Below are positions 1 to 64,000 of a stretch of DNA of 64,000 nt, piece by piece. The stretch is from Fusobacteria bacterium ZRK30 (lineage in GTDB: Bacteria > Fusobacteriota > Fusobacteriia > Fusobacteriales > Fusobacteriaceae), in contig CP102405.1 of assembly GCA_024628785.1 (NCBI GenBank), positions 1,550,001-1,614,000 on the forward strand, in the 5' to 3' direction. The position numbers and the translations under genes were made by a program. The first letter of the stretch is position 1. Each line of letters starts with the position of its first letter. The notes beneath the pieces were generated by a model. It did no database searches and had not been told where the DNA came from. It was given only the letters and a program-made list of their open reading frames with translations.

Positions 1-1719
1 GAACTTAGTTTTGAAGAGATTAAAACTATCAGAAAAAAGACAAAGATTGAGTTAGAGATATTTGTATCTGGAGCTCTATGTATATCTTATTCTGGAAATT
101 GCTATATCAGTAGTTTTATAGGAAGTAGAAGTGGTAACAGAGGAATGTGTGCTCAAGTCTGTAGAAAAAAATATACAACTAGTAAAAAAGAAAGTGGATA
201 TCTTCTGAGTCCAAAAGACCAGATGTTGGATAAAGCTGAGATTGAAAAATTAAAAGCTGCAGGAATAAATGCAATTAAAATAGAGGGAAGAATGAAATCT
301 CCTAACTATGTCTATGAGATGGTAGGAAAATATAGTGATATTTTAGAAGACAAGAATGAGAATCATCATCCTGAAAAGATATTCAATAGAGGTTACTCAA
401 AGGGATATTTTTACAAAAATGACAGTGATAAATTAATGAATAGTAAATATGCTTCTAATTATGGATACAGTATCGGTGATGTCAGAGGAAGGATATTAAA
501 ATTAAATACCACTGTTATCTTAGGAGACGGGATAGCTTATTTGGATAAAGATATGAATATCTTAAAGGGAGAGTACCTAAACCAGATCATTATCATGGGT
601 AAAAAGGTAAAAGAAGCTAAAAGGTTAGATCTTATCAGTATATATCCACCAAAGGGAACTAAATTTATCTATAAAACATTTGATAAAGCGTTAAATGACA
701 GTATTGAATCTACACTAAAAACTGCAAAGGGTAGAATGCCTATCGGTGGAAAGTTTTTTGCCCAGGTAGGAGAACCTATTAGATTTGATATCTATGCAAA
801 TGGAGTAACTCTATCTATCGTAGGTGATATACTGGAAGAAGCTAAAAAAAGGCCTTTAGACAATGAAACTATATTTGAAAAATTAGGAGAGATGGGTAAT
901 TCTACATTAAAACTATCCACTCTTGATATTGAATATGATGGAAAAGCCTTTGTTTCATTAAAAACTTTAAAGGATATAAAGAGACAAGCTATCGAAAAAT
1001 TTGAAAGTGAGTATTTAGCAACTACTAGGAGAACTTTAGACACCTATGAAGTTGTTGGATTTACACCTACAATAAGAGAGAATGACTATAAAACTACAGT
1101 TGCTGTATCTGTTGTAAACAAGGAGCAATTTAAAGTAGCCAAGGAATTTGGAATTAAAAAGATCTATTATAGAGGACCTGAAGTAGCTAAAGAATCCAAC
1201 TTAGATAGGATCGATACAAAATCTAGATTAGCCTCTAACCTATACCAGTTAATTCAAAATGAAAATGATACGGTATCTGTAGATTACAACTTTAATATAG
1301 CTAACAGCAGATCTATAGAAGAATTTTCAAAGATGAAAAATGTAGGAGTTATCTATCTGTCACCTGAGTTTGATTTAGATTATTTAAGTACACTAGAATT
1401 AAGTAAGTGCGGGATGATGGTATACGGTCACCTTACAGGGATGTATATAGAAAATCTTAATGTAGAAGCAGATAGTTTAATCAATGAAAAAGAAGATAAC
1501 TTTAAGCTTTATACCAATAAATTAGGTAATACACAGGTTTTCTTAGAAAAACCTATGAATGTAATCTCCAGGATCGATAAATTAAAAGATTTAGGATTAG
1601 CTGAAGTAAGGTTAGACTTTGTCTTAGAGTCAGACTTTGAGATGAGAAAAGTATTAGAGAGTATTAAAACAGGGGTAGGAGAATATGTTCCTTATAACCT
1701 GCACAAAGGAGTATTTTAA
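1..1719 (+). CDS. U32 family peptidase / RNA hydroxylase-like protein (5' partial)
   Basis: The reading frame is open from the first base, so the N-terminus lies outside the window and 572 residues are visible. The family signature is at the start: GALCISYSGNC followed by SGNRGMCAQVCR, giving Cys at visible residues 27, 34, 50 and 54. In the UbiU/UbiV branch of this family equivalent cysteines hold a 4Fe-4S cluster. The long C-terminal part resembles the architecture of RlhA (YdcP), which hydroxylates a cytidine of 23S rRNA, rather than short collagenase-like members. Whether this protein acts on RNA is inference. It heads a plus-strand run of five closely spaced genes; the methyltransferase start lies 4 nt after its stop. 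Confidence 0.85.
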   Translation, partial: ELSFEEIKTIRKKTKIELEIFVSGALCISYSGNCYISSFIGSRSGNRGMCAQVCRKKYTTSKKESGYLLSPKDQMLDKAEIEKLKAAGINAIKIEGRMKSPNYVYEMVGKYSDILEDKNENHHPEKIFNRGYSKGYFYKNDSDKLMNSKYASNYGYSIGDVRGRILKLNTTVILGDGIAYLDKDMNILKGEYLNQIIIMGKKVKEAKRLDLISIYPPKGTKFIYKTFDKALNDSIESTLKTAKGRMPIGGKFFAQVGEPIRFDIYANGVTLSIVGDILEEAKKRPLDNETIFEKLGEMGNSTLKLSTLDIEYDGKAFVSLKTLKDIKRQAIEKFESEYLATTRRTLDTYEVVGFTPTIRENDYKTTVAVSVVNKEQFKVAKEFGIKKIYYRGPEVAKESNLDRIDTKSRLASNLYQLIQNENDTVSVDYNFNIANSRSIEEFSKMKNVGVIYLSPEFDLDYLSTLELSKCGMMVYGHLTGMYIENLNVEADSLINEKEDNFKLYTNKLGNTQVFLEKPMNVISRIDKLKDLGLAEVRLDFVLESDFEMRKVLESIKTGVGEYVPYNLHKGVF

Positions 1720-1723
1720 AGTT

Positions 1724-2371
1724 ATGAAGTGTAATATATGTGAAAATGAAGACCTCCACCTTATTGAGGTAGAAAATAAAGCCGGATTAAAAAAATACTA
1801 TAGGTGTAAAGAGTGTGAATTTATTTTTATAGACAAGGCTCATATTTTAACCCCTAAAGATGAAGGTAAAAGGTATGAGGTCCATAACAATGAGATTTCA
1901 GATCCATCATACAGGGCTTATTTTAAAAAATTTATAAACTATATAGAAGATGATCTAGATAGAGAAAATACTATATTAGACTATGGTTCAGGGCCTCAGC
2001 CGGTATTGGCTGACGTGATGGAAGAGAGTGGATACAGGGTCGACATATATGATAAATTTTTCTACAATAAAAAAGGTTATCTGGATAAAGTGTATGATGT
2101 GGTTATCTCTACAGAGGTCTTTGAACACATATATAACCCTACAGAAACTTTAGAAACTTTACTGTCTATTTTGAAAAAAAATGGTAAATTAATCCTCATG
2201 ACTGCTGTCTCTCCTCCTACTGATGAGGAGTTTAAAAAATGGTGGTATATTCAAGATCCTACCCATGTTGTATTTTATAATAAAAAAACTTTTGAGGTTA
2301 TAAGCAGGAAACATAACTTAAATATCATAAAATATAATCATAAGAATATTATAATATTTCAAAGGAGGTAG
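1724..2371 (+). CDS. Class I SAM-dependent methyltransferase with N-terminal zinc ribbon
   Basis: 215 residues from the ATG at 1724, chosen because an AAAGGAG ribosome site lies about 12 nt upstream inside the preceding gene; a longer in-frame opening exists but has no such site. The N-terminus has two CxxC knuckles (C3/C6 and C28/C31), as in methyltransferases with a zinc-binding head. A Rossmann methyltransferase core follows, with the SAM-binding glycine motif ILDYGSGP and later DVVISTEVFEHI and LKKNGKLILMT. The late sequence WWYIQDPTHVVFYN is typical of the Methyltransf_23 group. The substrate cannot be told from sequence. Its stop overlaps the ribosome site of the next gene, so translation is probably coupled. 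Confidence 0.85.
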   Translation: MKCNICENEDLHLIEVENKAGLKKYYRCKECEFIFIDKAHILTPKDEGKRYEVHNNEISDPSYRAYFKKFINYIEDDLDRENTILDYGSGPQPVLADVMEESGYRVDIYDKFFYNKKGYLDKVYDVVISTEVFEHIYNPTETLETLLSILKKNGKLILMTAVSPPTDEEFKKWWYIQDPTHVVFYNKKTFEVISRKHNLNIIKYNHKNIIIFQRR

Positions 2372-2373
2372 CT

Positions 2374-3273
2374 ATGGGGATTAAATTATTTTTACTTTAT
2401 CTAGTTGTTGTAATTATTAATTTTTCTCAATTAGAGGATAGAGTAGTTAAGAAAAGTACTGAATTAAAAAAAGTCCAGGGAAAAAAAGATAAAAAAGAAG
2501 AAGAAAAAATAGCGGCAGAGCGAAATGTCAAAATTAGATTAGAAATTAAAAAAATGGTGAAAGGGACGTATAAGGAGATTGATTTACTTCATCTATCTGA
2601 TGTTCAGCCAATTCCAGGGGAGAAGTTAGTTCCCAGAGTGGTTTATAGCATGGATAATGTATCTTTGAGGGGTTTAAATGTTCCTAATAAGAAGCAAAAA
2701 TTCTTTGAAATTATGGTACCTACGGCAATGATTGTGGTAGAAGAGATCGAAGAGACCAGAGAGAGCTTAAAATTAATTATGGAAGGCAAGAGAGACAGAG
2801 ATGAAGAATACCTTTCAAAGATGTATGCTAAGTACAGGGTTAAGGAAAAAGATATAGAAGTTTTATATCATAAATTAAAACCTGTTCCTATTTCAATCCT
2901 TCTTTCTCAAGCTATTTTAGAAAGTGGCTGGGGGACCTCTAGATTTTTTGAAAAAGCAAATAATATATTTGGTGTATGGTCGGTAGATCCTACTGAACCT
3001 AGGATAAAAGCTGGAGAAGCCAGGGTAAATAAACAGGTGTACTTAAGGAGCTATCCTACATTAAAAGAATCTATGGCTGATTATATGAAATTGTTGGCTA
3101 GGCATAAAGCCTATAGTGAATTCCGTGAAAAACTCCAGGTGACAGATGACTATAAGATTTTAGTTCCCAAACTAGACAAATACAGCGAGATGGAGGAGAT
3201 CTATATCAGCAGACTTCTAGCTACTATTGAATATAATAAACTGTACCAATATGACAGGTATGAATTTGAATAG
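2374..3273 (+). CDS. Bax-like N-acetylglucosaminidase (peptidoglycan hydrolase)
   Basis: 299 residues preceded by a strong AAAGGAGG site. A hydrophobic N-terminus (residues 4-18) suggests a membrane anchor or signal peptide, followed by a Lys/Glu-rich helical stretch to about residue 60. The C-terminal half (about 165-295) is a glucosaminidase domain of the Bax/LytG type: [19 protein letters not shown] holds the expected catalytic Glu (E183), followed by NNIFGVW. It should cleave the glycan strands of peptidoglycan in the periplasm. The next gene, lspA, begins 14 nt before this stop, so the two are translationally coupled. Confidence 0.85.
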
Positions 3274-3697
3274 AGAGTGGTTCTTTGTCTTAGGGGTAAT
3301 AATAATTTTTTTAACCCTGGACCTATGGACTAAGAAATGGGCTGAAAAGAATCTAAAGATCTCTAAACATCTGTTTGGCGGGAAGATACAATTGATATAT
3401 GTGAGAAATTATGGGATAGCATTTAATAGATTGTCAGGTAAAAAAAAATTAATAATAATTATAAATTTATTTCTATTTACCTATTTAGGCTACCTCCTAT
3501 ACATCGATATAGACAATTATTTAGCTTATTCTCTGATATTAGCAGGCGGGTTAGGGAATTTTATAGGAAGATTACAGAGAGGGTATATAACTGATTTTAT
3601 ATACTTTAATCTCAAGGGATGGCCTGTATTTAATATTGCAGATTTTGAGGTGCTTTTAGGCATAGCTATAGTTATGATGAAGGAAGTATTAGGTTAA
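3260..3697 (+). CDS. lspA: Lipoprotein signal peptidase II
   Basis: 145 residues when started at the ATG at 3260; ATG 3251 is equally possible and neither has a clear ribosome site, as expected for a gene overlapping the end of its neighbour. Four hydrophobic segments are visible. LspA landmarks are present: D-x-W-T-K near the N-terminus, [26 protein letters not shown] and FNIADF. The two catalytic aspartates (ITDF and NIAD) are intact. The Asp usually found in the GNxxDR motif is Gly here (GNFIGR), which is unusual. The enzyme removes signal peptides from prolipoproteins in the inner membrane. Confidence 0.9.
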
Positions 3698-3730
3698 TAA
3701 ATACATAGAAAAGTTTAAGAAGGGATAAAA

Positions 3731-4234
3731 ATGGAATTTAAATATTTAAATGGGTATTCAGAAAATATCCTGCAACAGGTAGAACAATTAATAAAAAAAG
3801 AGAAATTAGGAGTTTATATCAAAAATAAATATCCCAAAGCTCATAGAATAGATACAGATAAACAACTATATGAATATACTATGGAGATAAAAAATAATTT
3901 TTTAAGAAAAAGTCAGCCTCTGTCAAAGGTAGTTTATGATGGAAAGATAATATTAGAAAATCAAGCTTTGGGTCTCCATTCATATATTCCCAGGAAACAA
4001 GGGAAAAAAACAAAGGTAAAAAATGAAATAAAGATAGCTTCTAAGTTTAAAAAAATGCCGTTAGAGTTTTTAGAACATATAGTGGTCCATGAATTAGCTC
4101 ATTTAAAGGAAAAAAATCATGATAAGGCTTTTTATAGATTGTGTCAATCTATGGAAGATAATTGTGGTGAGGTAGAATTAGACCTGAGAATTTATCTTAC
4201 TTATGTAGATATATACAAGGAAGAACTTTATTAA
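3731..4234 (+). CDS. YgjP-like metal-dependent hydrolase (DUF45, HExxH)
   Basis: 167 residues, 33 nt after lspA and last of the plus-strand run. The zincin motif is in EHIVVHELAHLKEKNHDKAFY, where HELAH supplies two metal ligands and Glu/His further on supply the rest. This matches the YgjP/WLM-like DUF45 family, minimal cytosolic metallopeptidases related to M48. The usual basic N-terminal region is shorter here. The substrate is unknown. A strong bidirectional terminator follows immediately. Confidence 0.8.
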   Translation: MEFKYLNGYSENILQQVEQLIKKEKLGVYIKNKYPKAHRIDTDKQLYEYTMEIKNNFLRKSQPLSKVVYDGKIILENQALGLHSYIPRKQGKKTKVKNEIKIASKFKKMPLEFLEHIVVHELAHLKEKNHDKAFYRLCQSMEDNCGEVELDLRIYLTYVDIYKEELY

Positions 4235-4240
4235 AAAAAA

Positions 4241-4282
4241 GACAGCCTCTAGTTATAAATAACCAGAGGCTGTCTTTTTTTA
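4241..4282. terminator. Bidirectional intrinsic terminator
   Basis: A 15-bp stem (GACAGCCTCTAGTTA pairing with its near-complement, one G-T pair) with loop TAAA is flanked by A8 on the left and T7 on the right, so it can stop transcription of the YgjP-like gene on the plus strand and of the symporter gene on the minus strand. Confidence 0.9.
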
Positions 4283-4304
4283 TTCTTGATTAACTATTTA
4301 AAAT

Positions 4305-5777
4305 TTAAATGTTATGATGATGTTTCTTATAATCTGGATGATGTTTATATCCACCTTCCCAAAATTCTGCATTTTTTACTCCCATTTTTATAGAATCATA
4401 TTGAGGATCTAAACCTTGAGATTTTTGTTCCTCATAGTCTTTAAGACTCTGGAGTGCCGGCTTTCTTAAAAGAATAATAGCAATAATATTTAACCAAGCC
4501 ATAAGCCCTACTCCTACATCTCCTAGCCCCCAAGCCAATGATGCCGTTCTAACTGCACCATAGTAAATTGCACAGAGTAGTGCAAATCTCATTAAATTGA
4601 CTACCAGCTTATGATGATGTCCTCCTTTAAATAAATAAACAATACAGGTCTCTGCATAGTAGTAATAAGCCATCAAAGTTGTAAAAGCAAACAGGAACAG
4701 TGCAATAGCAACAAATTTACTACCAAAACCTGGCATAAAAGAATCCACTGCCATCTGTGTATAGGCTGGACCATACTCAACACCTGGAATATTTTCAACA
4801 ATGAAACCGCCTACTTTATCACGGACATTATATGCACCTGTCAAGAGGATCATAAATCCTGTTGCACTACAGACGAAAAGTGTATCGATATAAACTGAAA
4901 ATGCTTGAACTAATCCCTGTTTAGCAGGATGAGAAACCTCAGCTGCACCGGCTGCCATAGGACCAGTACCCTGACCAGCTTCGTTAGAATAAATACCACG
5001 TTTTACACCCCATGAGATTGCCATTCCTAAAATTCCACCAAAAGCTGCATTTACTCCAAATGCACTCTTTATAATTAACATGAAAACAGCCGGAAGCTGT
5101 GCAATATTAATAACTATTATAATAAGTGCAACGAGGATATAAGCACCTGCCATGAATGGCACAAGAATTTCAGCTGCTTTACCCATACGATGGACTCCAC
5201 CAAAGATAATGATACCTAAAAGAATCACAATTATAGCACCTGTTATGTATGGACTGAGACCAAAAGCAGTATTTACACTACTAGCTATACTGTTTGCCTG
5301 AACACCTGGTAATAAAAATCCCATTGCAATTACCGAAGAAACTGCAAATAATACAGCATACCATTTTATACCGAGACCTTTTTCTATGTAGTATGAAGGT
5401 CCACCACGATATTGATTGTCAATTTCAACCTTGTAGATTTGAGCTAATGCTGATTCTATAAAGGCAGAACCTGCACCTAAAAATGCGATTACCCACATCC
5501 AAAATAAAGCCCCTGGACCACCGAGAGCAATGGCTGTCGCAACACCAGCTATATTACCTGTTCCTACTCTTCCTGAAACAGCTAGTGCAAATGCTTGGAA
5601 AGAAGAAACACCCTGTTCAGACTCTTGACCACCAAAAAGTAGTCTTATCATCTCTTTCAGATGGCGTATCTGCATAAACCGTGTTGCAAATGAGAAGTAA
5701 AGTCCTGTTGCAAGAAGTAGATACACCAGTACAGGACTCCAGATTATTGAGTTGAGAAAATCAACAGCTTGACCCAT
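4305..5777 (-). CDS. AGCS family sodium:alanine/glycine symporter
   Basis: 490 residues from the ATG at 5777, preceded by an AAGGAGG site; an upstream in-frame opening lacks one. About eleven membrane segments are visible. The AGCS signature appears as SGRVGTGNIAGVATAI with GGPGALFWMW, followed by a second conserved stretch around SNEAGQGTGPMAA. The family imports alanine or glycine with Na+. The C-terminus ends in a His-rich tail (HHPDYKKHHHNI) that is not part of the core fold and could bind metal, though this is speculation. The gene stands alone between terminators. No riboswitch was recognised in its upstream region, which is T-rich. Confidence 0.92.
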   Translation of the reverse strand: MGQAVDFLNSIIWSPVLVYLLLATGLYFSFATRFMQIRHLKEMIRLLFGGQESEQGVSSFQAFALAVSGRVGTGNIAGVATAIALGGPGALFWMWVIAFLGAGSAFIESALAQIYKVEIDNQYRGGPSYYIEKGLGIKWYAVLFAVSSVIAMGFLLPGVQANSIASSVNTAFGLSPYITGAIIVILLGIIIFGGVHRMGKAAEILVPFMAGAYILVALIIIVINIAQLPAVFMLIIKSAFGVNAAFGGILGMAISWGVKRGIYSNEAGQGTGPMAAGAAEVSHPAKQGLVQAFSVYIDTLFVCSATGFMILLTGAYNVRDKVGGFIVENIPGVEYGPAYTQMAVDSFMPGFGSKFVAIALFLFAFTTLMAYYYYAETCIVYLFKGGHHHKLVVNLMRFALLCAIYYGAVRTASLAWGLGDVGVGLMAWLNIIAIILLRKPALQSLKDYEEQKSQGLDPQYDSIKMGVKNAEFWEGGYKHHPDYKKHHHNI

Positions 5778-5945
5778 AAATAACCTCCTTAAATAAAAAA
5801 AATAATACCTTGGCATTGTTTCAATTTAATTAGAATATATTTATACTACAATTCTATATTCTTTTTTTATGACGAAATTCCTTTTTTTTAGTATGATTTT
5901 TTTTATGACTCAGATTAAAGCCTATATTATCAAGGACTAACTAAA

Positions 5946-5970
5946 AAAGCAGGATGAATTATCCTGCTTT
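5946..5970 (-). terminator. Intrinsic terminator of the 99-aa gene
   Basis: Stem AAAGCAGGAT / ATCCTGCTTT with a 5-nt loop; read on the minus strand it is followed by a T run. It lies about 70 nt after the stop codon of the small gene at 6039. Confidence 0.8.
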
Positions 5971-6038
5971 AAACATTATTATTTTTACTGGATATATAGT
6001 TTATTAACTTATTTTTTTTCAATAGAAAAATTAAGTAT

Positions 6039-6338
6039 CTAAAATACCGGATATCTATTCCACAATTTTTTATGACTTTTAGAATAAAAATTTCGTAATT
6101 TAATTTTTTCTCTATTCCCATATTTTAATATAATATGCCTTATTAAAATATCAATATAAGTTTGTGTGTAATAGATATAATCAATTTTTTCGTTAGAGCT
6201 TAAAGGAGGATCGATATTAGGTATATTAATAAATAAAACTCCCTGGATGTTTTTCTTCAGGACCATTTTAAGACCTTTTTTATTTGAAGTCTCCATAGCT
6301 CTATAAATTTTATCATAAATATTTTCAGTTGAAACCAT
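6039..6338 (-). CDS. Conserved-looking hypothetical protein, 99 aa
   Basis: Not recognised. The ATG has a good ribosome site (GGAGG 7 nt upstream) and the gene has its own terminator, which supports it being real. The protein is soluble and basic, beginning MVSTENIYDKIYRAME; a middle stretch VLFINIPNIDPPLSSNEKID looks like a strand-loop region and the C-terminus is rich in Lys and aromatic residues. It has no transmembrane segment or cysteine motif. It lies just downstream of the small zinc-ribbon gene on the same strand and may be co-transcribed with it (gap 44 nt). Confidence 0.55.
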   Translation of the reverse strand: MVSTENIYDKIYRAMETSNKKGLKMVLKKNIQGVLFINIPNIDPPLSSNEKIDYIYYTQTYIDILIRHIILKYGNREKIKLRNFYSKSHKKLWNRYPVF

Positions 6339-6382
6339 AATATACCTCCATTTAAGATTTTATTTCTATTTTAATAAAAACA

Positions 6383-6538
6383 TTATATTACTCCGCTTAT
6401 TCCCCTGGCATAACGAGCCGTTTTTTTCTTACATAATGGGCAAATCTTCTTATATGGAACTCCAAGAGAATCCACAGCTGTTTCAAATTTTTTTTTACAT
6501 TTTAAGCATTTTACTATTTTAGTATTTTTATTATTCAT
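6383..6538 (-). CDS. Small zinc-ribbon protein, 51 aa
   Basis: Short open frame of 51 residues starting MNNKNTKIVKCLKC, with a TAGGGGG ribosome site 4 nt before the ATG. It carries two cysteine knuckles, CLKC (C11/C14) and CPLC (C33/C36), spaced as in a rubredoxin-like or zinc-ribbon fold, and a basic C-terminal tail. It probably binds one zinc or iron ion. Such proteins often bind nucleic acid or act as adaptors, but no function can be assigned. It is transcribed away from the selenoprotein-like gene. Confidence 0.6.
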   Translation of the reverse strand: MNNKNTKIVKCLKCKKKFETAVDSLGVPYKKICPLCKKKTARYARGISGVI

Positions 6539-6739
6539 ACGTCCCCCTATTTGCTTCAAAATTACTATGTTTTTTAATAAATATTTTAAATTGTCATTAT
6601 TATTATATAAATAAAAACTTAATATTTCCTTATACTACATTTGGGGTTATTTTCCTTTCATTTTTACAAATATAAAGGAAAATACTCAACTTACTGGTAT
6701 ACAGTTATGATAAAAATATAATTATAAAGGAGGTAACAT

Positions 6740-6979
6740 ATGAAACCTATACTATCAATTGAGTTTTGTACATCATGAGGATATTCAGAAAAGGCAGTGG
6801 ATGCTATTGGAGCCTTGGTAGGGTTCTATAAAAATTATTTTTTAGAATTTAAACTTATCCCTTCATCTGGAGGTGTATTTGAAGTTAGATTTGAAGATAA
6901 ACTTTTATTTTCTAAAAAAAAAGTGGGAAGATTTCCAGAGTTAGATGAGTTAATTGAACTTGTAAAAAATGAAATATAG
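6740..6979 (+). CDS. SelW-like (Rdx family) selenoprotein, UGA at codon 13
   Basis: The ATG at 6740 is preceded by AAAGGAGG at good distance. The frame reads MKPILSIEFCTS, then TGA at 6776-6778, then GYSEKAVDAIGAL and on to a stop at 6979, 79 residues in all. The TGA sits exactly at the second position of the CxxU/CxxC redox motif of the Rdx family (SelW, SelT, SelH; thioredoxin-like fold), and the rest keeps the family pattern: a Gly-Gly turn in PSSGGVFEVRF and a C-terminal helix. It is therefore read as selenocysteine rather than a stop. A possible bacterial SECIS hairpin follows the UGA. Family members are small thiol oxidoreductases of unclear substrate. If the UGA is not decoded, only a 12-residue peptide would be made. 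Confidence 0.8.
6791..6816 (+). promoter_or_regulatory. Candidate bacterial SECIS hairpin
   Basis: Downstream of the UGA, AAGGC (6791-6795) can pair with GCCTT (6812-6816); inside it AGT pairs with GCT around a GGAT loop at 6799-6802, leaving a 6-nt bulge on the 3' side. The loop starts 21 nt after the UGA and begins with GG, in line with the known requirement for a loop G at about 16-37 nt. The upper stem is short, so this is a candidate only. Confidence 0.45.
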
Positions 6980-7040
6980 AAATAATATCTTTAGAAAAAT
7001 AAATTAATCATGAATAAAATTTTAAGAAAATTAAAGCTAA

Positions 7041-7070
7041 AAAACCAGAGATATCTATCTCTGGTTTTTT
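7041..7070 (+). terminator. Terminator after the SelW-like gene
   Basis: AACCAGAGATA pairs with TATCTCTGGTT around a very short loop, followed by a T run. It lies 62 nt after the SelW-like stop. Confidence 0.85.
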
Positions 7071-7206
7071 GTATTTAATAAAAACTATTGAAATTTCTCA
7101 TCCTTCTATCCTTGATTTTTATTATAAATATATATAATATATATTTAATTTGATTTTAAGATTATTAAAATCAAAGTTTAAAGAGATTAAAAATAATTCT
7201 GAAAAA

Positions 7207-7283
7207 GGCAAAGCAGGAGAAATTCTGTGACGCAAAACTAAAGGGTCTAAGTCTATATTATTTAGATATGACAGCCAGTTGCC
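7207..7283 (+). ncRNA. Cyclic di-GMP-I riboswitch aptamer (GEMM-I)
   Basis: P1 is GGCAA (7207-7211) with TTGCC (7279-7283). P2 is CAGGA / TTCTG capped by a GAAA tetraloop, as in the Vibrio Vc2 aptamer. The hallmark GACGCAAA follows at 7229-7236. P3 carries CTAAG and TATGA on opposite arms, matching the tetraloop receptor that docks the GAAA loop. AGCC next to the closing strand is the second ligand-contacting segment. All landmarks of the class are present in order. It is followed by a terminator and then by a c-di-GMP hydrolase-type gene. Confidence 0.93.
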
Positions 7284-7294
7284 AAAACTTTTTT

Positions 7295-7337
7295 AGAGGT
7301 ATGCTATTTGTGTGATACAAGGTAGCCTCTTTTTTAT
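7295..7337 (+). terminator. Riboswitch expression-platform terminator
   Basis: GAGG pairs with CCTC, and further in CTATTTGT pairs with ACAAGGTAG with one bulged base, around loop GTGAT; a TCTTTTTTATTTT tract follows. It starts 12 nt after the aptamer and 94 nt before the next start codon, so ligand control of termination is the natural reading. Confidence 0.8.
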
Positions 7338-7430
7338 TTTGCCTAATTTAAATATTATTCTGTATGAGTTTTAAGATTAACTTAATAAATAGGAATTGTT
7401 AGATACTACTAAAAGCATTTGGAGGTTTAT

Positions 7431-9644
7431 ATGCATAAAATTTTATGGCCAATTTTTTTCTTTTTTTATATTTCATCCTTTGGGATGGATACATTAAAAA
7501 TTGAATTGACTGAAGAGGAGAAGGAATGGATTAAGCTGAATCAACGTAAAAATATAACTATTTATATGGATGAAAACAGGGGAATATTGAATTATCATTC
7601 AAACGGACGAAGAAGGGGAGTTTTTCCTGAAATTATTAAATTTCTGGAAAAAATACAGGACTAAAATTCCAGGTGATTAATGAAGAAACTGAAAAATTTG
7701 AAAGATCTGTGGACTCAGGTTTCCCTGATATCGTGATGGGGGTAGAGGATTACAAAAGAAACAGTAAAGAATACGTTTATCTTGAAAAATCATTGAATTT
7801 AGATGGGGTTATGATAACCAGAGATGATTATCCGTCCATTGATTTTAAAACAGATAATTCCGATAAAACAATTGTCTGCATGGAAGATGATCAAATAAAA
7901 AATAAAATTTTAAAAAAGTATGGAGAATCAGTAAAATTGATTGTTAAACCAACCAGAAAGGAAGCTATGGATTCTCTTTTATCGGGAGAGGCAGATATTT
8001 ATATCGAAGATTATCAGGATGGATTGAAGTATTTAATTGAAAATCCAGAAATGGAAGCAAAAATAAACTATCTTTCCAATGACCTTGAAACGGATTATTA
8101 TATAGGGGGAAAATCAGAATATAAACAGTTATTAGTTATGATTCAAAAATTAATAAGCCGTGCTGATATAACAATGAAATTCTTTTATGAGGAATCTTTA
8201 GAATATACAAAAAATAAAATAAAGATTTCGGGGGAAATAAAAAAATATATGAAAGAGAAAAAAGTTGTAAAAGTTTTTGTACCAAAACCAAAAATGCTTC
8301 CTCAGCTTTATTATATAGATGAATTTGGAAATCAAAATGGGTTTTTGGTAAATTATTTTCATGAAATTAGAAAAAATATTGGGATTAAAAATAGTTTTAG
8401 AAGAGAGTGATTCATCTTCTGGGTTTGATATTAATCCCTTTGTATTGTCGGTAAATGGGAAAGAATTAAATGATGAAGAGTACCTTTCTACAGAACCGTA
8501 TATGCAAGCTCAGTTATCAATTTTTAATAGAGAAGATAAAGGATACATCCCATACTTTGATGATTTGGAATTCTATAAGATAGCTGTGGTAGAAGGATCT
8601 CTTGTTGAAAAATATCTTTTAAGCAAAGGTTTAAAAGATAATCTGATAAAATTTGAAACAATTAAGGGAGCTATGACTGCTGAGACTGAAGGAGGTGCAG
8701 ATATCTTAATCGGTAGGGTACAACACATTGATCAGTTCCTAAAAAAATATAATATGACAAATATAAAAGTAGCAGGAATCTTACCAGATAAGATAGATTT
8801 GAGATTTGGTGTTCCTAAAAAAGATGAAATACTATTTTTTATGATAAATGGTTTTAATAATGATTTTTCTTATGGGATAAAAATTAATAAAAAAGAATTT
8901 TTTACTAAAAATACAGAAATTGCAAAGGACTATAAATTTTCTATTATTATATTATTGGTTTCAATCCTTGGATTTTTAGGAATATACATTCATTTGAAAA
9001 GGTTTAAAGTAGTATATAATAAATTAAAAAATATAACGATCGGTCTTGTGGAAACTCTGGAAAGTGCAAATAGTTATAATGATGAAGATACCGGTGCACA
9101 CATAAAACGATTAAACCAATATTCGGAGTTATTGGCTGAAGAGCTAAAATTACCAAATTCTTTTGTAAATGAAATAGGACTTTATGCCTCCCTTCATGAT
9201 ATAGGAAAAATAGGAATTTCAGATGCTATTTTGAAAAAACCGGGGAAACTGACTGAGGAAGAATTTGAGATCATGAAAACTCACATAGAAATCGGTTATA
9301 ACCTTATAAAGGATTTGGATGTAAGTCCAGTGGCATCAAATATAGTTAGGTATCATCATGAAAAGTGGAATGGGAAAGGTTATGGAAAAGGATTGAAAGG
9401 AGAAGAAATTCCCGTAGAAGCCAGGATAGTGGCATTGTCAGATGTGTATGATGCCTTACGGCAGGAACGAGTTTATAAAAAAGCTTTTACCCATGAAAAA
9501 TCTATGGAAATAATAATTTCCGAGAGCGGTAAACATTTTGATCCCAGAATAGTTGAAGTCTTTATAAAAAAACATGAACATTTTCGAGATATATTTGAAA
9601 AGAGTAAGGTAGATTTTTCCAATAAAAAAAATTCTTTAAAGTAA
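7431..9644 (+). pseudogene. SBP(x2)-TM-HD-GYP sensor phosphodiesterase, two frameshifts in A6 runs
   Basis: Three overlapping reading frames together make one protein. It has a signal peptide (MHKILWPIFFFFYISSFG), two periplasmic solute-binding domains of the SBP_bac_3 type, a membrane helix (SIIILLVSILGFLGIYIHL) and a cytoplasmic HD-GYP domain with HDIGKIG and HHEKWNGKGYG. HD-GYP proteins hydrolyse c-di-GMP. The first shift is at an A6 run near 7653, where one extra A would restore EKNTGLKFQVINEE. The second is at the A6 run 8371-8376, where one fewer A would give EIRKILGLKIVLEE. The start is the ATG at 7431 behind GGAGG. Causes could be true decay, transcriptional slippage or homopolymer sequencing error; the protein is otherwise well preserved. 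Confidence 0.8.
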
Positions 9645-9700
9645 GTTTTATCCCTCTTTAGGGTAATTAAATTTATGATTTTCATTTAAAATTGACCTTA

Positions 9701-9730
9701 AAAGGGTGCTATAAATTTAGCACCCTTTTG
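9701..9730. terminator. Bidirectional intrinsic terminator
   Basis: AAAAGGGTGCT pairs with AGCACCCTTTT around an 8-nt loop. It sits between the plus-strand HD-GYP gene and the minus-strand hydroxylase gene, which converge here. Confidence 0.85.
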
Positions 9731-9744
9731 TTTGGGGTTATTTC

Positions 9745-10512
9745 TTATTTTTCTATAAAAGGCTGTTTTATCATATATGAAAAGTGCTGATATTTCTCTT
9801 GGACATATCCAGGTATCCCATATTTAGGTGTAGATATATCTCTCTGGGGGAGAAATGTTCCAAAAATTCTATCCCATAAGATAAGAAAGGATGAGAAGTT
9901 GGAGTTTGACTCTTCCCATTTTAAAGAGTGATGGATCCTATGGAGATATGGTGTCACAATAATCTTTGAAAGAAAGATATCTAAGCTTCGGTTGATCCTT
10001 ATATTACTGTGGTGGAAATAAACATTCACATTAAATATTATATCGTAAAGTAAAAGAGCTTCTACAGGTATCCCTATTAAAAGTATAAAGGGCAGTTTGA
10101 AGAGGTGACCCATGAGTACCTCAAAAAAATGAAACCTCAGGGCAGAAGAGACATTGAGGAGCCTGTCTGTATGGTGAATATTATGAAATCTCATGAGAAA
10201 GGAGACCCTGTGGAGGAGCCGATGCCACCAGTAATTTACACAGTCTAAAAATATGACTCCTAAGATAAGTTTAAATTTAGAATCTGAGGAGGTCATATTA
10301 ATAATTCCTGCTTCCATATTTTCAAGGTATTTGGCCAGGGCATAAACTGTAAAGAGGGCAAAATATCTCCCAATAAACAAATTTATCACCCCAAGACCCA
10401 TATTATTTATATCGTGTCTTCTTCCACCAATATCTTTACTTACCTGCGGTATTATTCTTTCCAATATAAATAATAGAAAAAAAAATCCTCCCATTAATAT
10501 AAATCTTTCCAT
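9745..10512 (-). CDS. Fatty acid hydroxylase / sterol desaturase superfamily protein
   Basis: 255 residues; the ATG has a GAGGAGAGG site. Several hydrophobic helices surround the histidine clusters that bind a di-iron centre: HRLLH, then HNIHH, HHSN and HRIHH, the HxxxH/HxxHH pattern of this superfamily. Members use O2 to hydroxylate or desaturate lipid chains at the membrane. An O2-using enzyme in a fermentative anaerobe suggests either some oxygen contact or a different reaction; this is inference. The gene is monocistronic. Confidence 0.85.
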   Translation of the reverse strand: MERFILMGGFFFLLFILERIIPQVSKDIGGRRHDINNMGLGVINLFIGRYFALFTVYALAKYLENMEAGIINMTSSDSKFKLILGVIFLDCVNYWWHRLLHRVSFLMRFHNIHHTDRLLNVSSALRFHFFEVLMGHLFKLPFILLIGIPVEALLLYDIIFNVNVYFHHSNIRINRSLDIFLSKIIVTPYLHRIHHSLKWEESNSNFSSFLILWDRIFGTFLPQRDISTPKYGIPGYVQEKYQHFSYMIKQPFIEK

Positions 10513-10660
10513 AGTTTCCTCTCCTCAAATGAATTAAATGTGTGTATAAAATTATCCTTTTAGATAAGGTCTGTCTTTTGTTCTAATTATTTTAAATTTA
10601 GGTTGCCAAAGATTTCATAGATATATTTTATTTTATACGATCTATTTCCTATCTTCCTCT

Positions 10661-10840
10661 TTTGTTGGATTTTTTAGAAGGGAAAATACTTGAAAAGATT
10701 TTCTATTAAGCTGCCTGAAATATATCAGCTGATCATGGTATCTGGAGTGCTTTCTCTTCTTATTTTTGGTGAGGATCAAAAATAAGTTAGATCGGCTAAT
10801 TGAGGAGTGGAATAAAGTTGAAAATCAAATGGTTGTTTAA
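10661..10840 (+). pseudogene. Remnant of a second K+/H+ antiporter gene
   Basis: Two blocks match the antiporter gene at 35.8-37.0 kb almost base for base. Bases 10697-10748 match 36197-36246 (TTTTCTATTAAGCTGCC and on), and bases 10757-10840 match 36949-37029 including the end of the gene and its stop. Some 700 bases between the blocks are missing, so this is an internally deleted copy. The best-conserved protein trace is FGEDQ, followed by a frame break. The rest of the 10513-11001 gap shows no gene. Confidence 0.75.
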
Positions 10841-10874
10841 ATAGATTATCATTGATTTTAGAATTTTCCATTAA

Positions 10875-10916
10875 AGAAGGTCTGAATTCTGTAAACTACA
10901 GAATTCAGACCTTCTT
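10875..10916. terminator. Strong bidirectional terminator
   Basis: A 19-20 bp perfect stem (AAGGTCTGAATTCTGTA on the left arm) with a 3-nt AAC loop lies between the antiporter remnant and the end of the SLC12-like gene. Confidence 0.85.
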
Positions 10917-11001
10917 AATATATATATAATAGAGTTAAAAATTATATTAATTTTTTAGATATGTCGGATAGTTTATTTTATCAAATAACTTTTATATCTC
11001 T

Positions 11002-13131
11002 TTAATTTAACTTTCCTCTGACAAAAAGAACCGAATTAAGTCCCTCACTCATATCCATAAGTTTATTGTAGTATGGGATCTCCTGATTTTTTTCAGGAAG
11101 GCTGAGTCCTATTAAAACCAGACTTGCCTTAGATGAGTTTTCTTTTATTGTCCCATTGATATCTTTTTTAGAAACTATGATTTCTACTTCTGCATCAACT
11201 CTTAAAGTTACAAGCATCTCACTGAGAATATTTTTTCTAGAGATCACTTTATCCTCGGTATCGACGACACTTAAAAGCCTTATCTTTGCCCCTTTCCAAT
11301 CGTCATTTAAGGAAATTAAGTGAGCCATATTTAGCATAAGGTTGCCGTTATTTTCCAGTCCTCTCCACCAAATATCAATAGATTTTTTCTGTTCGAAAAG
11401 ACTGACATCTTCATTTTGGCAGAATACTAAGATGTTTTTATTCAAATAATTAACTTTTCTCATAAATTCTACAATGGGTTTAATATTTTCCTTATCCCTG
11501 GACATTCCCATAAGAATGGTATTTGGTTTTAGACGACCAATTCCACTGGATTGTACGGTTTCAAGGAAGGTATCTACCATATTTTCTCCTACAACTACTT
11601 CGGAAAAAGCTAAAATTTTATTTTCTTTCAGATAAGAATCTAATTTTTCTTTGGCTTCTTTGATCTTTTCCTGCATATCTTCCAAATGTCCAAAGATAAA
11701 TCTTACAAGGGTAATTACTCCACGTCCTTTGGAAAAATGATTGGCTAAATAAATTAAATTACTTCTATTTTTTGGATTTCCTGAAAACACAATGATATCA
11801 GGTTTCCAGTTTTTTTCTTGTTTTTCATTGAATCTTAATCTTAAAAGACATGTTCTGATGATAGATATTAACACCCCGTCTCTAAGGTCTCCCCATGTTC
11901 GAGTAATATTTTTTTTACTGATATAGAGGTAGATCATAAATGTAAAGGCAAGACATATAACTGTAGCTGTAAAATTAATTAAAAACATAACTCCATAGGA
12001 TCCCAAGGCACCGATTAAAGATATTATCCAGTGAGTTTTAAAGGTTGGTCTGAAACTTGGGTTACCAACTAATTTTTCCAGTGCCACTACCATATTTATA
12101 GCTCCATAGGTATTCAGAAAAAACATGGTGATAATAGGAGCCACAAAGTTTAAATTAACCATTATTATAAATATAAATGCTATGATAAAACTTATAAAAG
12201 TAGCTGTTCGGGGTTCGTTAGCTTTACCGCTTCCTCGGCCTAAAAATGAAGGTAAAACCGAATCTTTAGCCAGAGCCTGCATAGTCCTTGGTGCTGTGAT
12301 CATACTTCCAAGAGCAGAAGAGAGGGTGGCAGCCCAGATTCCACCAATAATAAATATAGGAAAATTGACCTTACTCATGAGCACCAATTTATTGCTGATA
12401 AGCTCCTCTACCGGGATATTAAATCCAAACCAAAATATCTGTAGAGTGTAGATTAAAAATGTAACTCCAATAGCATAGAATGTACCTTTAGGGATATTTT
12501 CCCTAGGATTTGTAAGATCTCCAGACATACTAACCCCTGCTAATATCCCAGTTACTGCCGGGAAAAAAACAGCAAATGTCATCCAAAAATTACCACTTTC
12601 TACATATGTTCCAAGAGATGTAGGAGCATAGTTGTAACTGCCGGAAGTAACAATTGTACCCAATGAAAGGAGGATAAGACAGAAGATACCATATTGCATC
12701 TTGACAGCAAGATCTGCCCCAATACTAGAAATAATACCTATTATAACTGTCACACCTACAGAAAGTAAAAGGGTATTTACATCTGGGAATATAAGTTTAA
12801 CGGACTCTATAAATCCTAAAATATAAAGGGCTACTGATATTACCTGAGATAAATATAGAGGGATCCCTATACTTCCGCCTATTTCTAAACCAAGACTTCT
12901 TGAGATCAGAAAATAAGCTCCTCCTCCCTTTACTTCCATATTTGTAGTGATACTGGCCATTGAAAAAGCAGTAGAGATAGTAATGACGTGAGCCAAAATA
13001 ACAATACCTAAGGTTCCCAATATTCCTGCATTACCTACTATCCATCCAAATCTTAAATAAAAAATTACACCCATTATTGTAAGAAAGGTAGGGAGAAAAA
13101 CTCCATTAAATGTACCAAATCTTTTTTCCAT
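11002..13131 (-). CDS. SLC12-like (cation-chloride cotransporter type) APC permease
   Basis: 709 residues; ATG behind GAGGTGG. The first about 410 residues hold some twelve membrane helices of the APC fold, starting FGTFNGVFLPTFLTIMGVIFYLRFGWIVG, which is the start typical of the cation-chloride cotransporter family (SLC12; bacterial homologues are annotated as amino acid permeases). Unwound helix 1 (VGNAGILGT) and MEVKGGGAYFLISRS fit. The C-terminal about 290 residues form a soluble alpha/beta domain with an early DIIVFSGNPKNRSNLIYLA and a late ASLVLIGLSLPEKN, resembling the regulatory tail of SLC12 proteins and universal-stress folds. The substrate is not predictable. Monocistronic. Confidence 0.8.
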   Translation of the reverse strand: MEKRFGTFNGVFLPTFLTIMGVIFYLRFGWIVGNAGILGTLGIVILAHVITISTAFSMASITTNMEVKGGGAYFLISRSLGLEIGGSIGIPLYLSQVISVALYILGFIESVKLIFPDVNTLLLSVGVTVIIGIISSIGADLAVKMQYGIFCLILLSLGTIVTSGSYNYAPTSLGTYVESGNFWMTFAVFFPAVTGILAGVSMSGDLTNPRENIPKGTFYAIGVTFLIYTLQIFWFGFNIPVEELISNKLVLMSKVNFPIFIIGGIWAATLSSALGSMITAPRTMQALAKDSVLPSFLGRGSGKANEPRTATFISFIIAFIFIIMVNLNFVAPIITMFFLNTYGAINMVVALEKLVGNPSFRPTFKTHWIISLIGALGSYGVMFLINFTATVICLAFTFMIYLYISKKNITRTWGDLRDGVLISIIRTCLLRLRFNEKQEKNWKPDIIVFSGNPKNRSNLIYLANHFSKGRGVITLVRFIFGHLEDMQEKIKEAKEKLDSYLKENKILAFSEVVVGENMVDTFLETVQSSGIGRLKPNTILMGMSRDKENIKPIVEFMRKVNYLNKNILVFCQNEDVSLFEQKKSIDIWWRGLENNGNLMLNMAHLISLNDDWKGAKIRLLSVVDTEDKVISRKNILSEMLVTLRVDAEVEIIVSKKDINGTIKENSSKASLVLIGLSLPEKNQEIPYYNKLMDMSEGLNSVLFVRGKLN

Positions 13132-13244
13132 AGTTCCACCTCGTTATTTAATTTCTATTTTTTATTACTAAATTTAATTTTATAGCAAAAAATAATATTT
13201 TTACATAGTACACTATATTTACTCCTTACCAAACTATAATCCTA

Positions 13245-13292
13245 TTAAGATAAAATAATTTAATCTTAAAATTAAAATAATTTAATCTTAAA
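13245..13292. repeat. Tandem AT-rich 19-nt repeat upstream of the GGDEF gene
   Basis: AAAATAATTTAATCTTAAA occurs at 13252-13270 and again at 13274-13292 (22-nt period). TTAAGAT at about 13245 forms an inverted repeat with the first ATCTTAA. It lies between two divergent genes and could be a regulator site, but low-complexity AT sequence is an alternative. Confidence 0.4.
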
Positions 13293-13370
13293 GTGAGTAT
13301 ATTTAATTTTAAATATTATTTGATAGAGGAAAGGAAAATATATAATGTATATTTATATTGAGGTGATTAG

Positions 13371-14960
13371 ATGAATTTAAAAAAGAATATATATATAGTA
13401 AATTTTTTTACGGCAATTATCCCCATATTAATAATTTCCATGGTTACATATTTTATTTTTTCAGAAAAATTAGAGGAACTGGAAGAGGAAAAATTTGAAT
13501 TCATAAGCCAGACTATAGAAAAGCACTTAGATGAAAAAATATCAAATAGTCTAAAAATGCTTATTTATTTAGAAGGAGTTTATCAAAATAAAGATAATTA
13601 CTTAACAGAAATACACAGCAGCAGCAGCGATAAAGAAAGAACTGAGCATATGCTTCATCATATGAGGGAATTATCTATCTTGGAAAATACAGTTAAATTT
13701 ATAGCATACGGAACAGCTGAAAAACAAATGTTTTTTGATGGAAACGCAGGAGATCAAAATCTCCCCTCTGATTATGACCCTACTATAAGACCGTGGTATG
13801 TAGGAGCATTAAACTCTTCAGATTACTACCTGTCTGAAGTTTTTATACATGCAGGAACAAAGGAACCTATTGTTACAATATCTAAAAAAATAGAGAAAAA
13901 TGGCAAAAAAACAGGGGTATTGACAGCTCTTTTGGATCTCTCTGTAATCTCCAAAACTATATCAGAGTATAGAATTGGAGAAAATGGAAGTTTTTTTATT
14001 GCAGATAAAAATAATAAGGTGCTTATAGGCTCAGATAAGGATAAAGAAAAATTTAAATATATAGATAATATGGACTTAGATAACCTCAAAAGTCATGAAA
14101 TTAAAATAAATACTCCAGAGGGAATTATAATATACCATATCTATAAATTAAAAAAACTAGATGCAGTTTTAATAGGAGTAGTTTTTGAAAAAGATCTTAA
14201 TGCATCTCTTTATAAACTTAGGGATATTGTATTTATGGTAATACTTATAGTTATAATTGTAATAACAGTTATACTATTTCTCTTGGGTAAAATTTTTGAT
14301 AAGTCTTTGGACAGGTTATCCTATATAGTTAATAGTATCTCCAATGGGAATTATACCAAAAATATAGATAAATTAACGGATATGATAGGAGAAAAAAGTG
14401 AATTGAAGATTATTAAAGAAGCTATAAAAAATATGAACTATGAAATAGTTAAGAGAGAGGTAGAATTAAAATATATATCTGAAACAGACCCACTGACGGA
14501 TATATGTAATAGAAGGGCTATTATAAGTTTTATAGAGATAGAAATTCAAAGGGCAAAAAACTTTGAATCAGAATATACTATTATTATGTTTGATTTAGAT
14601 AAATTTAAGAGATTAAATGATAAATTCGGGCATCTATTTGGAGATGAAGTTTTAAGGGAGGTATGTAAGAAAGTATCAAATAATATAAAAGATACAGATA
14701 AATTTGGAAGGTACGGAGGAGAAGAATTTTTAATTATACTTCCTGGGACGGCTTTTTCTGAAGGAATTACAGTAGCTGAAAGGTTGAGAAAAAAAATAGA
14801 GGAGATGACGTGGAAAAACGATGTAGTTGTAACGGTTAGTATGGGGGTCATAAGAAATATGGAAGCGGATACTTTAGACCTATCCTTGGAAAGAGTAGAT
14901 AACCTCCTCTACAAAGCAAAAAATAACGGTAGAAACAGAATAGAATACCAAAAAATATAA
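13371..14960 (+). CDS. dCache sensor diguanylate cyclase (GGEEF)
   Basis: 529 residues, ATG behind GAGGTG. Membrane helix at about residues 8-28, then a periplasmic double-Cache domain marked by RPWYVGALNSSDYYLSEVF and KEPIVTISKKI, a second helix near 285-308, a short linker and a C-terminal GGDEF domain. The active loop is GRYGGEEF and the metal site DLDKFKRLNDKFGH, so the cyclase should make c-di-GMP from two GTP. The product-inhibition site usually RxxD five residues before the loop reads KDTD, so canonical feedback inhibition is probably absent. It is read away from the SLC12-like gene. Confidence 0.9.
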   Translation: MNLKKNIYIVNFFTAIIPILIISMVTYFIFSEKLEELEEEKFEFISQTIEKHLDEKISNSLKMLIYLEGVYQNKDNYLTEIHSSSSDKERTEHMLHHMRELSILENTVKFIAYGTAEKQMFFDGNAGDQNLPSDYDPTIRPWYVGALNSSDYYLSEVFIHAGTKEPIVTISKKIEKNGKKTGVLTALLDLSVISKTISEYRIGENGSFFIADKNNKVLIGSDKDKEKFKYIDNMDLDNLKSHEIKINTPEGIIIYHIYKLKKLDAVLIGVVFEKDLNASLYKLRDIVFMVILIVIIVITVILFLLGKIFDKSLDRLSYIVNSISNGNYTKNIDKLTDMIGEKSELKIIKEAIKNMNYEIVKREVELKYISETDPLTDICNRRAIISFIEIEIQRAKNFESEYTIIMFDLDKFKRLNDKFGHLFGDEVLREVCKKVSNNIKDTDKFGRYGGEEFLIILPGTAFSEGITVAERLRKKIEEMTWKNDVVVTVSMGVIRNMEADTLDLSLERVDNLLYKAKNNGRNRIEYQKI

Positions 14961-14969
14961 AGAAAAAAA

Positions 14970-15023
14970 TTGACAAAAAAGAATTTATAACATACACTAA
15001 AAAAAGATCGCATACGATTTTTT
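14970..15023 (+). promoter_or_regulatory. Candidate promoter and leader hairpin for the 48-aa gene
   Basis: TTGACA (14970-14975) and TACACT (14993-14998) are 17 nt apart, 110 nt before the small gene. Just after the likely start point AAAAAAGATCG pairs with CGATTTTTT around CATA, with one bulged G (15000-15023). The hairpin could be the terminator of the GGDEF gene or a leader structure. Confidence 0.45.
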
Positions 15024-15110
15024 TAGAAAAATATTTTAACTTATAAAAGGAAGTTTAAATAAAAAAATTTCGATTGTAGATATCGTACTTAAAATTTAGG
15101 AGATGATTTT

Positions 15111-15257
15111 ATGGAAGAATTTTATTATTTTGAAAATGAAGTAGAAAAAGGTACATATATGTGTATATTATGCGGTTTGGAATTAAAGATGGAAAAAGGT
15201 GAAACCTTAGATCTATGTCCTATATGCTCTGGATCAAAATATCAAAAGATAGATTAA
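15111..15257 (+). CDS. Small zinc-ribbon protein, 48 aa
   Basis: A 48-residue open frame, MEEFYYFENEVEKG with two cysteine knuckles CILC (C18/C21) and CPIC (C36/C39). The site TTTAGGAGATG lies 8 nt before the ATG, and a promoter-like pair upstream and a good terminator downstream frame the gene. The acidic N-terminus and CxxC spacing fit a rubredoxin-like or zinc-ribbon fold. Function unknown. It is unlike the basic 51-residue ribbon at 6.4 kb except in the cysteine pattern. Confidence 0.65.
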   Translation: MEEFYYFENEVEKGTYMCILCGLELKMEKGETLDLCPICSGSKYQKID

Positions 15258-15266
15258 TACACATAA

Positions 15267-15308
15267 TAAAAGTAGTGGGTTGCTGTTTATAATCCACTAC
15301 TTTTATTT
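15267..15308 (+). terminator. Terminator of the 48-aa gene
   Basis: AAAAGTAGTGGGTT pairs with AATCCACTACTTTT (one G-T pair) around a 9-nt loop and is followed by ATTTTT. Confidence 0.85.
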
Positions 15309-15440
15309 TTGAAGTCTTAGATTATTATAAACCTAAAAAAATATTTGATGAGGAAAGGCAGAAAATTAATCTTTATTTGTATTTTATCTTAAAAACTTAT
15401 GTTATCATATGAAATATATTTTATTAAATGGAGGTTGTTT

Positions 15441-16049
15441 ATGCTTGTTGATATAACTCAAGAAACAAAAATAGGAAAAATATATAGAACTGGATCTCCG
15501 GCTCTTAGTGTAAAAGAAATTATTTGCAATAAAGGAACAAAATCAGAATATAAAACTATTGAATACAATATTGCTACTCATAATATGGGAACCCATATAG
15601 ATGTCATGGGTGTAGGAGTAGAGATTCCAGTGGAGAGACTTATTGGAAAAGGGATTAAATATGATGTTTCTCATATAACCGACAGACCGGTTGAAATTGG
15701 AGATATTGATCTATCTCTTGTAGAAGGGGGAGAATTTATATTTTTTCAAACCAATTGGGATAGATATTTAATGGAAGATAAATATGCTGATCATCCTGAA
15801 ATATCCATAGATCTTACAGAAAAATTAGCTGAATTAGATATCAATATGATTGGTATAGATGCTCTTGGTATTGGAAGAGGAAAAAATCATGGTACTATTG
15901 ATAAATTGTTGGGAAAAGCAAAGAAATATGCTATTGAAAATTTATGCAACTTAGATAAGATCCCAGAAAAGGGGTTTAAAGTATATTGTCTGCCAACTAA
16001 GATAGAGGGATTAGATGCACTTCCTACAAGAATACTTGTAGAATTTTAA
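15441..16049 (+). CDS. Cyclase family protein (kynurenine formamidase-like hydrolase)
   Basis: 202 residues from the ATG at 15441, which has GGAGG 7 nt upstream; a longer opening begins with no ribosome site. The family motif HxGTHxD is seen as HNMGTHIDVM, which provides metal ligands, with later EFIFFQTNWDRY and DALGIGRGKNHGTID. These enzymes (Cyclase PF04199; KynB is one member) hydrolyse amide or lactone bonds using a bound divalent metal. Other tryptophan-breakdown genes are not nearby, so the substrate is open. Monocistronic, with a shared terminator downstream. Confidence 0.85.
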   Translation: MLVDITQETKIGKIYRTGSPALSVKEIICNKGTKSEYKTIEYNIATHNMGTHIDVMGVGVEIPVERLIGKGIKYDVSHITDRPVEIGDIDLSLVEGGEFIFFQTNWDRYLMEDKYADHPEISIDLTEKLAELDINMIGIDALGIGRGKNHGTIDKLLGKAKKYAIENLCNLDKIPEKGFKVYCLPTKIEGLDALPTRILVEF

Positions 16050-16105
16050 ATTTTTGTGAATAGTAAGGATTTTGATTTTGAAATAATAAAAGTATCAAAA
16101 AAATA

Positions 16106-16135
16106 AAAAAGGAATAGGGCGACCTATTCCTTTTT
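16106..16135. terminator. Bidirectional terminator
   Basis: AAAAAGGAATAGG pairs with CCTATTCCTTTTT around GCGA between two convergent genes. Confidence 0.9.
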
Positions 16136-16155
16136 CTATAAACTATAATAAAATA

Positions 16156-16959
16156 TTATTTGCTCATCTCTTCAGATTTTTCCATACACTTTTTCATTCC
16201 GGAAATCACAGAGGACCTAAATCCTGTTTTTTCCAGTTCTGCTACAGCTTCAATAGTTGTTCCTCCAGGGGAGCATACCATATCTTTTAGGGCTCCAGGA
16301 TGTATACCGGTTTCTAAGACCATCTTAGCGGATCCCATTACTGCCTGGGAGGCAAATTTATATGCTTTATTTCTCGGCATACCTGTTAAAACAGCAGCAT
16401 CTGCCATGGCTTCTATAAACATAAAGACATAGGCAGGGGCAGAACCACTTATACCTATTACACTGTGGATAAGAGTTTCAGGAACCTGCTCCACCTCTCC
16501 AAATCCCTCTAAGATCTGCTTAGCTATGGAAGCTTCTTCAGGTGTTACATTTCTATTTGGACTCATAGAAGTCATCCCCATACCTACAAAGGCAGGTGTA
16601 TTTGGCATTGTACGGATAACCTTAGCTTTATCTCCCAATCTCTCCTCAATTGCAGCAATGGTTACTCCTGCAGCGATAGATATGATCACCTTAGAATCAT
16701 TTATGGCAGACTTTATCTCCTCCATAACCAAGGGGAAAATATCAGGCTTAACCGCTACTAAGATCATCTCACTAGAACTCACTAATTCAAGAGGAGTTGG
16801 AGAAGTATTTATTCCGTATTTCTTCTTTAAATCTCTTTGTCTGTCCTCGTTTTTTTCAAAGACATAGATATTTTCAGCATTGTCAAAAGAATCTATAATT
16901 CCTTTTAACATTGCTTCTCCCATATTTCCACAACCTATAAATCCAATTTTTTTATTCAT
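16156..16959 (-). CDS. proC: Pyrroline-5-carboxylate reductase
   Basis: 267 residues, full length for the family. N-terminal Rossmann fold with KIGFIGCGNMGEAML binds NAD(P)H; the C-terminal dimer domain contains the signature from VIGISGSAPAYVFMFIEAM to SPGGTTIEAV. It reduces 1-pyrroline-5-carboxylate to L-proline in the cytosol, the last step of proline synthesis. It stands alone, divergent from the XRE-cupin regulator; whether that regulator controls it is not visible. Confidence 0.95.
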   Translation of the reverse strand: MNKKIGFIGCGNMGEAMLKGIIDSFDNAENIYVFEKNEDRQRDLKKKYGINTSPTPLELVSSSEMILVAVKPDIFPLVMEEIKSAINDSKVIISIAAGVTIAAIEERLGDKAKVIRTMPNTPAFVGMGMTSMSPNRNVTPEEASIAKQILEGFGEVEQVPETLIHSVIGISGSAPAYVFMFIEAMADAAVLTGMPRNKAYKFASQAVMGSAKMVLETGIHPGALKDMVCSPGGTTIEAVAELEKTGFRSSVISGMKKCMEKSEEMSK

Positions 16960-17124
16960 GTAATAATCTCCTATGTAAAATTTTATTTTATTATTTATTA
17001 TATTACATCTTGAAGTAATTACAAACTTTTTATAGGATAAATATATTTTATTTGTTTACTATATTTGCTTTATATTGATAGTGTGTTAGAATGTGAAGAG
17101 GGAAATCGAACAAAAGGAGTTACT

Positions 17125-17736
17125 ATGAACAAAACTGTAGGGAATCGTATAAAAAAATTAAGAACTAAAAGAAAAATGACATTAAAAGAATTAAGTTTAC
17201 TTTCAGATCTTTCGGTAGGATTTTTATCACAATTGGAGAGAGGAATGACCAGTGTTGCAATTGATGATCTGGAAAAATTATCGAAGATATTTGACGTTGA
17301 TATAAGTTTCTTTTTTACTCATGCAACAAATGAAAAAAGTTATGTAATGAAATCTTATGAAAGAAGAGTTTCACCAATTGCCAGAGGTAACTCTATTCAA
17401 TATTATCTTTCCAAAGTAATAGAGGATAAACAACTGCTTCCAAGGCTCATTGAGCTTTTACCGGGACAGAAAAGTTCTGCTTTAGAAAGAGAACATGAAC
17501 ATGAGGGAGAGGAGTTTATATATGTATTGGAAGGTATACTTACCCTTGTAGTAGACGGAGTAAAAACGGATCTATATCCAGAGTATACTGCACATTATTT
17601 AACATCATCTCCCCATAACTGGATAAATAATACCAATAAGACGGTTAAATTTATTACTGTGAATACTCCTAATTTTTTAATAGATACAGACGGAGAGTTA
17701 TTTTATAAGAGTCCTGACAAAGAAATAGATGAATAA
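17125..17736 (+). CDS. XRE family regulator with C-terminal cupin sensor
   Basis: 203 residues from the ATG at 17125 behind AAAGGAG. Helix-turn-helix at residues 4-60 (GNRIKKLRTKRKMTLKELS, SVGFLSQLERG) of the Xre/Cro type, joined to a cupin beta-barrel with EHEHEGEEFIYVLEGIL that includes likely metal ligands. The HTH-cupin pairing is typical of regulators of amino acid or polyamine use such as PuuR, where the cupin senses a small ligand. The target is unknown; proC starts divergently about 165 nt away. Confidence 0.85.
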   Translation: MNKTVGNRIKKLRTKRKMTLKELSLLSDLSVGFLSQLERGMTSVAIDDLEKLSKIFDVDISFFFTHATNEKSYVMKSYERRVSPIARGNSIQYYLSKVIEDKQLLPRLIELLPGQKSSALEREHEHEGEEFIYVLEGILTLVVDGVKTDLYPEYTAHYLTSSPHNWINNTNKTVKFITVNTPNFLIDTDGELFYKSPDKEIDE

Positions 17737-17773
17737 AAAAATTCTCATAGATATATCTATGAGAATTTTTTTT
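17737..17773. terminator. Bidirectional terminator
   Basis: AATTCTCATAGATA is followed directly by its complement; A and T runs flank the stem on both sides. It separates the convergent regulator and pilin-like genes. Confidence 0.85.
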
Positions 17774-18788
17774 AATTATCCAGTTTAACTTTTACAGTAA
17801 AATTATCGATTAGATTTCCTACCGACAGGCTGCTGCTTGCTGAGTCAATAGAATCCAAAGAGAATCTGGTAACTGTTTGTCCTTCAGGAACTACGTACTC
17901 CTGAGTATAGGTTACCCATCCGCTATTTCCAGTTGTCATAGTTTCCTGGATATCTAGATTACTGTCAGGACCGCCTACACTTAATGAAGCAGTATCTGTT
18001 CCCGTTCTTCCCCTATGGCTGACAGACCACACTAAAGTAGTCCCAGGGATGGTAACAACATCCTGATATAAAGAAGCAACCTGGTTTGCATTTAATTCTA
18101 GAAAATAATCTCCATCCACAGCATTTACTCCTTGAAAGCCGTCTTTCCATACTTCTATTTTTTTATCTGTAGCAGTAGTCTGCCAATGTTCAATCTCGTC
18201 TTCATTAAAAAGACTCCACGTATTAACAGATCTAGGAAGTGTTTCAAAACTTGGATTATTTATATATTTTCCATCGTCATCAACTGCCATAGCTGCAGTA
18301 TCTCCTACATCCTCTAAATTTTGAAGATCCTCTAAGGTTACAAAACCTTCTTCTTTCCAGATTTCATATACTTTGTCGTAGGTATATGCCCCGTTAGGAA
18401 GGTTGGCATAGATTTCACCCTTAGTTCGATTATAAAACCATCCTCCTGTATTATCTCTTATTCCAACAACTCTATCTGTATCACCATGAGAACCATTATT
18501 ATCTGAAAATGCTTCAGTAGGATGAATGTCAAATTGATTCAGTAAATTCACATCGTTGGAACCCAGGTTAGGAAATTCATCGGTAAAGTTGCTGTCGATG
18601 GAGAGTTTTGACCTAATTAAACCTAACTTATGCTGTACCTTTGCGACCTTGCCTTTGGCCAGTTCTTTTCTGAGCTTTGGTACAAGGGTAGTAGCTAATA
18701 ATCCTATTATTCCTATTACTATCAATAGTTCTATCATGGTAAAACCAAGATTTTTTTTATAGGGGTTTGAAGAATAGGTGTTATCCAT
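17772..18788 (-). CDS. Type IV pilin-like / pseudopilin protein with jelly-roll C-terminal domain
   Basis: 338 residues. The prepilin signal is clear: a short basic leader, then NLGFTMIELLIVIGIIGLLA, with cleavage expected after Gly and Glu at +5 of the mature protein, and a long hydrophobic helix. Residues about 40-150 look like the head of a GspG-type pseudopilin. From about 178 (NPSFETLPRSVNTWS) the rest is beta-rich and ends in GNLIDNFTVKV, with DGDYFLELNANQ in the middle; this is the pattern of DUF642/CBM-like jelly-roll domains that bind carbohydrate. No other pilus or type II secretion gene lies nearby. The fusion implies a pilus-tip or surface adhesin; function is inferred. Confidence 0.75.
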   Translation of the reverse strand: MDNTYSSNPYKKNLGFTMIELLIVIGIIGLLATTLVPKLRKELAKGKVAKVQHKLGLIRSKLSIDSNFTDEFPNLGSNDVNLLNQFDIHPTEAFSDNNGSHGDTDRVVGIRDNTGGWFYNRTKGEIYANLPNGAYTYDKVYEIWKEEGFVTLEDLQNLEDVGDTAAMAVDDDGKYINNPSFETLPRSVNTWSLFNEDEIEHWQTTATDKKIEVWKDGFQGVNAVDGDYFLELNANQVASLYQDVVTIPGTTLVWSVSHRGRTGTDTASLSVGGPDSNLDIQETMTTGNSGWVTYTQEYVVPEGQTVTRFSLDSIDSASSSLSVGNLIDNFTVKVKLDN

Positions 18789-18955
18789 AATCTTACCTCC
18801 GTTAAATATATTTACTTCTATATTACCATTTAAATTTGTATCCTTCTACATTAATTATTTTTCATTTATGTAAACAAATTTTCTTTTCTTCCATAAAGAG
18901 GGAATTTTTATGATATAATTTAGAGTAAAATAAAAAATGAGGTGAAGAATTAATT

Positions 18956-20143
18956 ATGTATACATTTAAAGATTTAGGAATAAAGAGGGAATTTGTGGAT
19001 TCTCTGAAAAAAAACGGAATCAAAACTCCTACTCCCATACAGGAGATGAGCATAGAGGCAATACTAGATAAAAAAGATATAATAGCAGAAGCACCTACAG
19101 GAACAGGAAAAACTTTAGCTTTCCTTCTGCCTATGATGAATCTGATGCAGTCTAATAATAGCGGTATCCAGGGGGTTATTATAAGTCCCACAAGGGAATT
19201 AGCTATACAAATATCGGAAGAAGCCCAAAAGATAAACTGTAATAAGATCAATATCCTAACTATCTATGGAGGAAAGGAATATTCTAAGCAGCTGAAAGAG
19301 GCAAAGGGTTCAGTAGACCTTATAGTTGCTACACCGGGAAGGTTGGTAGACTTTATCAACCAGGGATTGATAAAACTAAATACTTTAAAAACATTGGTCT
19401 TAGATGAAGTAGACCAAACACTTCTTATGGGATTTCAAAAAGAAGTGGAAATAATCTTGAATAAGAGTAATAAAAAAAGACAGACTTTGTGCTACTCAGC
19501 TACTCTTAGTAGTCAGGTAAAAAAAATAGCATATAGGATTACAAAAGACCCTCTAGTGGTAAATGTAGAGGATGAAAATAAAAATGACAAGATGAAAAAA
19601 TATTTGGTAGAAACTACAGACAGATGGAAAATAGATGCTCTTGCGACTATTTTAAATAGAACTAATCCTTTTATGGCTATTATATTTTGTAGAACCAAAG
19701 CCAGAGTAGATAAGATAGAGGCTAAGTTGGAGGAGAGAGGTTACAATGTACAAAAATTACATAGTGACATACCTCAGATTAAAAGGGAAAAAATTATAAA
19801 GTCATTTAAAAAAGCTGAGATACAATATTTGGTAGCCACAGATGTTGCATCCCGTGGACTGGATATCACAGGAGTAACCCATATATTTAATGTAGATATA
19901 CCGGAAAAAGCTGAAACATATATTCATCGTATAGGACGGACTGCCAGAGCAGGAGAAGAGGGAGAAACATATCTATTTGTAGATCCAAAAGACAGAAGAG
20001 TATTAGGAGAGATCGAATCACTCTTGGGAAAACCATTGGAGAGAGTGGAGTATGATGGAGCAAAAGATGTGGTGAATACAAATGATTCCCTTAAAAAGAA
20101 ATATAATAAAAAAATAAAAACAAGAAGCGGGGAAAGAAAATAA
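18956..20143 (+). CDS. DEAD-box RNA helicase
   Basis: 395 residues, ATG with GAGGTGAAG upstream. Both RecA-like domains are complete: Q motif TPTPIQE, motif I APTGTGKT, Ia PTRELA, Ib TPGR, II DEVD (Asp-Glu-Val-Asp instead of DEAD), III SAT, V ATDVASRGLD and VI HRIGRTARAG. It unwinds short RNA duplexes using ATP; roles in ribosome assembly or RNA turnover are usual. The C-terminal tail is short and Lys-rich. The divergent pilin-like gene shares the upstream region. Confidence 0.93.
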   Translation: MYTFKDLGIKREFVDSLKKNGIKTPTPIQEMSIEAILDKKDIIAEAPTGTGKTLAFLLPMMNLMQSNNSGIQGVIISPTRELAIQISEEAQKINCNKINILTIYGGKEYSKQLKEAKGSVDLIVATPGRLVDFINQGLIKLNTLKTLVLDEVDQTLLMGFQKEVEIILNKSNKKRQTLCYSATLSSQVKKIAYRITKDPLVVNVEDENKNDKMKKYLVETTDRWKIDALATILNRTNPFMAIIFCRTKARVDKIEAKLEERGYNVQKLHSDIPQIKREKIIKSFKKAEIQYLVATDVASRGLDITGVTHIFNVDIPEKAETYIHRIGRTARAGEEGETYLFVDPKDRRVLGEIESLLGKPLERVEYDGAKDVVNTNDSLKKKYNKKIKTRSGERK

Positions 20144-20271
20144 TTTTTTAACCTTTCTTTGATCTTCAAAAAATATTTATTTGGAAAATCTTGTTCAAAA
20201 AAAGTAGGATTTAAATTTTTTTTTCAGTATAAAAACTTTAGTGAGAAATTTATACAGGAGGAGGGGTTACT

Positions 20272-21528
20272 TTGAAGGAGAGTTTTACAATTAATCTAGG
20301 TAATTTGCTATTATCTCTATCGGAATCTATAGATATGGCAAATCAAAATTCACCGCAGCATCAATTGAGGACAGCTTTTATTGCGTTAGAATTAGCAAGA
20401 TACCTTAATTTAGATGAAGTAACTATAGAAAATATATTTATAGCTTCTTTACTGCATGATATTGGGAAAAAAATTAATTCAGAGGAAAGTATAGACTATG
20501 AATTGCAGTGTATAAGGGGGGAATTATTTGTCCAGAGGGTACCCATATTAAAAGATGCTGCCAAGATTATAAGATATCATTATTTAGATTGGAAAGACTG
20601 GAAGGGAAATATCGATAAACCATTGACTATATCTTCACAGATTATCCTCCTTGCTAACTTTGTAGATATGATGATCAGCAGAGACAGGTATATCCTCCAT
20701 CAGGTAGAAAATATATGGAAAGAACTGGCTAGATTAGAGGATGAAATATTAAACAGCAAAGTAGTAGGAGGATTTAAAGAGATCTCAACCAAGGAGGAGT
20801 TCTGGTTTGATCTGACATCTTATAGATTATATTCTATCCTTTTGCATGAAGGGCCTCTAAAGAAAAAAGAAGTTAACTTAAATGAACTTGCCAGTATGGG
20901 TGATCTTTTTAAAGATGTGATTGATTTTAAATCAAAATATACAGTAACTCATACTACAGGAGTATCAGCTTGTTCTGAGATGCTGGGGAATTTATTTGGT
21001 CTCACAGAGTTAGAGATCAAGGTGTTGAGGATAGCTGCTAATTTTCATGATTTAGGAAAGCTGATAGTTCCAAACAGTATCCTGGAAAAGAAAGGTGAAC
21101 TCACCAAAGAAGAATTTGAAATTGTTAAAAGTCATCCCTACTATACCTATCAGATTTTAAATTCTATAGGGGGACTGCATCAGATAGTACAGTGGGCATC
21201 CTACCACCATGAAAAATTGGATGGAAGCGGGTATCCGTTTCATCGTGTAGCTAAAGATTTAGATACAGGAGCTAGAATTATCGCAGTCTCAGATATATTT
21301 ATTTCCAGGATGGAGAGAAAATCATATAGAAATGAGATGGGAAAAGATAAAATATTTGAAATAATGAAAAAAATGGGGCGGAACAATTTTATAGATATGA
21401 AGTTTGTAGATCTATTATTTGATAATTATCAGATAATAGTAAACTATATACATATTAAACAGGAAAAAACTTTGGATTTTTATAGAAATTATATGGAACA
21501 TACCTGGAAAGAAGACGATCTATATTAA
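20272..21528 (+). CDS. Tandem HD-domain protein (HD plus HD-GYP)
   Basis: 418 residues starting at TTG 20272, since AGGAGGAGG is correctly placed and no ATG is near. The first HD domain (about 30-140) has SLLHDIGKKI and IIRYHY; the second (about 225-400) has NFHDLGKL, then ASYHHEKLDGSGYP, the full HD-GYP signature. HD-GYP domains hydrolyse c-di-GMP or related dinucleotides. No sensor or membrane part is seen, so regulation would be through the N-terminal HD domain or partners. Confidence 0.85.
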   Translation: MKESFTINLGNLLLSLSESIDMANQNSPQHQLRTAFIALELARYLNLDEVTIENIFIASLLHDIGKKINSEESIDYELQCIRGELFVQRVPILKDAAKIIRYHYLDWKDWKGNIDKPLTISSQIILLANFVDMMISRDRYILHQVENIWKELARLEDEILNSKVVGGFKEISTKEEFWFDLTSYRLYSILLHEGPLKKKEVNLNELASMGDLFKDVIDFKSKYTVTHTTGVSACSEMLGNLFGLTELEIKVLRIAANFHDLGKLIVPNSILEKKGELTKEEFEIVKSHPYYTYQILNSIGGLHQIVQWASYHHEKLDGSGYPFHRVAKDLDTGARIIAVSDIFISRMERKSYRNEMGKDKIFEIMKKMGRNNFIDMKFVDLLFDNYQIIVNYIHIKQEKTLDFYRNYMEHTWKEDDLY

Positions 21529-21530
21529 AT

Positions 21531-21578
21531 AAAACAAGCTGACTTTAAAGATGTTTCTTTAAAGTCAGCTTGTTTTTT
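21531..21578 (+). terminator. Terminator of the HD-domain gene
   Basis: A 20-bp stem beginning AAAACAAGCTGACTTTAAAG with a 6-nt loop ends in a T run. Confidence 0.92.
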
Positions 21579-21626
21579 AATTATCTAGGAAATTATATCA
21601 GCAAGGGTGTCATATAAATATTACCT

Positions 21627-21650
21627 GTCTGGATACAACATCATGTTACT
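21627..21650 (-). repeat. Stop-codon-proximal hairpin element, copy 1
   Basis: Read on the minus strand, GTAACATGATGTTGTATCC starts one base after the stop of the 73-aa gene. It is a diverged form of the element GCAACGTGACGTTGCATCC found just after two stop codons in the 4-hydroxybutyrate operon, and it keeps the following CCAGACA stretch. Confidence 0.6.
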
Positions 21651-21872
21651 TTAAAAATATCCATAGATTCCATATACCTGGATCATCAATTTTTTAAACT
21701 CTTCCAATTCCTCAAAGGTATTGATGACATTTAATCTGCTCCCTTTATCATCTAAAATATAAATAGTAATTTCTTTTTTTAAATTTTTTTCCATGGTGAC
21801 TAACAGTCTGTCAAATTCTAAATAATTTTGATCGTGGAGTAATTTTTTTATATCATTAATTTTAAAATTCAC
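21651..21872 (-). CDS. Small hypothetical protein downstream of leucine dehydrogenase, 73 aa
   Basis: Not recognised. The frame starts at GTG 21872, and the site TAAGGAG overlaps the stop of the preceding leucine dehydrogenase 11 nt away, so coupling is likely. The protein, MNFKINDIKKLLHDQNYLEF..., reads as helix, helix, then strand (KEITIYILDDKGSRLNVINT) and a closing helix, a plausible small alpha/beta fold, soluble, without Cys. It ends at the repeat element described at 21627. Co-transcription suggests a role linked to branched-chain amino acid use, but that is inference. Confidence 0.55.
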   Translation of the reverse strand: MNFKINDIKKLLHDQNYLEFDRLLVTMEKNLKKEITIYILDDKGSRLNVINTFEELEEFKKLMIQVYGIYGYF

Positions 21873-21883
21873 CGAATGACTCC

Positions 21884-22981
21884 TTATCTTTTTATATAAG
21901 TTCTATGTATATTTTTAATGATCTCTATTCTATACTCTGCATAGTGAGAAGCAGCAGCGTGAGTAGAGATACCTTGCTCTTTAGAAATCTTGTAGATGTC
22001 TAATAATCTGTCATAAATTAATTCAGAGTCATGAAGTGCATTAACTCTGTTATATCCTTTGATTTCATAGTAAACGTTGATCAATCCAGCAGCGTTGATA
22101 ACGTAATCTGGAGCGTAAACTATACCTTTCTCTCTTAAAACGTCAGCATGTGAGTCTTCTTTTAAAACATTGTTTGAAGATCCGGCAATAGCTTTACACT
22201 TAAATTGAGAGATAGTCTCGTCATTGATAACTCCTCCAAGTGCACAAGGAGCGAATAAATCAACATCTAATCCATAGATATCATCTGGAGCAACGAATTC
22301 AACTTCAGGATGTTCAGCTTTCATTCTAGCAATATGCTCTTCATTTACTTCAGTAAAGTAGATTTTTTTAGCTTTTTCTTCAGTATAAGTATCAGTTAAG
22401 AAATCATACCCTAATAAATATTTGATTAAGAAATAACCAGTTTGTCCTGCACCTTGTACAGCAAAAGTTTTGTCAGCTACAGAATCAGAACCGAAAGTTT
22501 CCTTTAAAGTAGCTTTTAATCCTGCGAATACTCCCCATGCAGTAACAGGTGAAGGGTTTCCACTCTTACCAGGTAATCCAACAACGTGGTCAGTTTCCAT
22601 AGATAGGAATAACATATCTTTAGTAGAGGTATTAACATCTTCAGCAGTGATATATCGACCATTTAATGATTGAACAAATCTTCCTAATCCTCTAAAATAA
22701 GCTTCAGATTTAACTTTCTTAGGATCTCCAATAAGAACAGTTTTTCCTCCACCAAGATTTAAACCAGCACAAGCAGCCTTATATGTCATACCTCTGCTAA
22801 GTCTCAAGACATCTTCGGTAGCTTCGTCCTCAGTAGCGTAGTTCCATAATCTAGTTCCACCTAAGGCAGGTCCTAGAGTAGTATCGTGGATACCCGTAAT
22901 TCCCTTTAGCTTAGTAGCTTTATCATGAAAGAATACCAATTGTTCATGTCCAAATTTTTCCATATAATCAAAAATTTTCAT
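21884..22981 (-). CDS. Leucine (branched-chain amino acid) dehydrogenase, copy 1
   Basis: 365 residues, usual length for leucine dehydrogenase; AGGAGG before the ATG. The dehydrogenase N-domain has GPALGGTRLW and NLGGGKTVLIGDP with the catalytic Lys, and the C-terminal NAD domain has AVQGAGQTGYFLIKYL. It deaminates leucine, valine and isoleucine to the 2-oxo acids, making NADH. It follows a 94%-identical copy, separated by a terminator, so the two may be expressed separately. Compared with copy 2 its differences are concentrated in the last 35 residues. Confidence 0.93.
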   Translation of the reverse strand: MKIFDYMEKFGHEQLVFFHDKATKLKGITGIHDTTLGPALGGTRLWNYATEDEATEDVLRLSRGMTYKAACAGLNLGGGKTVLIGDPKKVKSEAYFRGLGRFVQSLNGRYITAEDVNTSTKDMLFLSMETDHVVGLPGKSGNPSPVTAWGVFAGLKATLKETFGSDSVADKTFAVQGAGQTGYFLIKYLLGYDFLTDTYTEEKAKKIYFTEVNEEHIARMKAEHPEVEFVAPDDIYGLDVDLFAPCALGGVINDETISQFKCKAIAGSSNNVLKEDSHADVLREKGIVYAPDYVINAAGLINVYYEIKGYNRVNALHDSELIYDRLLDIYKISKEQGISTHAAASHYAEYRIEIIKNIHRTYIKR

Positions 22982-23061
22982 AAATACCTCCTGAAATTTA
23001 GCTGAGAATAAATTTATCTCTATTACTATAATATATCATCTTTTGAAATTTTCCAAAAAAT

Positions 23062-23093
23062 AAAGAAAAAGGAAGCAAAACTTCCTTTTCTTT
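23062..23093 (-). terminator. Terminator between the two leucine dehydrogenase genes
   Basis: AAAGAAAAAGGAAG pairs with CTTCCTTTTCTTT around a short A-rich loop, 13 nt after the upstream copy's stop on the minus strand. Confidence 0.75.
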
Positions 23094-23105
23094 ATCTAAA
23101 AACTT

Positions 23106-24203
23106 CTATCTTTTGATATAAGTTCTATTTATATTTTTCATAGTTTCCATTCTATGCTCAGCATATTGAGAAGCAGCAGCATGAGTAGAGATATTTTGCT
23201 CATTTGCAATCTTATAGATATCTAATAATCTGTCGTAGATTAATTCAGAATCATTAAGCGCATTAACTCTGTTATATCCTTTGATTTCATAGTAAACGTT
23301 GATCAATCCAGCAGCGTTGATAACGTAATCTGGAGCATAAACTATACCTTTCTCTCTTAAAACATCAGCATGTGAGTCTTCTTTTAAAACGTTGTTTGAA
23401 GATCCGGCAATAGCTTTACACTTAAATTGAGGGATAGTCTCATCGTTGATAACTCCTCCTAATGCACAAGGAGCGAATAAGTCAACATCTAACCCATAGA
23501 TATCACTTGGAGCAACGAATTCAACTTCAGGATGCTCAGCTTTCATTCTAGCAATATGCTCTTCATTAATTTCTGTAAAGTATATTTTCTTTGCTTTTTC
23601 TTTAGTATAAGTATCAGTTAAGAAATCATATCCTAATAAGTATTTGATTAAGAAATAACCAGTTTGTCCTGCACCTTGTACAGCGAAAGTCTTGTCAGCT
23701 ACTGAATCAGATCCAAAAGCTTCTTTTAAAGTAGCTTTTAATCCAGCGAATGTTCCCCAAGCAGTAACAGGTGAAGGGTTTCCACTCTTACCAGGTAATC
23801 CAACAACATGGTCAGTTTCCATAGATAAGAATAACATATCTTTAGTAGATGTATTAACATCTTCAGCAGTGATATATCTACCATTTAATGATTGAACAAA
23901 TCTTCCTAATCCTCTGAAATAAGCTTCAGATTTAACTGTTTTAGGATCTCCAATAAGAACAGTTTTTCCCCCACCAAGATTTAAACCAGCACAAGCAGCC
24001 TTATATGTCATACCTCTACTAAGTCTTAGCACATCTTCAATAGCTTCTTCTTCAGTAGCGTAGTTCCATAATCTAGTTCCACCTAAGGCAGGTCCTAAAG
24101 TAGTATCGTGAATTCCAGTAATTCCTTTTAATCCAGTAGCTTTGTCGTGAAAGAACACCAATTGCTCATGTCCAAATTTCTCCATGTAGTCAAACTTTTT
24201 CAT
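23106..24203 (-). CDS. Leucine (branched-chain amino acid) dehydrogenase, copy 2
   Basis: 365 residues, colinear with copy 1; I count about 21 differences. Same motifs: GPALGGTRLW, NLGGGKTVLIGDP and AVQGAGQTGYFL. An AAAGGGGG site lies before the ATG. The tandem pair must come from a recent duplication or from gene conversion. It is first after the long AT-rich gap toward polA, so the main promoter is probably there. Its product would feed 2-oxo acids to fermentation or, in reverse, make branched-chain amino acids. Confidence 0.93.
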   Translation of the reverse strand: MKKFDYMEKFGHEQLVFFHDKATGLKGITGIHDTTLGPALGGTRLWNYATEEEAIEDVLRLSRGMTYKAACAGLNLGGGKTVLIGDPKTVKSEAYFRGLGRFVQSLNGRYITAEDVNTSTKDMLFLSMETDHVVGLPGKSGNPSPVTAWGTFAGLKATLKEAFGSDSVADKTFAVQGAGQTGYFLIKYLLGYDFLTDTYTKEKAKKIYFTEINEEHIARMKAEHPEVEFVAPSDIYGLDVDLFAPCALGGVINDETIPQFKCKAIAGSSNNVLKEDSHADVLREKGIVYAPDYVINAAGLINVYYEIKGYNRVNALNDSELIYDRLLDIYKIANEQNISTHAAASQYAEHRMETMKNINRTYIKR

Positions 24204-24614
24204 CGTTAATCCCCCTTTGAATATATTGTTTCATTTACAAACATTTGAGTTGTTTAATTGTCACTATTAAGTTTATAATCTATTTTTTTACAAAAATCAA
24301 GGCTTTTTTTCAAAAAAATAATGTTTTTTTTTGACAAGACACATATGTACTATATTATAATTACTTTATGCGTTATATAGTCCGATAATTAGTTTATATA
24401 AAATTTAAAATAAAAATAATAAAACCAAATAAAATACATAAAATCTTTAAATAAGCTCTAAATAAAAATAATTTATGATATAATAAATAGTGATATTATT
24501 ATTTATATTTAGTTCAATTGAATCTATTTAATTTAAAAATAAAAAAATAATTAATATATTTCCACAGAATAAAACAAATAATTTAAAAATGGAAAAATAT
24601 GAGGAGAAAATAAA
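24204..24614. promoter_or_regulatory. AT-rich divergent intergenic region with a candidate polA promoter
   Basis: No gene is seen in these 411 bases. TTGACA at 24331-24336 and TATAAT at 24356-24361 (19-nt spacing) point toward polA, about 250 nt upstream of its start. The rest is nearly pure A/T. The promoter of the divergent leucine dehydrogenase must also lie here but was not resolved. Confidence 0.5.
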
Positions 24615-27611
24615 ATGAAAAAAGCAGTATTATTAGATGTAAGTGCAATTATGTACAGATCATATTATGCACATATGAACCTTAGAACAAGTTCAGAACC
24701 AACCGGTGCAACCTTTGGATTTTTAAATACACTCCTAGGAGTCCTAAAAGAATTTGAACCTGAATATATAATAGGGGCTTTTGATGTAAGCAGAAAATCT
24801 TTGGAGAGAACAAAAATTTATGATAAGTATAAATCTGATAGAAAACCAATGCCAGATGATCTGGCTTTGCAGATAAAAAGAATTGAGGAACTCTTAGATG
24901 TATTTAATATAAAAAAAGTAAAAATTGAAGGGCACGAAGCTGATGATGTTATGGGAACTTATGCAAAGGAACTCTCAAAAGAGGGAATAGAAACATATGT
25001 AGTCACTGGAGATAAAGACCTTTCTCAGGTTTTGGATGAAAATATAAACATTGCTCTTTTAGGAAAGGGAGATGGGAAAAGCAGATTTGGAATCCTTCGA
25101 ACTCCTGAAGATGTAGTGGCACAATTAGGAGTCACACCAGAATTAATTCCTGATCTATTTGGTCTTATTGGAGATTCCAGTGACGGGATACCAGGTGTCA
25201 GAAAAGTAGGTCCTAAAAAAGCAGTTCCAATGTTAGATCTATATGGAGACTTAGAGGGAATATATGAAAATGTAGAAAAATTAAGCGACATCCCCGGGAT
25301 AGGAAAAGGGTTAGTAAAAAATATTATTGAGGATAAGGAACTGGCATTTCTGAGCAGAGAACTGGCAGTTATAAAAACAGATATCGACCTGAATTTTAAT
25401 TTGAAAGATATGGAATATAATAAAGACTTGAATAAGCTGGTAGAATTATGCAAGGAATTAAATTTTAAAAGCTACATCAAAAGATTTACTTTAGAATTGG
25501 AAAAAGAAGACAAGGATAAACCAACTTTGGATATTCAAAATGTGGAAAGTTTAGAAAAAGTTACAGAAGAGACAGGTTCTCAAAGACAAAGTGAACTAAA
25601 AAAAGCTTTGGAAGAGATCTTAAAAGTTATAGATACTGTATCTATAACAATGGAAGAATTTAAACTGATAGAGAAAAAAGTAGAAGAAAATTTTTCTGAA
25701 AAAAAGCAGAAAATGGAAGTTTTAGTGGAAAAAGAATTTGAAAGAAGCAATATTGTTGATTTAGACGGAATAAAGAAATTAAAAAAAGAGATAAAAAAAT
25801 CTGACCAGGTGGCACTCTTTGCAAATGAAAGCGGGATAGTATTTATTACAGATAAGGGGAGCAGATATGTCTCTTTAAATCCAAGTGCTCTTATAACAGC
25901 AGAGATAACTTTAGATGCTTTAAAACCATTACTTCAACTGGATACACCATATATAGTCTATGGATATAAGAAATTACTAAAATCAGGGATAGATCCTAAA
26001 AATATAAAGTGTGACATCTTTATAGGAAACTATCTTTTGACCAATCATACAAAGGAAGAGTTTGAAAACCTGGTTCTAGACAGAGATGGTGAGGTTTTAA
26101 AAACACAAAGTGAGATTTTAAAAGAAAAATCTATTGAAAAGATGAGTTTAGAAGATATGCATGATTTTTTAGAGATCAGAGCTAAATTTCTATACAGATC
26201 AGGAGCTAAATTTTTAGAGGAATTGGAAGAGGAAAACTTAGCAAAGATATACAATATCGAGATGGAATTAGTTAAGGTATTATATAAGATGGAAGAAGAA
26301 GGGATCCTAATTGATTTGGAATACTTCAAGGAATACCAGCAAGAATTAGCTGTAAAATTAGATGAGATAATTCCTCAAATCAAAGCTGAAGTAAAAAAAG
26401 GTGTGGAACATAACATCAACATGATGGAATTGACTGAAAGTCAGATCAGGGAGAGCCTCTTACAATTAGGGAAACTTAACTATAAGAAAAAATCTGAATA
26501 TACTGCCTACGAAGAGAAGGTAGAAAAAGCAGATCTGGAAGAACTATTGAATAATCAGCTGGTATTCAATATAGCTTCACCTAAACAATTGGGTATAGTT
26601 TTATTCCAACTGATGAAACTATCTAAGGTAAAGAAAGAATCTGTAGGGGTAGAGGTCTTAGAAGTACTTAGGGACAGAGATGGAGAAATTATTGCCAAAA
26701 ATATCTTGGAATATAGAAAATTAGCTAAATTACAGAGTACCTATGTAGAGGCATTGCCTAAATTAGTAGATGAACATAGCAGGATACACACAACATTTAA
26801 TCAGACAGGAACTGCAACGGGAAGATTGTCGTCGTCCAATCCAAATCTGCAAAATATCCCAGTGAAAACACCAGAGGGGATAAAGATCAGACAGGGATTT
26901 GTGGCAAAAGACGGATATAAACTCCTGGCTATTGATTATTCTCAAATAGAGCTTAGAGTTTTAGCAGAAATAAGTCAGGATGAAACTCTGATCCTTGCCT
27001 ATGAGCAGGATAAGGATCTCCATGACCTTACAGCCAGAAAATTATTTTCTCTGACAGAGGATGAGGAAGTAAGTCGTGAAAAAAGATCTTTGGCAAAAAT
27101 CGTTAATTTTAGTATAATCTATGGGAAAACAGCCTTTGGATTGTCCAGTGAGCTGAAAATAAGCCTCAGTGAAGCCAAAGAATATATTGCGAGATATTTT
27201 AACCAATATCCAGGGGTTAAGGCTCTGGAAACTAAGATAATAGAAGATGCTAAATGTGATGGATTTGTAAGAACCCTCTATGATAGAAAAAGGACGATAG
27301 ACGGTATAAATTCTTCCAATAAAAACATTGTAAAACAGGCTGAAAGAATGGCAGTAAACTCTGTGATCCAGGGAACAGCAGCAGATATTTTAAAAATAGT
27401 AATGGTGGAATTAAATAAAAAGTTAGAGGGCAGGGAAGACATAAAGATGAACTTACAGGTTCATGATGAATTGATCTTTGAAGTAAAGGAAGAAAAGATA
27501 GAAGAATATGCAAAACTTATCAAAAATACAATGGAAACTACTGTAAAACTAGATCATGTGAAATTAAAGGCTAATGTAGCTATGGGTTATAATTGGAGTG
27601 AAGCTAAATAG
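24615..27611 (+). CDS. polA: DNA polymerase I
   Basis: 998 residues, longer than the usual 870-930. The 5'-nuclease domain (1-290) has IGAFDVSRKS, EGHEADDVMGT and GDSSDGIPG. The middle region (about 310-590) contains a charged coiled-coil insertion and a degenerate 3'-5' exonuclease fold: where active enzymes have DTE, this one reads LFANES, so proofreading is probably lost. The polymerase domain is complete: LLAIDYSQIELRVLAEIS (motif A), RSLAKIVNFSIIYG (B) and LQVHDELIFEV (C). It replaces RNA primers and fills repair gaps. GAGGAG precedes the ATG. whiA begins 12 nt after the stop. Confidence 0.96.
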   Translation: MKKAVLLDVSAIMYRSYYAHMNLRTSSEPTGATFGFLNTLLGVLKEFEPEYIIGAFDVSRKSLERTKIYDKYKSDRKPMPDDLALQIKRIEELLDVFNIKKVKIEGHEADDVMGTYAKELSKEGIETYVVTGDKDLSQVLDENINIALLGKGDGKSRFGILRTPEDVVAQLGVTPELIPDLFGLIGDSSDGIPGVRKVGPKKAVPMLDLYGDLEGIYENVEKLSDIPGIGKGLVKNIIEDKELAFLSRELAVIKTDIDLNFNLKDMEYNKDLNKLVELCKELNFKSYIKRFTLELEKEDKDKPTLDIQNVESLEKVTEETGSQRQSELKKALEEILKVIDTVSITMEEFKLIEKKVEENFSEKKQKMEVLVEKEFERSNIVDLDGIKKLKKEIKKSDQVALFANESGIVFITDKGSRYVSLNPSALITAEITLDALKPLLQLDTPYIVYGYKKLLKSGIDPKNIKCDIFIGNYLLTNHTKEEFENLVLDRDGEVLKTQSEILKEKSIEKMSLEDMHDFLEIRAKFLYRSGAKFLEELEEENLAKIYNIEMELVKVLYKMEEEGILIDLEYFKEYQQELAVKLDEIIPQIKAEVKKGVEHNINMMELTESQIRESLLQLGKLNYKKKSEYTAYEEKVEKADLEELLNNQLVFNIASPKQLGIVLFQLMKLSKVKKESVGVEVLEVLRDRDGEIIAKNILEYRKLAKLQSTYVEALPKLVDEHSRIHTTFNQTGTATGRLSSSNPNLQNIPVKTPEGIKIRQGFVAKDGYKLLAIDYSQIELRVLAEISQDETLILAYEQDKDLHDLTARKLFSLTEDEEVSREKRSLAKIVNFSIIYGKTAFGLSSELKISLSEAKEYIARYFNQYPGVKALETKIIEDAKCDGFVRTLYDRKRTIDGINSSNKNIVKQAERMAVNSVIQGTAADILKIVMVELNKKLEGREDIKMNLQVHDELIFEVKEEKIEEYAKLIKNTMETTVKLDHVKLKANVAMGYNWSEAK

Positions 27612-27623
27612 ATAGGAGTGGAG

Positions 27624-28517
27624 ATGTCATATACATTTAGGATAAAAGATGAAATTTTTAGTAAAGAGATAGATAGTTACGATGAAAATCTAGCTGAGAT
27701 TTATGGAATACTTTATTCGAAGAATGCATTCTACGAAAAAAAAATTGAGATAACTTTGGAAAACTACCCTCTTTCACAGAGGGTGGTTGAACTCTTTAAA
27801 AAATTAACAAATTTAAAGACTTTTATAAAATATTCTATCAGTAAAAAACTGGGGGAACATAAGGTATATGTAGTTACTATACCCTACCAGATGGGATATA
27901 ATAAGTTTTTAGATTCTTTTAGGTTGATAGAGGAGCAGTTAGATCAAAGGGAGGATCTGTATAATGGTTTTCTCAGAGGGTTATTTTTGGCCTGCGGATA
28001 TATAAAAGATCCGGAAAAAGAATATGCCATTGATTTTTTTATAGATTCTGAAGAAGTAGCGGACAAACTTTATTCCCTTTTAAAATTCAGGGATAAAAGG
28101 TGTTTTAAAACAACTAAAAGGAATAAATTCCTGATATACCTGAGAAATTCAGAGGATATTATGGATGTTTTAGTGGCAGTGGGGATCCTGAAAGAATTTT
28201 TTAAATATGAAGAAACAATAATGATGAAAGAGATAAAAAATAAGACCATTCGAGAGATAAACTGGGAAGTAGCTAATGAGACAAAGACACTAAATACTGG
28301 GAGAAAACACGTACTTATGATAGAGTATATAGATAAGGAGATAGGTCTTTCTTCACTAACCCCTGTATTGCAGGAGATAGCTATGCTGAGGTTACAAAAT
28401 CCAGAATTTTCCCTTCATGAATTAGGAAATCTGATTAATTTGAGTAAATCTGGAGTTAGAAATAGGTTTAGACGGATAGAAAAGATCTATAATGATTTGA
28501 AAGAAGAAAATAAATAA
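27624..28517 (+). CDS. whiA: WhiA family DNA-binding protein
   Basis: 297 residues from the ATG at 27624, which has TAGGAG at the right distance; a GTG two codons earlier is less likely. The N-terminal part is a LAGLIDADG-like domain (GFLRGLFLACGYIKDPEKEY), and the C-terminal helix-turn-helix has SLHELGNLINLSKSGVRNRF, the WhiA signature. WhiA is known from Gram-positives as a regulator of division and sporulation and also occurs in fusobacteria. Expected neighbours rapZ and yvcK are absent here; instead it is sandwiched between polA and ribF. Confidence 0.92.
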   Translation: MSYTFRIKDEIFSKEIDSYDENLAEIYGILYSKNAFYEKKIEITLENYPLSQRVVELFKKLTNLKTFIKYSISKKLGEHKVYVVTIPYQMGYNKFLDSFRLIEEQLDQREDLYNGFLRGLFLACGYIKDPEKEYAIDFFIDSEEVADKLYSLLKFRDKRCFKTTKRNKFLIYLRNSEDIMDVLVAVGILKEFFKYEETIMMKEIKNKTIREINWEVANETKTLNTGRKHVLMIEYIDKEIGLSSLTPVLQEIAMLRLQNPEFSLHELGNLINLSKSGVRNRFRRIEKIYNDLKEENK

Positions 28518-28527
28518 GGAGTATAGT

Positions 28528-29454
28528 ATGAAAATCATAGATGATATATTTCAATTAAAAGAGAAAAATCACGATCTATGTGTGGCGATTGGAGCATTTG
28601 ATGGAATACACGAAGGTCATAAAAATGTAATTGAAGGGGCGATTAAGAGGGCAAAAAAAATAGGGGGGAAATCAGTGGTATTTACCTTTGATAAACATCC
28701 TAAAAGTTTTATGTCTCAAAAAACAGCTCCTAAACTGATAAATTCAAAGGAGGAGAAGGTCCACCTTTTGGAAAAGCTGGGAGTAGATTATGTTATATTT
28801 CAAAAATTTGATAAAAATTTCTCTGCCCTTACACCATTAGAATTTTTAAAACTACTAAAGATGTTTAGAACCCGTGAAATTTTTGTAGGATTTAATTTTA
28901 GATTTGGTGCAGGAGGAGCAGCTACTGTAGATGACATGATAGAGATGGGAAAAACCTGTGGAATCGAGGTAAATAAGACAAATCCTGTAACTTCAGGGAA
29001 AAAAGTCATAAGCAGTACTTTAATCAGGGAATTGATAACCTGTGGAGAGTTGGATACAGTAAAAAATCTATTGGGTTATAATTTATTTATAATAGGAAAT
29101 GTAGTTCATGGGAAAAAGTACGGACATCAGCTGGGATTTCCCACAGCAAATTTAAAATTAATGGATAAGATCTATCCTCCATTTGGGATATATGGAGCTA
29201 AAGTTCAGATAGAGGGTTATGACAAGGTATATGACGGAGTAGTAAATATAGGAAGAAATCCCACACTAAAAGATGGGGAACTAAGTGTAGAAACTCATAT
29301 ATTGGATTTTTCAGACTATATATATGGGAAAAAGGTTGTTGTGGAGTTGATAAAAAACCTCCGATCTGAAAAAAAATTTAATTCCATAGATGAATTAAAA
29401 ACAGCTATCGCCAACGATGTTTTGATATGGAAGGGCTATCTGCAAAATAACTAA
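28528..29454 (+). CDS. ribF: Bifunctional riboflavin kinase / FAD synthetase
   Basis: 308 residues. N-terminal FAD synthetase domain with GAFDGIHEGHKNVI (nucleotidyl transferase HxGH-like motif) and ISSTLIRELI; C-terminal riboflavin kinase domain with GNVVHGKKYGHQLGFPTANL and later GVVNIGRNPT. It makes FMN and then FAD from riboflavin. It lies 10 nt after whiA with AAGGAG inside the gap, so it is part of the same operon. FAD is needed by several enzymes in this genome, including the flavoprotein at 62 kb. Confidence 0.95.
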   Translation: MKIIDDIFQLKEKNHDLCVAIGAFDGIHEGHKNVIEGAIKRAKKIGGKSVVFTFDKHPKSFMSQKTAPKLINSKEEKVHLLEKLGVDYVIFQKFDKNFSALTPLEFLKLLKMFRTREIFVGFNFRFGAGGAATVDDMIEMGKTCGIEVNKTNPVTSGKKVISSTLIRELITCGELDTVKNLLGYNLFIIGNVVHGKKYGHQLGFPTANLKLMDKIYPPFGIYGAKVQIEGYDKVYDGVVNIGRNPTLKDGELSVETHILDFSDYIYGKKVVVELIKNLRSEKKFNSIDELKTAIANDVLIWKGYLQNN

Positions 29455-29502
29455 ACTAAAAATAACAATAAATATAAAATAAAAAAATTAAAGAAGGTAA
29501 AA

Positions 29503-30192
29503 ATGAAATTAGAGATTAAATTAGAAAATTTTGAAGGTCCCCTGGATCTTCTCCTCCATCTTTTGGAAAAAAAAGAGATGAAGATAACAGAGGTAAAGAT
29601 AAGTACCCTTATAGATGAATATCTTTCCCTCATAGAGGAAGCCAGAAGGGAAAGTGTCTCCATCAAGGTAGAATTTTTAGGAGTAGCCAGTGAATTATTG
29701 GAAATAAAAGCACTATCTATCTTAAATATGAGGGAGAAGGAGAAAAAAGAGGAAGCTCTTTCACAAAAACTTGCAGAATATAAATTATTTAAGGAATTGA
29801 GTGAAAAAATAAGGGAATTAGAAAATGAATATAATATTTCCTATACTAAATTCAGTAAAGGGAAAAATATAATAAAGGTTCCCAATACAGATTTTGATCT
29901 GTCCAATCTAAGCGGGAACCTGATATTTCAGATCTATTCTAAATATATAAAAAATACAGATGTATATGAGATCGATATCGAAGTTAAATACGATCTTAAA
30001 GAGGAAAAAAATAAATTATGGAAGAGCATACCTGTAGGAAGGGAAGTTTATTTAGAGGATATATTTTCCAAAGCTGTAGACAGACTTCACCTGGTATATC
30101 TATTTTTATCCCTCTTGGAATTATACAGAGATGATGACATCGAGATATTAGAACATGGAATAAAATTAAAAACTCCCTGTGAGGTGATCTAG
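29503..30192 (+). CDS. scpA: Segregation and condensation protein A
   Basis: 229 residues; ATG after AAGAAGG. The kleisin N-terminus is characteristic: KLENFEGPLDLLLHLLEKKEM, with VEFLGVASELLEIKALSIL following, and the C-terminal winged-helix SMC-binding part has DRLHLVYLFLSLLEL. ScpA bridges the SMC dimer heads and, with ScpB, forms the bacterial condensin. scpB is not in the window. murJ starts 2 nt after its stop. Confidence 0.93.
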   Translation: MKLEIKLENFEGPLDLLLHLLEKKEMKITEVKISTLIDEYLSLIEEARRESVSIKVEFLGVASELLEIKALSILNMREKEKKEEALSQKLAEYKLFKELSEKIRELENEYNISYTKFSKGKNIIKVPNTDFDLSNLSGNLIFQIYSKYIKNTDVYEIDIEVKYDLKEEKNKLWKSIPVGREVYLEDIFSKAVDRLHLVYLFLSLLELYRDDDIEILEHGIKLKTPCEVI

Positions 30193-30193
30193 G

Positions 30194-31654
30194 ATGTTTA
30201 AAAGTGGTATTTTAATTATGATAATCACCTTAGCCAGCAGAGTTTTAGGGTTGGTTCGAACAGCACTTATTGCATATTATTTTGGAGCAACCAAGTATAC
30301 CGATGCTTATTTTAGTGCCTTTAAGATAAGTAATTTTTTCAGACAATTATTGGGAGAGGGAGCTTTAGGAACAGTATTTATTCCAGTCTACAACGATAAG
30401 GAAAAAAAATACGGGGCTGAAAAATCTAAATCTCTGATATATTCAGTCTTAAACTTGTTATTTATATTTACAACTCTGATAACCATCCTCATGGTTATCT
30501 TTTCCGACAATATAATTAATTTTATTGTAACAGGATATCCTGAGGAAACGAAGATTATAGCTTCTAAACTTTTAAAAATAATGGCTGTTTATTTTGTATT
30601 TATAGGTTTAGCCGGGATGATCTCTGCTATATTAAATAATTTTAAAAAGTTTTTAATTCCTGCCAGTACCTCATTATTTTTTAACTTTGCCATAATAATG
30701 AGTATTATGGTTTATGGGAAACAATATGGTGTGACGGCAATGGCAGTAGGAGTAGTTGCAGGTGGACTGTTACAATTTTTAGTGGTCCTCCCTGCCTTTA
30801 TAAAAATAGTTAAAAACTATGAATTTAAGATAGATTTTAAAGATGATGACCTAAAAAAGATCTTTATCCTGATGATACCTATGCTTCTTGGGATCTTTGC
30901 CAGACAGATAAATAGTATAGTGGATCAGTTTTTTGCATCTCATTTGGCCAGCGGAGGAGTATCAGCATTAGAAAATGCTACAAGGATATATAATCTGCCA
31001 CTGGGAGTATTTGGTATTTCCATAGCTACAGTAATCTATCCTACCCTTTCTAAGGCTATTTCAAACAATGAAACTGAAGTAGTCAGTAAGAGTCTTCAGA
31101 GGGGATTAAATTTTTTACAATTTTTAATCATACCCAGTATGGGAGTCTTGATATTTTATGCAAGGGATATAATAAAACTGGTTTTAGGTCATGGAGAATT
31201 TACACAAAATTCCATAACTATTACCTCTGAAAGTTTGATATATTATTCAGTGGGATTATTTTTTTATACGGCAGTTCATCTAATGAGTCGGGCATTCTAT
31301 GGGATGAAAGATACTAAAAGACCTGTAATATTTAGTATTGTATCTATAATAATAAATATAATTTTAAATGCAGTATTGATCAGACAATTCCAACACAGAG
31401 GACTGGCACTGGCTACAGCCATAGCATCTATGGTTAATTTTATGCTGTTATATATTACATTCAATAAAAAATATATAAAGTTAGACCTGACTTATATAGG
31501 AAAGTTTAAATTTAAAGTTGTTATGAGTACGCTCCTGGCATTAGGAGGAAGTTTTTATATAGATAACGTCTTTATAAAGTTGATAACTTTTTCCGGGATC
31601 TATTTGGCTCTCTGGGCATGGCCTCTGAAAAAAAATAAATTAGAGGTATTTTAA
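30194..31654 (+). CDS. murJ: Lipid II flippase MurJ
   Basis: 486 residues with fourteen predicted membrane helices. The MurJ start is clear: SGILIMIITLASRVLGLVR, then YFGATKYTDAYFSAFKI and FRQLLGEGALGTVFIPVY with the conserved Arg and Glu of the transport cavity. It flips lipid II across the inner membrane for peptidoglycan assembly. It is the last gene of the polA-whiA-ribF-scpA-murJ run. Confidence 0.95.
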   Translation: MFKSGILIMIITLASRVLGLVRTALIAYYFGATKYTDAYFSAFKISNFFRQLLGEGALGTVFIPVYNDKEKKYGAEKSKSLIYSVLNLLFIFTTLITILMVIFSDNIINFIVTGYPEETKIIASKLLKIMAVYFVFIGLAGMISAILNNFKKFLIPASTSLFFNFAIIMSIMVYGKQYGVTAMAVGVVAGGLLQFLVVLPAFIKIVKNYEFKIDFKDDDLKKIFILMIPMLLGIFARQINSIVDQFFASHLASGGVSALENATRIYNLPLGVFGISIATVIYPTLSKAISNNETEVVSKSLQRGLNFLQFLIIPSMGVLIFYARDIIKLVLGHGEFTQNSITITSESLIYYSVGLFFYTAVHLMSRAFYGMKDTKRPVIFSIVSIIINIILNAVLIRQFQHRGLALATAIASMVNFMLLYITFNKKYIKLDLTYIGKFKFKVVMSTLLALGGSFYIDNVFIKLITFSGIYLALWAWPLKKNKLEVF

Positions 31655-31736
31655 CTTCGTTTTTTTATTAGTTTCTTCTAATAATTAGGAGAGACTAAAT
31701 TTAGACAGGCAGTTAAGAAAAGAATAGAAAAGTATA

Positions 31737-31776
31737 ATAGCTTCTCAAAATTCATGAGAAGCTGTTATTTTTTTTG
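31737..31776 (+). terminator. Terminator after murJ
   Basis: AATAGCTTCTCA pairs with TGAGAAGCTGTT around a 6-nt loop and is followed by a T8 run. Confidence 0.9.
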
Positions 31777-31870
31777 AAAATTAAAGGTTTGGATCTGTAG
31801 AGTTGATAAACTAAAATAATTTCAGAAAAATTATAGAGATGGTATAAAAAAAGGAGAGGTTTGAGAAAAA

Positions 31871-34603
31871 ATGAAGAAAAAAATTTATATAGGTTTATTT
31901 ATAGGATGGATTATATTTATGTACCAGCTGCCATCAATAGTGAAAAATATAGCAGTAAATAAACTAGAAAAAACAATAGGAAGAAAAGTAAGCAGCGGAG
32001 ATTTTAGATATAATTACCTTAGGAATATTCTTTCAATTGAAAATCTTAAGATATATGAGGATGACGGGGAAAATATTTTCGTGAAATTTGATTCTTTCAA
32101 TGTAAATATAGATATATTTCCCTTGTTAAAAAGAAAATTTTATATAGAGGAGTTAACCCTTATAAATCCAAATTTCACATTGAAATATAGTGATGGGACA
32201 GCCAATTTTGACTCTATTTTAAAAAAAATAGGTTCAGACAATAAAAAAGTAGAAGATGTAAATGAAACTAATCACTATATAAAAAGTGTTGAATTAGAAA
32301 ATATCACTATAGATAATTTCACTTTTTATTATAATAACCAGGTGGTCCAAGGTAAAAATAAATTTACTCTGGAAACACCGCAAATATTGTATGAAAAGAA
32401 AAATGTTATCTTAAACTCAATGGTAGATTTTTATGAAAATGGAAAAATAAATTTAAATTTAGAATATAAAAAGGATGGATCTTTATCAGGAGAAATAGAG
32501 ACAAAAGAATTTTTATTAGATGACAAACTATATATATTAAAAGCTTTATATGGTTTGGAAAAATTAGAGGGGGAGATAGACAGTTACTTTAATTTTGATT
32601 GCAATTTTATTAAAAATGTATATAACTTAAAAGGTGAATTTAGTTTAAAGGAATTAAATGTAAGTTCTGCTGAGTTTGGAAAACTTTTTTCAATTGATTA
32701 TATAGAAGGGAAAATAGAAAATTTTAAAATAAAAGAAAACCAATTTTTTTTAGAGGATATAAGAACAAATAAAGGGATAGTGAATACGGGGAATATTAAA
32801 AAGTATATATCATTTATCTCAAAAATTTCAAATAAAAAAGAAAATAAGAGTAGTGTAAAAAAAGAGGAGTTAGAATATCCTGTATTTAATATAAAAAAAT
32901 TTCAAATATCAGATTATAAAATATATGATGAAAAAACAAACTTAGAGGTAGAAAATTTTAAAATAAATGATTTAGGGACATTAAAAGGAGATTCTAGTTT
33001 AGAATTTATAGGAAAATTTCAAAACTCTGAAGTCAATTTTATGGGAGAGATAAAAAAAGAAAAGGCTGTAAGAAAAGAAAAAGACATAGATTATATTGGG
33101 ATTGGTGGAGATATAAATGTAGTCTCTTTAAATTTAAAAGATATTGATCCACTTTTACAAGAAAAATTATATTTAAATGGAAATTTAAATATTTCTTCAA
33201 AATTTAATTATTTAAAGGGTAATCTTCAGATGGAAAATCTGATCTCTTTAAAAAAACTGTCATTGAAAAAAGACAAGATGATTTTAAAACTAGAAAGTTT
33301 AAAATTTAATAACACTATCTCAAGGAATAGTAAAGATTATCATATTATAGGAAAGATGAAAGCTCAAGGGGGAGCTTTTAATATGGATGAGGTTAATTTT
33401 TGGTTAAAAAATGGAGATATAGAGATAGGGGAAATATCCAAAAATAAAATAAGATTAAATAAAATAAAATTAGAGAGGCCATGGATTAAAATAAAGAAGA
33501 AAGAAGAAAAAAATAATTTACAGAAAAAAATAACACAGGGGAAAAGTTCCAAAGATCATGAAAAAAATAATTTAAAAGAAGAGAAAAAAGAGAAAGTTAA
33601 ACTACCTGGATTATTCATTGGAAATATAGGCGTGAGTAATGGCCGGTTAGATTATATTCATAAAAATATAAAGTATAATCTAAGAGATATTATAGTCAAT
33701 ATAGATAATTTTACTACAGAAAAAAATAAGGAATTTAACGGAAACATAAGGGCGGATCTAACAGGTAGTGGAAAGTTTAAGTTTAATTTTCTGTCTTCAT
33801 TGGAAAAAAGCTGGGATTTCTCTCCTGTAAGTTTAAATATGGATGGACAGTTAGATATATTTAATTTGAATTTCCTAGATTTTAAGCAGGTTCTTTCTGA
33901 AAATTTACCCAATGAAATTGACAATGGAAAACTTAACTATAACTGTAATATCACTCTAAATAAAGGAAAAGTAGTAGGGGAGAATCTTATCTCTGTAGAA
34001 AAGATTAATATAGGGGAGAAAACAAAGGTAGATTCTATGATCCCTTTAAAATTAGGAGTTAATATACTTAAAGACAGAGAGGATAATTTGAAATTAGATC
34101 TTCCTATATCCGGTGACTTTAACAATCCCAAATTTAAAATATCCAGAGTTATCTTAGAGGGATTAAAAAACATCTTAATAAGAGCAGTAGCTTCTCCAGC
34201 AGACTTTATATTAAGCTCTTTCAATATAGGTCAGGATAAAGATCTGTTTATTGAGTATGAGTATTTAAATCCAAATTTTAAAACTAAAGATAATAATACA
34301 TTGGAAAAAGTGGTTGAGATATTAGAAAAAAAAGAGGATATAAATATAATTTTTACCCTATTTACCGATAAAGAAACCGAAAAAAAATTATTAAATACAA
34401 AATTAAAGGAAGAGATGTTTTTTAAACGGGATACAAAAGATGAAATTTTAGAAGGAGAAATAAATAAAATAGTAACAGAAAGAAGTGAAGGAATTCAAAA
34501 TTATTTTAAAGATAGAGAACTAGGACAAAGAGTAAAAGTTCAAATTTCAGACATTTCAAGAAATAAGGCTATGTCAAGTATCGAATTAATAATAAAGCAT
34601 TAA
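31871..34603 (+). CDS. AsmA-like / DUF748 family envelope protein
   Basis: 910 residues. An N-terminal membrane helix (KKIYIGLFIGWIIFMYQL) is followed by the AsmA-type opening (NKLEKTIGRKVSSGDFRY... FYIEELTLINPNFTLKY). Most of the protein is repetitive beta-strand with Asn/Lys-rich segments, and the C-terminal block from ILSSFNIGQDKDLFIEYEY to DKETEKKLLNTKLKEEMF matches the DUF748 end. AsmA-like proteins such as TamB and YhdP are periplasm-spanning bridges that carry phospholipid to the outer membrane; that role is inferred from the family. A Lys/Glu-rich low-complexity stretch lies near 550-590. The gene is monocistronic, with its own terminator. Confidence 0.8.
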   Translation: MKKKIYIGLFIGWIIFMYQLPSIVKNIAVNKLEKTIGRKVSSGDFRYNYLRNILSIENLKIYEDDGENIFVKFDSFNVNIDIFPLLKRKFYIEELTLINPNFTLKYSDGTANFDSILKKIGSDNKKVEDVNETNHYIKSVELENITIDNFTFYYNNQVVQGKNKFTLETPQILYEKKNVILNSMVDFYENGKINLNLEYKKDGSLSGEIETKEFLLDDKLYILKALYGLEKLEGEIDSYFNFDCNFIKNVYNLKGEFSLKELNVSSAEFGKLFSIDYIEGKIENFKIKENQFFLEDIRTNKGIVNTGNIKKYISFISKISNKKENKSSVKKEELEYPVFNIKKFQISDYKIYDEKTNLEVENFKINDLGTLKGDSSLEFIGKFQNSEVNFMGEIKKEKAVRKEKDIDYIGIGGDINVVSLNLKDIDPLLQEKLYLNGNLNISSKFNYLKGNLQMENLISLKKLSLKKDKMILKLESLKFNNTISRNSKDYHIIGKMKAQGGAFNMDEVNFWLKNGDIEIGEISKNKIRLNKIKLERPWIKIKKKEEKNNLQKKITQGKSSKDHEKNNLKEEKKEKVKLPGLFIGNIGVSNGRLDYIHKNIKYNLRDIIVNIDNFTTEKNKEFNGNIRADLTGSGKFKFNFLSSLEKSWDFSPVSLNMDGQLDIFNLNFLDFKQVLSENLPNEIDNGKLNYNCNITLNKGKVVGENLISVEKINIGEKTKVDSMIPLKLGVNILKDREDNLKLDLPISGDFNNPKFKISRVILEGLKNILIRAVASPADFILSSFNIGQDKDLFIEYEYLNPNFKTKDNNTLEKVVEILEKKEDINIIFTLFTDKETEKKLLNTKLKEEMFFKRDTKDEILEGEINKIVTERSEGIQNYFKDRELGQRVKVQISDISRNKAMSSIELIIKH

Positions 34604-34610
34604 AATAAAT

Positions 34611-34641
34611 AAAATCTCCTCAAAATTTTGAGGAGATTTTA
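34611..34641. terminator. Terminator of the AsmA-like gene
   Basis: AAAATCTCCTCAAAA pairs with TTTTGAGGAGATTTT with almost no loop; T-rich on both strands. Confidence 0.85.
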
Positions 34642-34704
34642 TTTTATAAAAATTTAAATCTCTCTAGATCCTTGTTTCTCTTTTTATTGAAGGAAATAGA
34701 ATTT

Positions 34705-35208
34705 TTAATTTTTTAAGATAATTATCGGTTGATGCAGCATTACATTGTTAGGATAAAAAATAATTTCATCTTCTGTAGTAATTATTTCTACATAGAATAA
34801 TTTCATATCGTGGATAATACCTTCAATAGTATTCTCACCATTTCCTAGTCTCACTTTATCTCCAAGTTTTATGTTATAACTAAAAAAAAGAATGATCCCA
34901 GACGATATATTACTGAGGTTTGACCAGGAGGCAAAACAGGCTGTACCTATTATGGTAAAAGCTGTAGCGACAATTAAGAAGAACTCATGAAGTTCTACTC
35001 CCCAAACCAATAACAATATGGAAAAAATGGCTATTACTATAAAAAAAGTAATGAATCTTTTTGTTCTTTTTATTCTTTCATGGGAAAGTAAATTTTTTTT
35101 TCCGAAACTATCAATCCCTTTATAAAAAGTTTTTCTAACAAATAAAAATAGTATAATTAACAATATACTTAGTATAGGTTTTTCTAGGACTTTAAAAAAT
35201 TCATTCAT
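34705..35208 (-). CDS. Short MscS-type mechanosensitive channel
   Basis: 167 residues; ATG after GAGAGGAGAAG. Two N-terminal membrane helices, then the pore helix region FTIIGTACFASWSNLSNISSGI and the beta domain with GDKVRLGNGENTIEGIIHDM, ending at the point where family members have iPN (YPNNVMLHQPI). The C-terminal alpha/beta cage of E. coli MscS is missing. Either this is a natural minimal form or a 3' truncation; the stop is followed by unrelated sequence. It would release solutes on hypo-osmotic shock. Confidence 0.75.
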   Translation of the reverse strand: MNEFFKVLEKPILSILLIILFLFVRKTFYKGIDSFGKKNLLSHERIKRTKRFITFFIVIAIFSILLLVWGVELHEFFLIVATAFTIIGTACFASWSNLSNISSGIILFFSYNIKLGDKVRLGNGENTIEGIIHDMKLFYVEIITTEDEIIFYPNNVMLHQPIIILKN

Positions 35209-35261
35209 AACTTCTCCTCTCTTGAAAATAAAAATTTAAGTTAGCGATGTAAAAAAAATTA

Positions 35262-35757
35262 TCAATTAATTCTTTTTTTATTCTTAAAAATAATATTTGT
35301 TAAAGAATATTTAGTAAATTTTTTGGATTTCTTTTTATATTCCAAATGGTATTTTTTAATCATCTCTGCTATACTTTTTCTTTCATCATCATTTAATGCT
35401 TTAAACATCTCTAAAAATTTCAATTTTTCACTGAATGTTTTTTCTCCTAACAATACATAGGCCATTGAATAAAGTACCCCTATTTTTCCCATGTTCTTTC
35501 CTTCAGTTTCTTGAATTAACTTATCAGATATAAAAATTATTTCTCTTTTTTTAGTTTGTAGTTCATGTTCTATAGTAGCCCAAGTATGTTGCAACAGGCT
35601 GCGAATTTGAATTTCAAACTTGACTCTTTTAAATTTTTTTTATTTTCCCTTTGGTGAAAATGAAACTACATAGTGTAGAGACATATAACCGAAAGATCTC
35701 GGATCCAACCCCTTTCTTTTATCGATAGTATTTTTCTCATCTACTACAAAAAATTCT
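35262..35757 (-). pseudogene. RelA/SpoT-domain synthetase fragment with internal stop
   Basis: Reading from about 35757 down the minus strand gives EFFVVDEKNTIDKRKGLDPRSFGYM...SFSPKGK, then an in-frame TAA at 35640-35642, then in the same frame KKFKRVKFEIQIRSLLQHTW, ATIEHELQTKK and a helical tail to the stop at 35262. DPRSFGYMSLHYV and FEIQIRSLLQHTWATIEHE are hallmark RelA_SpoT (ppGpp synthetase) sequences. The N-terminal half of the domain is missing, replaced at about 35750 by the head-to-head antiporter fragment. The gene is dead unless the fragment has a separate role. Confidence 0.8.
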
Positions 35758-37029
35758 TTTATCCTTTTCAATGGAGCTTTTTCCACGAATATCAATACTG
35801 TAAGAAATGGAGCTTTCGAAGGATTGTTGTTAGCTTTTATAGGGGTATTTATAAACACAGCTATTGTCGGGATTATAGTTTATTTTTTTACTGGATTCAG
35901 TATTTCATATTCACTTCTAATAGGTGCTATTGTGTCATCTACAGATGCATCGGCAGTGATGTCACTTCTCTCCTTTGGAGGGTTGAAATTAAAGAAAAAA
36001 GTTTCCTCCATTCTCTTGGTTGAATCAGGGACAAATGATCCCATGGCTAATGTAATTATAATTTTATTGATCATTCTGATTACTAGGCCTGATTTTAGTA
36101 CACTTGAGGGAATAATGTTTTTATTCCTTCAAATAGTTGTTGGTGGACTAGTTGGATTTTTATCGGCTAGGGGAAGTATAGGATTGCTTAAAAGATTTTC
36201 TATTAAGCTGCCAGAAATACATCAGCTGATCCTGATATCTGGAGTATTTTTAACTTTTGGGATTACAAATATATTAAATGGTAATGGTTACCTTGCAATT
36301 TATATCTATGGATTGGTATTAGGAAATTCAGCAATACAGTTCAAAAAAAGTTCTAGACGTTTTTTTGCTAGTCTATCCTGGGGTGTTGAAATTGGTATAT
36401 TTCTTATATTAGGACTTCTAGTATTCCCAAGTGAATTACTCAATGTTTGGAAAGTTGGAACTTTTATAGGGTTTGCACTTATATTAATTGCCAGACCACT
36501 TAGTGTAATTATTACTCTCTATAAAACAAAACTTTCCATGAAGGAAAAATTATTTATAAGCTGGGGAGGGTTAAAAGGAGCCGTTCCTATTGTTTTTGCA
36601 ATTCTTCCTGTGCTTGCAAAGATAGAGGGCGCTGAAATTATCTTCCCCATAGTTTTTTATGTTGTTGCAATCTCAGTGGCTATACAGGGAACAACGCTAC
36701 CATTTGTGGCTACATTATTTGGAATTAAAGACACGGAGAGTTCCAAATGGATTGAACCTGACTTAGAACAAATAGAATTTATGGAAGAAAAGATGATTAA
36801 ATTAAAAGTAAAAAGTGGAAGTTCATTCCATAATAAAAGTGTGATGGATATGCAATTTCAAAAAGGAGTTCTTCTCCTTCTTATTGAAAGAAATAAACAC
36901 CAAATTTTTCCTCAGGCAAATACAAAAATATTAGAATCTGATTCCCTCCTTATTTTTGGTGAGGATCAAAATAAACTAGATCAACTAATTGAAAATTGGA
37001 ATAAGGTTGAAAATCAATTGGTCATTTAA
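35755..37029 (+). pseudogene. K+/H+ antiporter (CPA1, NhaP2-like), N-terminally truncated
   Basis: Protein homology begins near 35755 with SFILFNGAFSTNINTVRNG and runs to the stop at 37029. Core features are present: IGAIVSSTDASAVMSLLSFGG and LLVESGTNDPMANV with the ion-binding Asp, then SWGGLKGAVPIVFAILP, and a C-terminal TrkA-C-like domain ending FGEDQNKLDQLIENWNK. Compared with E. coli CvrA the first about 70 residues, with two membrane helices, are missing, and no start codon with a ribosome site is seen; the longest clean opening starts at TTG 35824. Part of a second copy survives at 10.7 kb. Confidence 0.75.
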
Positions 37030-37100
37030 GATAATTAATTAAAAATAATATATATAATATGTTTCTCTCTCTTTATTATATCTTGATCTTTATTGAGTAT

Positions 37101-37226
37101 TTATCTCGATTTTATTTCTCCCCCTCCATACCGGCCTATGAGATCAGTTTTTCGTGAATTTGCAGTTAATATCTTTAAGGCTTCATCTCCGGCACTATGT
37201 CCCAATCTGCCATTGACTCTTTTAAT
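37101..37226 (-). pseudogene. GGDEF domain remnant
   Basis: The minus strand encodes [20 protein letters not shown], then [21 protein letters not shown] and a stop. This is the stretch from the metal site (FKxVNDxxGH) to the active loop (GGDEF, here GGGE) of a diguanylate cyclase, without the rest. The surrounding 37030-37495 gap has no intact gene. Confidence 0.65.
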
Positions 37227-37454
37227 CTAAATTTCTTTTCCCATTGCAATCTGTTTTGTTTGAAAACTATTTTCTTATCTGTCAATATTTCCATGGGTTG
37301 TGGTAGAGTTATATTCCGATTATATATAATAATTTTTTTTGTTAACTATTTAACTCATTATTTAAATGAATTGTTTAATTAAGTTAAGCAAAAAGGCCAA
37401 AAGTACTAGTTATTTGACTTGAATAAGTTAAATAACTGAGGGATTATTATAGGA

Positions 37455-37480
37455 TAAAAAAAATCGTCATTACGACGATC
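37455..37480 (-). terminator. Terminator of the brnQ gene
   Basis: On the minus strand ATCGTC and GACGAT pair around GTAAT, followed by a T8 run, 16 nt after the brnQ stop. Confidence 0.85.
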
Positions 37481-37495
37481 TTAATATTGACTATT

Positions 37496-38770
37496 CTATT
37501 CAACTACAACCCTTGCATGGCTCTTTAATAGGGTCCCTGTAAGGACTGAAATAAAGAGTGTGGGCAGTAGCCAGGCGAACCCTTCAGAGGAAAATGGCAG
37601 GAGGCTGAAAGCTTCTGTAATATTATCTGATATTCCTGCTTTGGATATAACTTCTAGGACACTAAATGATAATCCGGTATATATACTTGCTTTGAATATA
37701 TTATGATTGTCTATCTTTAATATATTTAACACTATAAGTATTATAGTAACTGGATAAAGGATTGTCAGTATAGGAACTGCTATATCTATTATAAATCCTA
37801 ATCCTGTCGCTGCTAATACTGTTGATATTACGCAGGTTATTGTTGTGATCCCCCTGTATGATAGCTTTGTTCTCTCTGAGAAAAAATCAGCTACTATGGC
37901 AACCAGTGCTATTGAAGTTGTTAAACAAGCCACAGTTACACACATCCCTAAAGCTGCTATACCCAGAGATCCCATAGTTGTTTGTGCAAAATACATAATT
38001 AATTCAGATCTGCTGAGGGACAGACCGTTGCCATTGGCCATAGCACCAAGGTATAACAATCCTCCATAAACAAGAGCCATTCCCAGACCAGCTAGAATAC
38101 CTGATTTAACTATCATAGTTCTCTGTTCTGTTTCTCTGGTATATCCATTAGCTTTGAGACCTTTTACTATTATTGCTCCTAATATTACAGAAGTTATAGC
38201 ATCCATAGTCTGATATCCACCAAAGAATCCATAGGAAAATGAGTTCTGATCTATAATTTTATTCCCTGGAACTCCAAACCCCATGAAAGATCCTTTAAGA
38301 ATTATAGCTGCAAGGATTGTCAAGATCACAGGTGTCAGGTATTTACCTATATTATTCATTAATTTTGAAGGCTTCATAACTAAAATATACACAACAACAA
38401 AATATATAGATGAGACTAATAGAGGATTTATATCTCCAAAATTAGGAACTATCCCCATCTCATAAGCTGTAGCCGCTGTTCTCGGTGCTCCAAGCATTGG
38501 TCCTATGGAAAGAATCAATAGTGTAAAATAGCCTGTGTTAAATCTATCGGAAACTTTGTTCCCAAACTTATTTATATCTGTAACCCTGCTAAAGGCGAGA
38601 AGTCCGCAGACAGGAAGGCATATTCCGGTAAGGAAAAACCCTGCTGCAGCTCCTAACCATTCTTTTCCAGTCATCAAACCAATCTCTGGGGGAAATATAA
38701 GATTCCCTGCTCCAAAGAACATAGCAAATATTGCTAATCCAAATACTAATACATCATTTTTATTTTTCAT
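37496..38770 (-). CDS. brnQ: Branched-chain amino acid:cation symporter BrnQ
   Basis: 424 residues from the ATG at 38770 (AAAGGAG upstream); an 11-codon longer opening has no site. About twelve membrane helices, with the family start VFGLAIFAMFFGAGNLIFPPEIG and later SFGFFGGYQTMD-like and TTSIALVA segments. It imports leucine, isoleucine and valine with Na+ or H+, a natural supply for the leucine dehydrogenases at 22-24 kb. Monocistronic. Confidence 0.93.
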   Translation of the reverse strand: MKNKNDVLVFGLAIFAMFFGAGNLIFPPEIGLMTGKEWLGAAAGFFLTGICLPVCGLLAFSRVTDINKFGNKVSDRFNTGYFTLLILSIGPMLGAPRTAATAYEMGIVPNFGDINPLLVSSIYFVVVYILVMKPSKLMNNIGKYLTPVILTILAAIILKGSFMGFGVPGNKIIDQNSFSYGFFGGYQTMDAITSVILGAIIVKGLKANGYTRETEQRTMIVKSGILAGLGMALVYGGLLYLGAMANGNGLSLSRSELIMYFAQTTMGSLGIAALGMCVTVACLTTSIALVAIVADFFSERTKLSYRGITTITCVISTVLAATGLGFIIDIAVPILTILYPVTIILIVLNILKIDNHNIFKASIYTGLSFSVLEVISKAGISDNITEAFSLLPFSSEGFAWLLPTLFISVLTGTLLKSHARVVVE

Positions 38771-39004
38771 ACATACTCCTTTAATACTTTTTATATTTAA
38801 CAATATCGTGTTTGATATAACTTAACTTTGTTAAATTTTAATTAGTTTAGCATGTGGATTCACTAAATAAAAGGACTAATGTCTTTATTTTGATAACTTT
38901 TTCATTTTTATGATATTTTTGTACATAAAAATGAATTATCGGAGAAATTTCAACTATAAATTTATCTTTTAGGCCTCTTATAAAAATTAAAGGTATATTC
39001 ATAT

Positions 39005-39429
39005 CTATGAGATCCTTCTTTGGGGGGTTATTCTAGATAAAATATTATATTTTTCAAGTTCACACATGGCATTTTTTACAAAAGTAACTGAACAGCCAAG
39101 TTTTTTGGAGATTCCTGTAGGAGAGAAGTGAAAATTATATTCATGTATCGACAAGATATAGATAAACAATAACTTCCTCTTATAAGGTGATTTTTTACTG
39201 ATACCATCTTTTCTGGGTAAATATAACTTCAGTTCTAACAGGAGCTATCTTGAGAAGGTTCCTATGTATCTTACTCTTTATTATATCCATTTCTTCTACT
39301 GTAACAACTTCTAATGGTTTTAATAGCGTCACTGTATGATAGTGTCTTCCGACTTTAAGAATCTTGAGATCTGGGGTTTAATATTCGTCCCTGTTTTAAG
39401 GATGTTTTATCAATTTTTAAAATATTCAT
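39005..39429 (-). pseudogene. Decayed gene with C-terminal winged-helix-like trace
   Basis: An AAAGGAG site and ATG at 39429 open MNILKIDKTSLKQGRILNPR, which soon hits a stop. Shifted frames continue with KVGRHYHTVTLLKPLEVVTV, EEMDIIKSKIHRNLLKIAPV and finally FSPTGISKKLGCSVTFVKNA, MCELEKYNILSRI. The last part looks like a recognition helix of a winged HTH protein. At least two frameshifts separate the pieces. Apart from this the 38771-39619 gap holds nothing recognisable. Confidence 0.5.
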
Positions 39430-39619
39430 ATTAACAACTCCTTTTTTTAATATATCTGATTATAAAAGAGTTACGCAGGTCATAGTCAAGAAAAAATTAT
39501 TTTAAAAAAATTTATGGTTAGATTGTTAAAAGGTATTAATTTGTTATTTATAATTTCTAACTGTATAATATAAACAGGACAATTAATCATAGTATTATTA
39601 GTAGGAACAGGGAGGTAAG

Positions 39620-40528
39620 ATGAACTTAATAGAATTCATTAAAGAACAAAATCAACCACTAGAAGAGTTAGTGGATCTACTTCCTATTCCGATATTCTAT
39701 AAAGATAGAAAGGGAGTATATCTAGGGTGCAATAAAGCATTTGAAGAGTTTATAAAACTTTCGAAGGAGGAGCTAGTAGGAAAGACAGTGCACGAACTGT
39801 TCCCCAAGAAAGAAGCTGACGTTTATTTTCAGAAAGATGAAGAACTATTTAATAGTTCAGAAATTCAAATTTATGATGGGAAGGTCGCATCCCATGAAAA
39901 TAACTTATATAATGTTCGTTTTCATAAAGTCGCCTTTAAAAATGATAATGGGGAAGTCACCGGTCTTATTGGTGCAGTATTTGATATTACCAAAGAGGTA
40001 ATGCAGGAAAAACATCTGGAGAAACTGGCTTCCTATGATGAACTTACAGGGATCTATAACAGACGTAAGGGGATGCTTGTCTTGGAAAACCGGATTAATC
40101 AGAGTAAATATGACAAACTGCCGTTTTCAGTTGTCATGATGGACATAGACCACTTTAAAAAAATAAACGATACCTACGGACATGGTTATGGAGATGAAAT
40201 TCTGAAGGTTATTTCACAGATATTGAAAAAAAATTTAAGAGATCAGGATATAGTTTTTAGACATGGTGGAGATGAGTTCATCTATTTTCTTCCCAAACTT
40301 GGTAGAAAGAAAGCTTTTTTAGTATCAGAAAGGATACGGAGGAGTATACTGGAGAGGTTTGAAAACCATGAAAAAAAAATATGCAGAGATCTCAGTGCAA
40401 GTTTTGGGATAGCAGTATTTCCTAATGATGGTAATATTGTTGATAAGTTAGTCAATAAAGCAGATGATGCTATGTATAAAGTTAAAATAAGTGGACGTAA
40501 TGGAGTGGGATTTGCAGATATAGTGTAA
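39620..40528 (+). CDS. PAS-GGDEF diguanylate cyclase
   Basis: 302 residues, ATG after GGGAGG. A PAS domain (about 14-125; LPIPIFYKDRKGVYLGCNKAFEEF) is followed by a GGDEF domain with DIDHFKKINDTYGHGYGDE and the active loop RHGGDEF. RDQD lies five residues before the loop, so the inhibitory RxxD site is intact, unlike in the Cache-GGDEF protein at 13 kb. It is cytosolic, with no membrane helix. The PAS domain may bind a small molecule or cofactor. The Nudix gene follows after 16 nt and is probably co-transcribed. Confidence 0.92.
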   Translation: MNLIEFIKEQNQPLEELVDLLPIPIFYKDRKGVYLGCNKAFEEFIKLSKEELVGKTVHELFPKKEADVYFQKDEELFNSSEIQIYDGKVASHENNLYNVRFHKVAFKNDNGEVTGLIGAVFDITKEVMQEKHLEKLASYDELTGIYNRRKGMLVLENRINQSKYDKLPFSVVMMDIDHFKKINDTYGHGYGDEILKVISQILKKNLRDQDIVFRHGGDEFIYFLPKLGRKKAFLVSERIRRSILERFENHEKKICRDLSASFGIAVFPNDGNIVDKLVNKADDAMYKVKISGRNGVGFADIV

Positions 40529-40544
40529 AAAATGAGGTGGGGAA

Positions 40545-41045
40545 ATGGAGAAAGAAAAATTTACTATTCCGGCAGTAGGAGGGATAATAGAAGGTAATAT
40601 AAATGGGGAAGATGTGATTTTGATGCAAAAAAGATTTAAGGATTCCAAAGATGGAAATGGCTTGTTGGAGATACCGGCAGGAAAAATAAGAGAATTCGAA
40701 GATGTTTTTACATGTTTAAGAAGGGAGGTCAGGGAAGAAACCGGTCTGGAAGTTGTAAAAATTGTAGGAGAAGAGACAGCAGTTGAAGTGGTAGAAGATG
40801 GATATTGTGTTTTAAACTATGAGCCCTTTAGTATCTCTCAAAATATAGATGGCAAATACCCTGTAATGGTGCAGATTTTTATATGTAAAGCTGAAGGAAA
40901 GCTTCTTAGATCTTCCAACGAGTCTCAAGAAATTCAATGGATTTCATTGAAGGTATTAAAAGAAAAGTTGGAAAGATCACAAAGAGATTTTTATCCCATG
41001 CATATCACCACATTAAAAAAATATCTTAAGATGAAGAATCTGTAG
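40545..41045 (+). CDS. Nudix hydrolase (ADP-ribose pyrophosphatase-like)
   Basis: 166 residues, GAGGTGGGG before the ATG. The Nudix box reads GKIREFEDVFTCLRREVREETGLEV (split here: GKIREFEDVFTCLR and REVREETGL), matching Gx5Ex7REUxEExGU, with the acidic Mg2+ ligands present. Pro and acidic residues around it resemble ADP-ribose pyrophosphatases, but the exact nucleoside diphosphate substrate cannot be told. It follows the PAS-GGDEF gene in the same operon. Confidence 0.88.
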   Translation: MEKEKFTIPAVGGIIEGNINGEDVILMQKRFKDSKDGNGLLEIPAGKIREFEDVFTCLRREVREETGLEVVKIVGEETAVEVVEDGYCVLNYEPFSISQNIDGKYPVMVQIFICKAEGKLLRSSNESQEIQWISLKVLKEKLERSQRDFYPMHITTLKKYLKMKNL

Positions 41046-41054
41046 TTAAAAAAT

Positions 41055-41954
41055 CTAATATTTTATTTTAAAGATGTTAGTCCCCCTGGGGATTTCTAGT
41101 TTTGATATGGCTATCCCTGCTAATAATATAATAATACCTATTATACTTACGGTTAATAGATATTCTTTCAAGAAAAAATGGCCGATAATGGCAGCTGCTG
41201 GAAGTTCTACCAGACTTATTATACTTGCTTTTGTAGGGGTAATAAATTTCAGTGACATAGAATAAATAGTATAAGAAAAAACTGTGGGAATCAATCCTAA
41301 CAAAATTGAAAAAATAATAGTGTTGGGACTAAATGTTTTTAAAAGTAGTTTTGTATCCAGCATAGGAACTGTAAAAATAGATCCTATCAGAAAACTATAC
41401 ATAAGAATCCCTGTAAAATTAAATTCTTCGGAAATTCTTTTTCTTAATATTGGGAAAGATCCAAAAGCTAATGCTGATAACAGCCCTACAAGAAGCCCAG
41501 CTCCATTTGTTTGTAGCTTAGAAAAGTCTCCTCCTGTTACAACAAGGGATGCCCCATAAAGAGCTAAAAATAAAGCTAAACTTTTGAATAACGTTATCTT
41601 TTCAGAAAAAAAGAATCTGGATAATATTGCGGTAAAAAGTGGCCCTAAACATACCATCATTATACCTACTGTTGTAGAGGTCATAGAAATACATTTATAC
41701 ATAGCTAAACTCATGGTTCCCTGACTTATAACTCCAATTAAAACGGCATGTTTAAACTCTTTTTTTTCTATTCTCACTTTTTCTTTGTCCGTCATGAAAT
41801 AAAAAATAAACATCATTAAAAATGCAAAGAACAACCTCAAAAAAGCTACTTCAAAGGGGCCTATACCTGTTTTCCCCAGATAATAGGATATAATTCCAAT
41901 TGTTCCCCATCCAATACCAGCTAAAAATGCAAAACTATATCCCATTTTTTCCAT
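41055..41954 (-). CDS. DMT superfamily (EamA) transporter
   Basis: 299 residues from the ATG at 41954, which has GGAGGAG; an upstream opening is not supported. Ten membrane helices in two EamA repeats are visible: SFAFLAGIGWGTIGIISYYLGKTG... in the first and LLVGLLSALAFGSFPILRKRIS in the second, with late LVELPAAAIIGHFFLKE typical of the family. These export amino acids or metabolites. No substrate can be given. It converges with the Nudix gene, only 9 nt apart. Confidence 0.88.
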   Translation of the reverse strand: MEKMGYSFAFLAGIGWGTIGIISYYLGKTGIGPFEVAFLRLFFAFLMMFIFYFMTDKEKVRIEKKEFKHAVLIGVISQGTMSLAMYKCISMTSTTVGIMMVCLGPLFTAILSRFFFSEKITLFKSLALFLALYGASLVVTGGDFSKLQTNGAGLLVGLLSALAFGSFPILRKRISEEFNFTGILMYSFLIGSIFTVPMLDTKLLLKTFSPNTIIFSILLGLIPTVFSYTIYSMSLKFITPTKASIISLVELPAAAIIGHFFLKEYLLTVSIIGIIILLAGIAISKLEIPRGTNIFKIKY

Positions 41955-42150
41955 ATCTTCTCCTCCTTTTATTCCACCTGATAAATTTATTAAATTTGGA
42001 TAATATATATATATTTCTTGTGAGCCAGTGCAGGAAATTAAATTATTCAAAAGTTAACTATTATTAAAACTATACTTCTAATAATAATTATTAGCAAGAA
42101 AAGATATAACTTTATATATATAATCAACTTCATAAGACGTAATATAAAAA

Positions 42151-42174
42151 AGAAGTCATTTTATAATGACTTCT
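42151..42174 (-). terminator. Terminator of the sulfurtransferase gene
   Basis: AGAAGTCATT pairs with AATGACTTCT; T6 follows on the minus strand. Confidence 0.85.
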
Positions 42175-42203
42175 CAATATTTTTACTATTTCAAAATTAA
42201 AAT

Positions 42204-43031
42204 TTAATTTTCATCTTTAGTTTCAATAGAGTTTTCAGGATAACTTGTCCAGTCTGAATAACTTCCAATGTATACTTTTCCATTGGAGAAAAACTCACTG
42301 TAAACTGCATAATCTAAAGACGCATTTACCCCTGATCCACATGAAAATACTATGTTTTTAGAGTTCTTTAATCTTCTGAAAATTTCATTTAATTCCTCTA
42401 CGGATCTTACTTTCCCACCTTTTAACAGTGATTTTGAATCTATAGAAAGAGCTGTAGGGATGTGTCCCGGCTTAGAATAAAAAGGTTCGTTTTGTCCTAA
42501 ATATCTTTCATATGATCTGCACTCTACCAGGGAGATGTTTTTTTTCTCTATGGCCTCTTTTACTTCATCGATATCAGCATAGATATTCTTTAGGATCTCA
42601 AAATCATATTTGCTGTGAAGAGGTAGTGGAGTATTTTCTTTAGCAACTGTTCCCCCTTCTTTTAACCATTCTGGATATCCTCCATCTAATATTTTAACGT
42701 CCTCATGACCGATATATTTAAACATCCAAAAAGCTCTGGCTGCTGTAACCATCTCTTCGTCGTATACGACGATAGAGCTGTCCCTTGTTATTCCCAGTCT
42801 TTCTATTTTTTTGATGAATTCTTTTATCTCAGGAAGTGGTCTGGAGCCCCCATGTTCTTTTTTTTCTCCGGCTAAATCCCTGTCCAGATCTATGAAAAAA
42901 GAACCATCGATGTGTTCCTCATTATATTTTTTTTGTCCATACTCCGGATCATGCAGATCAAATCTGACATCTAGGATTACTACGTCTTTTAAATTTTCTT
43001 TTAATTGATTTACATTTATAAAGTTGTTCAT
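42204..43031 (-). CDS. Thiosulfate / 3-mercaptopyruvate sulfurtransferase (tandem rhodanese)
   Basis: 275 residues. Two rhodanese domains: the N-terminal one is inactive (DEEMVTAARAFWMFKYIGH) and the C-terminal one has the active loop CGSGVNA at about residue 230, where the Cys carries the persulfide. The loop CGSGV is the form typical of mercaptopyruvate sulfurtransferases. Its neighbours on the same strand are a Crp/Fnr regulator and a YeeE/YedE transporter, suggesting sulfur (or selenium) handling. Start ATG behind AGGAGGC. Confidence 0.9.
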   Translation of the reverse strand: MNNFINVNQLKENLKDVVILDVRFDLHDPEYGQKKYNEEHIDGSFFIDLDRDLAGEKKEHGGSRPLPEIKEFIKKIERLGITRDSSIVVYDEEMVTAARAFWMFKYIGHEDVKILDGGYPEWLKEGGTVAKENTPLPLHSKYDFEILKNIYADIDEVKEAIEKKNISLVECRSYERYLGQNEPFYSKPGHIPTALSIDSKSLLKGGKVRSVEELNEIFRRLKNSKNIVFSCGSGVNASLDYAVYSEFFSNGKVYIGSYSDWTSYPENSIETKDEN

Positions 43032-43146
43032 TTTAAAGCCTCCTGCTAAATACTTATATATATTTTTTTAATAATTTTTATAAAAACTACCTAATAATAT
43101 ACCATAGATAGATAAAAAAGACCTGTTTTTCATATACATAATCTAA

Positions 43147-43782
43147 TTAAAGAATATTTTCAAAACATTCCCTTAATTTTTCTGTGTCTAAGATCACTAC
43201 ATATTTTAGATTTTTACTTATAATTCCTTCTTCCTCCAATTTATTGCTGAGTTTATACAGCATAGTACTGCTTATATTCAGTATATTAGCAAAGTCGGTA
43301 TATTTAAAGAAGAAAACTTTTTGGTCTATGGAGTTAATATAGAGCAGATAGGCAAAAGCAGCTTTAGTTCCGCCGCAAGTCAATATAACTGAGATAGTGT
43401 AAACGTAACGAAACACATTTAGATGTTCCTCTAATAAGAGAACATGAAATGCAGGATCTTTAGCAAGGGCAGCCTTAAGCTGTTCCACATCGATCTCTAA
43501 AATTTTTAGATTGTCAGCTGGGGAAAATAATTGAATATGGGGGATTAATTGATAATCTTCAAAGAGAAAAATTAATCCTAAAAAATTGTTTTTCTGATAA
43601 AAATAAGGGGAAAGGATCTCCCTTTCCTTGTATAAAATAGAAGCTAAAATTGTACCTTCAACTATAAAAAAAATCTTTTCACCGTCAATTTCATCATTAA
43701 AAATAATTCCTTTGGGACATTCTTTTGTGACATAATCAACTGAATTAGAGGTTAAAAAATCTTCAAGATCCTGTAATATCAT
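43147..43782 (-). CDS. Crp/Fnr family transcriptional regulator
   Basis: 211 residues; AAAGGAGAGG precedes the ATG. N-terminal cNMP-binding-like beta-roll (GEKIFFIVEGTILASILYKEREI) lacking the Arg expected to bind cAMP, a dimer helix, and a C-terminal winged HTH (YTDFANILNISSTMLYKLSNKLEEEGII). No N-terminal Cys cluster is present, so it is not an FNR-type oxygen sensor; it is closest in look to YeiL- or CprK-like members. The rhodanese gene follows 115 nt downstream on the same strand, and it may regulate that gene or the transporter at 44 kb. Confidence 0.85.
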   Translation of the reverse strand: MILQDLEDFLTSNSVDYVTKECPKGIIFNDEIDGEKIFFIVEGTILASILYKEREILSPYFYQKNNFLGLIFLFEDYQLIPHIQLFSPADNLKILEIDVEQLKAALAKDPAFHVLLLEEHLNVFRYVYTISVILTCGGTKAAFAYLLYINSIDQKVFFFKYTDFANILNISSTMLYKLSNKLEEEGIISKNLKYVVILDTEKLRECFENIL

Positions 43783-43872
43783 AAAATCCTCTCCTTTATA
43801 AATTAATATAGTTTAGATTTTTTATTGTTTAGAAACATTGAGTTCTAATTATTAATAGTATACCACATCTAT

Positions 43873-43890
43873 AAACTAGGTCTGTAGAGG
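43873..43890 (+). repeat. AAACTAGGTYTGTAGARG element, copy A
   Basis: AAACTAGGTCTGTAGAGG precedes the degraded esterase fragment. Two closer-matched copies lie at 45672 and 49005. Confidence 0.6.
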
Positions 43891-44086
43891 ATAATATTTA
43901 TGGTATTGTCTGTATTGAATTTTTTAGAAAAGAATATATTAAATAATGGAGTAGAAGCTGACTTTCATGTATATCATGGCGAGACATATTAGAGATTATT
44001 TAGGAGCCACTTTTTTACCGAAATACTATGAACATTTCAGTCAATTAGACACCTTTCTTATAAATTATCTAAAAAAAAATAGATAA
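43891..44086 (+). pseudogene. Degraded second copy of the secreted esterase
   Basis: A piece resembling the signal-peptide region (SVLNFLEKNILNN) runs straight into GVEADFHVYHGE, which aligns with GVKADLHIYEGQ near the end of the intact esterase at 45.8 kb. A frameshift then leads to DYLGATFLPKYYEHFSQLDTF, which aligns with its C-terminus. The middle 700 or so bases are deleted. Even the terminator that follows is related to that of the intact gene. The rest of the 43783-44147 gap holds only an upstream repeat. Confidence 0.75.
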
Positions 44087-44091
44087 AAAAG

Positions 44092-44125
44092 GAGCTCTTC
44101 CAATTATGGAAAAGCTCTTTTTTTA
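44092..44125. terminator. Bidirectional terminator
   Basis: GAGCTCTTCC pairs with GGAAAAGCTC (one mismatch) around AATTAT, with A and T runs outside. It serves the degraded esterase copy and the transporter gene on the minus strand. Confidence 0.8.
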
Positions 44126-44147
44126 TTTTAATAACTCAGTATTCAGT

Positions 44148-45446
44148 TTATTTTATTTTTACTGCAACTCTGTTTCCTAAGATTCCTCCACCTACTAAAG
44201 CAGCGAAGAAAACCCATCCAGATAGTGAGAAGTTTGCAATTGGAGTATATAGTGCTCCTACATTACAACCATTTGCAAGTCTAGTTCCAAGTCCCATCAA
44301 TATTCCACCCATAGCATATAGAGCCGCTTGTTTAGGTGTAATTTTAATTTCGCTTGTTGTTGTACTCTTAAACGTTCCAGCTAAAAGTAAGCAAATTACT
44401 GTTCCTACCATAATTCCAACGTTTTGAACATTGATTGGATGATCAAAAAATGGCATTGTATAGAATTTTACTGGGAAATTAGTAAAGTTAGATAATGATT
44501 CCGGTGATATTCCAAATATCATTAAGAATCTTCCGAACCACCATCCGTAAGGTGTAGAAGCTCCCCAACCGGCTTTAGTTACGCCCATTAATAATGTGAA
44601 TATAACAGCTATTACCGATGCACCTACTTTCATAGACCATGGTGTAACAAATAATCTTGTATATGTTTCTTCACTTAATAATTTGAACTCTTTATTACTA
44701 TCTTTATCTTGTGTAACAATTTTAACTTGCTCTATTTCACTGGGTACCCCTGTAAAAGTTCCAGATACTCTTCTAGATGATTCATATTTTTTAGATAAGT
44801 ATACTACAATTCCACAAAGTAATGAAGTTAATAAAACCGCTCCTAAATATCCATCTAATCCATCCCATTTGAATAGATCCGGGAAATAAACTCCATTATA
44901 TAATTTTGAACCTGTTTCAGATGTAAACCATGATTTTCTAATCCAGTCTGTTGGAATTCCAGCCTCTGTTACCCAAGTCGCAGCTCTTTGGAAAGGGAAT
45001 CCTAAGAAAACACCCATACCAAAGAAGATAAGAGTAATGAATCCTCTTGAAAATCCTGTAACAACGTCTGTTAAAACTCCTGATGCACAACAAACTGAGA
45101 ATGTCATACCAAATCCAAACATAATTCCACCAAGGATCAATCCAGAGTTAACCTGGTTTACCCAAAGATCGTATGAACTGGCGTCTGCATTATATAAAAA
45201 TGCTGCCGACAAGATAGATGTACCTAAGAACATATAAGCTAATATTCTCATTAATTTTGTTGAACCTGTATTATAAGCTCTATTTACTGATCCTGCAAAC
45301 CCCATAAATCCTCTAGTCAATGCATATCCAAATCCTGCTCCTGTTAATAATCTAAAAAATAACATTGAGCTGCTTAACATTGTTTTACCTATGATTAGTG
45401 TTAATATTAAAACTATCAATCCTATTAAATTTTGTCCTTTTTTCAT
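44148..45446 (-). CDS. YeeE/YedE family sulfur- (or selenium-) compound transporter
   Basis: 432 residues with about ten to twelve membrane helices in two homologous halves. The conserved cysteine motifs are SVCCASGVLTDVVTGFSRG in the first half and ANGCNVGALYTPIANFSLSG in the second; in thiosulfate transporter YeeE these Cys pass the substrate along by transient bonds. The second-half motif is close to that of YedE proteins linked to selenium metabolism, so both substrates are possible. RBS AGGAGGG. A strong promoter and a hairpin leader precede it. Confidence 0.88.
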   Translation of the reverse strand: MKKGQNLIGLIVLILTLIIGKTMLSSSMLFFRLLTGAGFGYALTRGFMGFAGSVNRAYNTGSTKLMRILAYMFLGTSILSAAFLYNADASSYDLWVNQVNSGLILGGIMFGFGMTFSVCCASGVLTDVVTGFSRGFITLIFFGMGVFLGFPFQRAATWVTEAGIPTDWIRKSWFTSETGSKLYNGVYFPDLFKWDGLDGYLGAVLLTSLLCGIVVYLSKKYESSRRVSGTFTGVPSEIEQVKIVTQDKDSNKEFKLLSEETYTRLFVTPWSMKVGASVIAVIFTLLMGVTKAGWGASTPYGWWFGRFLMIFGISPESLSNFTNFPVKFYTMPFFDHPINVQNVGIMVGTVICLLLAGTFKSTTTSEIKITPKQAALYAMGGILMGLGTRLANGCNVGALYTPIANFSLSGWVFFAALVGGGILGNRVAVKIK

Positions 45447-45460
45447 TTTTCCCTCCTAAT

Positions 45461-45549
45461 ATCTCAATCTTACACACAACATACACTTAATACGTAGGAA
45501 TTAAGTATGTTGTTGAGATAATAATATCATAGTTTACTGATGTTGTCAA
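45461..45549 (-). promoter_or_regulatory. Promoter and leader hairpin of the YeeE/YedE gene
   Basis: On the minus strand TTGACA (45549-45544) and TATTAT (45526-45521) are 17 nt apart. Between the likely start site and the ribosome site, ACAACATACTTAAT pairs with ATTAAGTGTATGTTGT (two bulged bases) around an 8-nt loop, and outer ATCTCAA/TTGAGAT extend it. The whole 5' leader is thus one hairpin, or the DNA is an operator. Confidence 0.65.
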
Positions 45550-45594
45550 TAATGTGAAATCTGGAAAGATGAAAATTATGGATTCTCACATGAA

Positions 45595-45690
45595 ATGAAA
45601 AGTATAAAAATAATTTTAATTGTCTTTATTCTATTGTTTACATGGAGTTTTTTAGAAAATAATATTCTTTACAAACTAGGTTTGTAGAAG
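45595..45690 (+). pseudogene. Orphan signal-peptide remnant
   Basis: ATG at 45595 opens MKSIKIILIVFILLFTWSFL, ENNILYKLGL and a stop. This resembles the signal peptides of the esterase (MKKIILVVFMLVSVLGFS) and the MipA-like protein (MKRVILIVFILLSALSFS). It lacks any downstream domain. The last codons are the repeat element at 45672. The rest of the 45447-45787 gap is the YeeE leader and promoter region. Confidence 0.5.
45672..45690 (+). repeat. AAACTAGGTYTGTAGARG element, copy B
   Basis: CAAACTAGGTTTGTAGAAG, 98 nt upstream of the esterase start. CAAAC-TAG-GTTTG within it is a perfect inverted repeat. Confidence 0.65.
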
Positions 45691-45787
45691 GGTGTGTGAT
45701 CTCTATGGTATTTTATTTATATAAATTAGGGGAGGCTACTATCTTAATAAAATAAATTAACCTAAAAAAAAATTAGGAGGAGAAAAT

Positions 45788-46846
45788 ATGAAAAAAATAA
45801 TTTTAGTTGTATTTATGTTGGTTTCTGTACTGGGATTTTCAAAGGACAATTCATTAAATAATGAGGAAATGACGGTTGGATCAAGGAAGATCCCTCTGTC
45901 GGAAGATGTGAGTGACGAATTTAGAGCATATCTTGCTGCCAAACCTATAGTAGATATAGACTTGATAAAAAATATGAATTTTGAAACTGATGAAGAGTGG
46001 AATCAATGGATACAGCAGAGAGATAATGCCACAATTGCTGCTGTAAGGGAACTTGCTGAAAAGTTATCAGTTAACTATATAAGTGACACTATCAATGGAG
46101 TTAAAGTATTTAGAGTTTTCCCTTCAAAAATATCCAGAGAGCATAAATCCCACCTCTTTGTCCACAATCATGGAGGAGCATATATTTTAAATGGAGGAGA
46201 AGCTGCCCTCTTTGAAGCTATATTGATTGCGGATCGTCTAAAAATGCCGGTTATCTCTATAGACTATCGTATGCCTCCTAGTCATCCGGCACCTGCAGGG
46301 GTAGAGGATATTACTGCAGTCTGGAAGGAACTCTTAAAAGATAGAGATCCCATGGAGATGGCTATGGGAGGTACATCTGCAGGAGGAGCTATTACAGCTG
46401 GAGCTATTCATAAATTAAATGATTTAAGCCTTCCTCTGCCTGGAGCGCTTTTTATTGGAACGCCGGGAATCAATATGGAAAATACAGGAGACAGCCGTTT
46501 CATCAATGAAGGGATAGATACTAATTTATGGACTTGGGAAGGAATAGTAGAAAATGCACTTAATATGTATACGCAAAATATTGATTCGAGACATCCCTAT
46601 GTATCTCCTATAGAAGGAGAACTAAATAATTTTCCACCGACATATCTTATCTCAGGAACAAGGGATCTTCTCTTGAGTGATACAGTGAGGATGCACCGTA
46701 AATTGAGGAGAGCAGGAGTAAAAGCAGATCTTCATATATATGAAGGACAGGCACATGCAGATTATATAGCTGCTACTTTTTCACCGGAATCCTATGAACA
46801 TTTCAGAGAATTAGACAGCTTTCTTATAGAACATCTAAAAAAGTAA
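45788..46846 (+). CDS. Secreted alpha/beta hydrolase (HSL-type esterase)
   Basis: 352 residues with a signal peptide (MKKIILVVFMLVSVLGFSKD), RBS AGGAGG. The hormone-sensitive-lipase family landmarks are present: the oxyanion motif HNHGGAY at about 120, the nucleophile elbow GGTSAGG, the acid in SGTRDLLL and the His in GQAHADY. It should hydrolyse esters in the periplasm or outside the cell, for example acetylated sugars or short acyl chains. It stands alone, with a terminator downstream. A degraded copy lies at 43.9 kb. Confidence 0.9.
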   Translation: MKKIILVVFMLVSVLGFSKDNSLNNEEMTVGSRKIPLSEDVSDEFRAYLAAKPIVDIDLIKNMNFETDEEWNQWIQQRDNATIAAVRELAEKLSVNYISDTINGVKVFRVFPSKISREHKSHLFVHNHGGAYILNGGEAALFEAILIADRLKMPVISIDYRMPPSHPAPAGVEDITAVWKELLKDRDPMEMAMGGTSAGGAITAGAIHKLNDLSLPLPGALFIGTPGINMENTGDSRFINEGIDTNLWTWEGIVENALNMYTQNIDSRHPYVSPIEGELNNFPPTYLISGTRDLLLSDTVRMHRKLRRAGVKADLHIYEGQAHADYIAATFSPESYEHFRELDSFLIEHLKK

Positions 46847-46857
46847 ATTAAAAGAGA

Positions 46858-46894
46858 AGTAGCTTTTCCAATCATGGAAAAGCTCTTTTTTTGA
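46858..46894 (+). terminator. Terminator of the esterase gene
   Basis: AGCTTTTCCA pairs with TGGAAAAGCT around ATCA, followed by CTTTTTTT. Confidence 0.88.
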
Positions 46895-46937
46895 GATACT
46901 AATATAATTTACTCTGCACTTAATTATTTTAAAGCTA

Positions 46938-46987
46938 TTGACTTTTGGAGTAAAAAAACGTACTATATGATTATATAATCATATAGT
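46938..46987 (+). promoter_or_regulatory. ars operon promoter with perfect 26-nt palindromic operator
   Basis: TTGACT (46938-46943) and TACTAT (46961-46966) are 17 nt apart. The -10 box overlaps a perfect 26-nt palindrome at 46962-46987 whose half site is ACTATATGATTAT. This is the place and form expected for an ArsR operator: bound repressor would block RNA polymerase. Confidence 0.85.
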
Positions 46988-47002
46988 GAGGAGGGAGAAA
47001 TT

Positions 47003-47323
47003 TTGGAAATAATAGATATATTAAAATTGATTGCAGATAAAAACAGGATGAGAATATTAAATATATTATATAATAAAAATAAAACATGTGTCTGTATATT
47101 GGAGGAGATATTGGAGCTTAATCAGTCGAACCTTTCCAGACACCTCAATAAACTAAAAAAAGCGGGAATAATTGTAGGAGAAAAAAGAGTTCAATGGGTT
47201 GATTACAGGATCTCTGAAAAGTTTCTAGAAGAGAATTATTTTATAAAAGAAATATTGGAGGAAAGACTGGATAGTGGGATCTTTTTGGAAGATCTGGAGA
47301 AAACCAAAGGTTTAAAATGTTAG
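47003..47323 (+). CDS. arsR: ArsR/SmtB family metal-responsive repressor
   Basis: 106 residues from TTG 47003, which has GAGGAGGGAG upstream and starts right after the operator; no ATG fits. Winged HTH with NQSNLSRHLNKLKKAGII. The metal site at the start of the first HTH helix is CVC (TCVCILEEIL), as in arsenite sensors ArsR, so release from DNA on binding As(III) is expected. It is first gene of the ars operon and most likely autoregulated. Confidence 0.92.
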   Translation: MEIIDILKLIADKNRMRILNILYNKNKTCVCILEEILELNQSNLSRHLNKLKKAGIIVGEKRVQWVDYRISEKFLEENYFIKEILEERLDSGIFLEDLEKTKGLKC

Positions 47324-47407
47324 GATATTTTTTTTATTAGATATTATGATTTGATAATCATATACAGGCAGTTAATACCAATTGAAATTATATGAGGGGG
47401 AAAAGAA

Positions 47408-48463
47408 GTGAAAAAAGAAACGGGAATTAATTTTTTTGAAAAATACCTTACAGTCTGGGTAATCTTGTGTATGATAGGAGGGACATTAATTGGAAGATAT
47501 ATTCCTCAAATCCCTACAGCTCTGGGGAAATTAGAGTATGAAAATATATCTATGCCTATAGCAGTACTGATATGGCTTATTATCTATCCAATGATGCTGA
47601 AAATCGATTTTAAAAGTATAGTCGGTGCAACTAAAAACTTGAAAGGGCTGACAATAACAACCAGTATGAACTGGCTGATAAAACCCTTTACAATGTATGC
47701 TATAGCAGTGCTTTTTTTTAAGGGAATTTTTGGTGGCTTTATTCCTATAGAGCTTGCTGATGAATATATCACTGGGGCGGTTTTACTGGGAGCAGCCCCC
47801 TGTACAGCCATGGTATTTGTGTGGAGTAAACTTACCAAAGGTGATGCTGCGTATACTTTGGTCCAGGTAGCAGTAAATGATCTGATATTGCTGGTAGCAT
47901 TTGTTCCCATTGTAGGTTTTTTATTGGGAGTTTCCAACGTTACTGTACCCTATGGAACTCTATTTTTATCGGTAATTTTATTTGTGGTAACCCCTCTAGT
48001 CGCAGCCTGGATAACAAGAAAATCCATAGTAGCTCATAGAGGGTTGGACTACCTGGAAAATACATTTATTAAAAAATTTGATAAGAGTACTATGACAGGA
48101 TTATTGTTAACACTTGTTATTATATTTTCTTTCCAGGGGGATAAACTGTTAACCAATCCAATGGACATAATTCTTATAGCAGTGCCTCTGACTATCCAGA
48201 CATTCCTGATATTTATAATAGCTTACCTGTGGGCTAAAAAATGGAATATGCCCCATGAGATTGCATCTCCAGGAGCCATGATTGGTGCCAGTAATTTCTT
48301 TGAGCTGGCAGTGGCAGTAGCTATATCACTATTTGGTATTAATTCAGGAGTAACTTTAGCAACTGTAGTAGGACTTTTAGTGGAAGTGCCTGTTATGTTA
48401 ATTTTGGTAAAAATTTCAAATTCAACAAGAAAATACTTTCAAGTAAAAAAGGTAACTACGTAA
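47408..48463 (+). CDS. acr3: Acr3 family arsenite efflux permease
   Basis: 351 residues from GTG 47408 behind GAGGGGG. Ten membrane helices; the Acr3 landmarks are GAAPCTAMVFVWSKLTKGDA, with the Cys of helix 4 that is essential in known Acr3 pumps, and VQVAVNDLILLVAFVPIVG. It exports arsenite (and possibly antimonite). Located between the regulator and arsC in the operon. Confidence 0.94.
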   Translation: MKKETGINFFEKYLTVWVILCMIGGTLIGRYIPQIPTALGKLEYENISMPIAVLIWLIIYPMMLKIDFKSIVGATKNLKGLTITTSMNWLIKPFTMYAIAVLFFKGIFGGFIPIELADEYITGAVLLGAAPCTAMVFVWSKLTKGDAAYTLVQVAVNDLILLVAFVPIVGFLLGVSNVTVPYGTLFLSVILFVVTPLVAAWITRKSIVAHRGLDYLENTFIKKFDKSTMTGLLLTLVIIFSFQGDKLLTNPMDIILIAVPLTIQTFLIFIIAYLWAKKWNMPHEIASPGAMIGASNFFELAVAVAISLFGINSGVTLATVVGLLVEVPVMLILVKISNSTRKYFQVKKVTT

Positions 48464-48517
48464 GAAAATAGATGAGATATTAATTAAAAAATAATAAAAT
48501 CCAAGGGAGAGTAAACA

Positions 48518-48886
48518 ATGAAAATAGCATTTGTATGTAATGGAAATTCTTTTAAATCACTTATCGGAGAAAGGTTTGGAAACGAATTTAATGATGGGAG
48601 TTTTGAAATTTATTCAGCAGGAACCAAACCGGCTGAAAAGATAAATGAAGTCGGGGAAAAAATAATGAAATCCAAAGGGTACTCAATGGAGGGCTATTCT
48701 CCAAGCAGTATGGAAGAATTACCTGAAAAATTAGATGTTTTAGTAAAGATGGGGTGCGATATTGACTGTCCAATCCATCATGCAGATAAAGTTGTTAATT
48801 TTGGACTGGAAAATATAAAGGATCAGGAAAAATGTGTAGAGATGATAGAATTAAAAGTAAAACAATTATTAGAAGATCTATCATAA
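48518..48886 (+). CDS. arsC: ArsC-like (low-molecular-weight phosphatase fold) arsenate reductase, altered active loop
   Basis: 122 residues. The fold and C-terminal cysteines fit thioredoxin-linked ArsC: GCDIDCPIHH has the two redox cysteines, and GLENIKD matches the hallmark GLxDP region. The N-terminal P-loop, however, reads VCNGNSFKSL where the family has CxxNxCRS: the Cys nucleophile is kept, the second Cys is Phe and the P-loop Arg is Lys. The change may lower or alter activity toward arsenate. It is the last gene of the ars operon. Confidence 0.8.
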   Translation: MKIAFVCNGNSFKSLIGERFGNEFNDGSFEIYSAGTKPAEKINEVGEKIMKSKGYSMEGYSPSSMEELPEKLDVLVKMGCDIDCPIHHADKVVNFGLENIKDQEKCVEMIELKVKQLLEDLS

Positions 48887-48896
48887 AAAAATTATC

Positions 48897-48949
48897 AATA
48901 AAGATATTTAAAAGGCTTCCAACTTGGAAGCCTTTTAAATATCTTTATT
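48897..48949 (+). terminator. Very long perfect hairpin ending the ars operon
   Basis: The left arm 48897-48922 (core AAAAGGCTTCCAA) and right arm 48924-48949 are exact complements over 26 bp with a single C between them; T-rich sequence follows. The central part is a standard terminator stem, with long A/T extensions on both sides. Confidence 0.9.
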
Positions 48950-49004
48950 TTTTATTGCTGTGAAATATCAATCTTTAAATTATTAGAAAAAGAAATTCTA
49001 ATTG

Positions 49005-49023
49005 CAAACTAGGTTTGTAGAAG
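49005..49023 (+). repeat. AAACTAGGTYTGTAGARG element, copy C
   Basis: CAAACTAGGTTTGTAGAAG, identical to copy B over 19 nt, lies 114 nt upstream of the MipA-like gene. TTAGAAAA and ATTCTAATT just before it also resemble sequence before the other copies. Confidence 0.65.
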
Positions 49024-49136
49024 ACAACAGGATGACCGTGATACTATGTTTTATAGTAAAAAACGTTTATTGTATCTGTAGAAAAAATTTAATTATAATT
49101 CAATCTATGAAGGGATAGATTGAAGGGGAGAGAAAT

Positions 49137-49952
49137 ATGAAAAGAGTAATTTTAATTGTATTTATTCTGTTGTCTGCACTGAGTTTTTCAGAAAATAGTA
49201 TATCAAATAAAGAAATGGAATCAAATTATAAGATATCTTTAGGATTTATGGGAGGTTATGGAAGCAGTCTTTACAAGGTAGATGAATCATACACACGGTA
49301 TATTCCCATTCTTGGATTTGAAGGAGAAAATCTTTATATATTAGGTTCAGAGATCGGTTACAGACATAAGTTAAATTCTAAGTTTACCATTACAGGGTTT
49401 TCACAGCTTTTTGGAGGAGTGTCGCTGCAGGGTGTGGGAGGAGCAATTGGATCAACTCAATTGAAAAATTCCGATATGGAAGAAGGATATAAGGGAATAA
49501 GCAGCAGGAAGACCCAGACTGAGGTGGGAATTAAGTTGGGATATAACACAGGGTTTAAAAATACCATACTTTCAGGGGAAGTAAGGGGAGGACAGAGAGG
49601 ATCAACAGCAAAAATTTCTGCTCTCAGAGCTGTTGTTGTAACAGAAAGACTTTCTATTATCCCCCAAATGAACTTCACTTTAGTCGATCATAATATGGTA
49701 AATTACTATTTTAGTGTAAGTGAAGATGAAGTTAATGATCCCAGGAATACAAAGTTGGATAAGGCCTATAACTCGGATCAACTTGCATATGCTTCTGGTA
49801 TAGGAGTAACAGGTAATTATCAGTTTACTTCTGAATGGTCAGCATTTGCCCTGGCAGAGATACAGTATGTGGCAGATGAAATCGGGAATTCACCCATTGT
49901 AGATGAAAGAGCAAATTATTTTATGGGAGTAGGTTTAAGGTATAATTTTTAA
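49137..49952 (+). CDS. MipA/OmpV family outer-membrane protein
   Basis: 271 residues with signal peptide MKRVILIVFILLSALSFS, GGGGAG before the ATG. The mature part is all beta strands, beginning KISLGFMGGYGSSLYKV and ending GVGLRYNF, the aromatic C-terminus of an outer-membrane barrel. Conserved features of MipA/OmpV proteins are ILGFEGENLYILGSEIGYRH-like early sequence and SPIVDERANYF near the end. E. coli MipA is a scaffold for peptidoglycan enzymes; OmpV is a surface antigen. Monocistronic. Confidence 0.85.
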   Translation: MKRVILIVFILLSALSFSENSISNKEMESNYKISLGFMGGYGSSLYKVDESYTRYIPILGFEGENLYILGSEIGYRHKLNSKFTITGFSQLFGGVSLQGVGGAIGSTQLKNSDMEEGYKGISSRKTQTEVGIKLGYNTGFKNTILSGEVRGGQRGSTAKISALRAVVVTERLSIIPQMNFTLVDHNMVNYYFSVSEDEVNDPRNTKLDKAYNSDQLAYASGIGVTGNYQFTSEWSAFALAEIQYVADEIGNSPIVDERANYFMGVGLRYNF

Positions 49953-50127
49953 AAAGAGAGAGAACTATTCTATTAAAATTAATAAAAATAAGAAAAAAAT
50001 CTAAGGGAGACTGGTGTAAATTATACAGCGGTTTCTTTTTTTTGATAAAATTTAGTGGTATACTTAAGTAGAAGAAAATTATAAATTAATATTAGAAGAA
50101 GAGACAAAGGGAAAAAAGGGGGGATCA

Positions 50128-51663
50128 GTGAATATAAACAGTGATACAAATTTCAAGGTATATACACCGGATTATATAGCAAAAGAGATGGTAGACAAGA
50201 GTTTAGAAATATATTTTAATGGAGAGTACAGCAGATCCAAATTTGATAACCTCAGGTGTGCTGATCTTTCGTGTGGGACAGGGAATCTCCTAATGCCATT
50301 ACTCAAGACTATCATTGAATTATCCAAGGTAAAATTAGGAGAGTATAGCTATAACAATTTATGGATTACAGGGTATGATATAGATGGGGAAGCCCTGATG
50401 ATATGCAAAAATAATATTTTAAAGATATTGGAAAAATATAAAATTGCAGATAAAGATATAAATTTAATAGAGACCAACTCCCTCATGGAGGAGATCGATG
50501 AAACCTATGATATTGTTTTAGGAAATCCACCGTATTTTGGAGAGAAGAACAATAAAGAGATCTTTAAAGATATGAGGCAATATAAGTTCGGGAAAGAGAA
50601 CTATGAGGGGAAGATGGACTACGCCTATTTTTTTATAGCCAAGGGGATAGATTCCATAAAAGATGGAGGAGTTCTGACCTACATAACCACAAATTATTGG
50701 TTTAAGGCTGATCATGCTAAAAAATTAAGGGAGAAGATAAAGAAATATACTACCTTTAAATATATAAATAATTATAACAAGTCTGTCTTTGAGGATGCTG
50801 TGGGACAGCACAACGTTGTTTTTACCTTGAAAAAAGAAAAAAAACTAGGCAGGTTAGAAGTGATAGATGACAGGGAAAAATATCTGATAGACAGTGATAA
50901 AATTTACAACTACAGAAATAAGATTATCTTGGCTAAAAACGAGGATTTAGAACGATTGGATAGGGTATATAACGGAAGAACTCATTTCTTAGGAGAACTA
51001 TTAAATATCAATCAGGGGATAGTCAGCGGGCATGACAGGGCCTTTGTTTTTGATTCCTATGAAAAAAAATACGGAGAATATCTAAAACCATTCTATAAAA
51101 ATAAGGATATAGACCAGTATTCCCATACTTCCAATAAATATTGGATCCTCTATCTGGATTATAAGGTAGCCTTAAATAAAAAATTGGCTAAACATATGAA
51201 TCCTTATAAGGAACGGCTCAGTAGGAGGAGGGAAGTTTTAAAATCCATTATCAATTGGTGGGAACTCCAGTGGGCCAGAGATGAAAAAATATTTAATGTG
51301 CCTAAGATAATTGGGAGGCAGAGATCAAAGGTAAATAAATTTTCATACTCAGAAGGGGAGTTTTATGGAAGTGCAGATATATATTATCTCACTCCCAAGG
51401 AAAAGGATATAAATTTATTCTATATCCTGGGTTATCTCAACTCCAAGGTTTTCTATGACTGGTTTAAATATAATGGGAAGATGAAGGGTGATAACTTAGA
51501 ACTCTATGCAACCCCTCTAAAGGAAACACCTGTATATTACTCTAAAGACAAGAGTGAGATAGCTTATATTGAGAAGCTGGTAAAAAAACAGATTGAACAT
51601 TACGATGAGGAGACCCAGAAATTAATAGACAGATATTTTTCTGATCTGAAATATGGGAAATAA
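50128..51663 (+). CDS. Orphan N6-adenine DNA methyltransferase (TaqI/Eco57I-like)
   Basis: 511 residues from GTG 50128, behind GGGGGG. SAM motif ADLSCGTGNLL (about 44-54) and catalytic NPPYF (GNPPYFGEKN) show an amino-methyltransferase with the gamma-class motif order. The C-terminal half (NINQGIVSGHDRAFVF onward) is a TaqI_C-type target recognition domain. There is no endonuclease motif and no restriction gene next door, so it is probably a solitary methylase that marks and perhaps regulates DNA. A type IIG enzyme would be longer. Confidence 0.85.
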   Translation: MNINSDTNFKVYTPDYIAKEMVDKSLEIYFNGEYSRSKFDNLRCADLSCGTGNLLMPLLKTIIELSKVKLGEYSYNNLWITGYDIDGEALMICKNNILKILEKYKIADKDINLIETNSLMEEIDETYDIVLGNPPYFGEKNNKEIFKDMRQYKFGKENYEGKMDYAYFFIAKGIDSIKDGGVLTYITTNYWFKADHAKKLREKIKKYTTFKYINNYNKSVFEDAVGQHNVVFTLKKEKKLGRLEVIDDREKYLIDSDKIYNYRNKIILAKNEDLERLDRVYNGRTHFLGELLNINQGIVSGHDRAFVFDSYEKKYGEYLKPFYKNKDIDQYSHTSNKYWILYLDYKVALNKKLAKHMNPYKERLSRRREVLKSIINWWELQWARDEKIFNVPKIIGRQRSKVNKFSYSEGEFYGSADIYYLTPKEKDINLFYILGYLNSKVFYDWFKYNGKMKGDNLELYATPLKETPVYYSKDKSEIAYIEKLVKKQIEHYDEETQKLIDRYFSDLKYGK

Positions 51664-51726
51664 GATATAGGTTCTTGGTTGGAAATTTAAATGGAAGTTA
51701 AAAAATTATAGATGATTAATAGAATC

Positions 51727-51754
51727 GGGCTCTGAAGAGTCCTTTTTTATTTTT
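51727..51754 (+). terminator. Terminator of the methyltransferase gene
   Basis: GGGCTCT pairs with AGAGTCC around GA (one G-T pair), then TTTTTTATTTTTT. Confidence 0.85.
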
Positions 51755-51846
51755 TACAAGGTTTATCTCATTAGATAGCGTATATTTAATAAAAATATAT
51801 AAAATTTAATGAATCTAATAAATGTAAATTTTTCGAGGAGAAGGAG

Positions 51847-52731
51847 ATGTTTGAATTAATTTTAAATAAGGTAATACCTGTAAATTTAATATTTTTTTTA
51901 GGATATCTTCTAAAGAAAACAGGGGCCTTAAAAGAGGAAGATGGAAGGGTGTTTTTAAAGGGAATGTTCTATGCTTTTATCCCGGCAATTTTATTTCAGT
52001 CGGTGAGGAAAGCAGAATTCAAAGCAGAATTTATACTCTATCCCCTGGTCATAATTATCTATCAGGTTTTCATGTTTATTTTGGGGAAATTAGTGACCAG
52101 CAGGATGAAAATGTCCAGCGATAAAAAAATAGTTATCAGGGGTTCCTTAATCATTATGAATTCAGGTTTTGTAGTGCCATTTTATATAGCTTTTTATGGG
52201 GTAGAAAATATGTGGAGGATGGGGCTCTATGATTTTGGGAATTCACTGATGGTTTTTGTTTTAGTTTATTCTATGTTTTTAAAATTAGAGCTAAAAGAAG
52301 CACTTAAATCATTGGGATCTCCCCCTATAGTTGCAATAGTTCTGGGAATAATAGCGGGTAAATTTGGAATTCCTGTCCCTGAATTTATCGACAGCACCTT
52401 AAATCAGATAGGAAATCTTGTGGGACCCTCCATCATGTTAGGACTTGGGCTGTATTTTACCCCTTCCTTAAAAAATATAAAGATCAGCCTCCTGGTAGTG
52501 GGACTAAAAATTGTTTTAGGAATCGGAATAGGATTACTTCTTATTCAGATTCTGCCCTTTGACAGTTTATCCAATAAGACGGTGTTGTACATGACTGCTT
52601 CCCCTGTAGGAGCGAATATCCTTACCTTTGCTGTTTTATCCAAGATGGATACCAGATTTCCTTCTGAGATAGTGTCGCTATCCATAGTTATAAATTTGTT
52701 TTTAATTCCATTATTATTTATCTTAGTTTAA
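51847..52731 (+). CDS. AEC family transporter
   Basis: 294 residues, GGAGAAGGAG before the ATG. Ten membrane helices in two five-helix halves, beginning LILNKVIPVNLIFFLGYLLKKTG and with the family feature NSGFVVPFYIAFYG. AEC (auxin efflux carrier-like) proteins move malonate, malate or other carboxylates. It ends next to the 4-hydroxybutyrate operon on the opposite strand. Confidence 0.85.
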   Translation: MFELILNKVIPVNLIFFLGYLLKKTGALKEEDGRVFLKGMFYAFIPAILFQSVRKAEFKAEFILYPLVIIIYQVFMFILGKLVTSRMKMSSDKKIVIRGSLIIMNSGFVVPFYIAFYGVENMWRMGLYDFGNSLMVFVLVYSMFLKLELKEALKSLGSPPIVAIVLGIIAGKFGIPVPEFIDSTLNQIGNLVGPSIMLGLGLYFTPSLKNIKISLLVVGLKIVLGIGIGLLLIQILPFDSLSNKTVLYMTASPVGANILTFAVLSKMDTRFPSEIVSLSIVINLFLIPLLFILV

Positions 52732-52783
52732 CACTGGTCTCTCTCTAGTAGACTTATATCGATGATATATTTAAAAATAAAAC

Positions 52784-52824
52784 CCTCCCAGATTATTAGA
52801 GAGGCAAACTAATAATCCGGGAGG
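52784..52824 (-). terminator. Terminator of the 4-hydroxybutyrate operon
   Basis: CCTCCCAGATTATTAG pairs with CTAATAATCCGGGAGG (one mismatch) around a 9-nt loop, and the minus strand continues GTTTTATTTTT. It lies 17 nt after the last gene's stop. Confidence 0.85.
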
Positions 52825-52840
52825 ATAAATTTTAATGTTT

Positions 52841-53959
52841 TTAATAAAGGTTTTTATAGATGTTTATTATATCGGTTCTTTCTAAAGGAACATAGTTGTT
52901 GGCCAAAAGTCTTTGCTGCCCTGAAATTACTGCATCTGCAAATCCTTCTATCTCCTCTTCCTTCATTCCGTATTCTTTTAGTGGTTTTCTAGAAAGTAGT
53001 TTATCCAGAACATTTGATAATCCTGCATAAACGTCTTCTCCTGCCGGGATATTCATAATATCAGCCAATACTTTATTTACTTCTTCTATCTTACCGTTTG
53101 GATCCTTAGCTAAATATGTTTTAAATACTTCTGTGAAAAATTGATAGTTGGCTTCTCCATGGGGAACGTGATATACCCCTCCTAAAGGATAAGACAGTGC
53201 ATGAACTGCTCCTACTCCTGCATTTCCAAATGCTATACCTGCATAGTTACTTCCTATCATAAAGTCCTCTATGATCTCTTTTCTATATTCTTCTCCATGT
53301 TTTAAAATTTCCATATATCCCTTTAGAATCATCTCAATTGCTTTTACACTGAATATCTCAGTATACATATTTGCTTTTGGAGACACATAGGCTTCTATAG
53401 CATGGATCAAAGCATCTATTGAACTTGTTACGAAGAATTTATATGGCAGGTTCATAAGTAATTCCGGGATCAACACTGCACTTTCAGGATAAAGCTCATC
53501 CACAGCTAACCCCATCTTAGTTTTTTTCGATTTTATTTCAGAGATAGAGATATTTGTTACCTCACTTCCTGTTCCACAAGTTGTAGGAACTATTACTAAT
53601 TCTCTTACTTTTTTTATATCAACTGTTTTTTCAAAATAATTAAGGCAGTCATTGGTATCTTCTAATATCAATAATTTTGAGATATCTATGACAGATCCTC
53701 CACCTACTGCAATAACTCTTTTTATATCCTTTCCTCTGATAGCATCCATGATATAGTTTATAGTTTCGTCTGAGGGTTCTCCCATACCAAAGCACTCAAA
53801 GAATAAACTTTCAGCTTCTAAATTTAAATCCTGCATATAGTTATTGAAAAGGAAATCGTGGGTAAATAACAGGTCCCCCTTTCCTATTTTAAAGTCTGCA
53901 GCAAACTCTTTAAATGTATCAAATTTGTGTATCTCTGGTTGTATTTTTAAAAGTCTCAT
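52841..53959 (-). CDS. 4hbD: 4-hydroxybutyrate dehydrogenase
   Basis: 372 residues, almost the same length as the Clostridium kluyveri enzyme, and matching it in long stretches, for example RVIAVGGGSVIDISKL, PTTCGTGSEVTNIS and YAGIAFGNAGVGAVHALSYP. It is an iron-dependent (group III) alcohol dehydrogenase; HAIEAY, HALSYP and HVPHGEA supply the metal ligands. It reduces succinate semialdehyde to 4-hydroxybutyrate with NADH. Last gene of the operon, 12 nt after sucD. Confidence 0.94.
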   Translation of the reverse strand: MRLLKIQPEIHKFDTFKEFAADFKIGKGDLLFTHDFLFNNYMQDLNLEAESLFFECFGMGEPSDETINYIMDAIRGKDIKRVIAVGGGSVIDISKLLILEDTNDCLNYFEKTVDIKKVRELVIVPTTCGTGSEVTNISISEIKSKKTKMGLAVDELYPESAVLIPELLMNLPYKFFVTSSIDALIHAIEAYVSPKANMYTEIFSVKAIEMILKGYMEILKHGEEYRKEIIEDFMIGSNYAGIAFGNAGVGAVHALSYPLGGVYHVPHGEANYQFFTEVFKTYLAKDPNGKIEEVNKVLADIMNIPAGEDVYAGLSNVLDKLLSRKPLKEYGMKEEEIEGFADAVISGQQRLLANNYVPLERTDIINIYKNLY

Positions 53960-53971
53960 CTATTTCTCCTC

Positions 53972-55342
53972 CTATTCCCAGATTTGTTCATCTGATGGAA
54001 TTATAACATCTTCTCTGATTAAACCTATTCTAGAAACATTGATTAGGTGTTTATAGTCTAAATTTTCTGAAATAATATTGTTTCCCCAAGTTCCGCAACC
54101 AAGTGTAGTTGTAGGAGCGAATCCGTTTAACATAGATCCTCCGGCAGTTGTTGAAGATGGAGCATTTACAACTAATCTACTTACTGTCAATAAATTACCA
54201 GCTAATTCAATGTTTTCTAAATTAAATGAATGAATTGCCGCTGTATGTCCCTTTCCTTCAAGGTCTAAGTTTGTCTGGGCAATATTAATTGCGTCTTCAA
54301 TAGTATCATATTCAAAAGCTGAAAGTACAGGACACATTTTTTCCTTACAAAGAAGATCTTCTGCTCCTATTCCACTGGCTTTTAAAAGTATAACTTTTGC
54401 TTCTTTTGGAACTGCTACTCCTGCCATCTCTGCAACTCTAGCAACTGACTGACCTACAACATCTTTATTCATATGTCCACCTTCAAAAATTGTATCTCTG
54501 AATTTTTGAATATCAGCAGGATTATCTATATAGTGAGCCCCGTTTTTAACCATAGCATCGATAACTTCATTATATTCTGATTTTGGAGCAATTACTGTCT
54601 GTTCTCCAGAACAAATTATACCGTTATCAAATTTTCTACCAGCTATAATTTTAGATGCTGCATCATTATAGTCAACGCCTTTATCTATAATTACCTGAAC
54701 ATTTCCTGCTCCTACTCCAAATGAAGGTTTACCACTTGAATAAGCAGATTTAACCATTCCCATTCCTCCAGTTGCAAGAACTACATCTACCTTTTCCATC
54801 AATTCATTTGTATAAGCCAGAGATGGTTCAGCGATTACCTGGATAGCATCCTTTGGACATCTAATTCCATTTTCTACTAAGGCATTGTTAATTCTAGCCA
54901 CTGTTTCAGCAGTACAAGCTTTAGATCTAGGATGTGGAGCTACGATAATTGCATTTCCCCCTTTCACAGCGAACATAGCGTTACACATAGGAGTTACTAT
55001 TGGATTTGTTGTAGGAGTAACTGCTCCAACTATTCCAACAGGTTTAGCTACCATGATAAGATTTTTTTCTAAATCTCTTTCTATTATTCCTACACTTTTT
55101 TTATCTTTTAAATTGTGCCATATATTTTTAGATTTTCCCTTATTTTTTCCTACTTTGTCTTCATATACACCCATTCTAGTTTCATCTACAGCCATTCTAG
55201 CAAGTTCTTCAGCGTTATTATATACAGTTTTACCAATTGTTTTTACTATGGCATCTAACTCTTCCTGGCTGTATGTTGCTAATTCTCTTTGAGCTACCTT
55301 TGCTTTTTGAATCATGTTGTTGATGTAGTTTTTTGAATCCAT
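53972..55342 (-). CDS. sucD: CoA-acylating succinate-semialdehyde dehydrogenase
   Basis: 456 residues, close to SucD of C. kluyveri. The catalytic Cys is in FDNGIICSGEQ; other family marks are VGIVGAVTPTTNPIVTPMCNA and PSFGVGAGNVQVIID. It reduces succinyl-CoA to succinate semialdehyde with NAD(P)H. It sits between the CoA transferase and 4HbD, so the two reductions are encoded side by side. Start ATG after GGAGGAAA. Confidence 0.94.
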   Translation of the reverse strand: MDSKNYINNMIQKAKVAQRELATYSQEELDAIVKTIGKTVYNNAEELARMAVDETRMGVYEDKVGKNKGKSKNIWHNLKDKKSVGIIERDLEKNLIMVAKPVGIVGAVTPTTNPIVTPMCNAMFAVKGGNAIIVAPHPRSKACTAETVARINNALVENGIRCPKDAIQVIAEPSLAYTNELMEKVDVVLATGGMGMVKSAYSSGKPSFGVGAGNVQVIIDKGVDYNDAASKIIAGRKFDNGIICSGEQTVIAPKSEYNEVIDAMVKNGAHYIDNPADIQKFRDTIFEGGHMNKDVVGQSVARVAEMAGVAVPKEAKVILLKASGIGAEDLLCKEKMCPVLSAFEYDTIEDAINIAQTNLDLEGKGHTAAIHSFNLENIELAGNLLTVSRLVVNAPSSTTAGGSMLNGFAPTTTLGCGTWGNNIISENLDYKHLINVSRIGLIREDVIIPSDEQIWE

Positions 55343-55466
55343 TTTTGTTTCCTCCTCTAAAAATAAGTTACTTTTATATTTTTGAACAATTATAAAATAA
55401 TTTAATAAGTAAAGATCGATAAAAACTTAAATCACATCTATTTTGAAATATAGTGTTATGCTACTT

Positions 55467-56966
55467 TTATTTTTTCATAGTTCCTGTTTCTAAAAACTTT
55501 GCATGCCATGAAAGAGCTTCCTCTAAAATATGAGGTGTGTGGCAGCTATGGCATACGTCGCATGCTCTTTTAAAATAGTCTCTCATCTGTTCTTTGAAAT
55601 CCGGATGAACACAATTTTCAATAACTAGTTTTGCTTTCTCTTTTGGACTGAGTCCACGAAGATCAGCCACACCTTGTTCTGTTACTATTATCATTGTGTC
55701 ATGTTCTGTATGGTCTACATGGGAAACCATAGGTACAATAGATGAAATTTTTCCGCCTTTTGCAATGGAACTTGTACTGAAAATTGTTAGATATGCATTT
55801 CTGGCAAAGTCACCAGATCCTCCGATCCCGTTCATTATTTTCGATCCCATTATATGAGTTGAGTTTACATTTCCGTAGATATCTACTTCGATAGCTGTAT
55901 TCATTGCAATTACTCCTAATTTTCTGGCCATTTCAGGACTGTTTGAGATCTCTAATGGTCTCAAAATAATTTTATCTTTAAAGAAATCTATATTTTCTCT
56001 GAATGCTTTAAGGCCTCTAGGAGAAGGACTTATAGAACAGGCAGATGCTTTTTTAATCTTTCCACACTGCATCAATTCAAGCATTGCATCCTGGATAACC
56101 TCGGTATAGCAGACTAAATTTTCAAAGGTCGAATCACAGAGACCGGCAAGAACAGCATTTGCAACATTTCCTACACCAGATTGGAGGGGAAGCAGATTTT
56201 TAGTTAATCTTCCCAGGGAAACCTCTTTTTCTAAAAAATTAATAATATTTTTAGAGATAGCTCGATCCACATCAGAAATTGGTGCCAGATCTCTTACATG
56301 ATCTTCCATATCTGAAAATACCACAGCTGCAATTTTATCTTTATCACACTCTATGAATGGTGTTCCAATCCTGTCGCCAGGATTTTTAATGGGGATATGA
56401 GTTCTCATCGGTGGATTTTGAAGCATGTATATATCTGACATCCCTTCTAATTCCACTGGCTGCTTTGAGCTTATTTCAACGATGATCTTATCTGCATTCT
56501 TTATAAATGACGGTGAGTTCCCCACTGCACTTGTAGGAATTATATTACCTTCCTCTGTTATAGCGATGGCTTCTACGATAGCTACATCAACTTTTTGTAA
56601 GACACCATAGTTGAGATACTGGGATGAGTGACTGAGGTGCATATCAAGATATTCTACTTTTCCACAGTTTATATCCTGTCTCAGCTGTTTATTGGTCTGG
56701 TAGGGAAGTCTTTTGGCAAGAATTCCTGCTTCAGCCCATGCTCCATCTACTTCCGGTCCCAGGGAGGCGCCGGAGTAGAGTGTTAATTTCATTTTTTCAT
56801 GACTGGATTTTACCCTTTCTGCAAGAGCAAGAGGGACAACCTTAGGATAACCTGAAGGAGTAAATCCACTGGTACCGATAACCATTCCGTCTTTTATTAA
56901 TTGAGCAGCTTCCATAGGATTCATAATTTTTTCTTTGAGTTGTTCATTTCTAATTCTAGATTGCAT
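55467..56966 (-). CDS. cat1: Succinyl-CoA:acetate CoA-transferase (Cat1-like)
   Basis: 499 residues of the acetyl-CoA hydrolase/transferase family. MNPMEAAQLIKDGMVIGTSGFTPSGYPK starts the N-domain; the active-site Glu is in the NTAIEVDIYGNVNSTHI region, followed by GSKIMNGIGGSGDFARNAYL. Related enzymes are Cat1 of C. kluyveri and AarC. It activates succinate using acetyl-CoA and so starts the pathway. Distinct in sequence and size from the second CoA transferase at 58.5 kb. Confidence 0.9.
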   Translation of the reverse strand: MQSRIRNEQLKEKIMNPMEAAQLIKDGMVIGTSGFTPSGYPKVVPLALAERVKSSHEKMKLTLYSGASLGPEVDGAWAEAGILAKRLPYQTNKQLRQDINCGKVEYLDMHLSHSSQYLNYGVLQKVDVAIVEAIAITEEGNIIPTSAVGNSPSFIKNADKIIVEISSKQPVELEGMSDIYMLQNPPMRTHIPIKNPGDRIGTPFIECDKDKIAAVVFSDMEDHVRDLAPISDVDRAISKNIINFLEKEVSLGRLTKNLLPLQSGVGNVANAVLAGLCDSTFENLVCYTEVIQDAMLELMQCGKIKKASACSISPSPRGLKAFRENIDFFKDKIILRPLEISNSPEMARKLGVIAMNTAIEVDIYGNVNSTHIMGSKIMNGIGGSGDFARNAYLTIFSTSSIAKGGKISSIVPMVSHVDHTEHDTMIIVTEQGVADLRGLSPKEKAKLVIENCVHPDFKEQMRDYFKRACDVCHSCHTPHILEEALSWHAKFLETGTMKK

Positions 56967-57095
56967 TTATTACACCCCTTTATTAAAAAATATTTTATCT
57001 AACTAATCTTTCGCAATATTGCATGCCTTTAAAAGTTAAATTTGAATCTAATCAAGGATTTCATTATCGCAAAATATCAGTTGCTTAACTGACTG

Positions 57096-58460
57096 TTACA
57101 TGGGTAATTTATGTAAAATAATTGTGAATAAAACCATTCCAAATAGAGCAAATGGATATGTAGCAGCGTATCCTGCTGCAGGATCATCGGTACCAATAAC
57201 ATCTACAGCGACTCCAAGACCAGGAGTCGAAGTCATCCCACCACAGATTGCTCCTGAAAGCATGATCCAGTTAATTTTAAATACGTATTTCCCTACGAGG
57301 AAACCTGAAAACATAGATAAGATTCCCACTAAGATAGCAACTATACAAAGATAAAACCCGGCTCCTGTTATAGAATCGATAGCAGCAAATCCATATCTTA
57401 AACCAACTATAGAGAGGAAAAAAGTAAGAGCAATATCTCTGATTACACCAAGAATTTTTTTATCCATTCTAAAAGTCATAAATCCTAATTTTCCTATATG
57501 TCCTAAGAAGATAGAGGCAGCTAATATCCCTCCTGTAGATCCCAGACTAAAGTATCCTAAATAACCAAGATTTACCTTGATCATCCCGAGGGTATAACCC
57601 ATAACACAGACAAATGCAAAGGCTACGAGATCAAATGTTACTGGTTCGATATGTTTAATATTTATCTGTTTTTCTGCTTCTTCCATCTCATCCTGGAATT
57701 GCTGATGTTCCTCTTCCAAATTTAGTCTGAATAATTTAGGGAACAGTTTCATTGCTAAGATAACTATAAGAACACCAAATGGATAACCTATAGCATGACC
57801 TATACCTACTCCAGATTCAGCATCAATAACAAATTCATCTGCCTGATCTGAAGATAAGGTAGGTGTATTTTCCGGTGTAAGAGTACCGTTAGAATTTAAT
57901 ATATTGAGCACGATCTCTTTATTGTGATGACTAAGTGTTGGATATTCCGCACTCCATTCCTTAGCGTGTTCCCTAGATGTTTCAATTGCAGCAGCTAATC
58001 CGGGAGAACTGGTAAGAGCTCCTGTATAAACTCCTGAAACTTCATAGGGGTTTGCTTTATTGCTCAAAATAGTGAGTGTATAAGTTGTTCCGGCTCCTAT
58101 AAATACAATGAGAAGTCCTAGTACAACAAACTTTGTACCATATGTTTTAAGTATTATGGCTATTTTATCTGCAGCCAGAAGTCCTACTGCACCTACAAAA
58201 AGAATTAAAAATAAACTAAAGAATTTTTTATCTATAACACTGACCTTGAGCATAGAATTAAATGTAGAGGTGTAAGGTCCTTGTGCATTTATTGAATCAT
58301 TGGCCATTTTTACGACCAGCCATCCTATTACCAATCCAGAGAACAAGGCTCCAGAGGTTCCAATTTTTAATAGTTTTCCTAAGAGTAACCCTAAAAAAAT
58401 TGTTATAAACATAAGAATGAAAGGATTAGTTAACCAATGAATACTTTTAAATACAAACAT
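57096..58460 (-). CDS. AspT-type aspartate:alanine exchanger family transporter
   Basis: 454 residues when started at ATG 58460, because AGGAGG directly abuts an ATG two codons earlier. About ten membrane helices with two AspT-like repeats, each with a GxTSxPGL motif: GALTSSPGLAAAIET and GGMTSTPGLGVAVDV. A long charged loop lies between them. The family exchanges a dicarboxylate against its decarboxylated product, or similar pairs. Inside this operon the likely cargoes are succinate, 4-hydroxybutyrate or acetate; which one is inference. Confidence 0.82.
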   Translation of the reverse strand: MFVFKSIHWLTNPFILMFITIFLGLLLGKLLKIGTSGALFSGLVIGWLVVKMANDSINAQGPYTSTFNSMLKVSVIDKKFFSLFLILFVGAVGLLAADKIAIILKTYGTKFVVLGLLIVFIGAGTTYTLTILSNKANPYEVSGVYTGALTSSPGLAAAIETSREHAKEWSAEYPTLSHHNKEIVLNILNSNGTLTPENTPTLSSDQADEFVIDAESGVGIGHAIGYPFGVLIVILAMKLFPKLFRLNLEEEHQQFQDEMEEAEKQINIKHIEPVTFDLVAFAFVCVMGYTLGMIKVNLGYLGYFSLGSTGGILAASIFLGHIGKLGFMTFRMDKKILGVIRDIALTFFLSIVGLRYGFAAIDSITGAGFYLCIVAILVGILSMFSGFLVGKYVFKINWIMLSGAICGGMTSTPGLGVAVDVIGTDDPAAGYAATYPFALFGMVLFTIILHKLPM

Positions 58461-58510
58461 ACACATCCTCCTAAAAAGTTATTTTTTTCACTTTGATCCT
58501 TTAATTTTTA

Positions 58511-58529
58511 CTGAGGCAGATTACCTCAG
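58511..58529 (-). other. Intercistronic hairpin
   Basis: CTGAGG / CCTCAG around a 7-nt loop, flanked by T5 and A5 that extend the pairing, lies directly after the 4-hydroxybutyrate CoA-transferase stop. No T run follows on the minus strand, so it may be a processing or stability element rather than a terminator. Confidence 0.5.
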
Positions 58530-58535
58530 CAAAAA

Positions 58536-59846
58536 TTAAAATTTACAGTGATATCTTTCCTCCCAGTTTTTAATGAGATCTTCCCTAAAATCAGGATGAG
58601 CGATACCTATCAATGCCCGGCCTCTTTCTTTGATGGTTTTCCCTTTAAGCCTGGCAACACCATATTCAGTTACTATATAATCTACATCATTTCTAGATGT
58701 AGTCACTACAGCACCTTCATCTAAGACAGATACTATACGGGACACTTTTCCTTTGGCAGCAGTAGAAGGGATAGCAATAATTGATTTACCGCCCCTGCTC
58801 ATAGTGGCTCCTCTGACAAAGTCCACCTGTCCGCCTACCCCGCTTATTTGTTTATATCCTATAGATTCTGAACAAACCTGACCAGTCAGGTCAAGCTGTA
58901 CACATGAATTAATAGAGACCATATTATCGTTTCTGGCTATTATTACCGGATCATTTACATAATCCACCGGGTAAAATTCAACCAAAGGATTATTATCTAC
59001 ATAATCATAGAGTGCCTTGGTTCCCATTACAAAGGTAACAACCATCTTTCCTTTATGAAAATTTTTAGCTTTATTGTTTATAACACCAGATTTTACTAGT
59101 TCTAAGACACCATCGGAGATCATCTCAGAGTGAATTCCTAAATCTTTTTTATCCTTTAAAAACAGCAGAGCTGCATCAGGAATAGCACCGATTCCAAGCT
59201 GAAGGGTAGAACCATCTTCAACAAGAGATGCACAGTTTTTTCCAATGGCTTTTTCAATCTCTCCTATTCTAGGAGGGTTGAGTTCGATAAGAGGTTCAGA
59301 ATGTTCTACAATATAATTTATGTCTGAGATATGGATGAAGGAATCACCCATGGTTCTTGGCATATGTTTATTTATCTGAGCTATGACAACCTTTGAATTC
59401 TCTGCAGCTGATTTGATATAATCAATAGATATTCCCATACTGCAGTTTCCATGTTCATCTGGAAGACTTGTTTGTATCAGAGCAGCATCTACTGGGAGAT
59501 GACCATCTCTAAATAACTTGGGAACTTCATGAAAATAACATGTAGTAAAATCAGCTCTTCCATCCTGAACTGCTTTTCTGGTGCTGGCTCCTGCAAATAA
59601 TGCATTATGAACAAAGTGTTTTTTCATATCATCGTTAACATACTGGGCTTTTCCCATGGCAACCATATGAACTATCTCTAAATCTTCAAATTTTTCCTTG
59701 TTTTTAACTAAAGCATCTATCAAAATTTTTGGCTCAGCACATGCATGGGCTACTACTACTCTATTTTTAGAATTTATATTTAAAATTGCTTCATCTGGAG
59801 ATACTAGTTTTTCTTTATACAGCTCTTTCCAGTTCATCTCTTTCAC
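58536..59846 (-). CDS. abfT: 4-hydroxybutyrate CoA-transferase
   Basis: 436 residues, like AbfT/Cat2. The acetyl-CoA transferase C-terminal fold has CVQLDLTGQVCSESIGYKQISGVGGQVDFVRGA (short pieces: LTGQVCSESIG, SGVGGQVDFVRGA) with the catalytic Glu in the SES motif. It transfers CoA from acetyl-CoA to 4-hydroxybutyrate. Neighbour of abfD in most fusobacterial and clostridial clusters. GGGAGTGAAAGAG precedes the ATG. Confidence 0.92.
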   Translation of the reverse strand: MKEMNWKELYKEKLVSPDEAILNINSKNRVVVAHACAEPKILIDALVKNKEKFEDLEIVHMVAMGKAQYVNDDMKKHFVHNALFAGASTRKAVQDGRADFTTCYFHEVPKLFRDGHLPVDAALIQTSLPDEHGNCSMGISIDYIKSAAENSKVVIAQINKHMPRTMGDSFIHISDINYIVEHSEPLIELNPPRIGEIEKAIGKNCASLVEDGSTLQLGIGAIPDAALLFLKDKKDLGIHSEMISDGVLELVKSGVINNKAKNFHKGKMVVTFVMGTKALYDYVDNNPLVEFYPVDYVNDPVIIARNDNMVSINSCVQLDLTGQVCSESIGYKQISGVGGQVDFVRGATMSRGGKSIIAIPSTAAKGKVSRIVSVLDEGAVVTTSRNDVDYIVTEYGVARLKGKTIKERGRALIGIAHPDFREDLIKNWEERYHCKF

Positions 59847-59870
59847 TCCCTTTAGTGTGTATATAATTTT

Positions 59871-60152
59871 TTAAATATTTTTTTTAGCTAAAAGTTTTTT
59901 AGCCAACTCTATAAGGTCCTCTGAAACACCGGTTTCTAGAACAACATCTTTTATTCCAATATCTTCTAAAAGAACTATTTTTTTCACAAAATCCGATGTA
60001 GTAGAACTAGCGTGGTAACATCCTACACAGTTTCCTAGTAATTTTATTTTTAAAATTTCATCCTGAACTGAAATAACTTCAATGTCACCTCCATGTTCTT
60101 TTATAGATGGTCTTATTTTATCTGATATAATTTTTTCTACTCTCTGCAACAT
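59871..60152 (-). CDS. NifU-like Fe-S scaffold domain protein
   Basis: 93 residues from the ATG at 60152, after AAGGTGA; a longer TTG-started version has no site. IRPSIKEHGGDIEVISV and LLGNCVGCYHASSTTSDFV are the NifU C-terminal domain marks, with CxxC holding a transient 4Fe-4S cluster. It lies between abfD, whose enzyme needs a 4Fe-4S cluster, and abfT. A role in loading that cluster is inferred from position. Confidence 0.85.
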   Translation of the reverse strand: MLQRVEKIISDKIRPSIKEHGGDIEVISVQDEILKIKLLGNCVGCYHASSTTSDFVKKIVLLEDIGIKDVVLETGVSEDLIELAKKLLAKKNI

Positions 60153-60171
60153 TTTAATCACCTTATTTTGA

Positions 60172-60192
60172 AGAGAGGCCAAAGCCTCTCTT
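60172..60192. other. Hairpin between abfD and the NifU-like gene
   Basis: AGAGAGGC and GCCTCTCT pair around a 3-4 nt loop. On the plus strand a T-rich tract follows; on the minus strand (operon direction) there is none. It may be a processing site or a weak antisense terminator. Confidence 0.5.
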
Positions 60193-60267
60193 CTATTATT
60201 TTTTAGAAAATCACAAATTTTTTAATAAATAAAAGTTTATAATAACCTAGATTATGCTTATCTGGAT

Positions 60268-60282
60268 GCAACGTCACGTTGC
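60268..60282 (-). repeat. Stop-codon-proximal hairpin element, copy 2
   Basis: GCAACGTGACGTTGC begins at the base after the abfD stop codon and continues ATCCAGATAAGCATAAT. Identical stem to copy 3. Confidence 0.7.
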
Positions 60283-61734
60283 TTATTTTTTTATCCCTGT
60301 AAGATCTTTAACCAATTGTTTTTTACCTTCAATATTTCCCTGTCTGGAGATCATAATTCTTTGAGCCTGAGGAGATCCTGCCCCATGCATCGATTCAGTT
60401 CTATACCCTACAGCAGAAGCTCCTAAAGTAAGGTTTTCAATGAATCTAAGTACTTTTTGACGATTTTCTACAGGAACTTTACTGTTTCCAGCAAAGTATT
60501 TATTGCAGTATTCACCGATTACAGGATGTTTAAAGTCTATATCTGTAGGCATAGTTACCATTAATCCACCTGCGATATCTTCAGCTAATCTAGCTATCTC
60601 ATATGGGAATCTAGTTACATTTTGTTTACAGACATTGGCTAAAAGAAGATCTATCTGGTAATTTCCTGCCTTGGTAGCAACACCTTCAGTAGAGCAGGCA
60701 AGACCGCAGGCATATAGTGTTTCATTAAGATGTGTCATCTCAATAAGTTTATCCTTTACATGGGAAGCTCTGGTAACACCGTTATATTCTGCTGCAAGTG
60801 CTGCAGCTCCAATAAGAGCATCTCCTACACCGACCTTACATCCTCCATAACTCTGTCTGTGGTAACCGGCAAATCTTTCTACAAGAAGTCCGGCAAATTC
60901 ATATTCCCCATTTAGGTATATTCTTTCATTTGGAATGAAAACATCATTGAATACAACCAATGCTTCCTGTCCACCGAATTTAGGGTTTCCTACGTCTACA
61001 TGTCCACCCTCTAATTTTCTGCTGTCACATGACTGTCTACCGTAGATCATCAATATTCCCGGGGCATCTGACGGGATAGAGAAAGAAACTGCATAATCTT
61101 TGTCATTCTCACCCATAGCAATAGTAGGCATGATCAGATGTTCATGGGAGTTTACTGCACCAGTCTGATGAGCTTTAGCTCCTCTTACTACAATTCCGTC
61201 TTCTCTTTGTTCTACTACACGAAGGTAAAGATCCAGGTCTGCCTGTTGGTGAGGTGCTAATCCCCTGTCTCCCTTAGGATCTGTCATAGCTCCATCTACT
61301 GTAAGGTCGTTGTCTTGGACAAATTTCATATATTTTTTAAATCTTTCATGATAAGTAGTTCCATATTTTTCATCTATTTCAAAAGTTGTACTGAAGATAG
61401 AGTTAAAAGCATCCATTCCCACACATCTTTGGAAACATGAAGCTGTCTTTTGTCCCAACAGTCTCTGCATCTTAACTTTGTTTTTAAGATCTTCAGTGTT
61501 TTGATGAAGATGGCAGAAACGATTGACTCTTTCTCCTGTAATATTTGAGACAGCAGTCATAACGTTTTCATGCTCCTCTTCATGTGCCAAATCATAAGTA
61601 GCTGCAACTGAATTGATAGAAGGTCTGATCATGGGATGATTTGTGAAATCCTCAACCAACTCTCCCATCAAATAAACTTTTGTTTTCATTTTCTTTAAAC
61701 TTTGAATATACTCTTCGCCTGTCATTAATGCCAT
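60283..61734 (-). CDS. abfD: 4-hydroxybutyryl-CoA dehydratase / vinylacetyl-CoA isomerase
   Basis: 483 residues, the usual length. It binds FAD and a 4Fe-4S cluster; the expected ligands are all visible: Cys near 100 and 104 (TASCFQRCVG), and H292 with C299 (YHRQSYGGCKVG). It removes water from 4-hydroxybutyryl-CoA to make crotonyl-CoA by a radical mechanism and is oxygen-sensitive. It is the key enzyme of the pathway. Start ATG after AGGAGGGG. Confidence 0.96.
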   Translation of the reverse strand: MALMTGEEYIQSLKKMKTKVYLMGELVEDFTNHPMIRPSINSVAATYDLAHEEEHENVMTAVSNITGERVNRFCHLHQNTEDLKNKVKMQRLLGQKTASCFQRCVGMDAFNSIFSTTFEIDEKYGTTYHERFKKYMKFVQDNDLTVDGAMTDPKGDRGLAPHQQADLDLYLRVVEQREDGIVVRGAKAHQTGAVNSHEHLIMPTIAMGENDKDYAVSFSIPSDAPGILMIYGRQSCDSRKLEGGHVDVGNPKFGGQEALVVFNDVFIPNERIYLNGEYEFAGLLVERFAGYHRQSYGGCKVGVGDALIGAAALAAEYNGVTRASHVKDKLIEMTHLNETLYACGLACSTEGVATKAGNYQIDLLLANVCKQNVTRFPYEIARLAEDIAGGLMVTMPTDIDFKHPVIGEYCNKYFAGNSKVPVENRQKVLRFIENLTLGASAVGYRTESMHGAGSPQAQRIMISRQGNIEGKKQLVKDLTGIKK

Positions 61735-62061
61735 TTTAAAACCCCTCCTAATAAAATTAGTACTATTATAAAAAAATTAATGTGTTATTTTTTAAGCGTT
61801 TTGTAAGTTTAATTAATTACTTTTTTGTGAAGTTTTTATCTTTTCTTAATAATGTTTACTATATAAAAATAGAAAAATCAATGTTTTTTATAAAAAAATT
61901 AAAATTTTTTTAATATCCAAGAAGATATACCTACAGGGGCATACCAAAATACTATTAATTTATAATATATACATAAAATTTTGAGATAAAATTTATAGAT
62001 CAAACAAAAACTTATAAAAACTTAAATTGTGCTTGTTTGGATGCAACGTCACGTTGCTTTT
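61735..62061. other. Intergenic region between abfD and the flavoprotein gene
   Basis: About 327 AT-rich bases without an open frame of note. Its left end holds the abfD ribosome site and its right end the third copy of the hairpin element. No clear promoter was found, so whether a second start point for the downstream operon lies here is open. Confidence 0.6.
62043..62057 (-). repeat. Stop-codon-proximal hairpin element, copy 3
   Basis: GCAACGTGACGTTGC lies 4 nt after the flavoprotein stop and continues ATCCAAACAAGCACAAT. Followed on the plus strand by T6, so as plus-strand RNA it would look like a terminator. Confidence 0.7.
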
Positions 62062-63666
62062 TTATTTTTCCCTTCCGTGGTTATAAGTTGGAAGAATCAT
62101 TGGTGAAAATTCCCTGCTCTCTACCCCATTGTTTTTTAGGTCTTTATGATATTTTTTTACGTGATCAAATGTTAAATCTTTGATTTTTATATCTTTAAAA
62201 TTTTCCCCAGCATGAATCCCTGCTCTCCGGCCGAAAACAATTATATCCAACAATGAATTTCCCATAAGTCTGTTGGTTCCATGGATACCTCCGGCACATT
62301 CACCGGCTACATATAGGTTTTTTATTTTTGTCTGACCATTTTTATCTATCAATAGTCCGCCATTTTGATAGTGGAGGGTTGGATATACTAAAATAGGTTT
62401 TTTTCTCATATCCAAACCAAATTTAAGGTACATTCTCATCATTGCAGGAAGTTTTTTCTCAATTGTACCTTCCCCGTGAATCATCTCAATAAGAGGAGTA
62501 TCCAGCCATACACCATACCCACCACTAGGAGTAGGAATACCATTTCCTTTTATATTGCACTCTTTAATAATTGCAGAAGCTTCAACATCTCTTGTTTCCA
62601 AATGATATACAAACTGTTCCCCGTGGATATTTAGAGGAGTAGCACCTAAACTACGAACTTTTTCTGTAACCAATGCTCCAAAAATTTGAGAGGGATAGGC
62701 TACACCGGTAGGGTGGTATTGAATAGTGTCTGCAAAAGCAAGTTCTGCTCCTACCCTGTAACCCATAACAAGTCCGTCAGCAGTGGCACCATAATGGTTG
62801 GATGTAGGGAACCCTTGGTAGTGAAGTCTTCCAGCTCCTCCTGTTGCCATTATTACAGTTTTTGCCCTAACTACAAAATTTCGTTTAGTCTCAAGGTCAC
62901 AGATAATTGCTCCTGCAGCTTTACCATCGGTATCAAGGAGGAGTTCAATAACTGGAGAAAATTCCAAGACCTCTATCTCTTTATTTCTGACTTCATCTCT
63001 CATGACACGCATTATTTCAGCACCACTGTAATCTGCTGCAGAATGCATTCTTTTTCTCGAAGTACCTCCACCGTGATTAGTAATCATAGTTCCGTCATTT
63101 TCCTTATCAAACATCACACCTAGATCATCTAACCACTTGATTGCAGAGGGAGCATCCTTTACCAGAGTGCTTGCAAGTTCGGGAACATTGGTATAATGTC
63201 CCCCTCCCATGACATCTAAATAGTGTTTTGCAGGAGAATCATTAGGTTTATCTGCCGCCTGAATTCCTCCCTCAGCCATCATTGTATTAGCATCACCAAA
63301 ACGCAATTTAGTGGCAATCAATACTTTAGCTCCTCTGTTATGAGCTTCCAGTGCAGCAGCGGCTCCTGCTCCCCCACCTCCTATGATTAGGATATCAGTA
63401 TCATAATCTATTTTATCCAGATTTATTTGAAAATTTTCAAGTTTACTTTTACCCTCTAAGAGAACCCCTAATTCATTGGGAACCCTGTTTCCTTTATTGA
63501 CTCCGTGCTTCAAATACATAAACCCTTTATCGCTATAATCAGGATGATTTTCATTTAAAACATCTATTTTACCCTCTGGAGACATCCTCGGAAAATTTAT
63601 TCCAATTCTTTGGGAACGTGTCTCTTCTACTTTTTTAGATAATTCCCTCATCTCTGCTGTGTACAT
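62062..63666 (-). CDS. Fumarate reductase/succinate dehydrogenase-like flavoprotein
   Basis: 534 residues from the ATG at 63666, behind GGGGAGG. The FAD-binding fold starts DILIIGGGGAGAAAALEA near residue 95, with a further about 90-residue N-terminal extension. Typical fumarate reductase sequence follows: MMAEGGIQAA, NHGGGTSRKRMHSAADYSGAE, IQYHPTG (HPTG is in the substrate site) and GECAGGIHGTNRLMGNSLLD. It may be a fumarate reductase, an L-aspartate-oxidase relative or a reductase for another enoate. The Fe-S protein upstream would pass electrons to it. Confidence 0.85.
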   Translation of the reverse strand: MYTAEMRELSKKVEETRSQRIGINFPRMSPEGKIDVLNENHPDYSDKGFMYLKHGVNKGNRVPNELGVLLEGKSKLENFQINLDKIDYDTDILIIGGGGAGAAAALEAHNRGAKVLIATKLRFGDANTMMAEGGIQAADKPNDSPAKHYLDVMGGGHYTNVPELASTLVKDAPSAIKWLDDLGVMFDKENDGTMITNHGGGTSRKRMHSAADYSGAEIMRVMRDEVRNKEIEVLEFSPVIELLLDTDGKAAGAIICDLETKRNFVVRAKTVIMATGGAGRLHYQGFPTSNHYGATADGLVMGYRVGAELAFADTIQYHPTGVAYPSQIFGALVTEKVRSLGATPLNIHGEQFVYHLETRDVEASAIIKECNIKGNGIPTPSGGYGVWLDTPLIEMIHGEGTIEKKLPAMMRMYLKFGLDMRKKPILVYPTLHYQNGGLLIDKNGQTKIKNLYVAGECAGGIHGTNRLMGNSLLDIIVFGRRAGIHAGENFKDIKIKDLTFDHVKKYHKDLKNNGVESREFSPMILPTYNHGREK

Positions 63667-63747
63667 TAAATACCTCCCCATGAATATTAGTTTTATCCTT
63701 TACAATTTTATTTATCTTTAAAGACCTGTAATATCAAAAAATAAAAA

Positions 63748-64000
63748 TTATTTACTGATATCTCTGGAATTATATAATTCTTTTAATTCTTCGACATTTT
63801 TATCCATAACTTCTTTCAGTGATTTATCGTGTTTTCCCGCTGCGATCTCTGCTACTCTATCCTTTAAATGCTCTGTTTTAGGAACAATATATTTACCTGT
63901 AAGACGCCGTGCCAAAAGAGCTACATTATAATGAGTTATCCCAGCAGGACATCTGGATGCACATATTCCACATGATACACAGTCAAAAGATCCGTGTGCA
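63748..64000 (-). CDS. 4Fe-4S protein, fumarate reductase/heterodisulfide reductase-like subunit (partial)
   Basis: The last 83 codons before a stop at 63748 read SFDCVSCGICASRCPAGITH, then YNVALLARRLTGKYIVPKTE, ending NSRDISK. The cysteine set CxxCxxCxxxCP binds a 4Fe-4S cluster. The N-terminus lies beyond the window end. The layout resembles Fe-S subunits of fumarate reductase or HdrC-like proteins and its gene precedes the flavoprotein by about 80 nt on the same strand, so they likely form one enzyme. Confidence 0.85.
   Translation of the reverse strand, partial: AHGSFDCVSCGICASRCPAGITHYNVALLARRLTGKYIVPKTEHLKDRVAEIAAGKHDKSLKEVMDKNVEELKELYNSRDISK

Follow-up and report, generated by a model that had tools for sequence, protein, structure and literature searches.

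The question raised by this locus is whether a UGA codon inside a small reading frame ends that frame or is read as selenocysteine (Sec). The locus lies in a stretch of 64,000 nucleotides (the window) from the genome of a Psychrilyobacter (G000 in the following), and based on the evidence presented below it is almost certain that the gene is that of a bacterial SelW-like selenoprotein. Its features are as follows.

Positions 6728 to 6734, forward strand: Shine-Dalgarno sequence (AGGAGGT) with 5 nt between it and the ATG, the same in the genus relative G007
Positions 6740 to 6979, forward strand: SelW-like (Rdx family) selenoprotein gene, ATG at 6740, 79 residues with Sec13, stop TAG at 6977-6979
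Positions 6776 to 6778, forward strand: in-frame UGA (codon 13), presumably read as Sec in a CxxU motif, from the homologue alignment and the Sec machinery
Positions 6797 to 6799, forward strand: in-frame GTG, start of a 60-aa ORF under the standard code, with an equivalent ORF in relatives
Positions 7038 to 7071, forward strand: intrinsic terminator, bidirectional, downstream of selW

The gene and its product

With TGA read as U, the product is MKPILSIEFCTSUGYSEKAVDAIGALVGFYKNYFLEFKLIPSSGGVFEVRFEDKLLFSKKKVGRFPELDELIELVKNEI, with the redox motif C10-T-S-U13, where the UGA stands at the redox site of CxxC/CxxU proteins. In Pfam, the read-through protein falls in Rdx (PF10262) at 1.5e-18 (67.2 bits against a cut-off of 22.6), and since the match spans residues 6-77 of the protein and positions 3-74 of the 74 in the profile, it crosses the UGA. 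The protein also matches NCBIfam TIGR02174 CXXU_selWTH (59.1 bits, cut-off 34.2). The top NCBIfam match by bit score is NF041051 SelTWH_Campy, with 68.5 bits, which is below its cut-off of 88, so that the protein is not a member of that equivalog. A Pfam Lgl_C match (22.9 bits against 20) falls on the same residues as Rdx and was disregarded as spurious. Among the proteins of solved structure, the Rdx proteins 2fa8, 3dex, 2ojl, 2oka and 2obk match by sequence (2fa8 at 1.3e-7), and from this homology, which extends over nearly the full length, the 79-aa product is predicted to have the thioredoxin-like Rdx fold; the window protein for its part has the UGA. Thus, the first-pass annotation, which had seen a strong ribosome site, a TGA placed exactly at the Rdx redox position and an intact family sequence beyond it, is borne out on these points, with the TGA aligning with an invariant Cys/Sec column.

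Because a strong Shine-Dalgarno sequence precedes the gene and a terminator follows it, selW is probably transcribed on its own; the terminator search gave three terminator-like sites, where 0.1 would be expected. In the window, an in-frame TGA interrupts ten frames that are open on either side of it; the family-library test was applied to the selW frame alone, and the other frames look, by eye, antisense or upstream. A short frame upstream of selW on the reverse strand (6400-6540) appears, also by eye, to encode a small four-cysteine zinc-ribbon-like protein.

Bacterial SelW-like selenoproteins have been described from the Sargasso Sea and from bacterial genomes (PMC1088965, PMC1794560). With those of PF10262 and TIGR02174 the window gene shares the CxxU motif with UGA at its second redox position, the SECIS-like hairpin and the existence of Cys homologues, and it is an ordinary representative of the known SelW family, carried by a Psychrilyobacter. 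In the tree the members from Fusobacteriota group together with support of 96/90, and their motif is C-x-S-U-G-Y, in contrast to the more common C-x-x-U-N-Y.

Selenocysteine machinery and homologues

The genome of the window has the genes that are needed to decode UGA as Sec. On contig C1 (236313-240638) selA, selB and selD are neighbours, with scores of 588, 368 and 386 bits, respectively, each above its curated cut-off, and one tRNA-Sec (selC), above the Rfam cut-off and with the anticodon tca by ARAGORN, is located at C1:284609-284701. In addition to selW, at least nine further genes belong to known selenoprotein families and contain a UGA, giving at least ten in total, with TGA at the expected place of the motif in each case:

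selD (locus L018): own in-frame TGA, CSGGGUTS
GrdA, two genes (this and the following among loci L066-L073): ECFVUTAAGA
GrdB-type, three genes: STUGTCTRCG
PrdB-like, one gene: AGUGTCHR
FdhA-type molybdopterin oxidoreductases, two genes: HCARLUHS

Here the names GrdB, PrdB and FdhA are our assumption, made from the Pfam family together with the Sec motifs of these proteins. All of these genes would be shortened under the standard code, so that at least ten genes are liable to truncation in annotation by standard gene callers. The absence of selA, selB or selC, which had been named beforehand as grounds for rejecting the Sec reading, is thus not what is found, and the suspicions that the organism makes selenoproteins and that other UGA genes had been missed both gain support: it is very likely that this Psychrilyobacter makes selenoproteins.

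The homologues lead to the same reading. When 196 genomes, some related and others more distant, were searched, 20 homologues were obtained outside the window genome, where the codon is TGA in 16 (G007 and G001 of the same genus, Propionigenium maris and 13 distant genomes) and a Cys codon, TGT or TGC, in the other four, with the downstream sequence intact. In the alignment of 21 sequences, positions 10 and 13 are invariant when C is read for U. The gene selA is above its cut-off in the homologue genomes except for G001 and G127, which are both incomplete, and G167, which has a Cys form. Within Fusobacteriota, a clear SelW match occurs in only 6 of 98 genomes, namely five of the eight Psychrilyobacter genomes (that of the window included) and P. 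maris. Four of these (the window genome, G007, G001 and P. maris) have Sec, and the other two, both Psychrilyobacter with selA, have Cys, encoded by TGT in G005 and by TGC in G002. In the tree G005 and G002 form a pair (93/89) that is nested in the fusobacterial cluster, the remaining rows of which are all Sec. The simplest reading would be a change from Sec to Cys in organisms that keep the Sec machinery, with the reverse change also possible, as trees of 79 residues are weak. Sec/Cys changes of this sort have been reported earlier (PMC1794560).

Hairpins downstream of the UGA

We now consider which mRNA structure could recruit SelB. Two hairpins follow the UGA.

Positions 6793 to 6805, forward strand: proximal SECIS hairpin, stem GGCA/UGCU closing a GUGGA loop that begins 18 nt past the UGA
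Positions 6808 to 6828, forward strand: distal hairpin, candidate element, UGGAGCCUU-GGU-AGGGUUCUA, 9 bp, loop 38 nt after the UGA

The proximal hairpin is near the UGA and has a small apical loop with G among its first two positions, as in bacterial SECIS elements, the window hairpin alone being weak: it has 4 bp and -2.6 kcal/mol, 16-17% of synonymous recodings equal it, and the folding energy after the UGA shows no excess over shuffled sequence (z 0.26 to 0.48). Its counterparts in the other Sec genes are AGCA-GUGGA-UGCU (G007), AGAGCA-GUGAG-UGCUCU (P. maris) and AAGAGC-AGUU-GCUCUU (G001), so that all four Sec genes of the Fusobacteriota retain the hairpin, whereas G005 and G002, whose genes have Cys, lack a counterpart with G at the loop start. 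When the Sec genes of the window, P. maris and G001 are fitted jointly, synonymous recodings give an equal fit in only 0.37% of cases. Moreover, six of the other selenoprotein genes in this genome have a hairpin whose loop starts 16-18 nt after the UGA; the simple hairpin search gave none for the GrdA and PrdB-like genes, where bulged stems may have caused hairpins to be missed. The support for the proximal hairpin therefore consists of its spacing and its conservation, with the energy not counted. As regards the earlier description of a SECIS-like hairpin that lies 21 nt after the UGA and has a loop starting with GG, a hairpin near the UGA is indeed present, the loop being instead GUGGA at 18 nt, and it convinces by spacing and conservation rather than by itself. 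An extended stem around it, AAGGC...GCCTT, was considered and rejected, since G007 has AAAGC...GCCTT, where a pair is broken and the 4-bp stem is kept.

A different possibility is that Sec is inserted as proposed and the main SelB-binding element is the distal hairpin, alone or together with the proximal one. The distal hairpin has -8.2 kcal/mol, and few synonymous recodings match it (0.7%, and 0.03% for P. maris); it is present in G007 and P. maris, and a GGU loop also occurs in two GrdB-type genes of the window genome. Between G000/G007 and P. maris its stem shows one compensatory pair (C-G to U-A), two changes from G-U to Watson-Crick pairs and one outer pair lost. However, these pair changes, which come from three sequences only, are not in excess over shuffles (169/500); in the other selenoprotein genes of this genome, all six hairpins found place the loop at 16-18 nt, not at 38 nt; and the distal hairpin was found neither in the Cys genes nor in the Sec gene of G001, which has the proximal hairpin only. 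When both hairpins are taken jointly over six sequences, the measures are above those of nearly all shuffles, in a small set where Sec and Cys forms are mixed. Based on these data, we consider it improbable that the distal hairpin is the main element, and similarly doubtful that the SECIS of the fusobacterial selW mRNA consists of two hairpins, with the strong distal GGU hairpin helping or replacing the weak proximal one in SelB recruitment.

Decoding of the UGA and the probable task of the product

Two further readings do without Sec. In the first, the functional product would be the short 60-aa protein started at the GTG, with the part upstream left untranslated. It is true that this is the only sizeable ORF under the standard code, and the first-pass annotation had rightly anticipated that a standard caller would start at GTG 6797 and lose the active site, the GTG being in frame and the 60-aa form lacking the whole CxxU motif. 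But this loss, together with the strong Shine-Dalgarno sequence before ATG 6740 and the invariance of S6, E8, F9, C10 and S12 in the six-sequence fusobacterial alignment, makes the short product very unlikely. The second, that of a pseudogene or sequencing error in which an ancestral TGT/TGC Cys codon mutated to a genuine TGA stop or was read wrongly, is less probable still: TGA is one base from TGT and TGC, two genus relatives have these Cys codons, and a gene close by in the window carries frameshifts, but TGA is kept in independent assemblies (G007, G001, P. maris and 13 distant genomes), the window genome decodes Sec, and because the 16 TGA and four Cys homologues all have conserved downstream sequence, with no decay after the codon, comparison of the homologues excludes decay and error as the source of the UGA.

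In the Sec reading, which we prefer, translation would start at ATG 6740, and the complex of SelB, GTP and Sec-tRNA(Sec), held by the downstream SECIS hairpin, would decode UGA 6776-6778 as selenocysteine, as the computed features suggest. Elongation would then continue past the UGA to TAG 6977, giving a product of the Rdx fold, with Cys10-x-x-Sec13 as its redox pair, that is expected to act as a small thiol/selenol oxidoreductase. Its probable task would be defence against oxidative stress, to which we give about an even chance, because relatives carry selW directly behind a superoxide reductase gene. This order, with desulfoferrodoxin (superoxide reductase) first, selW next and pyrK- and pyrD-like genes after it, is found in G001, G002 and G005, where desulfoferrodoxin is backed by family search and pyrK and pyrD are named by eye:

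Desulfoferrodoxin-selW segments in three Psychrilyobacter genomes: L024, 1013-1673; L025, 1474-2127; L026, 1483-2147

In G000, G003, G004, G006 and G007 desulfoferrodoxin is in the equivalent setting and selW is absent there; G000 and G007 have selW at another place, in a setting that is common to both and is not beside superoxide reductase. Of the three genomes with the desulfoferrodoxin-selW order, G002 and G005 have Cys yet keep selA. In the titles and abstracts of the papers searched we found no link between bacterial SelW and superoxide reductase and no report of a Psychrilyobacter selenoprotein. With the same gene occurring as Sec and as Cys forms in close relatives, in some of them beside superoxide reductase, a natural comparison is offered, by which both the reason for the retention or loss of Sec and the task of SelW in anaerobes become testable.

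Finally, we note that downstream of selW a c-di-GMP-I riboswitch (7197-7286, 81.1 bits) precedes a gene at 7419-9644 with an HD-GYP-like end. This gene is one frame of 733 codons in G007 and three frames in the window, with a base missing at about 7650 and an extra base at about 8366, and the split reflects either a broken gene or assembly errors.
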